Source of the DNA: an uncultured Mucilaginibacter sp.
Lineage (GTDB): Bacteria; Bacteroidota; Bacteroidia; Sphingobacteriales; Sphingobacteriaceae
Length of the DNA stretch: 51,142 bases
Assembly: GCF_937859865.1 (NCBI RefSeq)
Contig: NZ_CALMAT010000033.1
Span: forward strand, 2,789 to 53,930
Direction: 5' to 3'
The first letter of the stretch is position 1; each line of letters begins with the position of its first letter. Made by a program: the position numbers and the translations under genes. Below are positions 1 through 51,142 of this stretch, piece by piece. Below the pieces are notes generated by a model, which saw only the letters and a list, made by a program, of their open reading frames with translations, did no database searches and had not been told where the DNA came from.

Positions 1-1
1 G

Positions 2-673
2 GCCGAGGACCTGTTAAAATACGTGATAAAAGAAGCATTGGCCAAAAACGCCGACGATCTGGAGTTTTTAGCGCAGCGTTTGGCCGAAGAAGAAAAGCAA
101 AAACCGCAGCAGGAACGCCAGGAATTGGGCTTGCTGGAAAAACTGAACTTTTGTTTGGAAAATGATTTTGAACGTTTGACTTACACCGAAGCGATTGAGA
201 TTTTAAAAGAATCAACCCCGAACAAAAAGAAGAAATTTACTTATTTGATTGAAGGCTGGGGCGCGGACCTGCAATCGGAACACGAACGTTTTTTGGTAGA
301 AAAGCATTTTAAAAAACCGGTTATTTTAACGGATTATCCGGCGGCAATCAAAGCATTTTACATGCGCCAAAACGAACCGGATGTCGAAGGACGAAAAACA
401 GTTAGGGCGATGGATATTTTATTTCCGGGCATTGGCGAAATGGTTGGCGGAAGCCAGCGGGAAGAACGTTTGGACAAATTAACACAGCGCATGGACGAAA
501 TGAACATCTCAAAAGAAGAATTGGATTGGTATTTGGATACACGCCGTTTTGGTGCCTGCGAACATGCCGGTTTTGGTTTAGGTTTCGAGCGTTTGGTGCT
601 TTTTGTAACCGGTATGACAAACATTCGTGATGTAATTCCTTTTCCAAGGTTTCCAAAAAACGCGGAGTTTTAG
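2..673 (+). CDS. asnS: Asparaginyl-tRNA synthetase, 3' part (5' end outside window)
   Basis: C-terminal 223 residues of a class II asparaginyl-tRNA synthetase, which charges tRNA-Asn with asparagine in the cytoplasm. The frame is open to the window edge, so the gene is cut by the window and not broken. Visible signatures are the [10 protein letters not shown] segment of the catalytic core, [18 protein letters not shown] (class II motif 3 with its arginine) and the family's C-terminal [11 protein letters not shown]. The stop is TAG at 671-673. The codons at 23-38 carry the 12-base core of the dispersed motif described below (read as VIKEAL). Identification is firm because the motif 3 region is nearly invariant; AspS would lack this ending. 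Confidence 0.96.
22..39 (+). repeat. Dispersed-motif core inside asnS
   Basis: GTGATAAAAGAAGCATT matches the right half of intergenic copies such as 10705-10729 over 16-17 bases. It is read as V-I-K-E-A-L within asnS. The AT-rich left part of the motif is not preserved, so it is a core-only match. Confidence 0.5.
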
Positions 674-709
674 GCGAGGTGAAAGGTTGAGGGTAGAAAA
701 AGCGGTAGA

Positions 710-1228
710 ATGAATCCAGAAATCAGCATTCGAAGAATAGAACCGGAAGAAGCGGCGCACTTCGCTAAGTTTAGCTCCGAGTTGTTTGCTGAAACTTTTG
801 CTGAATTTAACGATCCGCAGGATATGGAAACTTATTTGACGGAAGCTTTCAACCTAAAAAAAATCGAGGAAGAATTAAGCACTTCGAACATATACTGTTT
901 TTATGCCATTAAAAACAGTATGCCGGTTGGTTGTATCAAAGTGATTATTGCTGATGCTTCTTTTACCGGCATAAAATTGGTAGAAATTTCGCGTTTGTAT
1001 GTTTCAAAAGCATATCACAGTCAAAAAATTGGCGCGGCTTTAATGGCTTTTGCTGTTGATTTCGCCGTAAAAAACCAGGCTCAAAAATTGTGGCTGGGCG
1101 TTTGGGAACACAACCAAAAAGCCATTGATTTTTATTTAAAATGGGGATTTGCAAAAACCGGTGCCCATGATTTTAAGTTGGGAAACGATGTGCAGCAAGA
1201 CTGGCTGATGGAGAAAACTTTGAGTTGA
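710..1228 (+). CDS. GNAT family N-acetyltransferase
   Basis: A 172-residue GCN5-related acetyltransferase; the substrate cannot be read from sequence. The strand-4/P-loop region EISRLYVSKAYHSQKIGAAL (about residues 92-111) gives the acetyl-CoA pyrophosphate-binding QKIGAA. The second half (LWLGVWEHNQKAIDFYLKWGF, about 127-147) is the classic GNAT motif B, with Trp/Asn and the Y-x-K-x-GF ending. It starts with ATG 37 bp after asnS, so it may be co-transcribed, and it is followed closely by a convergent gene. Unusually, two copies of the dispersed DNA motif lie within the reading frame (892-921 and 954-978), encoding residues 61-70 and 82-90. The protein still aligns to the family pattern without an obvious insertion. 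Confidence 0.9.
   Translation: MNPEISIRRIEPEEAAHFAKFSSELFAETFAEFNDPQDMETYLTEAFNLKKIEEELSTSNIYCFYAIKNSMPVGCIKVIIADASFTGIKLVEISRLYVSKAYHSQKIGAALMAFAVDFAVKNQAQKLWLGVWEHNQKAIDFYLKWGFAKTGAHDFKLGNDVQQDWLMEKTLS
892..921. repeat. Palindromic ACAGTAT-subtype motif inside GNAT gene
   Basis: Perfect 12-bp inverted repeat, ATACTGTTTTTA and TAAAAACAGTAT, around a six-base centre TGCCAT. It matches the intergenic hairpin at 28945-28974 at 28 of 30 bases, differing only in two centre bases. It is translated as IYCFYAIKNS. Confidence 0.85.
954..978 (-). repeat. GAAGCAT-subtype motif inside GNAT gene, antisense
   Basis: The reverse complement is identical at all 25 positions to the intergenic copy at 2353-2377. 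In the gene it lies antisense and is read as DASFTGIKL. It is a complete motif, AT-rich left part included. Confidence 0.88.
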
Positions 1229-1232
1229 AAAA

Positions 1233-2183
1233 TTACTTTTCTTCTTTGTAATCTTTGTGCAGCACCAAAAAACTGGCGCGTTCTTCTTTGTGAAAAGGCA
1301 CGTCCCAATTTCCCTGGTAACTAATTTTGGTTGGCAACAATTCTCCACCAAAATGGTTGAGTTCGATGTCCATTTGCACGTTAAAATCCATCACAAAGTT
1401 TTTGAATTTCATGTCCACGTACCGGCCTAAAATCTGGAAATCGCGCCGGTCAAAAATCGTGGTCAGTTCCTTAATCATCACTTCATCTTTCTGGTCGTCT
1501 CTCAGGTTTGCCTTTTGGATGATTTTGAAACGGTAAACCGGGATCGAATCCAAATAAGTGCCGCGTGCAAACTCGTAGCGGTAATAAGGCTTCATTTCGG
1601 GCGAAAAGATTTCGGTTTTTTTGCTGATAAAAGGGATGCCGCTTACCGGCCTTCCCGGACTAAAAATCAACGTTTTTAGCTTACTTTTATACGATTCATT
1701 TTTCCCGCCAGCGTTTTGCGAATCGCCGCCTTTTACAAAATCGGTGTTGTAGGCATTCATAAAAATGTAATCAAACATTTCTGTGGTGTACAACTCGTAT
1801 TTGCCGTTGCGCTTGTATATTTTACCACTGTCGGCCTTGGCCAAATATTGGATTTTGTGTCCCGAAGTTGTATTGCTGTGCTTCAGTTTCCGGTAGATTT
1901 TACCTTCAACCTTGTCATTTTTATCATACGTGTAAACTCGGTTTTCGGCGGTAAAAGCATACTTTTTCATGTTGCGGAAAGCTTCATAAAAGCTGGTATC
2001 GCGCAAAATCTGGTCAATAAAATCCTGCACATACAAACCGCCTCTTGCCCGGATATTTGCAACGGCCGAATCTACCACAACCGTTTGTAAACTATCGGGG
2101 TTAAACCTGTTGATCTTTTGGGAGAACGAGCCTGAAAAGCACAACGACAGCAGCAACAGCACAAAAGCTTTTTTCATCTTCAA
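1233..2183 (-). CDS. Secreted protein of unknown function
   Basis: A 316-residue protein with a clear Sec signal peptide (MKMKKAFVLLLLSLCFSGSFSQ, cleavage near residue 22), so it is exported to the periplasm or outer membrane. The mature part alternates charged and aromatic residues (FYEAFRNMKKYAF, ELYTTEMFDYIF, YYRYEFARGTY, VDMKFKNFVMDFNVQMDIELNHFGGELLPTKISYQG) and reads as beta-rich, perhaps a carrier- or barrel-like fold resembling parts of the Bacteroidota outer-membrane DUF5686-type proteins. That resemblance is weak and I do not assign a function. There is no lipobox and no catalytic motif I recognise. It runs convergent to the GNAT gene with only 4 bp between the stops. The opposite end faces a long inverted repeat at 2253-2352. 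Confidence 0.85.
   Translation of the reverse strand: MKMKKAFVLLLLSLCFSGSFSQKINRFNPDSLQTVVVDSAVANIRARGGLYVQDFIDQILRDTSFYEAFRNMKKYAFTAENRVYTYDKNDKVEGKIYRKLKHSNTTSGHKIQYLAKADSGKIYKRNGKYELYTTEMFDYIFMNAYNTDFVKGGDSQNAGGKNESYKSKLKTLIFSPGRPVSGIPFISKKTEIFSPEMKPYYRYEFARGTYLDSIPVYRFKIIQKANLRDDQKDEVMIKELTTIFDRRDFQILGRYVDMKFKNFVMDFNVQMDIELNHFGGELLPTKISYQGNWDVPFHKEERASFLVLHKDYKEEK
1938..1953 (+). repeat. Short variant of the motif inside a CDS
   Basis: GGCGGTAAAAGCAT lacks the three-base GAA of the core. It lies within the secreted-protein gene and may be coincidental. Confidence 0.2.
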
Positions 2184-2252
2184 TTCAATAGTGGCTGTAA
2201 AAGTAAAGGATTTAAACAGAAATAGGGTTCGACAAGGCTCAAGAAGACAAGT

Positions 2253-2352
2253 GGTATTGTCATTTCGAAACGTAGTGAGAAATCTTCTTCAAAGCGATTA
2301 AGCTTGTAAACTTGGAAAGAAGATTTCTCCCTTCGGTCGAAAGGACAATACC
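2253..2352. repeat. Long imperfect inverted repeat, GTCATTTCGAA type
   Basis: The left arm 2253-2289 (GGTATTGTCATTTCGAAACG, then GTGAGAAATCTTCTT) pairs with the right arm 2317-2352 (AAGAAGATTTCTCCCTTCGG, then AAAGGACAATACC), giving a hairpin of about 35 bp per arm. The right arm abuts a copy of the 25-bp motif at 2353-2377. It lies between the secreted-protein start and the amidohydrolase stop, where a bidirectional or antisense terminator could act. A related element is at 23916-24033. Confidence 0.8.
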
Positions 2353-2377
2353 AATTTTATGCCGGTAAAAGAAGCAT
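2353..2377 (+). repeat. Single dispersed motif, GAAGCAT subtype
   Basis: Full-length copy: AATTTTA, TGCCGG, then TAAAAGAAGCAT. It ends exactly on the first base of the downstream amidohydrolase stop codon complement and is identical over 25 bases to the copy inside the GNAT gene. Confidence 0.85.
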
Positions 2378-3561
2378 CAGTTGCCCAGTTCTTTCAAAGC
2401 CATATACGCCATCAAACCTGTGCTTAATTCTAAGGCACTTTCGTCCACATCAAAAGTTGGTGTGTGGACGGAAGAAGTGATGCCGCGTTCTTCATTCCGC
2501 GTTCCTAAACGATAAAAGCAGGCATCGGCAACTTGCGAATAATAGGCGAAATCTTCGGCAGCCATCCAGATATCCAAATCCAAAACGTTTTCTTTTCCCA
2601 AATAATCTTCGGCAAAACCACGTATACGGGCCGTCAGTTTTTCTTCGTTGATTAAAAATGGATAACCTTTCCTGATCTCAAAATCACAGCTTCCGCCCAT
2701 GCTTTCGGCCATGCCTTCGGCCATTTTTTTCATTTTGATATGTGCTTCTTCACGCCATTTTTCATCCATGGTTCGGAAAGTCCCTTCCAGGTAAACTTCG
2801 TTCGGGATAACGTTTGTTGCACCGTTTGCAATTACTTTCCCAAAAGATAAAACCGAAGGCGATTTCGGATCGGCAAAACGGCTAACCACTTGTTGCAAAG
2901 CGGTTAAAATATGTGCGGTAATAATGACAGGATCAATATTTTGCTGCGGCTGCGCACCGTGTCCGCCTTTTCCTTTCACGGTAACATACAATTCATCGGT
3001 AGAAGCCATGTATTTTCCGGAACGAAAACCTACTTTTCCGGCATCAATCAAAGGCATTACATGCTGCCCGATAACGGCTTGTGGTTTCGGGTTTTCCAGC
3101 ACGCCTTCTTTAATCATCAAACTGGCACCGCCGGGCAATTTTTCTTCCGCAGGCTGAAAAATAAACTTGACCGTTCCGCCAAATTCACTTTTGATTTGGT
3201 TTAAAATTTGTGCCGTTCCCAATAATGACGACGTATGCACATCGTGTCCGCAAGCATGCATTACGCCCGGGTTTTGCGATTTATAAGGAACATCGTTTGC
3301 TTCAACAATGGGCAAAGCATCCATATCGCCGCGCAAAGCAACTACTTTTTCAGAAGGTTTTTCGCCTTTTAACAAAGCAACTAAACCGTTTCCAGCCATT
3401 CTTTCAAAAGAAATCCCAAGCTTTTTTAATTTAGAAGCAACAAACTGATAAGTATTTTCTTCGTGAAAAGACAGCTCAGGATTTTGGTGCAAATGCCTGC
3501 GGTTAGCAATTACTTCCTGATGAATATTTTGGGCAAGTTCCTGTATTTTAATTTTTATCAT
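2377..3561 (-). CDS. M20 family amidohydrolase (N-acyl-amino acid / hippurate hydrolase type)
   Basis: A 394-residue zinc amidohydrolase of the M20D subfamily, cytoplasmic (no signal peptide), likely removing an acyl or acetyl group from an amino acid or peptide. Visible features are the N-terminal RRHLHQNPELSFHE (about 21-34), GDMDALPI (78-85) with the metal-site Asp, HACGHDVHT (102-110) with Cys/His ligands, the catalytic FQPAEE glutamate pair (about 134-139), a dimerisation domain with VKGKGGHGAQP, and a C-terminal HTPTFDVDE carrying the last His ligand. Length is normal. Its start overlaps the 3' end of the SPOR gene by 14 bp, so the two are translationally coupled. The exact substrate is undetermined. 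Confidence 0.93.
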   Translation of the reverse strand: MIKIKIQELAQNIHQEVIANRRHLHQNPELSFHEENTYQFVASKLKKLGISFERMAGNGLVALLKGEKPSEKVVALRGDMDALPIVEANDVPYKSQNPGVMHACGHDVHTSSLLGTAQILNQIKSEFGGTVKFIFQPAEEKLPGGASLMIKEGVLENPKPQAVIGQHVMPLIDAGKVGFRSGKYMASTDELYVTVKGKGGHGAQPQQNIDPVIITAHILTALQQVVSRFADPKSPSVLSFGKVIANGATNVIPNEVYLEGTFRTMDEKWREEAHIKMKKMAEGMAESMGGSCDFEIRKGYPFLINEEKLTARIRGFAEDYLGKENVLDLDIWMAAEDFAYYSQVADACFYRLGTRNEERGITSSVHTPTFDVDESALELSTGLMAYMALKELGN

Positions 3562-4030
3562 CGGGCGTGGTATCCAGTTTTAGCGGGTTGATTTTTTCGG
3601 AAACCAGAAACAAAGTTGGAAACTGTGTCCGCAAATCGTGCATCAGTTTTTGTGCCTCTAACCTCGAACGGAAATCGCCGGCCTTGATCTTATAATTTGG
3701 TTCCTGGTAAACGATATAAGTCCTTAAATCAGGGTACATTTGATTAAAAGCCGCTTGTTTAGCGTAGATTTCGTTCCGGTCAGAACTGATAAAAAACTGA
3801 ACGCGGAAACCATAAGCAGCACCATTTACCGTTTTTCCTGCGGGAGATTTCGTAGCCAGCAAACGGTGCGCAATCAAGGTATCAATCCGCGGGTCTTTAA
3901 TCACTTCAACCTCACCGCGTGTTTGTGTTTGTGCCGAAGAAATTTCAGCACAAAAAAGTACCGATAAAAAAAGCATCCAGGCCAATAACAGCCGGATGCT
4001 TTTTTTAGCACATAAATTTAAGTGAGCCAT
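3548..4030 (-). CDS. SPOR-domain secreted protein
   Basis: A 160-residue exported protein with a hydrophobic N-terminal segment (KKSIRLLLAWMLFLSVLFCAEISSAQ) and a C-terminal SPOR-like domain of about 70 residues (YGFRVQFFISSDRNEIYAKQ through YIVYQEPNYKIKAGDFRSRLEAQKLMHDL). SPOR domains bind denuded peptidoglycan, typically at division sites. The pattern of a GF-V/I-QF strand, then Y-KI-AGDF-SR-EA, is the family hallmark. The signal-peptide region is encoded by a 14-bp inverted repeat that is a variant of the dispersed motif, so the true start may have shifted; an internal Met at about residue 19 is possible. It overlaps the downstream amidohydrolase and lies 28 bp after secA's stop, on the same strand. 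Confidence 0.87.
   Translation of the reverse strand: MAHLNLCAKKSIRLLLAWMLFLSVLFCAEISSAQTQTRGEVEVIKDPRIDTLIAHRLLATKSPAGKTVNGAAYGFRVQFFISSDRNEIYAKQAAFNQMYPDLRTYIVYQEPNYKIKAGDFRSRLEAQKLMHDLRTQFPTLFLVSEKINPLKLDTTPDDKN
3965..4007. repeat. Inverted motif pair in the 5' end of the SPOR gene
   Basis: TAAAAAAAGCATCC (3965-3978) and its exact complement GGATGCTTTTTTTA (3994-4007) form a 14-bp stem with a 15-base loop. Right of it, GCACATAAATTT (to 4018) resembles the AT-rich flank of motif copies such as 37387-37410. It encodes part of the signal peptide. Confidence 0.65.
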
Positions 4031-4058
4031 GTGTGGTTAGGTTTTGTTTGGAAAGCCA

Positions 4059-7000
4059 TTAGGCCATGCCAACACCATGACAATTTTTATATTTTTTGCC
4101 GCTTCCGCAAGGGCAAGGATCGTTACGGCCAATCTTTTGCTCTACTTTAACCGGCGTTGGTTTTTGCAGTTCGCGCGTGTCTTCGTCCGGCACGCCGTTG
4201 GTTTCGTGAACCAATTGCGGTTTGGTGGTACGCATTTGGCGCAAATCCAATTTTGGTTCCGGCCTTGCTTCGCGGATTTCTTCCGGTTGTTGCTGAACCG
4301 GAATGCCTCCCTTAAACAAGAAACTTACAATTTCTTTGTTAACGTTAGAAAGCATCTGACGGAACAACTCAAACGCTTCAAACTTGTAAACCAACAACGG
4401 GTCTTTTTGCTCGTAAACTGCGTTTTGTACCGATTGCTTCAGCTCGTCCATTTCGCGCAAATGCTCTTTCCAAGCATCGTCAATAAAGGTTAAAACCACG
4501 TTTTTCTCGAACGATTTAACCACTTCATGCCCTTCATTTTCCACCGCTTTTTGCAATGGAACGGCGATTTGGATACCGTGAACGCCATCAGTAAACGGAA
4601 CAATGATATTTTCGATCATGTTACCGCGCGTATCGTAAACGTCTTTTAAAACCGGATAAGCTTGTTTGGCTATCGCTTCTGATTTGCGTTTGTAATATTC
4701 GTTAATTTCGTGGAAAGCAGTTTCTACCAAAACAGGCGTTGTTTTAGCTGCGAAATCATCATGGGTGATTGCAGTATCTACCGAAAACAAACGAATCATT
4801 TCCAGTTGGAAACCTTCGTAGTTGTTCGCGTCTTTAAATTCGGTAACTACATCTTCTGTTACATCAAAAATGGTATTGTTTAAATCCACATCCAACCGTT
4901 CGCCAAACAAAGCATTTTTACGGCGTGTATAAATGACGGTACGCTGCGAGTTCATCACGTCATCGTATTCCAACAAACGCTTACGGATGCCAAAGTTGTT
5001 CTCTTCTACTTTTTTCTGCGCACGTTCAATGGATTTAGTGATCATGGAATGCTGAATTACTTCACCATCTTCAATTCCCATCCGAACCATCAGGCCAGAA
5101 ATTCGCTCTGAACCGAATAAACGCATCAAATCATCTTCCAGCGATACAAAAAACTGGGAAGAACCCGGATCGCCCTGACGACCGGAACGACCGCGCAATT
5201 GCCTGTCAACCCGGCGGGATTCATGGCGTTCTGTACCCACAATGGCCAAACCGCCAACTTCTTTTACGCCTTCGCCCAGTTTAATATCCGTACCGCGGCC
5301 AGCCATGTTGGTGGCAATCGTAACGGTGCTTCTTTTACCTGCCTCGGCTACAATTTCCGCTTCCCGTTGGTGCATTTTTGCGTTCAAAACATTGTGTTTG
5401 ATACCGCGCAGTTTCAACATCCGGCTTAACAATTCAGAAATTTCTACCGAAGTTGTACCCACCAAAACCGGCCTTCCAGCTTGAGTTAAATTCACAATTT
5501 CATCAGCAACGGCGTTGTATTTTTCGCGCATCGTGCGATACACCAAATCCTGACGGTCTTCCCGACTTGCAGGTGTATTGGTAGGAATTTCAACTACATC
5601 CAACTTGTAAATTTCCCAGAATTCACCAGCTTCTGTAACGGCAGTACCCGTCATACCGCACAATTTGTGGTACATCCGGAAGTAGTTTTGCAGCGTAACG
5701 GTAGCAAAAGTTTGCGAAGCATCTTCCACTTTCACGTTTTCTTTGGCTTCGATAGCTTGGTGCAAACCATCCGAATAACGACGGCCATCCAGCACACGGC
5801 CGGTTTGCTCATCTACAATTTTTACTTTGCCATCGTCCAGAATGTATTCGGTATCACGCTCAAACAAAGTATAAGCTTTAAGCAATTGATTGACCGAATG
5901 GATACGTTCTGATTTGATGGAGAAATCTCGCATCAGCTCATCTTTTTTCGCTACTTTTTCTTCGCCGGATAAGCTTGATTTTTCGATTTCGGCAACTTCT
6001 GTCCCTACGTCCGGCATCACAAAAAAGTGTGGGTCTTCGCCGGAAGTGGTAATCAGTTCGATACCTTTTTCCGTCAGTTCTACCTGGTTGTTTTTCTCGT
6101 CAATTACAAAAAACAGCTCGGTATCTACATGCGGCATTTCTTTATTCTGGTCCTGCATGTAGTAGTTTTCGGTTTTGTTAAGCACTGTTTTAATGCCTTG
6201 CTCACTCAAAAACTTAATCAACGCTTTGCTTTTTGGCAAACCACGATGGGCGCGCAACAAGGCCAAACCACCTTCGTCCACACCGGTTTTGCCTTCGGCA
6301 ATTTGCTTTTTAGCTTCGTTTAATTTAGTATTTACCAGGCTTTTTTGTGCATTTACCAAACGTTCAATGCGAGGTTTCAGCTCATAAAATTCGTGTTCGT
6401 CGCCACGCGGAATCGGGCCGGAAATAATCAACGGCGTACGGGCATCATCAATCAAAACCGAATCCACCTCATCCACCATGGCATAATGCAATTTGCGCTG
6501 CACCAATTCTTCCGGGCTGCGTGTCATATTGTCACGCAAATAGTCAAAACCAAACTCATTGTTTGTACCGAAGGTAATATCGGCCAGGTAAGCATTGCGG
6601 CGTTCTTCCGAATTCGGTTCGTGCCGGTCAATACAATCTACCGATAAACCATGAAACTCGTACAACGGCCCCATCCATTCGCTATCGCGGCGAGCCAGGT
6701 AATCGTTTACCGTTACAATATGTACACCTTGTCCGGCCAATGCGTTTAAGTAAGCCGGCAAGGTAGCAACTAAGGTTTTACCCTCACCTGTTGCCATTTC
6801 GGCAATTTTTCCCTCATGTAAAACGATACCGCCAATCAATTGCACATCGTAATGTACCATATTCCAGGTAACTTCATTTCCGGCGGCCATCCAGGTATTA
6901 TGGTGGATTGCTTTATTGCCCGAAACCACAACATTCTTTTTAAAAGCCGCCAGTTCCTGGTCAAAATCTGTTGCGGTAACTTCCAGTGTTTTGTTGTTGG

Positions 7001-7367
7001 CCAGGCGGCGCGCGGTTTCTTTTACCACGGCAAAAGCTTCCGGCAAAATTTCCATCAAAACCACTTCCAGTTCTTTGTTACGGTCTTTTTCCAGCTTGTC
7101 AATCTCTGTGTAAAGTTCTACTTTGCGGTTCACTTCTAAAGACAGATCGTTTTCTGCTTCGTCTTTAGCGGCTTTTATTTGCGCGTCTGTTTTTTCTAGG
7201 GCAGATGCAATGCGTGCTTTAAAATCTAAAGTTTTGGCGCGCAGTTCATCATTGCTGATCTGTTCCAGCTTTGCAAACTCTGCTTTTATTTTTTCTACTA
7301 AAGGCTGTACACCTTTAACATCTCTTTCCGATTTATTGCCGAAAAGTTTACTGATAAATCCCAACAT
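4059..7367 (-). CDS. secA: Preprotein translocase ATPase SecA
   Basis: An 1102-residue SecA, the motor that drives unfolded preproteins through SecYEG at the inner membrane. It carries Walker [12 protein letters not shown] (about 191-201), the DEVD-type Walker B in [20 protein letters not shown], the helicase motif [16 protein letters not shown], and [23 protein letters not shown]. The C-terminal zinc finger is [20 protein letters not shown] (C-x-C-x8-C-H), which binds SecB, ribosomes or phospholipid. The length, longer than E. coli SecA (901), is usual for Bacteroidota, which insert segments around the preprotein-crosslinking domain. The start [13 protein letters not shown] matches the family. 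A 13-base piece of the dispersed motif core is read here in a different frame (AGKRST, 5327-5339). Confidence 0.98.
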
Positions 7368-7504
7368 GCTGTAATCTTTCTAAGATAAAAAACTCCATTT
7401 GCAACAATTACGCCAGCGGTAACCGAAGCCATAATGGCAGGTAAAATTACGGATTTTGATTGAAAAACCGTATGCTTCAACAGAATAGCCTGGTACGAAT
7501 TGTA

Positions 7505-7528
7505 AATGCTTCTTTTACCACTATTTTT
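7505..7528 (-). repeat. Single dispersed motif, GAAGCAT subtype
   Basis: AATGCTTCTTTTA followed by CCACTATTTTTT, a left-pointing full copy in the 235-bp space between the secA start and the DUF433 gene. No gene was seen in this space. Confidence 0.75.
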
Positions 7529-7589
7529 TTTGCTTTAAGCCGGCTGCGGCGCGATTAGTATAAAGACGAATCTTTGCTGAACATATTAT

Positions 7590-7597
7590 TATATTTG
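7590..7597 (+). promoter_or_regulatory. Candidate Bacteroidota -7 box for the DUF433/DUF5615 pair
   Basis: TATATTTG fits the TANNTTTG consensus of the primary Bacteroidota sigma factor. It ends only 5 bases before the ATG at 7603, so the transcript might be leaderless. No -33 TTG was found at the usual spacing, which keeps this tentative. Confidence 0.3.
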
Positions 7598-7602
7598 TAA
7601 CT

Positions 7603-7845
7603 ATGGAGAAGCTTTCAGATTTTATCAATGTTGATCCAAACATCCAATTTGGAAAACCAGTGTTTAAAGGAACGCGTGTACCTGTGCAAAGCTTGTTTTG
7701 GCATCTGAAAGAAGGAATTTCTATTAATGAATTTTTAGAAGATTTTCCAAGTGTAAGTTTGGAACAGGCAGAAGGTGTGATTGCCTGGGGCGCCAGTCAT
7801 TTTGAATTTCCGGAGAGCATTTTAGATGAAACTATTATTAGATGA
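7603..7845 (+). CDS. DUF433 antitoxin
   Basis: An 80-residue DUF433 protein, the usual antitoxin partner of DUF5615 PIN-like toxins in type II toxin-antitoxin modules. Family features are the start FINVDPNIQFGKPVFKGTRVPVQSLFWHL (about residues 7-35, with GKP-F-GTRVPV diagnostic) and a helix-turn-helix-like half LKEGISINEFLEDFPSVSLEQAEGVIAWG. Such antitoxins bind both their own operator and the toxin. The ATG is preceded by a TATATTTG box. The toxin start codon lies inside the last codons (20-bp overlap), indicating translational coupling. Confidence 0.92.
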   Translation: MEKLSDFINVDPNIQFGKPVFKGTRVPVQSLFWHLKEGISINEFLEDFPSVSLEQAEGVIAWGASHFEFPESILDETIIR

Positions 7846-8167
7846 AAACTTGCCCACAAAGCTAAAATATCGGTTTATTGATCGTGGCTTTGATACCAGG
7901 ACGATCAGAGATATGCAGTGGCTGGGCAAGCAAAATGGGGAATTGCTGAAGCTAATGCTCGATCACAATTTTGCTGCTTTAATTACGATTGATAATAATT
8001 TATCTTCTCAGCAAAACTTTAAAAATTATCCCTTAAAAGTTGTTGTACTTGTTGCGCCTACTAACACTTATCCCAGAATCATGGATTTTTTTGATGCAAT
8101 AGTTGATAAAATCCATGAAGATTTTACTGGCCCGCAAAGTGTTGTTCATCCAAAGTATAAATTGTAA
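7826..8167 (+). CDS. DUF5615 PIN-like toxin
   Basis: A 113-residue DUF5615 protein, a member of the PIN-like nuclease superfamily and the toxin of the pair. The start MKLLLDENLPTKLKYRFIDRGFDTRTIRD shows the D-E-N-L acidic motif (Asp6, Glu7), and LLKLMLDHNFAALITIDNNLSSQQNF carries the later acidic residues (TID-N). The metal-dependent RNase role is inferred from the PIN fold; the target is unknown. It overlaps the antitoxin gene by 20 bp. Both genes look intact, so the module is probably functional. Confidence 0.9.
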   Translation: MKLLLDENLPTKLKYRFIDRGFDTRTIRDMQWLGKQNGELLKLMLDHNFAALITIDNNLSSQQNFKNYPLKVVVLVAPTNTYPRIMDFFDAIVDKIHEDFTGPQSVVHPKYKL

Positions 8168-8204
8168 CACCAACAAAACCATCAACATTTCTACAATCAA
8201 ATTC

Positions 8205-8212
8205 TATCTTTG
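8205..8212 (+). promoter_or_regulatory. Candidate -7 box of purD
   Basis: TATCTTTG fits TANNTTTG and ends 5 bases before the purD ATG at 8218. A matching upstream TTG was not found, so only the -7 element is proposed. Confidence 0.3.
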
Positions 8213-8217
8213 GCTTT

Positions 8218-9492
8218 ATGAATATCCTGCTCCTTGGTTCTGGCGGAAGAGAAAGTGCTTTTGCCTGGAAGTTATCGCAAAGCCCAAAATGCGAACGCTT
8301 GTTTATTGCGCCCGGCAATGCTGGGACCGGAATTTATGGCCAAAATGTCAACATTAGTGTAAATGATTTTGAAGCGGTCAAAAATTTAGTGCATAAAAAC
8401 AGTATCACCTTGGTTTTGGTTGGGCCGGAAGAACCTTTGGTAAACGGTATCCACGATTTTTTTCTGGCAGATGAATCGCTTAAAAATATTCCGATAATCG
8501 GTCCGCAAAAGCAAGCCGCGCAGTTAGAAGGCAGCAAAGATTTTTCTAAAGAATTTATGTTTAAAAACAGCATCCCGACCGCTGCATCTAAAACATTTAC
8601 GTTAGAAACTTTAGAAGAAGGCCGCGCTTATCTCGCTACGCATGGTTTGCCCATCGTTTTAAAAGCCGACGGACTGGCAGCCGGAAAAGGCGTTTTAATT
8701 TGTACCCGTTGGGAAGAAGCGGAACAGGAATTTACCTCGATGCTCCGCGATGCCAAGTTTGGTCAAGCAAGCGCTAAAGTGGTGGTCGAACAGTTTTTGC
8801 AAGGCATCGAACTTTCCGTTTTCGTATTGACCGACGGAAAAAATTACAAAATTTTGCCCGAAGCCAAAGATTACAAACGCATTGGCGAAGGCGATATCGG
8901 TTTAAATACCGGCGGAATGGGTTCTGTTTCTCCGGTTCCGTTTGCTAATGCTGCTTTTATGGCTAAAGTTAAGGAACGCATCGTTATTCCAACTATTGAA
9001 GGTTTAAAGCGAGAAAACATCCCGTACAAAGGTTTTATTTTTATTGGTTTGATGAATTGCGGCGGCGAACCGTACGTGATCGAGTACAACTGCCGCATGG
9101 GCGACCCGGAAACGGAAAGCGTTTTGCCCCGGATTGAAAACGATTTGGTAGAAATTTTACAAGCCGTTGCCGAAGAAAGACTGGACGAAATCAACTTAAA
9201 AATTTCCGATCAGGTTGCGGCAACGGTAATGTGTGTTGCTGCCGGTTATCCGGGCGATTATGTAAAAGATAAAACCATCACTGGAATCGAAAATGTACGC
9301 GGCTCCTTTGTTTTTCATGCCGGAACGAAGCTGGAGAATGAGGAAGTTAAAACTGCTGGCGGACGGGTTTTGGCGATAACCAGTTTGCAAAACACGTTGT
9401 TTGAAGCCGTACAACAAGCAACTTTAGATGCTGCCCGCATTTATTGGGACGGCCGGGTTTTTCGGAAAGATATTGGCTTTGATTTGTTATGA
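8218..9492 (+). CDS. purD: Phosphoribosylamine--glycine ligase
   Basis: A 424-residue GAR synthetase, which joins glycine to phosphoribosylamine in de novo purine synthesis using ATP. It has the N-terminal Rossmann-like NILLLGSGGRESAFAWKLSQ, the motif LVLVGPEEPLVNGI, ATP-grasp KADGLAAGKGVLIC, EAKDYKRIGEGDIGLNTGGMGSVSPV and the metal-binding EYNCRMGDPETESVLPR. The usual GGREHA reads GGRESA here, with Ser replacing His; I cannot tell whether this is lineage-wide. Length is normal. It stands alone and meets a convergent gene. Two stretches carry motif-like DNA, both read as KNSI (8381-8405 and 8552-8573). Confidence 0.97.
   Translation: MNILLLGSGGRESAFAWKLSQSPKCERLFIAPGNAGTGIYGQNVNISVNDFEAVKNLVHKNSITLVLVGPEEPLVNGIHDFFLADESLKNIPIIGPQKQAAQLEGSKDFSKEFMFKNSIPTAASKTFTLETLEEGRAYLATHGLPIVLKADGLAAGKGVLICTRWEEAEQEFTSMLRDAKFGQASAKVVVEQFLQGIELSVFVLTDGKNYKILPEAKDYKRIGEGDIGLNTGGMGSVSPVPFANAAFMAKVKERIVIPTIEGLKRENIPYKGFIFIGLMNCGGEPYVIEYNCRMGDPETESVLPRIENDLVEILQAVAEERLDEINLKISDQVAATVMCVAAGYPGDYVKDKTITGIENVRGSFVFHAGTKLENEEVKTAGGRVLAITSLQNTLFEAVQQATLDAARIYWDGRVFRKDIGFDLL
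8381..8405 (+). repeat. ACAGTAT-subtype motif inside purD
   Basis: AAAATTTAGTGCA then TAAAAACAGTAT, close to the intergenic copy at 47514-47538. It is read as NLVHKNSI. Confidence 0.65.
8552..8573 (+). repeat. Hybrid motif (ACAGCAT ending) inside purD
   Basis: AATTTATG, a short spacer, then TAAAAACAGCAT mixes the two subtypes and is read as EFMFKNSI. It is less certain than the other coding copies, because this protein region is conserved. Confidence 0.4.
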
Positions 9493-9494
9493 TG

Positions 9495-9582
9495 ATTTTT
9501 ACCGGGTAAAAAAAGCATCAATATAAAAAAGAAGCATCCAAATTTATTCAAAACCTGATGCTTCTTTTATCCCTATATTTTT
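9495..9582. terminator. Three motif copies forming a bidirectional terminator-like hairpin
   Basis: Between the convergent purD and TlpA-like genes lie a variant copy (9495-9518, ending AAAAAAAGCAT) and an inverted pair: ATAAAAAAGAAGCATC (9523-9538) and GATGCTTCTTTTAT (9557-9570). The pair can form a stem of about 14 bp with an 18-base loop. A-rich and T-rich flanks on both sides would suit intrinsic termination in both directions, although the stem is AT-rich. Confidence 0.65.
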
Positions 9583-9583
9583 A

Positions 9584-10699
9584 TTACTTCAGCAGTTTCG
9601 CCAAGGTTTGTTCCAACTCTTCGCCGCGTAAATCCCGGGCAACAATCTTTCCGGTTGGGTCAATCAAAAAATTTCCGGGGATAGAACGAACGCCGTAAAG
9701 CGCAGCCACTTGGTTGTTCCAAAATTGCAGATCGGAAACGTGGTTCCAGGTTAAACCATCGTCTTTAATGGCTTTTAACCAGGCATCTTTTCCGTTCGGC
9801 CGATCTAAAGAAACGCCCAAAACCGTAAAGTTTTTGGTTTTATATTGATTGTAAACTTTAACCACATTCGGGTTTTCCTGGCGGCAAGGCTGGCACCACG
9901 AAGCCCAAAAATCCAGCAATACGTATTTTCCTTTAAAGGAAGACAAAGAAACTGGTTTGCCGTCAGGATCGTTTTGCGTAAAATCCGGCGCGATAGAACC
10001 AACAGCAGTGGCTTTTAATTGATCTAAAGCCGCTTTATAGGCTGTTCCGTTTTCTGAATTTTGAATAGCGGGTGTCAAAGTGTTAAACAAAGGCATTACT
10101 TCACTATAATCCGGAGCCGGGCCAGCAAAAGAGCGCAAAGCATCCAGACTTACAAAAGAAGCCGGGTTTTGCTGGATAAACTTTTTTAGCACTGCTTTTT
10201 GTTCGTTTTGCAGCACTGTGTATTTTTCAACCAGTTTCGGTCGGTCAGCTTCCGGTGTTTTTTGGTATTCATTGTTCAACACCACGGCTTTATCCAACAC
10301 TGGTTTTGTAGCTGCGGCCAGTTTTGCATTGTCATCATTTAATTTTGATCCGCTGATTTTGGCTGTTTTTGCAGAATCTGTTCCGGCAACCAAGATATTA
10401 CCACTTTCAAGATACAAATTCATTACATCAGCATCGCGCCCTAAGCTGTTAATGCCAATTCCGGTATGGTCGAGCAATAAAAGCGCTTGTGTTGGCAGGT
10501 TTGTATTTCCCTTAAACTCGAAAGCACCATTTGCCAAAACAGCAGAATCGGTTACATTTTTATCTTTCTCCCGATGCAATAAATAAACCTTTGCAGGCGC
10601 ACTTAGCTTACCAATTTTACCTTTTACATCGTAATTGCCGGTTTGCGCATTGGCCAGAAAAGGCGAAGCGGCCAGCATAAAAAACAAAACTTTTTTCAT
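9584..10699 (-). CDS. DUF4369 / TlpA-like thioredoxin-fold protein
   Basis: A 371-residue exported redox protein. The signal peptide MKKVLFFMLAASPFLANAQ is followed by a DUF4369 domain (about 20-120: GNYDVKGKIGKLSAPAKVYLLH, then GAFEFKGNTNLPTQALLLL), a helical linker (about 130-225), and an AhpC/TSA-Redoxin domain (about 230-371) with active site FWASWCQPCRQENPN and the cis-Pro region RSIPGNFLIDPTGKIVARDLRGEEL. Such proteins act as periplasmic thiol-disulfide oxidoreductases; the partner is unknown. It is a typical Bacteroidota architecture of standard length. A motif copy lies just upstream of the start (10705-10729). Confidence 0.93.
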   Translation of the reverse strand: MKKVLFFMLAASPFLANAQTGNYDVKGKIGKLSAPAKVYLLHREKDKNVTDSAVLANGAFEFKGNTNLPTQALLLLDHTGIGINSLGRDADVMNLYLESGNILVAGTDSAKTAKISGSKLNDDNAKLAAATKPVLDKAVVLNNEYQKTPEADRPKLVEKYTVLQNEQKAVLKKFIQQNPASFVSLDALRSFAGPAPDYSEVMPLFNTLTPAIQNSENGTAYKAALDQLKATAVGSIAPDFTQNDPDGKPVSLSSFKGKYVLLDFWASWCQPCRQENPNVVKVYNQYKTKNFTVLGVSLDRPNGKDAWLKAIKDDGLTWNHVSDLQFWNNQVAALYGVRSIPGNFLIDPTGKIVARDLRGEELEQTLAKLLK

Positions 10700-10704
10700 T
10701 TAAT

Positions 10705-10729
10705 AATTTTTAGGTGATAAAAGAAGCAT
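10705..10729 (+). repeat. Single dispersed motif, GAAGCAT subtype
   Basis: AATTTTTA, GGTGA, TAAAAGAAGCAT: a consensus copy, 5 bp upstream of the TlpA-like gene's start codon. Confidence 0.85.
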
Positions 10730-10806
10730 CATTATAAAGTTGGAAAGACCGAAAGTAAAACCGCTTAAAAAAATACCTTTCAACTTTCGGGTTAAAACTC
10801 TTCACT

Positions 10807-10831
10807 AATTTTTGGGTGATAAAAGAAGCAT
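10807..10831 (+). repeat. Single dispersed motif, GAAGCAT subtype
   Basis: AATTTTTG, GGTGA, TAAAAGAAGCAT, in direct orientation to the previous copy about 100 bp away and 19 bp from the stop of the arginase-fold gene. Confidence 0.85.
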
Positions 10832-10849
10832 CTTCATATTGTAAAACCA

Positions 10850-12034
10850 TTACACTAATTTTTGATAAGTGCGCCACCACAAATCGGGCATTTCGCCGGA
10901 AACGGCCAGCAAATAATCATCATAATGGCAAGGCACCAAATGGAACCGCTCGTTTTTTGAACCAGCCGTTGGATATGGGATTTGCATCCACCAACGGTCA
11001 GACTTTTTACTTTTTACAAAAACCAACTCGTGTTCTTTATGCTTTAAACTCGTTTTATAGATCAAATATTGTGATTTGGGGTGAAGCGGGAAATCTTTTT
11101 TGCGGTTGTAAAAGCCGTCAATAAAATACCAGATCATCTGCGAAAGCAACATCGCCGTTTGTCCGTTGCTATCATAAGCCGGGTTAAATTCGTAAAAACC
11201 GATCGAACTTAGCTTATCGTTAAAACCCGCATAACGGCAAATCTGGCAGGCTTCTTCTCCATAAAAACCGTTTGGAACGGCGTTAAAATTGGCCCCGGCA
11301 TCCGAAGAACGAATGGCGCCGACATCAAAACTAATCATGCTGGCATTGCGGATAATAGGTTCTGTAGATTGGATTTTTCCGCTTAAATTACCTAAACGGT
11401 GCGTATCAAAAAACAGCTTGTCCATCATTTGCAAGCGTTCCTGGTTTACCAAATACGTTTGGTAGCCCAGGTTGCTGAAGTTGAACAACATGTCCGGCTC
11501 GTGCATCAAAATTTTGTTGAGGTAAGAAGCAGAAGTCGTTTCAATTTGATCCGGAAAAGGATCGTCTTCCATATCCAAATGTGCATCAACAATTACCAAA
11601 TCAACCTTTTGCTCCAACGCTTCGTAAGCCAAATACTGCGCGTAAGTTAAATCCTGGCTGCCGCCGATGATGATCGGTAAAATGTCTATTTTAATTAATT
11701 CGGTAACAACTGTTTTGAGGGCGATGTACGTATCCGTTACCTTTTCGCCGCGCCGGATATTGCCCAAATCGGCAATTTTGGTTTTGTATCCGCCTTCATA
11801 CAATTGGTACAGCTTTTCGCGGATGTAATCCGGCCCAAGCGCACAACCAATGTTGCCATCAGCGTTGCGGTCTTCCTGTACGCCAATCAAAGCCAGATCA
11901 GGCTTCTGCGTATCAAAATCAGGAAAATGTTCAGTAAAAATTTGGATGCAAGTACCCAAACGGCCTTTTATAACAGCACTTTCGGGCAACAAGCGACTTG
12001 CCTCAACAGGCGTAAAAAAATCAATTAAAGACAT
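10850..12034 (-). CDS. Arginase-fold protein (formimidoylglutamase-like)
   Basis: A 394-residue member of the ureohydrolase superfamily. The core shows IIIGGSQDLTYAQY (about 143-156), VIVDAHLDMEDDP and SMISFDVGAIRSSDAGANF. In true Mn enzymes these would be GGDH, DAHxD and SxDxDxxDP. Here DAHLD is intact, but the first His is Gln and the second Asp of DxD is Gly, so two of the six classical metal ligands appear missing. This form is often labelled formimidoylglutamase in Bacteroidota. It may be a one-metal enzyme or a non-catalytic relative. No histidine-utilisation genes are nearby. The gene is divergent from the epimerase. Confidence 0.85.
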   Translation of the reverse strand: MSLIDFFTPVEASRLLPESAVIKGRLGTCIQIFTEHFPDFDTQKPDLALIGVQEDRNADGNIGCALGPDYIREKLYQLYEGGYKTKIADLGNIRRGEKVTDTYIALKTVVTELIKIDILPIIIGGSQDLTYAQYLAYEALEQKVDLVIVDAHLDMEDDPFPDQIETTSASYLNKILMHEPDMLFNFSNLGYQTYLVNQERLQMMDKLFFDTHRLGNLSGKIQSTEPIIRNASMISFDVGAIRSSDAGANFNAVPNGFYGEEACQICRYAGFNDKLSSIGFYEFNPAYDSNGQTAMLLSQMIWYFIDGFYNRKKDFPLHPKSQYLIYKTSLKHKEHELVFVKSKKSDRWWMQIPYPTAGSKNERFHLVPCHYDDYLLAVSGEMPDLWWRTYQKLV

Positions 12035-12161
12035 TCGGTAGCATTATTCGCGGCCAAATATCTGGTATTTTTAAGAAAGAAGAGGAAATTAATCAAGCTT
12101 AAATCCCTAATCAAACACGAATAGTTAAGTTTGCTTGCAAATAAAATTTCAAAACACTTCT

Positions 12162-13133
12162 ATGGTTTTAGTTACCGGTGCAACAGGTTTTCTCGGGTCG
12201 GAAGTTTGCCGGCAACTAATTTTAGCCGGTAAAAACAGTATCCGCTGTACCAAAAGGGCAAGTTCGGTTGTGCCGGAAATACTGCTTCCTTTTCAATCTA
12301 AAATTGATTGGGTGGAAGCTGATTTATTGGAAATTGATACGCTAAACGAAGCATTGCAAGGCGTTACACAGGTTTACCATTGCGCTGCGTTGGTTTCTTT
12401 TGATCCTTCCCTCAAAAAAAAACTCATCCAAAATAACGTGGAAGGCACGGCCAATTTGGTTAACCTTTGTATGGAAAAAGGGATCCGGCTGTTACATGTC
12501 AGTTCGATTGCTGCCGTTGGCGAAGGAAAACCCGGCGAATTGATCAACGAAAACCATCACTTAGAAGAAACGCCAAAAGACAACGCTTACGCCATATCCA
12601 AGTACGAAAGCGAGATGGAAGTTTGGCGCGGCATGGCTGAAGGTTTGGATGCGGTAATTGTAAATCCATCTCTAATTATCGGCAAAAATGCTGGTACAGC
12701 AGGCACCGGACAAATTTTTGAAACCGTACGCCAGGGTTTAAAATTTTACACTTCCGGTAGTTGTGGTTTGGTGGATGTGGAAGACGTGGCCAAAACAATG
12801 ATCCTTTTGATGGAAAGCAAGATCAGCAACGAACGCTTTATCATCAACGCCGAAAATTGGAGCTATAAAAGTTTATTTGAGGAAACGACCCATTATTTCG
12901 GCATCAAACCTCCAGCTTTTGAAGCCAAACCCTGGATGCTGGAACTGGCCTGGCGCGCCTCGGCTTTAGGTACTCTTTTTACCGGCAAAAAAATGGGCGT
13001 TGATAAAATTTCGGCCCAATCGGCCAGCCGCATTCAGGATTATGATAATTGTAAGGTAAAAGAAGCAATTGGTTTTGAATTTAAGCCAGTAAAGGAAACG
13101 CTCAAAGCGATTTGTGAAGTATTGAAAGGTTAA
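12162..13133 (+). CDS. NAD(P)-dependent epimerase/dehydratase (extended SDR)
   Basis: A 323-residue extended short-chain dehydrogenase of the NAD-dependent epimerase type, acting on a nucleotide sugar or similar substrate. The dinucleotide site is VTGATGFLGSEVC (residues 4-16), the catalytic YAISKYESE gives Tyr-x3-Lys, and LLHVSSIAAVGE supplies the Ser. The ATG at 12162 is chosen over a TTG at 12135 because the Rossmann strand begins directly with MVLVTGATG. It lies immediately before the first glycan block, though it has a higher GC content than those genes. Two motif copies are embedded (12218-12241, read AGKNSI; 13047-13070, read CKVKEAI). Confidence 0.9.
   Translation: MVLVTGATGFLGSEVCRQLILAGKNSIRCTKRASSVVPEILLPFQSKIDWVEADLLEIDTLNEALQGVTQVYHCAALVSFDPSLKKKLIQNNVEGTANLVNLCMEKGIRLLHVSSIAAVGEGKPGELINENHHLEETPKDNAYAISKYESEMEVWRGMAEGLDAVIVNPSLIIGKNAGTAGTGQIFETVRQGLKFYTSGSCGLVDVEDVAKTMILLMESKISNERFIINAENWSYKSLFEETTHYFGIKPPAFEAKPWMLELAWRASALGTLFTGKKMGVDKISAQSASRIQDYDNCKVKEAIGFEFKPVKETLKAICEVLKG
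12218..12241 (+). repeat. ACAGTAT-subtype motif inside the epimerase gene
   Basis: AATTTTA, GCCGG, TAAAAACAGTAT: nearly the same as the intergenic copy at 47514-47538. It is read as LILAGKNSI. Confidence 0.75.
13047..13070 (+). repeat. GAAGCAT-like motif inside the epimerase gene
   Basis: AATTGTAAGG then TAAAAGAAGCAATT, read as NCKVKEAI. One base interrupts the final CAT. Confidence 0.45.
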
Positions 13134-13335
13134 AATAATTACTCAAAAACCTTTTAAATACCAATTTCTATTTTGATTTTAAAAAATACTTTCAATGTAA
13201 TGCCTAATCAAAAATAATGTTGCGACATAAACTGCGGACAGTAGCTTAAAATAATTTGCAAGGATTTAAATGCTTGCATAATTGCTATTTACACAAAACA
13301 TTTACATTTTTACAATTAAACTTAAAATAAGCCTG

Positions 13336-14409
13336 ATGGGATATATTAAACAATTAGATAGTGTTCGGGCAATTGCTGTTTTATTGGTAATAATATGGCA
13401 TTGGATTCCTAAAGAAAGCTTTATCAATAAATTTCAAACAGGCCCTTTTGGGGTAAACATTTTTTTTGTTTTAAGTGGATTTCTTATCACCCAGATTTTA
13501 TTAAAGAATCGAAACGAGGTTGAAGAAAGCTTAGTCAAAGCAAAAACAACTATTCTTAAAAGTTACTATATAAGAAGGGTATTAAGAATTTTCCCTATCT
13601 ATTATTTAACTATTTTTTTGATGGTTGTTTTACGCCATAAGTTAAATTTAAGTATTACAACCGGTGAGTTAATTTCAAACATCACTTATACCAGTAACTT
13701 TTTTATTTATTCAACAAAATCTTGGCCAACAGCCAGTCCTCATTTTTGGTCTTTGGCCGTAGAAGAGCAATTTTATTTGTTTTGGCCTTTGTTGATGTTG
13801 TATTTTCCCTCAAAATATTTAATTCACTGTATCCTTTTTTTCATTATCGCAGGTATTGTCAGTCAGTCGTTTATTAAAGATTATAATTTTGGATATTTAC
13901 CACTAAATACTTGTTTTGATTGTTTAGGAATGGGTGCCTTACTTGCATGGATTGTGGTATATAAACCAGTCTTTTTACCTAAGTTCTACATGATAATTAA
14001 TGTATCAGCAATATTAAGCGTAGGTATTATTATATTTAACCTTTTAAAAATATCACATATTGTTCAAATCAGGTTTTTCCACTCAATTCTTGGTGTGTGG
14101 ATCATCACTTATATTCTAAATTTTAGAAACAAAAAAACAATACTTCTTTCGATTTTAGATAACCGATTTCTTATAAATATCGGAAAAGTAAGTTATGGTA
14201 TTTACTTGTATCATATTCTATATTCTGATTTAGCATTTCATATTTGGAATAAATTTTTATTTAAGTTTTCAATAACCCTTAGCGATAGCTATTATCATTG
14301 GCTATTTTTTGTTGTAAACTTTTGGATCCTGCTTTTCATTTGCCGGTTATCTTGGAAGTATGTTGAAAAGCCAATTTTAACCTTAAAGGAAAACTTTAAA
14401 TATCAATAA
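13336..14409 (+). CDS. Acyltransferase family 3 (OafA/YrhL type)
   Basis: A 357-residue multi-pass membrane O-acyltransferase that would decorate surface glycans with acetyl or similar groups. Family signs are the start YIKQLDSVRAIAVLLVIIWHW (active-site-like His in the first helix), GVNIFFVLSGFLIT, the arginine loop YYIRRVLRIFPIYYL, and SPHFWSLAVEEQFYLFWPLLML, followed by about eight hydrophobic helices. The start at 13336 is chosen because the upstream in-frame extension is low-complexity and the family begins at this Met. The gene is distinctly AT-rich compared with its left neighbours, suggesting horizontal origin. It is convergent with the next acyltransferase. Confidence 0.92.
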   Translation: MGYIKQLDSVRAIAVLLVIIWHWIPKESFINKFQTGPFGVNIFFVLSGFLITQILLKNRNEVEESLVKAKTTILKSYYIRRVLRIFPIYYLTIFLMVVLRHKLNLSITTGELISNITYTSNFFIYSTKSWPTASPHFWSLAVEEQFYLFWPLLMLYFPSKYLIHCILFFIIAGIVSQSFIKDYNFGYLPLNTCFDCLGMGALLAWIVVYKPVFLPKFYMIINVSAILSVGIIIFNLLKISHIVQIRFFHSILGVWIITYILNFRNKKTILLSILDNRFLINIGKVSYGIYLYHILYSDLAFHIWNKFLFKFSITLSDSYYHWLFFVVNFWILLFICRLSWKYVEKPILTLKENFKYQ

Positions 14410-14511
14410 TTACATAATCAAAATAAGACAACTTATATTAGACTACAAAAGATCAATAATAGCTGTAAGTAACCAAAATCGCTTTAAGTAACTTCTGTTT
14501 GATTAAAGCTT

Positions 14512-15690
14512 TTAAGGATTAGTCAATACAACTTCGGGATATTTGTGCGTTGCCCTTGGTTTCAAAAAATATTTCTCCAAACAATGCCAACTCAAGAATG
14601 CTGTAAAATAAACCGCTGGAAAAACACAAAAAAATAACCGGTACGGATCTAAATGCCTTCCTAAAAAATACATAAATAACTGCTGTATCGGCCATGCATA
14701 AAGATACATGCCATAAGAAAAATCTCCGTTTTTGGCAAAGTTTGTAAAGCAAATGTTTGGATGATAAGTGATATAAAAAAACAAGTAACTTCCGGCAATT
14801 GGCAATGTTAAATTAATAAAAGGCACACCGATACAAGAAACAACAATTGCAATTGCAGCTAATACAACCAATGTTTTTTTTCGCAGAATTTGTTTTCGAA
14901 ACAGGTAAAAACAAGCACCAGAAAAAAAGTAAACAAAAAGCCTGGGTAAAATATAAGAATCAAGGATTTCAGAAAAAAAATTAATTGGATAGCGGTAAAA
15001 TATGCTTGTATAAAGCCCTAAGGAAAATTCGGGATATTTCAATTGTAAAAAGAATACAATATAACTTAATAAGAATAAAAATAAGGCTATCCATTTCTTT
15101 TTAAAAACGCTTGCCATGGCTGCCAAGGGCACAATTAAATAGCAAACAAACTCATATTGAATAGACCATAACGGTTCATTCATCATTCCAGGCAAAGGAT
15201 TTAGGGTGAAGGTATTTTGCAAGGGAGGTTTTCGCAGTGTTAAAATATTTATAATAGTTTGCTTTTTATATTGCAAGTTTAAAAAATATTTAGTCCATGA
15301 TCCAATTATATGATGACGATCAGTTGCGCCCAACATCCCAAAAAACAAAACACTTAAAATAAAGGCAATAAAAAAAGCAGGGCAAATTCTGCGTATTCTT
15401 TTTTTCAAATATGATGCGAATGTACTGCTGTATTCAAAACTTCTAAATATTAAAAAACCACTGGTTACAAAGAAAAAATCTACCGCAATTCCACCTAAAT
15501 CCATTTGATTTCTTGTAAAAATCATTCCGGGTTCTGTGTCAATTACTTTAGCGTAGCAAAGCACATAGCAATGACTGTAAATAACTATGGTGGCCAATAA
15601 AAATCTTAAAATATCAAAGTTGTTTTCTTTAATATTTTCAGCAATTAGCAATTCCTTTCTGTTATAAATTTTTGTTGTAAGATTATCCAA
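14512..15690 (-). CDS. Acyltransferase family 3
   Basis: A 392-residue integral-membrane acyltransferase, distinct from the neighbouring one. It has NNFDILRFLLATIVIYSHCYVL (His in helix 1), GGIAVDFFFVTSGFLIFRS, KKRIRRICPAFFIAF, and MMNEPLWSIQYEFVCYLIVPL (the WS-x-x-x-E motif), with about ten predicted helices. It probably O-acylates an outer-membrane polysaccharide. It is AT-rich, reads leftward like the following glycosyltransferase block, and is separated from it by a repeat element of about 160 bp that nearly fills the intergenic space. Confidence 0.92.
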   Translation of the reverse strand: MDNLTTKIYNRKELLIAENIKENNFDILRFLLATIVIYSHCYVLCYAKVIDTEPGMIFTRNQMDLGGIAVDFFFVTSGFLIFRSFEYSSTFASYLKKRIRRICPAFFIAFILSVLFFGMLGATDRHHIIGSWTKYFLNLQYKKQTIINILTLRKPPLQNTFTLNPLPGMMNEPLWSIQYEFVCYLIVPLAAMASVFKKKWIALFLFLLSYIVFFLQLKYPEFSLGLYTSIFYRYPINFFSEILDSYILPRLFVYFFSGACFYLFRKQILRKKTLVVLAAIAIVVSCIGVPFINLTLPIAGSYLFFYITYHPNICFTNFAKNGDFSYGMYLYAWPIQQLFMYFLGRHLDPYRLFFCVFPAVYFTAFLSWHCLEKYFLKPRATHKYPEVVLTNP

Positions 15691-15712
15691 TTTTAAAAAG
15701 TTGTTTATATTG

Positions 15713-15874
15713 AAAGCCTGTTTAAAATTTACTAACAGGATATCAATGCTTCTTTTATCACCTAAAAATGGGCAAACATTTGATTTTGGGTTTATTTAAA
15801 TTAATGCGGACACCAATTTTTATACGGTAAAAGAAGCATTGGTAATTTTTTTTGTATAAGTTTAGACAGGCTTT
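15713..15874. repeat. Composite inverted-repeat element, copy 1
   Basis: The outer arms AAAGCCTGTTTAAA (15713-15726) and TTTAGACAGGCTTT (15861-15874) enclose an inverted pair of 25-bp motifs: 15745-15769 (AATGCTTCTTTTA, TCACC, TAAAAAT) and 15815-15840 (AATTTTTA, TACGG, TAAAAGAAGCATT). Total 162 bp. It fills almost all the space between the acyltransferase and glycosyltransferase genes. Confidence 0.85.
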
Positions 15875-15896
15875 GAGATAACAAATTATTTGTAAG

Positions 15897-16802
15897 TTAT
15901 GATTCTGTAATAATATCTACACCATCATTAAACTTGCTTTCGGCAATAAATTTAAAATACAGTTCTTGGTCGTTTTCCTTTAATGCTTCAAGCTCTTCTT
16001 TATTAACTTGTAAGTTTGAATCATATAATTGAAAGAGAAGATTATTGTAAATTTTTTCTGAATAATAAGCTTTCCAATTGTTTAAACCCTTTTGCAAACA
16101 TGCTTCTTCTGATTCATTTAAAATAAAATTTTTCTGTTTATTCAATACCAATAAAGCATATTTCAGCATTTCTACCAGGTTTGAGGAAACACTATCTTCA
16201 TGAAAATTGTAAACCGCAATCAACTCGGTATGATGAACAACCGGATACTTGCGTGCAATTTGCAAACATAAATCATAGTCTTCGCAATAGTGCAAATTGG
16301 TATCAAATTGAAATTCATTAAAAACCCATCTTTGGTACATTCCTACAGCAGGCATACCCATATAATTCCCTTCCAACAAATGGCAATAATGATTTTCGGT
16401 TACTTCTTTTTGAACTACCCAGGTTTTGTTTTCGCGCTGATAAAATAATTCGTGGCCGCCAGACACAAAAGCAGCTTCTGGATTTTGTGTTAAGTAATTT
16501 ATATTGATAAAAAGAGCATCAGGTAAAAGCCAGTCGTCCGCATCCAAAAACACAATCAATTCTCCAATACTATTTTTTATTCCATTATTTCGGGCGGCAG
16601 AAACGCCACAATTGGATTGATATATGTACTTTACCGGATGATACTTTTGTACAATTTCTTTTGTTTGATCTGTTGATCCATCATCTACAACAATAATTTC
16701 AATATGCCGGTAACTTTGTGATAATACACTTTCTATAGCTTTTCCAAGGTACTTGCCATAATTATAGCATGGAATAATTACAGAAACAAGTTGCTGAAGC
16801 AT
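15897..16802 (-). CDS. Family 2 glycosyltransferase
   Basis: A 301-residue GT-A fold glycosyltransferase (GT2) for surface polysaccharide assembly on the inner face of the cytoplasmic membrane. The N-terminal domain is complete: VSVIIPCYNYGKYLGKAIESVL (7-28), EIIVVDDGSTDQTKEIV with the nucleotide-binding Asp, SAARNNGI and the metal-binding FLDADDWLLPDAL. A later CEDYDLCLQIA supplies the ED general-base region. There are no membrane helices. Donor and acceptor cannot be predicted. Three bases separate it from the next upstream gene on the same strand, so these two form an operon. Confidence 0.92.
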   Translation of the reverse strand: MLQQLVSVIIPCYNYGKYLGKAIESVLSQSYRHIEIIVVDDGSTDQTKEIVQKYHPVKYIYQSNCGVSAARNNGIKNSIGELIVFLDADDWLLPDALFININYLTQNPEAAFVSGGHELFYQRENKTWVVQKEVTENHYCHLLEGNYMGMPAVGMYQRWVFNEFQFDTNLHYCEDYDLCLQIARKYPVVHHTELIAVYNFHEDSVSSNLVEMLKYALLVLNKQKNFILNESEEACLQKGLNNWKAYYSEKIYNNLLFQLYDSNLQVNKEELEALKENDQELYFKFIAESKFNDGVDIITES

Positions 16803-16805
16803 ACT

Positions 16806-18092
16806 TTAAAGTTGGATTGATTTATCATTAATAACTGGCAGCTTTTTTTTGTTTTTGTGATAAAATCTCAATCCTGATATGATCCCTTTAGACTCGCTTA
16901 ACAAGGTACGAAAACGATGAGAATAAAATGGAAAACCACTTTTAAAAAGGCGTAAGTAATATATGGGCAAACCTTTATATAAATATTTGAGATATCCTGC
17001 TTCAGAATTTTGGGTTTGCTGTATTAAAACGGCAACAACATGCCCACGCATGTAGCTAAATAATTGCTTGTTTAAACTGCTTAATTCTCTTCTGTGTTTG
17101 TGATATACAATACAGCGAGGATTGTATTGAATAGTAAATCTTTTATCGGCTATTATTCTATACCACATTTCCGAGTCTTCACTACAACCAGAAGCCCCTG
17201 CCCCTAAAAGCTCGTTAAAATCCCCTTTTTCTTTAAAAACAGATGCCCTAAAAGCCATATTTGCACCTGCACCAATATCTGATGCCTTAGGCCCAAATGG
17301 CAATGTATTATGATAAAACAAACTATCATAGAAATGGTCTTGATAACCGCGGTTAAAGCTCCAGAATTTTTCAAAAATTTGCTGGCTTTCTGTATCCAAA
17401 CTTGAAGCAATAACTAAACCTGTCATTGCGGTTATGCTGGGTGTCAAAAAAGTTTCCCAAACCCTGTAGGCCCATAGCGGATGTACCTGGACATCATCAT
17501 CTACCCAGGCAATAATAGGATATTGTGCTTTTTGTATCCCTGTATTGCGTGCTATACTTAAACCCGGTTTTGGCTCTTTACAGTAGGTAACTCCTTTAAA
17601 TTTTTCTACTACTTTTAAGGTGCTATCATCTGTAGGTGCATTATCAACTATAATAATTTCTTTAGGAATACAAATTTGTTTAAACAAACTTTCTAAACAT
17701 ACTTGCAAATCTGTACTTCTATTGCGCGTGCAGATTATGACTGAAATATCAAGTTTATTTTCAGCAATGATTTTTTCGGACGAATATGTTCCAAATATTT
17801 CGTCCATTGTTTTAGTAAAACCAACATAATCTTTTTCCAGAAAAGCCCTTCTGTAAACATCAGTCAGTTCAGGCTTTGCATTATAAAAATTAACGGTAGA
17901 CGCAATTACAGTCAAGATTTTATAATCGGCATCGCTATTGTTAAAAACTTTATGATGCTCAACAAATAAATGCCCTAATGGAATTTGGCGCCACCAAAAA
18001 AAATAGTAACTACTTCCGTCAAGCTTAGAAATGATATTTTTTTCACTAAGTTGATCTAACTGAATATGCTTGATAGTATAAGGTAGTACCAT
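16806..18092 (-). CDS. Family 2 glycosyltransferase with N-terminal extension
   Basis: A 428-residue GT2 enzyme. About 110 residues of unrecognised sequence (MVLPYTIKHIQLDQLSEKNI onward) precede the catalytic domain LDISVIICTRNRSTDLQVCLESL, IIIVDNAPTDDSTLKVV, PGLSIARNTGI and the metal-binding PIIAWVDDDVQVHP. GAGASGCSEDSEMWYRII carries the later acidic motif. The extra N-terminal segment may position an acceptor; this is inference. It is probably co-transcribed with the downstream glycosyltransferase (3-bp gap) and is bounded upstream by composite repeat copy 2. Confidence 0.9.
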   Translation of the reverse strand: MVLPYTIKHIQLDQLSEKNIISKLDGSSYYFFWWRQIPLGHLFVEHHKVFNNSDADYKILTVIASTVNFYNAKPELTDVYRRAFLEKDYVGFTKTMDEIFGTYSSEKIIAENKLDISVIICTRNRSTDLQVCLESLFKQICIPKEIIIVDNAPTDDSTLKVVEKFKGVTYCKEPKPGLSIARNTGIQKAQYPIIAWVDDDVQVHPLWAYRVWETFLTPSITAMTGLVIASSLDTESQQIFEKFWSFNRGYQDHFYDSLFYHNTLPFGPKASDIGAGANMAFRASVFKEKGDFNELLGAGASGCSEDSEMWYRIIADKRFTIQYNPRCIVYHKHRRELSSLNKQLFSYMRGHVVAVLIQQTQNSEAGYLKYLYKGLPIYYLRLFKSGFPFYSHRFRTLLSESKGIISGLRFYHKNKKKLPVINDKSIQL

Positions 18093-18116
18093 GATGTTAA
18101 ATTAACAAAATATAAT

Positions 18117-18273
18117 AGCCTGTTTAAATTTATACAAAAGAAAATGTTAATGCTTCTTTTACTTTATAAAAATTCGTGCTTGTATCAATTTAAATAAATG
18201 AAAACTAAATGTTCGCCAATTTTTAGGTGATAAAAGAAGCATGGAGAACTTATCAAGTAAATTTTAAATAGGT
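18117..18273. repeat. Composite inverted-repeat element, copy 2
   Basis: The left arm AGCCTGTTTAAATTTATA (from 18117) and a decayed right arm AAATTTTAAATAGG (18259-18272) enclose motif copies at 18149-18173 (AATGCTTCTTTTA then CTTTATAAAAAT) and 18218-18242 (AATTTTTA, GGTGA, TAAAAGAAGCAT). It ends 2 bp from the next gene's stop. Confidence 0.85.
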
Positions 18274-18274
18274 T

Positions 18275-19252
18275 TTAATTTTCTTTTAATATCCGCAAAC
18301 TTAGTTTAATTATTTTTTTAATAACAGTTTCATCTACATAAACTTTTATTATTTCCCTAATTTGGTTATAAACCAATCTTTTATTTCTGGTAAGGTGCCA
18401 AAGTTCTACGGTATGATCTAATGCCCAATGAATATAATACTTCCTGGCCAATGTGTTTAACCTTTTCTGATCTTGTTTTGGCAGATAGCTGCTAATTATA
18501 GAAATTACTTTTGCCGTATCCCGAATATTTTTACCACTTATAAAGCTATTCCTGGAGATCGAACTATCATGCTCCCGATATTCTGCAAATATTTCGGGTG
18601 TGTATGCTGTAGGATAATACTTAGCAATTCTAGCCCACATTTCCCAGTCTTCTCCGTACGTAACAGCATAAAAGCTGCCTAATTTCTCATAAACTTCTCG
18701 CTTTACAGATATGGTAACATATTGAAGTCTGCCGTGCTCTGCCAACTTGTATAACCAATCTTTTAAAATCCCGGGTTCTTGTGCTTCTGTTCTGGATGGT
18801 CTTAAAATAGTACCATTATTATCAATATAATCCCACGCACTATACGCTGCCCCAGCTTCAGGATAGCGGTCAAACAGTTCTTTTATCCGTTTGTAATAGC
18901 CTTTTTTTACACGGTCGTCTCCATGTAACAAATGGATATGATAACCTTTTGCACGATTGATACAAGTTTCAAAATTGCGAAGGCTGCCTACATTTTTTTC
19001 TTGCCGATAATACAATACACGCCCTTTGCCAATACTTTTTACCAACGCTTCAACATCGGCATCTGTGCTGCAATCGTCAACAACTTCTATTTGCATCATG
19101 CTTTCCCCCGGGTCTTGAACTAACACACTTTGTATGGCATCCAGCAAAAAAACAGAACAATTGTAGGCAGGTATCATTACAGACCAAAAAGGCCGTGTTA
19201 AATCTCCCGAAAGAGGTGCAATTTGAGGCGGTGAATCAGGAATTCTTTGCAC
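18275..19252 (-). CDS. Family 2 glycosyltransferase (paralogue of 20684-21703)
   Basis: A 325-residue GT2. The catalytic region shows RPFWSVMIPAYNCSVFLLDAI, MQIEVVDDCSTDADVEALV, NVGSLRNFETCINRAKG, HLLHGDDRVKKGYY (metal site) and YGEDWEMWARIAKYYP (ED motif). It is clearly paralogous to the gene at 20684-21703: both begin with RIPD-PP, share VVDDCSTD, GSLRNFETC, HLLHGDD and YGEDWEMWARIA, and differ mainly in the C-terminal third. The two copies bracket the ABC ATPase gene, so duplication followed by divergence to different linkages is likely. Confidence 0.92.
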   Translation of the reverse strand: MQRIPDSPPQIAPLSGDLTRPFWSVMIPAYNCSVFLLDAIQSVLVQDPGESMMQIEVVDDCSTDADVEALVKSIGKGRVLYYRQEKNVGSLRNFETCINRAKGYHIHLLHGDDRVKKGYYKRIKELFDRYPEAGAAYSAWDYIDNNGTILRPSRTEAQEPGILKDWLYKLAEHGRLQYVTISVKREVYEKLGSFYAVTYGEDWEMWARIAKYYPTAYTPEIFAEYREHDSSISRNSFISGKNIRDTAKVISIISSYLPKQDQKRLNTLARKYYIHWALDHTVELWHLTRNKRLVYNQIREIIKVYVDETVIKKIIKLSLRILKEN

Positions 19253-19290
19253 AAGTTGTTAGTTATGGTTTTTAATACAGAATTATTGCC

Positions 19291-20577
19291 TTACAAGTCA
19301 ATAGGTATGTTAGCGGGCTTTAATACGAACGGCAAAACCGGGCGGACAAACCCCGGCCATTTATAAAGCCTATTGTCGTTTTCGCGGTAATCGGCCACTT
19401 CAAAGAAAAGACATGCATCAAATTTGTATAGAAAATGAGAAGTATTTTCCATAAAAAAAAGCGAAATAAAATAGGAGCCGTCGTTAAGAAAGTTTGCAGG
19501 AATAGTGCATTCCCCTTCGATGACCCCTTTATCAGATAATACAGGTTGTGTTGGAATACTAAAAATACATTCTCCTAATAAAGTATAAAGCGTTAAGTCT
19601 GTTGATAAATTGATCTGATCACTAAAATTATAAAATTTAAATTTAACAGTAAGGGCAGTACGAACGGTGATAGGTTCTAAAGGACTTAGCAAATCTGGCA
19701 CCAGTTCGACCGAAAGGACTTTAATCAACTCGTTTCCGGGTGCTTCTTTTACCGTATCATATTTGTATTTATTTATCGAGTTTTTTTGAAATGCGCCCAG
19801 GTAATGGTTAACTACTTCTTTTACGTCGCCTTGCGCATATACCCTTCCTTTATCCAACCAGATTGCTTTTGAACAAAGTTTATTGATTGCATTTATGTTA
19901 TGGCTAACGAACAGGATTGTACGTCCTTCTTCGGTTGAAACCTGCCCCATCTTGCCCAAACATTTTTTCTGGAACTCGATATCCCCAACCGCCAAAACTT
20001 CATCAATAATCATAATGTCTGTTTCTAAATGCGCGGCAACAGCAAACGCCAAACGGACGTACATGCCTGATGAGTATCGCTTTACGGGTGTATCTATATA
20101 ACGTTCTACACCTGCAAAATCTACGATTTCATCAAAACGTTTTGTAATTTCTTTTTTGCGCATCCCCAAAATTGCGCCGTTTAAGTATATGTTTTCCCTT
20201 CCGGTCAATTCAGGGTGAAAGCCCGTACCAACTTCCAGTAAGCTGGCAATTTTACCTTTTATTTTAACATTACCGGATGTTGGAGTGGTTACCCTGCTTA
20301 ATATTTTTAACAAAGTACTTTTTCCGGCACCGTTGCCGCCAATAATCCCAACTGCTTCGCCATGTTTAATCTCAAAACTTACGTCCTTTAAGCTCCAAAC
20401 CACATCGCTGCTGCCTTTTTTGGTCCTGTCGTTTACTTCTCCTACCGTTAAAAAAGGGTCTTCTTTGCCACGTACTTTTGCAAACCATCGTTCCAGGTCA
20501 CGTGAAATCGTACCTGTTCCGACCTCGCCTAAACGGTAAACTTTTGAAAGATTTTCAACTTTAATTACTGTAGACAT
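19291..20577 (-). CDS. O-antigen/polysaccharide export ABC transporter, ATP-binding subunit (Wzt-like)
   Basis: A 428-residue ATPase of an ABC-2-type polysaccharide exporter that moves undecaprenyl-linked glycans across the inner membrane. The nucleotide-binding domain (about 1-245) has Walker A IIGGNGAGKSTLL (78-90), signature KRYSSGMYVRLAFAVAA and Walker B TDIMIIDEVLAVGD. The N-terminal insertion (residues 17-55) is usual for this class. The C-terminal domain (about 270-428) is the Wzt glycan-recognition type, which reads the polymer end. No membrane partner (Wzm) gene is present in the window, so the permease must lie elsewhere. A motif-like segment is read here as TVKEAPG (19741-19764). 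Confidence 0.93.
   Translation of the reverse strand: MSTVIKVENLSKVYRLGEVGTGTISRDLERWFAKVRGKEDPFLTVGEVNDRTKKGSSDVVWSLKDVSFEIKHGEAVGIIGGNGAGKSTLLKILSRVTTPTSGNVKIKGKIASLLEVGTGFHPELTGRENIYLNGAILGMRKKEITKRFDEIVDFAGVERYIDTPVKRYSSGMYVRLAFAVAAHLETDIMIIDEVLAVGDIEFQKKCLGKMGQVSTEEGRTILFVSHNINAINKLCSKAIWLDKGRVYAQGDVKEVVNHYLGAFQKNSINKYKYDTVKEAPGNELIKVLSVELVPDLLSPLEPITVRTALTVKFKFYNFSDQINLSTDLTLYTLLGECIFSIPTQPVLSDKGVIEGECTIPANFLNDGSYFISLFFMENTSHFLYKFDACLFFEVADYRENDNRLYKWPGFVRPVLPFVLKPANIPIDL
19741..19764 (-). repeat. GAAGCA-type motif inside the ABC ATPase gene
   Basis: TGCTTCTTTTA, CCGTA, TCATATTT is antisense on the + strand and is read as KYDTVKEAP. It has the core and AT flank, but the ending is GCACC rather than GCAT. 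Confidence 0.4.
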
Positions 20578-20683
20578 GTTTTTTTAAATTATGAAGTAGT
20601 TTTATCCTGCAAGCATCAAAACTACTTGTACGGCTGAATAGAAATTGTGTATCAAATTTATACACAAGAAACGGCAAAATGAA

Positions 20684-21703
20684 TCAGATACTTGACTTAA
20701 CCAGTTTTTGTACCTGCTTAAACTTTAATAAATGCATGAGGTAAAAGCGGTACATCCAATAATAAGTCCTTAAATTTTTATGCATTCTAAAAGCCCCTTC
20801 TGCCTGCAAAAAAGCAGCCTCTTTATTAGTCAACAATAAACTGTTTGCCACTTTGATACAAAATATAGCATAATATATAAGCGCTTCTTTTTTAAGCTTT
20901 CCTTGGTGTGATACCGGAAGGTAACCTTGGATGATATCAACTACTTTAACAATATCATGGATATTTTGGCCGCTTAAAAACGAGCCATGGCTAATCCCCG
21001 AGTTGTAAGCAACGCGGTAATGAGCCAAATTTTTGGGCGAGTAAGCTACCGGAAAACGGGATGCAATCCTGGCCCACATTTCCCAATCTTCGCCGTAATG
21101 TACGGCATAAAAACTGCCAATAGTTTCGTAAACGCTTCTTTTTACTACAATTGCAGGAGGCTGTATCAACTGACGGCCAGCTATTTTAAACAGAAAATCT
21201 TTGATTATTCCCGGCTTTTTTAACAAGATAGGATTATCAATATCTAATTTATTGCTTTGCCCGTCAATAAAAGAAAAGTTGGTAAAAGCAGCGCCCGCAT
21301 CGGGATTTGCCAAAAACAAATTTTCTATTTCCTGGTAAAAACCCTGTTCTACATTGTCGTCTCCATGCAGCAGATGCACCCAATGCCCGTTTGCCCGGTT
21401 TAAACAGGTTTCAAAATTCCGTAAACTGCCCCTGTTTTGTTTTTGCTTAAAACATTTTATCCTTCCTTTTCCCAATGCTTCAACCAAAGCAGCAACATTG
21501 CCGTCGGTGCTGCAATCGTCCACCACCTCTATCTGCATTTTCGCCTCGCCGGGGTCTTGAGAAAGCACACTTTTTATCGTATCGCCTAAAAATGCAATAC
21601 AATTGTAAGTCGGTATCATGACTGACCATTGCGGACGCGCTAACTCATCAATAGCAGTTACCGGCAATATTACAGGTGGAGCGTCAGGAATCCGATCATT
21701 CAT
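20684..21703 (-). CDS. Family 2 glycosyltransferase (paralogue of 18275-19252)
   Basis: A 339-residue GT2 with RPQWSVMIPTYNCIAFLGDTI, MQIEVVDDCSTDGNVAALV, NRGSLRNFETCLNRANGHW, VHLLHGDDNVEQGFY and YGEDWEMWARIASRFP. It is the likely first gene of the leftward glycan operon (20684 down to about 14500, interrupted by repeat elements). It shares its unusual N-terminal RIPDAPP leader and catalytic motifs with the 325-residue paralogue on the other side of the ABC gene. The C-terminal portion is basic and hydrophobic (YYWMYRFYLMHLLKFKQVQKLVKS), suiting peripheral membrane attachment. Confidence 0.92.
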   Translation of the reverse strand: MNDRIPDAPPVILPVTAIDELARPQWSVMIPTYNCIAFLGDTIKSVLSQDPGEAKMQIEVVDDCSTDGNVAALVEALGKGRIKCFKQKQNRGSLRNFETCLNRANGHWVHLLHGDDNVEQGFYQEIENLFLANPDAGAAFTNFSFIDGQSNKLDIDNPILLKKPGIIKDFLFKIAGRQLIQPPAIVVKRSVYETIGSFYAVHYGEDWEMWARIASRFPVAYSPKNLAHYRVAYNSGISHGSFLSGQNIHDIVKVVDIIQGYLPVSHQGKLKKEALIYYAIFCIKVANSLLLTNKEAAFLQAEGAFRMHKNLRTYYWMYRFYLMHLLKFKQVQKLVKSSI

Positions 21704-21910
21704 AGTATGTTTTGCAAAACAGGTATCGTTAGTAACAATTAAAAAAATTATACTACAATATTATCAACAATAATAATATTAACAAATGTAATTGGTTAGT
21801 AAACAGCTACAATTAGGGCAATGGAGATCGGGCATTTAAAAAACAATACAATAATAATATTTTTTAATAACGTTTATGTGCTTCTTCAAATTTTATTCGA
21901 TGTGGTTTGC

Positions 21911-22002
21911 ATACTTCTTTTACGCCCAAAAAAACAGCAAAGTTTCTACACTTTTAAACATTGTAAAAACAAACTTAAAAAATATAGGCATAAAAGAAGC
22001 AT
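21911..22002. repeat. Inverted motif pair without the GCCTGTTTAAATT arms
   Basis: ATACTTCTTTTA then CGCCCAAAAAAAC (21911-21933) faces AATATAGGCA then TAAAAGAAGCAT (21981-22002). It lies in the roughly 390-bp divergent space 21704-22090 between the glycan operon and the thioesterase; otherwise this space is AT-rich with no gene seen. The typical outer arms are not recognisable. Confidence 0.7.
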
Positions 22003-22090
22003 TAAAAAAATGCGGTTACTTGTTTAATTGTATTTTTTGAACGATCAATCCGAAAAAACACAAACTCAACTATTAAATTTACTTTTGCGG

Positions 22091-22477
22091 ATGACTTTGG
22101 ACGAACGCATCGAAAATTCTGTAACGCGTGTTTTTAAAACCGTATTTCCCAACACCACCAACCATTACGATACGCTTTTTGGCGGCACGGCCATGATGAT
22201 GATGGACGAAGTAGCTTTCATAACGGCCACGCGTTTCAGCCGCAAAAGGCTGGTTACGGTTTCTTCGGATAAAATCAATTTCACCGTCCCGATTCCGGCT
22301 GGGACGATTATGGAACTAGTTGGCCGCGTAATTTATATTGGCCGCACAAGCATGAAAGTAATGGTCGAAATTTTTGTCGAGCAGATGTACGAAGATGTGC
22401 GTTACCGCGCCATTCACGGCGAGTTTACTTTCGTAGCTGTTGATGAGCACAAAAAACCGACACCAATTTTAGGCTGA
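22091..22477 (+). CDS. Acyl-CoA thioesterase, hotdog fold
   Basis: A 128-residue cytoplasmic thioesterase of the YciA/acyl-CoA hydrolase group. Evidence is VFPNTTNHYDTLFGGTAMMMMDEVAFITATRFSRKRLVTVSSDKINFTVPI: the N-x-x-x-TLFGG-x-x-MD segment is the hotdog active-site loop, and the TVSSDKINF strand follows as usual. The ATG at 22091 is chosen; a TTG at 22028 would add 21 residues not expected in the family and would run into the repeat. Its last codons (PTPILG and stop) are written in a copy of the dispersed motif. It is divergent from the glycan block and precedes the SerB-like gene. Confidence 0.9.
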   Translation: MTLDERIENSVTRVFKTVFPNTTNHYDTLFGGTAMMMMDEVAFITATRFSRKRLVTVSSDKINFTVPIPAGTIMELVGRVIYIGRTSMKVMVEIFVEQMYEDVRYRAIHGEFTFVAVDEHKKPTPILG

Positions 22478-22489
22478 TAAAAGAAGCAT
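22465..22489 (+). repeat. Dispersed motif overlapping the thioesterase stop codon
   Basis: AATTTTA, GGCTGA, TAAAAGAAGCAT: the TGA of the thioesterase lies within the variable centre of the motif, so the element supplies the end of the protein. Confidence 0.85.
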
Positions 22490-22499
22490 GATGGCAAAT

Positions 22500-22548
22500 A
22501 GTTTATTGCTGATAGTTCATAGTTCATTGCTGATAGTTCATGGTTTAA
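22500..22548 (+). repeat. Short direct repeats before the SerB-like gene
   Basis: The unit TTGCTGATAGTTCAT occurs twice (starting near 22506 and 22528), with TAGTTCAT-type repeats between, followed by GCCGAAAGCCGAAAGCTGAT repeats. The 138-bp space up to 22615 is simple-sequence DNA with no gene seen. Confidence 0.6.
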
Positions 22549-22615
22549 GGCAGAAGCTGATTGCCGAAAGCCGAAAGCTGATAGCTAATTTCCAAAACCC
22601 CAAACCTCCTACCTT

Positions 22616-23905
22616 ATGCCCCAGTATTTTATCATTGATTTCGACAGTACTTTTACCCAAGTTGAAGCACTTGACGAACTTGCCCGTATTTCGTTAAAAG
22701 ACCATCCCGACCGGGAAAAAATATACAAACAGATTGAAGATTTGACCAATGCAGCGATGGAAGGCCGCCTGTCGTTTACGGAAAGTCTGGCCAGACGCGT
22801 AAAGCTGTTGCAGGCCAACCGCGCTCATTTAGATTTATTGGTGAAGCATTTGCGCAAAAAAGTGTCGGCTTCTTTTTCGCGCAACCGCAACTTTTTTAAA
22901 GAACACCGCGATGAAGTTTTAATCGTTTCGGGCGGCTTTAAAGAATTTATCACGCCGGTGGTAACCAAATATTTTATCAAAACCGAAAATATTTATGCCA
23001 ATACTTTTGTGTTTGATGAACGCGGAAACATCATTGGCTACGATCCAGAAAACCCGCTTTCGCAGGAAGGCGGCAAGGTTAAGCTGCTGCGCGAACTTAA
23101 TTTGCCGGGCGAACTGTTTGGCATCGGCGACGGGCATTCGGATTTTCAATTGAAAGAATTTGGGCTGATTAAAAAGTTTTTTGCATTTACGGAGAACATC
23201 GAACGCAAAACGATTGTAGAAAAAGCCGATTACGTTACGCCCAATTTTGATGAGTTTTTGTACATCAACAAGTTTTCGCGCGCTATTTCTTATCCCAAAA
23301 ACCGCATTAAATGTTTGGTTGTTGGCGATGTTGCCGACGAAGCCGTAATACAATTGGGAAAAGAAGGCTATAACATCCGCATCCGCCCAAAAATTGAAGA
23401 CAAATATTTGCAGGAAGCCGGGATTTTGTTTTGCGATGAAGACACGCAGCCAACGGAACAGCAATTAGAAAAAGCCGGACGCCTGAAAGTGATCGGTTGT
23501 TTTGGCAAAGCAAACCGCAACATCTGCGATTTTGCCTGCGAAAAAGGCATCATCATTTTTGATGACATCAAACACAACCCGCGCAACAGCGATTTTATCC
23601 CGAAACGGGTGATGGATTTTATGAACGAAGGCAAAACGCATACAAGTGTCAACTTTCCAGATCTGCAGCCGCCGCGTGTGAATAATGCGCATCGGTTAAT
23701 CCATATCCATAAAAACGTTCCGGGAATTTTGGCCAAAATCAATGCTATTTTTGCCCGCCATGAAATCAATATCGTTGGCGAATTTTTGGTAACCAACCCG
23801 CGCATTGGTTATGTAATTACCGATGTAAATGCAGGTTACGATCCGCAGGTTTTAACAGAACTTAAAGGGATTGAGCACACGATTAAATTTAGGTTGCTGT
23901 ATTGA
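22616..23905 (+). CDS. Phosphoserine phosphatase fused to a SerA-like regulatory remnant
   Basis: A 429-residue two-part protein. Residues 1-215 are a SerB-type HAD phosphatase: IIDFDSTFTQVEALDELA (Asp8 nucleophile, Asp10), LIVSGGFKEF (Ser105) and GIGDGHSDFQL (171-176). It should hydrolyse phosphoserine in serine synthesis. Residues 230-350 resemble the phosphoglycerate dehydrogenase substrate domain (LEKAGRLKVIGCFGKANRNICDFA, then THTSVNFPDL), and 360-429 form an ACT domain (RLIHIHKNVPGILAKINAIF, then NPRIGYVITDVN). The NAD-binding Rossmann domain of SerA, with its GxGxxG and catalytic His, is absent. The tail is therefore probably a serine sensor rather than a dehydrogenase. Confidence 0.88.
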   Translation: MPQYFIIDFDSTFTQVEALDELARISLKDHPDREKIYKQIEDLTNAAMEGRLSFTESLARRVKLLQANRAHLDLLVKHLRKKVSASFSRNRNFFKEHRDEVLIVSGGFKEFITPVVTKYFIKTENIYANTFVFDERGNIIGYDPENPLSQEGGKVKLLRELNLPGELFGIGDGHSDFQLKEFGLIKKFFAFTENIERKTIVEKADYVTPNFDEFLYINKFSRAISYPKNRIKCLVVGDVADEAVIQLGKEGYNIRIRPKIEDKYLQEAGILFCDEDTQPTEQQLEKAGRLKVIGCFGKANRNICDFACEKGIIIFDDIKHNPRNSDFIPKRVMDFMNEGKTHTSVNFPDLQPPRVNNAHRLIHIHKNVPGILAKINAIFARHEINIVGEFLVTNPRIGYVITDVNAGYDPQVLTELKGIEHTIKFRLLY

Positions 23906-23915
23906 TTGGCTACGC

Positions 23916-24033
23916 TGTCATCTCAAAACGAAGTGAAGGTCTTCTTTTAAACAAGAACAATAAATTTAGGTGGTAAAAGAAGCATGGCACCTTTTGCATT
24001 GCAGAAGATTCCTTCCTTCGTTTCAGAATGACA
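23916..24033. repeat. Long inverted repeat with a motif copy nested in its loop
   Basis: The arms TGTCATCTCAAAACGAAGTG plus AAGGTCTTCT (23916-23945) and AGAAGATTCCTTCC plus TTCGTTTCAGAATGACA (24003-24033) pair imperfectly. A full 25-bp motif (23962-23985; AAATTTAGGTGG, TAAAAGAAGCAT) lies in the loop. It sits between convergent genes, so a terminator role is plausible, and it is related to the element at 2253-2352. Confidence 0.75.
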
Positions 24034-24040
24034 AAACTCA

Positions 24041-25336
24041 TTAAGCTTTTGCTACTTCCGGTGCATTTATTTCGCTCAATTGCATCGGCACTAATTTTTT
24101 TGTCCTAAAAAAAGTAGTCAAAACCACAATCAAAGTCATGGTTCCGCCAAAAATAACCGAAGTAACTGTTCCCATCAAACGTGCCGTAACGCCGGATTCG
24201 AAAGCACCGATTTCGTTAGAAGAACCGATGAACATGGAATTTACGGCAGAAACCCGGCCACGCATCTGATCCGGAGTGAGCAACTGCATAATGGTTGAGC
24301 GAATTAAAACACTCACGCTATCAAAAGCACCCAGCATAAACAGGCAAAAAAGCGACAAGTAAAAGTTTTTTGAAAGCCCGAAACAGATAATCGAAATACC
24401 AAAACCGGTAACGGCAACCAACAAATTTCGCCACGGTTTTCCCATGGGAGAAATGCGTGTCATCGCCAGCATGGTTAAAACAGCGCCAACAGAATCGGCG
24501 GCACGCATCAACCCAAAACCTTCTGCGCCTACTTTCAAAATATCGTTGGCAAAAATCGGCAGTAAAGCCACGGCCCCGCCAAAAAATACGGAGAACAGGT
24601 CTAAACTTAATGCGCCCAGCAGCATTCGGTTTCCAAAAACAAAACTAATGCCTTCGGACAGACTTTTGTAAATGCTTTCTTTAGGCACAAATTCTGGTTG
24701 ATGGCGTTTTAAAGTAATAATGGCAATAATAGCAGTCGTAATAAAAACCACCACAAAAGAAAAAGTAACCGAGATACCTAAATGATCAAACAGCAAACCT
24801 CCAGCCAGCGGACCTAAAACAGAGGCAGTTTGATAAGCCGAACTGTTCCAGGTAGAAGAATTGGGATACAATTCGCGTGGGATGATTCTCGTCATTACAG
24901 AAAAAGCCGTTGGTCCGTAAAAACCACGCGCCAAGCCGATAAAAAAGATCATGGCATAAATGACGACTACAATATGTTGGGCACTCAAATAAGTTCGTGC
25001 AGTAGGCAGTGTTACGAGCAGCATAATGCCGGAGCAAACCCACATCACCGAAAAGATCATCAGCAACAAACCTTTTTTCTCCGATTTATCGGCCACATAA
25101 CCGCCATACAAAGCAATACCGATGGAAGGAATGGCTTCGGCCAAACCGATCATCCCTAAAGCCAAAGCGCTTTTTGTTAACTGGTAAATGTAGTAGCCAA
25201 CAATAACGGCCTGCATTTGGTAGGCAAACGTTAAAAAGAAACGCATGGCGAGGTAAGAACGGAACTCCTTAAAACGGAGCGCGGCAAATGGATCGGGTTT
25301 GGTTACGGGTTGGTGATCTTCGTCGGACACAGACAC
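24041..25336 (-). CDS. MFS transporter (drug/siderophore exporter type)
   Basis: A 431-residue major facilitator with about 12 hydrophobic helices. Family traits are FKEFRSYLAMRFFLTFAYQMQAVIVGYYIYQLTKSALALG, then IALYGGYVADKSEKKGLLL (the G-x-x-x-D-x-x-x-(R/K)-(R/K) motif A between helices 2 and 3), and RGFYGPTAFSVMTRIIP. It resembles the EntS/MFS_3 exporter group; the substrate is unknown. It is preceded by a motif copy (25338-25362) and transcribed leftward, convergent with the SerB-like gene, with the nested inverted repeat between. Confidence 0.9.
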   Translation of the reverse strand: MSVSDEDHQPVTKPDPFAALRFKEFRSYLAMRFFLTFAYQMQAVIVGYYIYQLTKSALALGMIGLAEAIPSIGIALYGGYVADKSEKKGLLLMIFSVMWVCSGIMLLVTLPTARTYLSAQHIVVVIYAMIFFIGLARGFYGPTAFSVMTRIIPRELYPNSSTWNSSAYQTASVLGPLAGGLLFDHLGISVTFSFVVVFITTAIIAIITLKRHQPEFVPKESIYKSLSEGISFVFGNRMLLGALSLDLFSVFFGGAVALLPIFANDILKVGAEGFGLMRAADSVGAVLTMLAMTRISPMGKPWRNLLVAVTGFGISIICFGLSKNFYLSLFCLFMLGAFDSVSVLIRSTIMQLLTPDQMRGRVSAVNSMFIGSSNEIGAFESGVTARLMGTVTSVIFGGTMTLIVVLTTFFRTKKLVPMQLSEINAPEVAKA

Positions 25337-25337
25337 T

Positions 25338-25362
25338 AAATTTTATGTGGTAAAAGAAGCAT
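25338..25362 (+). repeat. Single dispersed motif, GAAGCAT subtype
   Basis: AAATTTTA, TGTGG, TAAAAGAAGCAT, starting 1 bp upstream of the MFS start codon. Confidence 0.85.
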
Positions 25363-25382
25363 CGTTGCTTCGGTTTTGTTTT

Positions 25383-26768
25383 TTAAAATGTTAAACCATG
25401 CTGGTCAATCAGGTAAATTAAAGCTGCAATAGAGGCTGCGCCTAACTCCAGTTCGCGCTTGTTTACGTTCTCGAAAACGTCTTTAGCGGTGTGGTGTATA
25501 TCAAAATAACGCTGCGAATCCGGCCGAAAACCAATTAAAGTGATGCTTGGCCTAGTTTCTTTTAACGGTTCGATATCCGTTCCGGCACCGCCTTTGGTCA
25601 AGCGTTCTACTTCATAAGGTTCCAATAACGGTTTCCAGTTTTTAATCATTCCTTGTAAAACGTTTGACTGAATACCGCTGAAAGAAAAACCGCGTGGCGT
25701 AAACCCACCTTCGTCTGTTTCGATGGCCGCCAAATGTTTTTCGTTGTTTTTTTGCGCCAGCTCGGCATATTTTAAACCGCCTTTGTGGCCATTTTCCTCA
25801 TTCATAAATAGCACGGCGCGAATAGAATGTTTAGGCCGATAACCTAAAGCTTTAAAAATCCGCAGCACTTCTACCGATTGCATCACGCCGGTCCCGTCGT
25901 CGTGTGCGCCTTCGGCCAAATCCCAGGAATCCAAATGTCCGCCAACGGTGATGAATTCGTTCGGGTTTTCCGTTCCTTTCATTTCGCCAACAACATTATA
26001 AGAAAGCACATCGGGCAAAGTCTGGCAGTTTTGTTTAAGGTAAAACTGAAGGCCTTTTTGCTGCTTTAACATTAAACTCAACAAATTTGCACCTTTGGTA
26101 GAAATGGCCGCTGCCGGGATTTTGTTTCCGCCTTCTTCGTAAGCCGTTGCGCCGGTATGCGGATAATCGTCTATCATTTCTGTCATCGAACGGACGATCA
26201 CGCCAATTGCGCCGTATTTGGCTGCTTCTGCCGGGCCTCGAAAACGCTGGTCGCTTGCTGCACCGTAAGCGGCGCCCGTTTCAATAAAACGCGGATCGAA
26301 CGGACGGTTGTAAAAAACGATTTTGCCTTTTATTGCTTTTTCGCCCAAAGTTTTTAATTCCTGGATGCCTTGCACTTCAATCACTTCCGCTTTTAAACCT
26401 TCTTTTGGCGTGGCTACCGATCCGCCAAGCGCAACTACCGAAACTGAAACTTGCTGGTTGCCCGATACTATTTTTGCCTGCTCTTTTTCGCCCCGAACCC
26501 AATGTGGCACCATCACTTCCTGCAAAAAAACGCGGTCGAAACCGTATTGCTGCATCAATTTTTTTGTCCAGTCAACCGCTTTTTGTGCGTTTGCAGATCC
26601 GCTTAAACGCGGCCCAATTTGCTTGCATAAATATTGCAAGTTTTGGTAAGGTTGGCCGTTGACCAACTCTTCATCAAAAATTTTTCTGAGATAAACCGAA
26701 TCCGGGTTTTGGGCAGATGCGGCCAATGTACTGCCAAGCAAAAAAGAAAGTAGAAATTTGAACTTCAT
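25383..26768 (-). CDS. M28 family metallopeptidase with PA domain, secreted
   Basis: A 461-residue exported zinc aminopeptidase/carboxypeptidase-Q-like enzyme. The signal peptide MKFKFLLSFLLGSTLAASAQ is followed by an insert of PA-domain type (about 130-240, with KGKIVFYNRP and AAAISTKGANLL) and the M28 metal core ITVGGHLDSWDLAEGAHDDGTGVMQSVEVLR, RAVLFMNEENGHKGGLKYAE, AIETDEGG and a C-terminal YFDIHHTAKDVF. Zn ligands in HLDSW, HDDG, NEE-N, ETDEGG and HHT are all present, so it should be active in the periplasm, cutting short peptides. Length is typical. It reads leftward, followed by the MFS gene. Confidence 0.93.
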   Translation of the reverse strand: MKFKFLLSFLLGSTLAASAQNPDSVYLRKIFDEELVNGQPYQNLQYLCKQIGPRLSGSANAQKAVDWTKKLMQQYGFDRVFLQEVMVPHWVRGEKEQAKIVSGNQQVSVSVVALGGSVATPKEGLKAEVIEVQGIQELKTLGEKAIKGKIVFYNRPFDPRFIETGAAYGAASDQRFRGPAEAAKYGAIGVIVRSMTEMIDDYPHTGATAYEEGGNKIPAAAISTKGANLLSLMLKQQKGLQFYLKQNCQTLPDVLSYNVVGEMKGTENPNEFITVGGHLDSWDLAEGAHDDGTGVMQSVEVLRIFKALGYRPKHSIRAVLFMNEENGHKGGLKYAELAQKNNEKHLAAIETDEGGFTPRGFSFSGIQSNVLQGMIKNWKPLLEPYEVERLTKGGAGTDIEPLKETRPSITLIGFRPDSQRYFDIHHTAKDVFENVNKRELELGAASIAALIYLIDQHGLTF

Positions 26769-26820
26769 AAAAACAGCTTTATCAGCAAAGTTAAAATTTG
26801 TGTAGGTTTTGTAAAACGGC

Positions 26821-28926
26821 TCAGGAAATTTTGTTCCAGCTTAAACCTTCGTTTTTTTGCGCGAAATGTTGCTGCAGCAATTGGTTTTTAGGCAGCAACA
26901 ATTGCGGGTCTTCTTCAAAAATTGCTTCAACCGCTTGCCGTGCTTTGAGCAAAATTGGCTGGTCTTCCACCAGATTCGCTATTTTTAAATCCAGCACACC
27001 GCTTTGCTGCTTGCCTTCGATATTGCCCGGGCCACGCAGTTGTAAATCAATTTCTGCTATTTCAAAACCATCGTTTGTACGCACCATCGTTTCCAACCGT
27101 GTCCGCCCATCTTTGGATAATTTCTCGCTGCTCATCAAAATACAGTACGATTGTTCGGCACCACGGCCAACCCTGCCGCGTAGTTGGTGCAGTTGCGACA
27201 GGCCAAACCGCTCTGCATTTTCAATAATCATCACCGAAGCATTTGGCACGTTTACGCCAACTTCGATTACTGTTGTGGCAACCATAATTTGCGTTTCGCC
27301 TTTTACAAAACGCTGCATTTCAAACGCTTTGTCTGCTGCCGAAAGCTGGCCATGGACAATGCTGATCCGGTATTCTGGCAAAGGAAATTCTCTCGACATC
27401 ACTTCAATGCCATCCATCAAATTTTTTAAATCCAGCTTTTCACTTTCTTTAATCAGCGGATAAACCACGTAAACCTGCCTTCCTTTGGCAATTTCTTGCT
27501 TCATAAAACCAAAAACACGCAAGCGACTGTTTTCATAAAAGTGTTTTGTTTCAATCGGTTTTCTTCCGGCCGGCAATTCATCAATGATGGAAATATCCAA
27601 ATCGCCATACAAAGTCATGGCCAAAGTACGTGGGATTGGCGTGGCCGTCATCACCAAAATATGCGGCGGGATACTGTTTTTACGCCATAATTTTGCGCGT
27701 TGCTCTACACCGAAACGGTGTTGCTCATCAATTACCACAAAGCCAAGGTTTTTAAACTGCACTTTGTCTTCGATCAAAGCATGTGTACCAATCAGAATAT
27801 GCAGTTTGCCGCTTTCCAGATTTTCATGGATCACCCGCCTTTCTTTTTTGGAAGTCGAGCCAGTTAGCAAGGCAAATTCCACAAAACCTTCGCCCAACAA
27901 TTGTTTTAAAGATTGATAATGCTGATTAGCTAAAATTTCAGTCGGCGCCATCATACAAGCCTGAAAACCGTTATCAATCGCCAGTAAAATACTCATCAAA
28001 GCAACCACCGTTTTGCCGCTGCCCACATCGCCTTGCAGCAAACGGTTCATTTGAATGCCTTTTTGTGTATCAAAACGAATTTCTTTCAGCGTTCTTTTTT
28101 GTGCCGAAGTTAATGCAAAAGGCAGTTTGTGTTTGTAAAACTCGTTGAAGAAATAGCCAACGTTGCCAAAAACATTGCCTTTAAACTGCTGCGTCCTGAA
28201 GATTTTGTTTTTGAGCAATTTAAGCTGAAGGAAGAAAAGCTCTTCAAACTTCAAACGTTTGGATGCTTCTTTTAGCTGCATAAAATCAGCAGGAAAATGA
28301 ATTTGCTGAAAAGCTTTTGCCCGGTCAATCAAATGGTTTGTTTGCCGCAAATATTCAGGCAAATTCTCGGTGATGTTTCTGCCGTATTGTTCCAGCAAAG
28401 CAGCAACCAGTTTTTGGATTCCTTTAGAATCCAACAAAAACTTCTTTAGTTTTTCCGTCGAATTGTAAGCTGGTTGCAAAGCCTGGCTCCCACTGCTTTT
28501 AGTTGGGTTTGCGCTGTAAAGTTCTGTTTCCGGGTGCGCAATTTGAAGTTTGTTATTAAAGAAACCCGGTTTCCCAAAGAAAACATAAACTTTGCCAACC
28601 ACCAAATTCTCAAAAACACGGGCAATTCCTTGAAACCAAACCAATTCTATCGGTCCGGTATCATCCTGCGCAGCAGCAACCAAACGCCGCGCAGCTTTTT
28701 CGCCAATGATTTCTTTATGCGTTAGCCGGGCCAGAATTTGCACATATGGCATTTCTGCCGATGCTTCTTTTACCTTATAAAAACGGGTGCGGTCAATGTA
28801 TTTAAAGGGGAAATATTGCAGCAGATCGCCGTAAGCAGCTATCCCCAATTCCTTTTTTAAAGCTGTGGCACGTGCTGCGCCAACACCTTTTAAATATTCA
28901 ACCGGGGTTTCAAAAAATTTGTTCAA
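26821..28926 (-). CDS. recG: ATP-dependent DNA helicase RecG
   Basis: A 701-residue RecG, which remodels stalled forks and Holliday junctions. The N-terminal wedge domain (OB fold, about 60-160: YVQILARLTHKEIIGEKAARRLVAA) is followed by Walker A LLQGDVGSGKTVVALM, TGSTSKKERR, VVIDEQHRFGVEQRAKLW (DEQH box), VMTATPIPRTLAMTLYGDLD (motif III), VVYPLIKESEKLDL, ATTVIEVGVNVPNASVMIIENAERFGLSQLHQLRGRVGRG, and the C-terminal RGPGNIEGKQQSG. The gene holds three motif copies: 27671-27694 (RKNSI), 28263-28286 (LKEAS) and 28761-28784 (VKEAS), all in the same frame within protein segments that align ungapped with the family. Confidence 0.98.
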   Translation of the reverse strand: MNKFFETPVEYLKGVGAARATALKKELGIAAYGDLLQYFPFKYIDRTRFYKVKEASAEMPYVQILARLTHKEIIGEKAARRLVAAAQDDTGPIELVWFQGIARVFENLVVGKVYVFFGKPGFFNNKLQIAHPETELYSANPTKSSGSQALQPAYNSTEKLKKFLLDSKGIQKLVAALLEQYGRNITENLPEYLRQTNHLIDRAKAFQQIHFPADFMQLKEASKRLKFEELFFLQLKLLKNKIFRTQQFKGNVFGNVGYFFNEFYKHKLPFALTSAQKRTLKEIRFDTQKGIQMNRLLQGDVGSGKTVVALMSILLAIDNGFQACMMAPTEILANQHYQSLKQLLGEGFVEFALLTGSTSKKERRVIHENLESGKLHILIGTHALIEDKVQFKNLGFVVIDEQHRFGVEQRAKLWRKNSIPPHILVMTATPIPRTLAMTLYGDLDISIIDELPAGRKPIETKHFYENSRLRVFGFMKQEIAKGRQVYVVYPLIKESEKLDLKNLMDGIEVMSREFPLPEYRISIVHGQLSAADKAFEMQRFVKGETQIMVATTVIEVGVNVPNASVMIIENAERFGLSQLHQLRGRVGRGAEQSYCILMSSEKLSKDGRTRLETMVRTNDGFEIAEIDLQLRGPGNIEGKQQSGVLDLKIANLVEDQPILLKARQAVEAIFEEDPQLLLPKNQLLQQHFAQKNEGLSWNKIS
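27671..27694 (-). repeat. ACAGTAT-subtype motif inside recG
   Basis: ATACTGTTTTTA, CGCCA, TAATTTT (minus strand: AAAATTA, TGGCG, TAAAAACAGTAT) is a full-length copy, read as LWRKNSI just before helicase motif III. Confidence 0.75.
28263..28286 (-). repeat. GAAGCAT-subtype motif inside recG
   Basis: ATGCTTCTTTTA, GCTGCA, TAAAAT is a complete motif read as FMQLKEAS. Confidence 0.75.
28761..28784 (-). repeat. GAAGCAT-subtype motif inside recG
   Basis: ATGCTTCTTTTA, CCTTA, TAAAAAC closely matches the composite-element half at 36076-36100 (one base different in the first 24). It is read as RFYKVKEAS. Confidence 0.78.
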
Positions 28927-28944
28927 AAAAAATTGAATTATTAC

Positions 28945-28974
28945 ATACTGTTTTTATGCCGGTAAAAACAGTAT
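28945..28974. terminator. Perfect 12-bp hairpin, ACAGTAT-subtype motif
   Basis: ATACTGTTTTTA and TAAAAACAGTAT surround TGCCGG. It lies in the 56-bp space between recG's start and the ridA stop, so on the minus strand it could end ridA or its upstream genes. It is the intergenic twin of the coding copy at 892-921. Confidence 0.7.
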
Positions 28975-28982
28975 CAACAGTT

Positions 28983-29366
28983 TTAGGAAGCTTTAATTGC
29001 AATGGCCGAAATTTCTACATTCACATTTTTTGGCAACACGGATACTTCAACCGTTTCCCGCGCCGGAAAATTTCCGGAGAAATACGAGCCGTAGATTTCG
29101 TTCACCAAAGCAAAGTTATCCATGTCCGAAAGAAAAATGGTGGTTTTAACGATGTGGTCAAAACTTAAACCGGCTTCGGTTAAAATGGCTTTTAAGTTTT
29201 TAAGAACGGTGTGGGTTTCTGTGGCAATATCGTCTGTCATCATTTTTCCTGATTGGGCGTCAATCGCAATCTGACCAGAAATAAACAGGAAACCACCGGC
29301 AGCAACAGCCTGGTTGTAAGGGCCAATGGGTTGCGGTGCATCTTTGGTATTGATAATCGTTTTCAT
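28983..29366 (-). CDS. ridA: RidA family enamine/imine deaminase
   Basis: A 127-residue RidA/YjgF protein, which hydrolyses reactive enamine/imine intermediates made by PLP enzymes such as threonine dehydratase. Hallmarks are INTKDAPQPIGPYNQAV, GFLFISGQIAIDAQSG, HTVLKNLKAILTEAG, FDHIVKTTIFLSDMDNFALVNEIY and NFPARETVEVSVLPKNVNVEISAIA, the last with the active-site Arg. The ATG at 29366 is used, because the 21-bp upstream extension would start at TTG and lies inside the coding end of the preceding small gene. The two genes share an ATGA overlap. Confidence 0.94.
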   Translation of the reverse strand: MKTIINTKDAPQPIGPYNQAVAAGGFLFISGQIAIDAQSGKMMTDDIATETHTVLKNLKAILTEAGLSFDHIVKTTIFLSDMDNFALVNEIYGSYFSGNFPARETVEVSVLPKNVNVEISAIAIKAS

Positions 29367-29509
29367 TTTCTTTTCAATATAAACCAATCAATCAGTTTCC
29401 AGATTATGCCCAGCAAAAATATAATGATGGCCATTTTATTGATGAAATGCATTGCCCTCAGGTTAAAATTATCAGGCCTGTTTTTATCCTTTTTTCTGAA
29501 AAAATACAT
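29363..29509 (-). CDS. Small membrane protein upstream of ridA
   Basis: A 48-residue protein starting MYFFRKKDKNRPDNFNLRAM and ending with a single hydrophobic helix (MAIIIFLLGIIWKLIDWFIL) and the basic tail KRK. Evidence that it is real: the TGA stop overlaps the ridA ATG as ATGA, the charged N-terminus plus single transmembrane segment is protein-like, and no other frame is open. Such short single-pass proteins next to ridA seem familiar in the Bacteroidota, but I cannot name the family with certainty. The likely topology has the N-terminus inside. Function is unknown. Confidence 0.7.
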   Translation of the reverse strand: MYFFRKKDKNRPDNFNLRAMHFINKMAIIIFLLGIIWKLIDWFILKRK

Positions 29510-29524
29510 CGTACAAATATAAAA

Positions 29525-29555
29525 AAAGGGGTTCAGAAAAATCTGAACCCCTTTG
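29525..29555 (-). terminator. Rho-independent terminator of the OmpA-like gene
   Basis: The stem AAAGGGGTTCAGA with TCTGAACCCCTTT is followed on the minus strand by a run of seven T. It sits 19 bp beyond the OmpA-like stop. It is a strong GC-rich stem, unlike the motif-based hairpins elsewhere in the window. Confidence 0.92.
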
Positions 29556-29573
29556 TAAGAATTAATTGATTAA

Positions 29574-30950
29574 TTACATACCAGACATTGCTGATTTGAA
29601 TTCAACACGACGGTTTAACACACGTCCTTGTTCGGTTGAGTTATCAGAAATTGGATTAGTTTCACCGTAAGCTTTGATTTTTAAGCGCTTAGCATCCACA
29701 CCAGAGTTAACCAAGTAAGTTTTAACAGAATTTGCCCTGTCTTTAGATAAGCGCATGTTGTGTGCGGCAGAACCTTCAGAAGAAGCGTAACCGTCTAACT
29801 CGATGGTCATGTTTGGATTGCTTCTTAAATCGGCAGAAGCTTTATCTAAGGTTGGGTAAGCAGACGTCCGCAATACAGAACTGTCAAACTCAAACTGAAT
29901 GTTAGAATAAGTGCCTGGGGTAGAAGCAGCAGCAGCGGTAGTATCTGGTTTAGGGAATTTGATTTCGCAACCAGAACCATCAACAATAGTACCGGCTGGC
30001 GTACCAGGGCATTTGTCAAACTGATCAGAAACACCATCGCCATCAGAATCTTTTTTCAGGTCGTCCACTGATTTTTCAACATTGGATACACGGCCTTTTA
30101 AAGCTTCTACTTCCTGGCGCAATGTAGGATCTTTCAACTCGTCATACATCAGGGCAACTGGGTTAACCCAATCTAAGTTTGGTTTTGCCGGATTGCCTAA
30201 AGTAAATTCTAAACCACCATAGCCATAAGAAAATTTATCTTTTGTAGGGTATCTAACGTCAGCACCATCTAAATTATCGCCATCAACAAAGTTGGCTGTG
30301 TAGCCTAAGTTTAAAGCAATACCGTCTGTCAGCCTAACTTTTACACCTGCACCAACCGGGATAACTAATTCGTGGATATATTTATGTCCGTCGGCTGCAT
30401 TGTTTTTGTAATCAACAACAGTACCGTTGGCAAGGGTAACTTTAGGGGCATAACCGGCATAACCGGCACCAGCCGTAACGAAGAAATTAATTACATTTTT
30501 TCTGTGGAGGTAATTGATATTACCTACATTAACCTTGCCCATCAGGTTGGCATAGTAAGCCAATTCTGTTTTAAAGGCACTAAAACCATCGCGGCTGCCA
30601 TTTTGTGCACCGGAAATATTCCTGCTGTTGTCGCCGGAGATGGTACCGCGCATTACATTTAATTCCAGGCCAAAGGCATGTGCCAATTGCTCTCTTAACG
30701 AAATACCGTAACCCAATTCATAATTGTTTTTGGTAAAATCATTAGAACCGAAAAAAAGCGTTGGCGATAAAACACCAGCGTTTGCACCGATACTAAATGT
30801 TCTGTACTGGGCCTTTCCACCAAATACCTTTGCTGAACCAGGGGCGACGGTTGTAGTCGAGTCTGAAGAGGTTTGTGCATGTGCTGCAACAACTCCCATC
30901 AAAGACGCAATCGACAGTACGACTGTTTTCTTTAATGTAGAATAATTCAT
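29574..30950 (-). CDS. OmpA family outer-membrane protein with TSP3-like calcium repeat
   Basis: A 458-residue outer-membrane/peptidoglycan anchor. It has a signal peptide (LKKTVVLSIASLMGVVAAHAQ), an N-terminal beta-barrel-like region (about 45-265, many alternating aromatic strands such as FSIGANAGVLSPTLFFGS), a short coiled coil (DPTLRQEVEALKGRVSNVEKSVDDLKK), a thrombospondin-3-like calcium loop (DSDGDGVSDQFDKCPGTPAG) and a C-terminal OmpA domain (YSNIQFEFDSSVLRTSAYPTL, MTIELDGYASSEGS, NMRLSKDRANSVKTYL, LKIKAYGETNPI, GRVLNRRVEF). It is followed by a strong terminator, which suits a highly expressed gene. It is divergent from pepP. Confidence 0.95.
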   Translation of the reverse strand: MNYSTLKKTVVLSIASLMGVVAAHAQTSSDSTTTVAPGSAKVFGGKAQYRTFSIGANAGVLSPTLFFGSNDFTKNNYELGYGISLREQLAHAFGLELNVMRGTISGDNSRNISGAQNGSRDGFSAFKTELAYYANLMGKVNVGNINYLHRKNVINFFVTAGAGYAGYAPKVTLANGTVVDYKNNAADGHKYIHELVIPVGAGVKVRLTDGIALNLGYTANFVDGDNLDGADVRYPTKDKFSYGYGGLEFTLGNPAKPNLDWVNPVALMYDELKDPTLRQEVEALKGRVSNVEKSVDDLKKDSDGDGVSDQFDKCPGTPAGTIVDGSGCEIKFPKPDTTAAAASTPGTYSNIQFEFDSSVLRTSAYPTLDKASADLRSNPNMTIELDGYASSEGSAAHNMRLSKDRANSVKTYLVNSGVDAKRLKIKAYGETNPISDNSTEQGRVLNRRVEFKSAMSGM

Positions 30951-31100
30951 AGTTTTAAGATTAACGATTTTAATTGTGATTTTTTTTCCAAAAATAGTTA
31001 TTAAGTTTGATTCGTTGTACCAAACTCCGTTCCATTTTATATTTAATTTTTTAAATTAACATATAAGATACCCATTCCTAACATAAGCTTTTGTTTTTCA

Positions 31101-32390
31101 ATGAAATATGAACCTATAATTAATGATGTTTTCTATACGAACAGAAAGCGTTTTTGTTTGAAATTACAACCAAATTCATTAATCCTGCTTAATTCTAACG
31201 ATGAGTTTCCGCGTAGCGGCGACCAAAACCACAGCTTTAAACAAAACGCCGACCTGTTTTATTTAACCGGGATAGACCAGGAACAGAGCATTTTGCTGCT
31301 TTTTCCCGATTGTCCCAATCCACTATACAAAGAAGTACTTTTTTTAAGACAGACCAACGAGCTGATTGCCGTTTGGGAAGGCCATAAATATACCAAAGAA
31401 GAGGCCGAAAAAGCATCAGGCATAACAACGGTTTTTTGGCTGCATGAATTTGACCAGATTTTGGCCTCGATTGTTTTTTATGCAGAAAACATCTACCTCA
31501 ACACTAACGAAAACGACCGCTACCAGCATGAAGTGCCTTACCGCGACTTGCGTTTTATCCAAAAAATTAAGGAACAATTCCCGCTGCACCAGTATTACCG
31601 GACAGCGCCAATTTTCAGGGAACTGCGGGCGGTAAAATCGCAGGCCGAAGTTGAACTGATTGGCAAAGCCTGCCAGATTACCCGCGATGCTTTTTTTAGG
31701 GTGTTAAAATTTGTGAAGCCCGGCGTTGCAGAATACGAGATTGAAGCCGAAATCATCCATGAATTTATTCGGCAGCGCGGCAGCGGCCATGCCTACAACC
31801 CGATTATTGCTTCCGGCATCAACGCAACTGTTCTTCATTACAACGACAACAACCAGTTGTGTCGCTCCGGCGATGTGATTTTGATGGATTTTGGCGCCGA
31901 GTATGCCAACTACAATGCCGATTGCACACGCTCCATTCCGGTTAACGGCCGATTTACTGCAAGGCAAAAAGAAGTTTACCAATCGGTATTAACGGTGATG
32001 AAAGAAGCCACGCAGCTTTTAAAGCCCGGAACGGTTTGGAATACCTATCACGAAGAAGTGGGCAAAATCATGACTTCGGAACTGATTAAATTAGGTTTGC
32101 TAAACAAGCACGACGTGGAAAAACAAAACCCGGCCATGCCTTTGTACAAGCAATATTTTATGCACGGCACGTCGCACCATTTGGGTTTGGATGTGCATGA
32201 TTTTGCGGGAAGGTACACGCCTTTTGCTGCCGGAAACGTGCTGACCGTTGAACCGGGCATTTATATCCCGGCCGAAGGTTTGGGCATTCGCTTGGAAAAC
32301 AACATCCTGATTACCGAAAACGGCACTGTGGATTTGATGGCGGATATTCCGTTGGAAGCCGGGCATATTGAGGAGTTGATGAACCCTTAA
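31101..32390 (+). CDS. pepP: Xaa-Pro aminopeptidase (aminopeptidase P)
   Basis: A 429-residue M24B metallopeptidase, which removes N-terminal residues before proline in the cytoplasm. The N-terminal creatinase-like domain (1-165) includes SNDEFPRSGDQNHSFKQNADLFYLTGIDQEQSILLLFPD. The pita-bread domain shows VLHYNDNNQLCRSGDVILMDFGAEYANYNADCTRSIPVNG (metal Asp pair), HGTSHHLGLDVHDF (His), VLTVEPGIYIP (Glu) and GIRLENNILIT (Glu). All five metal ligands are present and the length is normal. It runs divergent from the OmpA-like gene; the stop is 5 bp before a 50-bp direct repeat. Confidence 0.95.
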   Translation: MKYEPIINDVFYTNRKRFCLKLQPNSLILLNSNDEFPRSGDQNHSFKQNADLFYLTGIDQEQSILLLFPDCPNPLYKEVLFLRQTNELIAVWEGHKYTKEEAEKASGITTVFWLHEFDQILASIVFYAENIYLNTNENDRYQHEVPYRDLRFIQKIKEQFPLHQYYRTAPIFRELRAVKSQAEVELIGKACQITRDAFFRVLKFVKPGVAEYEIEAEIIHEFIRQRGSGHAYNPIIASGINATVLHYNDNNQLCRSGDVILMDFGAEYANYNADCTRSIPVNGRFTARQKEVYQSVLTVMKEATQLLKPGTVWNTYHEEVGKIMTSELIKLGLLNKHDVEKQNPAMPLYKQYFMHGTSHHLGLDVHDFAGRYTPFAAGNVLTVEPGIYIPAEGLGIRLENNILITENGTVDLMADIPLEAGHIEELMNP

Positions 32391-32395
32391 TTTAT

Positions 32396-32445
32396 GCCGG
32401 TAAAAGAAGCATTTAATATGATGAGCGTTAAATTAGCCTGAACAA
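32396..32445 (+). repeat. 50-bp direct repeat, left copy (contains the motif)
   Basis: CTTAATTTATGCCGG, TAAAAGAAGCAT and then GATGAGCGTTAAATTA after a 6-base variable part. It matches 33024-33073 at 47 of 50 bases in the same orientation. The pair brackets the RelE/ParE-type module. Confidence 0.9.
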
Positions 32446-32455
32446 ACTAAATAAC

Positions 32456-32671
32456 ATGAGACAAGTAACCGTATATACAACTGACAAAGATTACAACCAC
32501 TTTGTGCAACTGGCCAAAAACCTGAGTTATGTTAAAAAAATAGAAACAGACGACGAGCCAACAAAAGAAGAAATCATCGAAAATATCAAAGCTGGATTGG
32601 AGGAAGTTCGTCTTTTTGAAAAAGGCGAATTAAAAACCACACCTGCAAAAGAGTTTTTGAATGAACTATAA
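32456..32671 (+). CDS. Antitoxin of a RelE/ParE-type module
   Basis: A 71-residue protein (MRQVTVYTTDKDYNHFVQLA onward, then DEPTKEEIIENIKAGLEEVRLFEKGELKTTPAKEFLNEL). The acidic helical C-terminal half with EEIIENIKAGLEEVR and the LKTTPAKEFLNEL tail is typical of the Bacteroidota antitoxins that precede RelE/ParE toxins. It would wrap around the toxin and bind the promoter. Its stop overlaps the toxin start (ATG at 32661, 11-bp overlap). The reading frame is intact although the partner is frameshifted. Bracketed by a 50-bp direct repeat. Confidence 0.82.
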   Translation: MRQVTVYTTDKDYNHFVQLAKNLSYVKKIETDDEPTKEEIIENIKAGLEEVRLFEKGELKTTPAKEFLNEL

Positions 32672-32986
32672 AGTCGAACTCTCTTCAAACTTTAAAAAAG
32701 AAGCCAAAAAACTAACTAAAAATACGTTTCTTTAAAGGCAGAATTAGATTTATTATTTACGGAGCTGGAAGACAATCCAATTTTAGGTACCCCTCTTGGC
32801 AATCATATTTATAAAATCCGTTTGGCTATTGCCTCAAAAAACAAAGGTAAATCCGGTGGTGCAAGGGTAATGTCTTTTGTTAAGGTTACAAAAACTACGG
32901 TACTGCTGTTTTCAATTTATGATAAAGGAGAAAAAGACACGCTATCCGATCAGGAAATTGCAGTGCTTCTAAAAGGTTTTTTGTAA
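32661..32986 (+). pseudogene. RelE/ParE family toxin with frameshift
   Basis: From ATG 32661 the frame reads MNYKVELSSNFKKEAKKLTK and meets TAA at 32733-32735. In the -1 frame from about 32723 it continues YVSLKAELDLLFTELEDNPI, then LGNHIYKIRLAIASKNKGKS, RVMSFVKVTKTTVLLFSIYD and ends at TAA 32984-32986. Restoring one A in the run CTAAAAATACG gives a complete toxin of about 108 residues with the usual RelE/ParE features (F-K-EAKKL, G-IYKIRLAI, G-ARV-SF, LFSIYDK). It is therefore a recent one-base deletion, or a sequencing error in a homopolymer. The intact antitoxin suggests the loss is recent. Confidence 0.85.
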
Positions 32987-33023
32987 ACCAATCAGGATTC
33001 GATATTAATCTAAGCAATCTACA

Positions 33024-33073
33024 CTTAATTTATGCCGGTAAAAGAAGCATTTGAAAAGATGAGCGTTAAATTA
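33024..33073 (+). repeat. 50-bp direct repeat, right copy (contains the motif)
   Basis: Second copy of the repeat at 32396-32445, 628 bp downstream; the 25-bp motif lies at 33027-33050. The remaining space up to 33158 shows no gene. Confidence 0.9.
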
Positions 33074-33133
33074 ATTGATTGTGAAGGTAAACCGGCATCT
33101 GAAGCAGCTTTCTGCCAACCTCCAATATTTTCT

Positions 33134-33141
33134 TAATTTTG
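33134..33141 (+). promoter_or_regulatory. Candidate -7 box of the MsbA-like gene
   Basis: TAATTTTG matches TANNTTTG, 17 bases upstream of the ATG at 33159. No convincing -33 element was seen. Confidence 0.3.
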
Positions 33142-33158
33142 CAGGCTTAACGTTTTGA

Positions 33159-50148: not shown

Positions 50149-50173
50149 AATGCTTCTTTTATGCCCTAAAAAA
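50149..50173 (-). repeat. Single dispersed motif, GAAGCAT subtype
   Basis: AATGCTTCTTTTA, TGCCC, TAAAAAA, with a partial inverted neighbour CATAAAAGAAT at 50133-50143. It ends 1 bp before the rfaE2 stop. Confidence 0.8.
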
Positions 50174-50671
50174 CTATAAACTTTCTTTGATCTTTTTGAT
50201 GATGTTGGTACTCGAACTGTTGTCCAAATAATTGATTAGTTCCACTTTTCCGCCATGGTTGATCACCCAATCAGCACCGGCAATATCTTCTACGCGGTAA
50301 TCGCCGCCTTTAACCAAAACATCCGGACTGACTGCCCGGATCAGTTTTTCGGGCGTGTCTTCTTCAAAAATGATAACCGCATCAATAAAGTGCATGGATG
50401 CCAACAGCAAAGCACGGCCGTCTTCATTTTGTATCGGCCGGTTTGCGCCTTTTAACCTTCGAATAGAAGCATCCGAATTTACGCCGACAATTAAACGGTT
50501 GCCAAAAGAAGCGGCACCCGCCAAACTGATGACATGGCCGGCGTGCAAAATATCAAAACAACCATTGGTAAAAACAATTTTTTGCGACATGAGCCGCCAG
50601 GTAACCAACGCGTTTTGCAACTGATTAACATTCAGGATTTTTTTTTTGATAACGGCTAATTTGTCAAGCAT
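50174..50671 (-). CDS. rfaE2: Heptose-1-phosphate nucleotidyltransferase, RfaE2/HldE C-terminal type
   Basis: A 165-residue cytidylyltransferase-like enzyme that attaches the nucleotide to D-glycero-beta-D-manno-heptose 1-phosphate for LPS inner core. Signatures are [20 protein letters not shown] (HxGH nucleotide-binding site), [68 protein letters not shown] and STNIIKKI. It corresponds to the separate C-terminal domain of E. coli HldE. The start codon is 3 bp from the panD stop on the same strand, so it is in one unit with panC-panD. This supports a heptose-containing LPS. Confidence 0.92.
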
Positions 50672-50674
50672 TTT

Positions 50675-51022
50675 CTAAATCAATTTATTATCGGCGTCCG
50701 GGAAAACCAGGATTGGCTCGTAAACTTTCGCTTCTTCCATCGGCAAAAAACCGTACGACATGATGATCACAATATCGCCAACCTGCGCCAAACGCGCCGT
50801 TGCACCGTTCAAGCAAACCATGCCCGAGCCGCGTGCTCCTTTTATCGCATAAGTTTCAAAACGCGCACCATTGTTGTTGTTCACAATTTGCACACGCTCG
50901 TTGGCAATAATATTGGCCGCGTCCATCAAATCTTCATCAATGGTAATGCTGCCCACATAGTTAAGTTCGGCCTGCGTTATTTTTACCCGGTGAATTTTTG
51001 ATTTTAATAGTTGAATAACCAT
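50675..51022 (-). CDS. panD: Aspartate 1-decarboxylase precursor
   Basis: A 115-residue PanD, which makes beta-alanine for pantothenate and Co[37 protein letters not shown] contains the self-cleavage site Gly24-Ser25 (YVGSITID), where Ser25 becomes the pyruvoyl group. [48 protein letters not shown] and the C-terminus are all family-typical. The ATG at 51022 is used; a TTG six bases upstream would add two residues only. It lies between panC and rfaE2. Confidence 0.97.
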
Positions 51023-51067
51023 ACACAAAGGTAGTATTGATTTATGATTTATTGCGAATGCCGATTT

Positions 51068-51142
51068 TCAACCTAAAATCATATTATCAATCAACCGCGT
51101 TTGGCCAACTTTAGCTGCAACCAAGGCGATTGTTCCTTTTTC
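51068..51142 (-). CDS. panC: Pantothenate synthetase, C-terminal end (5' part outside window)
   Basis: The last 24 codons are EKGTIALVAAKVGQTRLIDN, then MILG and stop (TGA, complement at 51068-51070). The ending VAAKxGxTRLIDN is characteristic of PanC, which joins pantoate and beta-alanine. The gene is cut by the window edge. It is followed by panD 45 bp downstream, as usual in Bacteroidota. Confidence is good despite the short piece, because both the motif and the neighbour fit. Confidence 0.85.
   Translation of the reverse strand, partial: EKGTIALVAAKVGQTRLIDNMILG

Follow-up and report, generated by a model that had tools for sequence, protein, structure and literature searches.

Why does a single acetyltransferase gene carry two copies of a motif that also lies between genes elsewhere in the same DNA? 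In the window (the whole 51,142-nucleotide stretch that was analyzed), this motif consists of a 12-nt core, ATGCTTCTTTTA or the related AT[G/A]CTGTTTTTA, mostly followed by a C at +2 and by a 5-nt A/T tract at +8 to +12. We distinguish two core types, the TTC-type (ATGCTTCTTTTA; on the other strand TAAAAGAAGCAT) and the GT-type (ATACTGTTTTTA). The question arises from the following features.

710..1228, plus strand: GNAT acetyltransferase ORF of 172 aa (Pfam PF00583, E 1.9e-16), carrying copies 1 and 2
892..921, in-frame in the GNAT ORF: copy 1, a 30-nt palindrome of two facing GT-type cores (892-903 plus, 910-921 minus)
954..978, plus strand, in-frame in the GNAT ORF: copy 2, with a TTC-type core at 954-965, a C at 967 and an A/T tract at 973-977
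2348..2377, minus strand: intergenic TTC-type copy, in exact inverted 32-nt match to 951-982
28945..28974, no strand assigned: intergenic GT-type palindrome; the same intergenic region in the congener G001 holds a TTC-type core

A sequence-only reading of the window had matched both in-gene copies to intergenic ones, and both matches hold: 892-921 agrees with 28945-28974 at 28 of 30 bases, and 954-978 is the reverse complement of 2353-2377 at 25 of 25, a match that extends to 32 of 32 (951-982 against 2349-2380). That reading was also right that chance identity is negligible, as exact repeats in 20 dinucleotide-Markov shuffles of the window reached at most 15 to 21 nt, compared with 32 observed, and that both copies are translated inside a GNAT gene (in-frame in ORF 710-1228, with the Pfam match given above).

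It had left two explanations side by side, namely, that the sequence was copied or converted into an existing gene or that selection at the DNA level shaped the codons. Codon-by-codon alignment with the two congeners, G001 and G002, reveals no gap inside either GNAT copy and nearly all codons identical, which favors selection at the DNA level and speaks against copying or insertion. The plus-strand core of copy 1 is identical in both congeners, and its minus-strand core matches at 12/12 bases in G001 and 10/12 in G002; the core of copy 2 is identical in both, with no internal gap. The A/T tract is 5/5 for both cores of copy 1 and for copy 2. A 2-aa indel lies beside copy 2 but outside its core, present in G001 and absent in the source genome and G002. 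The segments 951-982 and 2349-2380 lie 1.4 kb apart in inverted orientation, and because the last six bases in the source genome are unlike both congeners and the same as the neighboring copy, local conversion from the 2349-2380 copy is possible for the last few bases of 954-982. Alignment with 18 more distant GNAT homologues is ungapped in the core codons and shows different residues. The strict protein conservation across the family that it had named as a refutation is not found, as both the DNA and the peptide are missing from relatives outside the genus.

The observation of two copies in one gene is thus correct, but its scale was too small, since the copies belong to a genome-wide signal and are not specific to this gene. 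The word TAAAAGAAGCAT/ATGCTTCTTTTA occurs 31 times in the window, compared with 0.18 expected under a fourth-order Markov model, and exact copies of the four related cores number 45, with 13 in ORFs and 32 outside. Across the 3.98-Mb source genome, ATGCTTCTTTTA is present 2114 times (1055 on one strand and 1059 on the other), compared with 2 copies (1 + 1) of a reversed-word control, and the second core, ATACTGTTTTTA, adds 241 + 278 copies, with 0 + 0 for its control. The congeners contain 1947 and 1118 copies of ATGCTTCTTTTA, whereas each of the 117 other relatives among the 120 genomes searched (the remaining three being the genus members) has at most 10. Likewise, the GT-type core plus YC occurs 524, 391, and 455 times in the three genus genomes and at most 5 times in 148 other family members. 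The motif is limited to one genus within the Sphingobacteriaceae (Bacteroidota), and it was not found in phage contigs (viral_contigs, searched with one 18-base pattern). As candidate dialects in other genera, we counted over-represented 10-mers in 80 loci and followed up five of the outstanding ones, none of which is dispersed like the motif, a test whose power is limited by locus lengths of 4 to 20 kb; these five all lie in local arrays or clusters, and array words have extra copies elsewhere in the locus in L107 (two) and L152 (one). Regular local arrays of the 10-mers CTGGTCCGTG and GCGACATTAG were observed at L098 8650-8964 and L124 8407-8781, in a Pedobacter and a Sphingobacterium locus.

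Copies in other genes reveal how the motif may have come to lie within coding sequence. The in-gene cores that we follow in the window, besides those of the GNAT gene, are these.

27..38, minus strand: TTC-type core in asparaginyl-tRNA synthetase (AsnS), reading VIKEAL; outside the genus mostly VIKYAL
8394..8405, minus strand: GT-type core in the phosphoribosylglycinamide synthetase (GARS) ORF 8218-9492
8562..8573, minus strand: GT-type core in the same GARS ORF
12230..12241, minus strand: GT-type core in the epimerase-family ORF 12135-13133
27671..27682, plus strand: GT-type core in the RecG ORF 26821-28926; 12/12 in G001
28263..28274, plus strand: TTC-type core in the RecG ORF
28761..28772, plus strand: TTC-type core in the RecG ORF
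33696..33707, plus strand: GT-type core in the ABC transporter ORF 33159-34976; 12/12 in G001
34225..34236, plus strand: GT-type core in the ABC transporter ORF; 12/12 in G001
34303..34314, minus strand: TTC-type core (A at position 3) in the ABC transporter ORF; 12/12 in G001

At the AsnS site, all 12 motif bases are present only in the source genome and its congeners, while 79 of 79 loci outside the genus match at 3 to 10 of 12. None of the 80 loci is gapped at the motif, and most outside loci encode an aromatic residue at the position of the genus's Glu. The best AsnS match among records outside the genus is a Mucilaginibacter MAG (87%). Two records, L126 (titled Streptomyces griseus MAG) and L165 (Phycisphaerales MAG), have AsnS sequences 75% and 73% identical to the AsnS of this Bacteroidota genome and are probably mislabelled or contaminated bins. 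An outgroup alignment was available for 23 of 219 in-gene copies, 9 of the 23 being AsnS and GARS orthologues across the three genomes. Core codons were gapped in 0 of these 23 and a gap lay within 8 codons in 3, in BLAST local alignments that under-report long gaps. Residue identity to the outgroup was 36% in the core, compared with 68% on average over the aligned proteins, so the motif has been placed where conserved proteins depart from their relatives. Together, the alignments show that the in-gene copies arose by point substitution, even where conserved residues were lost.

These observations bear on whether the motif is a mobile repeat, MITE or REP-like, whose inserted copies sometimes landed in genes. 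REP/BIME and MITE repeats are found as intergenic inverted pairs, and the motif shows such pairs as well, inverted pairs of cores being common between genes. Five lie in the window.

15746..15839: inverted pair of TTC cores between genes, core distance 82 nt
18150..18242: inverted pair between genes, core distance 81 nt
36076..36167: inverted pair between genes, core distance 80 nt
37466..37559: inverted pair between genes, core distance 82 nt
41242..41335: inverted pair between genes, core distance 82 nt

All five are palindromic elements of ~150 nt with outer arms near GCCTGTTTAAATTTA/TAAATTTAAACAGGC. Core pairs 78 to 84 nt apart number 30 in 449 kb of the source genome, are few in the G001 sample, and were not seen at that spacing in the G002 sample, an uneven occurrence that would suit a mobile element, as would the single Y1 transposase-family ORF of the source genome (L087, G000:C34:1339-1683, 161 aa). 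Nevertheless, G002 has 1118 core copies and no paired element in its sample, the core persists where the intergenic sequence around it has diverged, and one core type can stand in for the other at the same place in another species. REP/BIME or MITE repeats would be expected as extragenic inserted copies, whereas 67 of the 240 copies in the source-genome sample, which covers ~11% of the genome, lie in ORFs (157 lie between ORFs and 16 across their edges; ORFs called by a greedy longest-ORF rule), with no insertion gaps. Because the in-gene copies arose by substitution, the motif is not an inserted REP/BIME or MITE element; insertion of a repeat into genes is refuted for the copies tested, on the basis that no core gaps were found against congeners (GNAT copies) or outgroups. 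We therefore consider a mobile repeat very unlikely as the source of the motif, and the ~150-nt paired element is perhaps a MITE riding on it.

If the copies are not inserted, we asked whether they are retained for the protein or for the DNA. In congeneric orthologues, the 12 motif bases are 0.932 identical, compared with 0.785 in stretches drawn at random, in the same frame, from these genes (500 draws, maximum 0.821), and at conserved residues the codon itself is identical in 413 of 448 cases at the motif (92%) and 13576 of 22362 elsewhere (61%), while amino-acid identity is nearly equal (0.841 at the motif and 0.814 elsewhere). A gap falls at the motif in 7 of 118 ordered comparisons, a number that, like the codon counts above, takes both directions of each orthologue pair (one direction gives 58, in 34 genes). 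Protein conservation was accordingly rejected as the cause of the shared DNA, since outgroup residues differ and codons are kept beyond the amino acids. The comparisons thus show that the copies are maintained at the DNA level within the genus, beyond amino-acid conservation. Between genes, 83 syntenic neighbor pairs carry the motif in both species in 17 cases, in one species in 14 and in neither in 52. In several syntenic intergenic regions the core is kept and the flanks have diverged, and in at least two intergenic places one species has a GT core and the other a TTC core. No TTC/GT exchange was found inside genes in the 118 ordered comparisons, which indicates that the types are not freely interchangeable in genes despite the intergenic switches.

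The anatomy of the motif suggests what might be recognized. In the 449-kb source-genome sample, the commonest forms are ATGCTTC (240), ATACTTC (41), ATGCTGT (35), and ATACTGT (48), each followed by TTTTA, and extended logos show Y-C 3' of the core and then an A/T stretch. Among 185 copies well inside ORFs, the A/T fraction at +8, +9, +10, +11, and +12 is 0.97, 0.95, 0.97, 0.92, and 0.90, compared with a background of ~0.57, and no second tract was seen in these copies beyond the single one at +8 to +12. Of the 45 cores in the window, 42 are 5/5 A/T at these positions and the other 3 are 4/5. Perfect cores outnumber those with one mismatch in the source genome (240 versus 107) and in G001 (82 versus 49), and the numbers are 58 versus 59 in G002. 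The tolerance of the core is narrow and the A/T tract lies about one turn downstream of it; the best explanation is that the signal is read from double-stranded DNA and not via protein. A genome-wide word could also be iterated by methyltransferase-linked mismatch repair or mutational bias, and thousand-copy words of this kind do exist: the abstract of PMC4390886 describes cyanobacterial HIP1 as one that, like our motif, occurs throughout the genome. However, HIP1 is a palindromic octamer tied to methyltransferases and HIPs are short palindromes, whereas our main, TTC-type core is 12 nt long and not palindromic, its separate A/T tract accepts A or T at each position, and two types of core coexist. 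We regard such iteration as about as unlikely as a mobile repeat.

The distribution of copies gives further constraints. Motif density in the source-genome sample is 2.68 per kb between genes, compared with 0.17 per kb in ORFs, and the motif is most frequent in convergent intergenic regions (present in 25 of 35, 18 of 20, and 13 of 22). This high share and the inverted pairs are what an intergenic transcription-termination or RNA hairpin element would show, but many copies are single, inside ORFs and in both orientations, and copies are also found in divergent regions. Moreover, neisserial and Haemophilus signals share inverted pairs, and a terminator role for them is called contentious in passages of PMC2346458. 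We consider this the least likely of the explanations weighed. Strands are balanced over nine contig stretches (chi-square 8.0, 9 df, p 0.53), and an oriented motif of the Chi/KOPS type was rejected for this lack of orientation bias. Within ORFs, antisense copies are somewhat more numerous than sense copies (63 versus 42 and 54 versus 41; pooled p 0.019), in agreement with an orientation bias that part of PMC2346458 reports for uptake sequences. In-gene copies of both core types in the three samples thin towards the ORF 3' end (33, 22, 19, 22, 9 and 30, 24, 22, 9, 10 by quintile). The dispersion index of spacing in three samples is 0.70 (p 0.07), 1.48, and 0.71 (p 0.19), which gives no clear sign of spacing more even than random. 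Motif-poor stretches include a CRISPR-cas-like locus and two SusC/D-like loci but also a long core respiratory operon, all named by eye, so that acquired DNA shows no clear depletion. The first contains a CRISPR-like array of ~133 copies of a repeat containing TTCAATTCCAACATGG (L063, G000:C42, 3023-11790), and the ORFs that follow at C42:14192-21701, which resemble cas genes, form a nearly motif-free stretch.

Based on these observations, we propose that the motif works like a USS-like DNA uptake signal, with a probability of roughly 0.6, and we do not claim membership in USS/DUS as proven. Hallmarks of USS and DUS described in passages of PMC1626085 are copy number, strong consensus, enrichment in non-coding DNA despite numerous coding copies, inverted pairs, A/T segments in the case of USS, and a substitution origin evident from missing gaps. 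Our reading rests on the match to these hallmarks: the motif has a genus-shared high copy number, a strong consensus, non-coding excess, strand balance, inverted pairs, a gap-free substitution origin, and a 3' A/T segment. Under this model, a receptor on the cell surface would recognize the core together with the bendable A/T tract, so that DNA of the cell's own kind would be imported preferentially; the DNA would enter single-stranded by the route reported for Riemerella, which involves ComEC, DprA, and RecA. Imported motif-bearing alleles would then replace motif-less alleles via homologous recombination, and copies would build up through biased uptake and conversion ("drive") until protein cost halts them.

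The inventory of import machinery constrains the model. ComEC and DprA are present in the source genome, but both also match in most control genomes and thus carry little weight for uptake; a NamZ/DUF1343 protein is present too, its family also occurring in control genomes. The type IV pilus motor ATPase (T2SSE, PF00437) has 0 matches in the source genome and matches in 14 of 14 control genomes; because it was not found, the receptor would not be a type IV pilin. DUF5689 occurs in a Riemerella gene that PMC8459023 describes as essential for transformation; none of the three genus genomes has it. The missing ATPase, the missing DUF5689 gene, the spacing, the motif-poor stretches, and the near-equal perfect and one-mismatch cores of G002 do not fit an uptake signal cleanly, and the presence of two core types in one genome, which is unusual, counts against it.

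The main rival is that the copies are bound by an abundant, sequence-specific protein of the chromosome (one that organises the nucleoid or acts in segregation or repair) with no part in DNA uptake, purifying selection keeping the sites spread. The dyad-like layout TTTTA-N5/6-TAAAA and the palindromic forms at 892-921 and 28945-28974 would suit a dimer, sites keep their positions across the genus, including intergenic ones with diverged flanks, and the absence of a detected pilus motor is in line with such a protein. On the other hand, strand or regional bias was not seen in the sample, and ordinary protein sites do not usually show more perfect than near-perfect cores, as a passage of PMC1626085 has it. 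Thousands of sites overriding conserved housekeeping residues would also imply implausibly strong per-site selection unless drive is involved. We judge this alternative unlikely, though more probable than the other rivals.

An uptake-like signal of independent origin therefore appears to be the best reading of the genomic comparisons. According to a 2025 paper, USS and DUS are known only in Neisseriaceae and Pasteurellaceae. Whether the motif marks the third time that sequence-specific uptake of self-DNA has arisen independently (in pilus-less Bacteroidota, with a bipartite core and A/T tract, two core types, a non-pilin receptor, and drive rewriting conserved housekeeping residues genus-wide) we regard as an even bet. 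If it does, uptake specificity evolved again with other machinery in a pilus-less Bacteroidota genus, and the motif would offer a handle for finding the receptor and a clean natural test of the extent to which DNA-level drive can alter protein sequence. If the motif does not serve uptake, a signal of several thousand sites that overrides conserved residues needs explaining just as much.

Among known systems, Riemerella shares the phylum and a ComEC/DprA route without a pilus. Passages of PMC7965970 and PMC8459023 report that Bacteroidota can import DNA without pilus homologues and prefer their own, R. columbina being the species with preferential uptake of own DNA; uptake in our genus is predicted. 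The Riemerella k-mer count gave other words, e.g., AAAAATAAAA and AAAAAGAAAA, whose function its authors leave for further study, and Riemerella differs in its essential DUF5689 gene. In a literature search with most subscription journals outside its scope, we found, apart from the R. columbina k-mer table, no report of an uptake signal in Bacteroidota, and nothing relevant on Sphingobacteriaceae uptake sequences among the matches listed; the listed matches to the core letters were unrelated by title and abstract and were taken as chance. A type IV pilus with a signal-binding minor pilin is a feature of both established families, unlike the source genome, in which no pilus ATPase was found. 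The Neisseriaceae DUS resembles the motif in its 12-nt core, genus-level dialects, and comparable copy number (parts of PMC2346458 and PMC12616744) and differs in having no flanking A/T segment. Compared with the Pasteurellaceae USS (AAGTGCGGT plus downstream A/T segments), our motif has an unrelated 12-nt core, two core types, and one clear A/T tract instead of two, its host belongs to the Bacteroidota and has no pilus ATPase that was found, and its role in uptake is predicted. With this signal, as described in passages of PMC1626085, it nonetheless shares a thousand-copy strong core with a 3' A/T tract on both strands, enrichment between genes alongside many in-gene copies, inverted pairs, and a gap-free origin by substitution.
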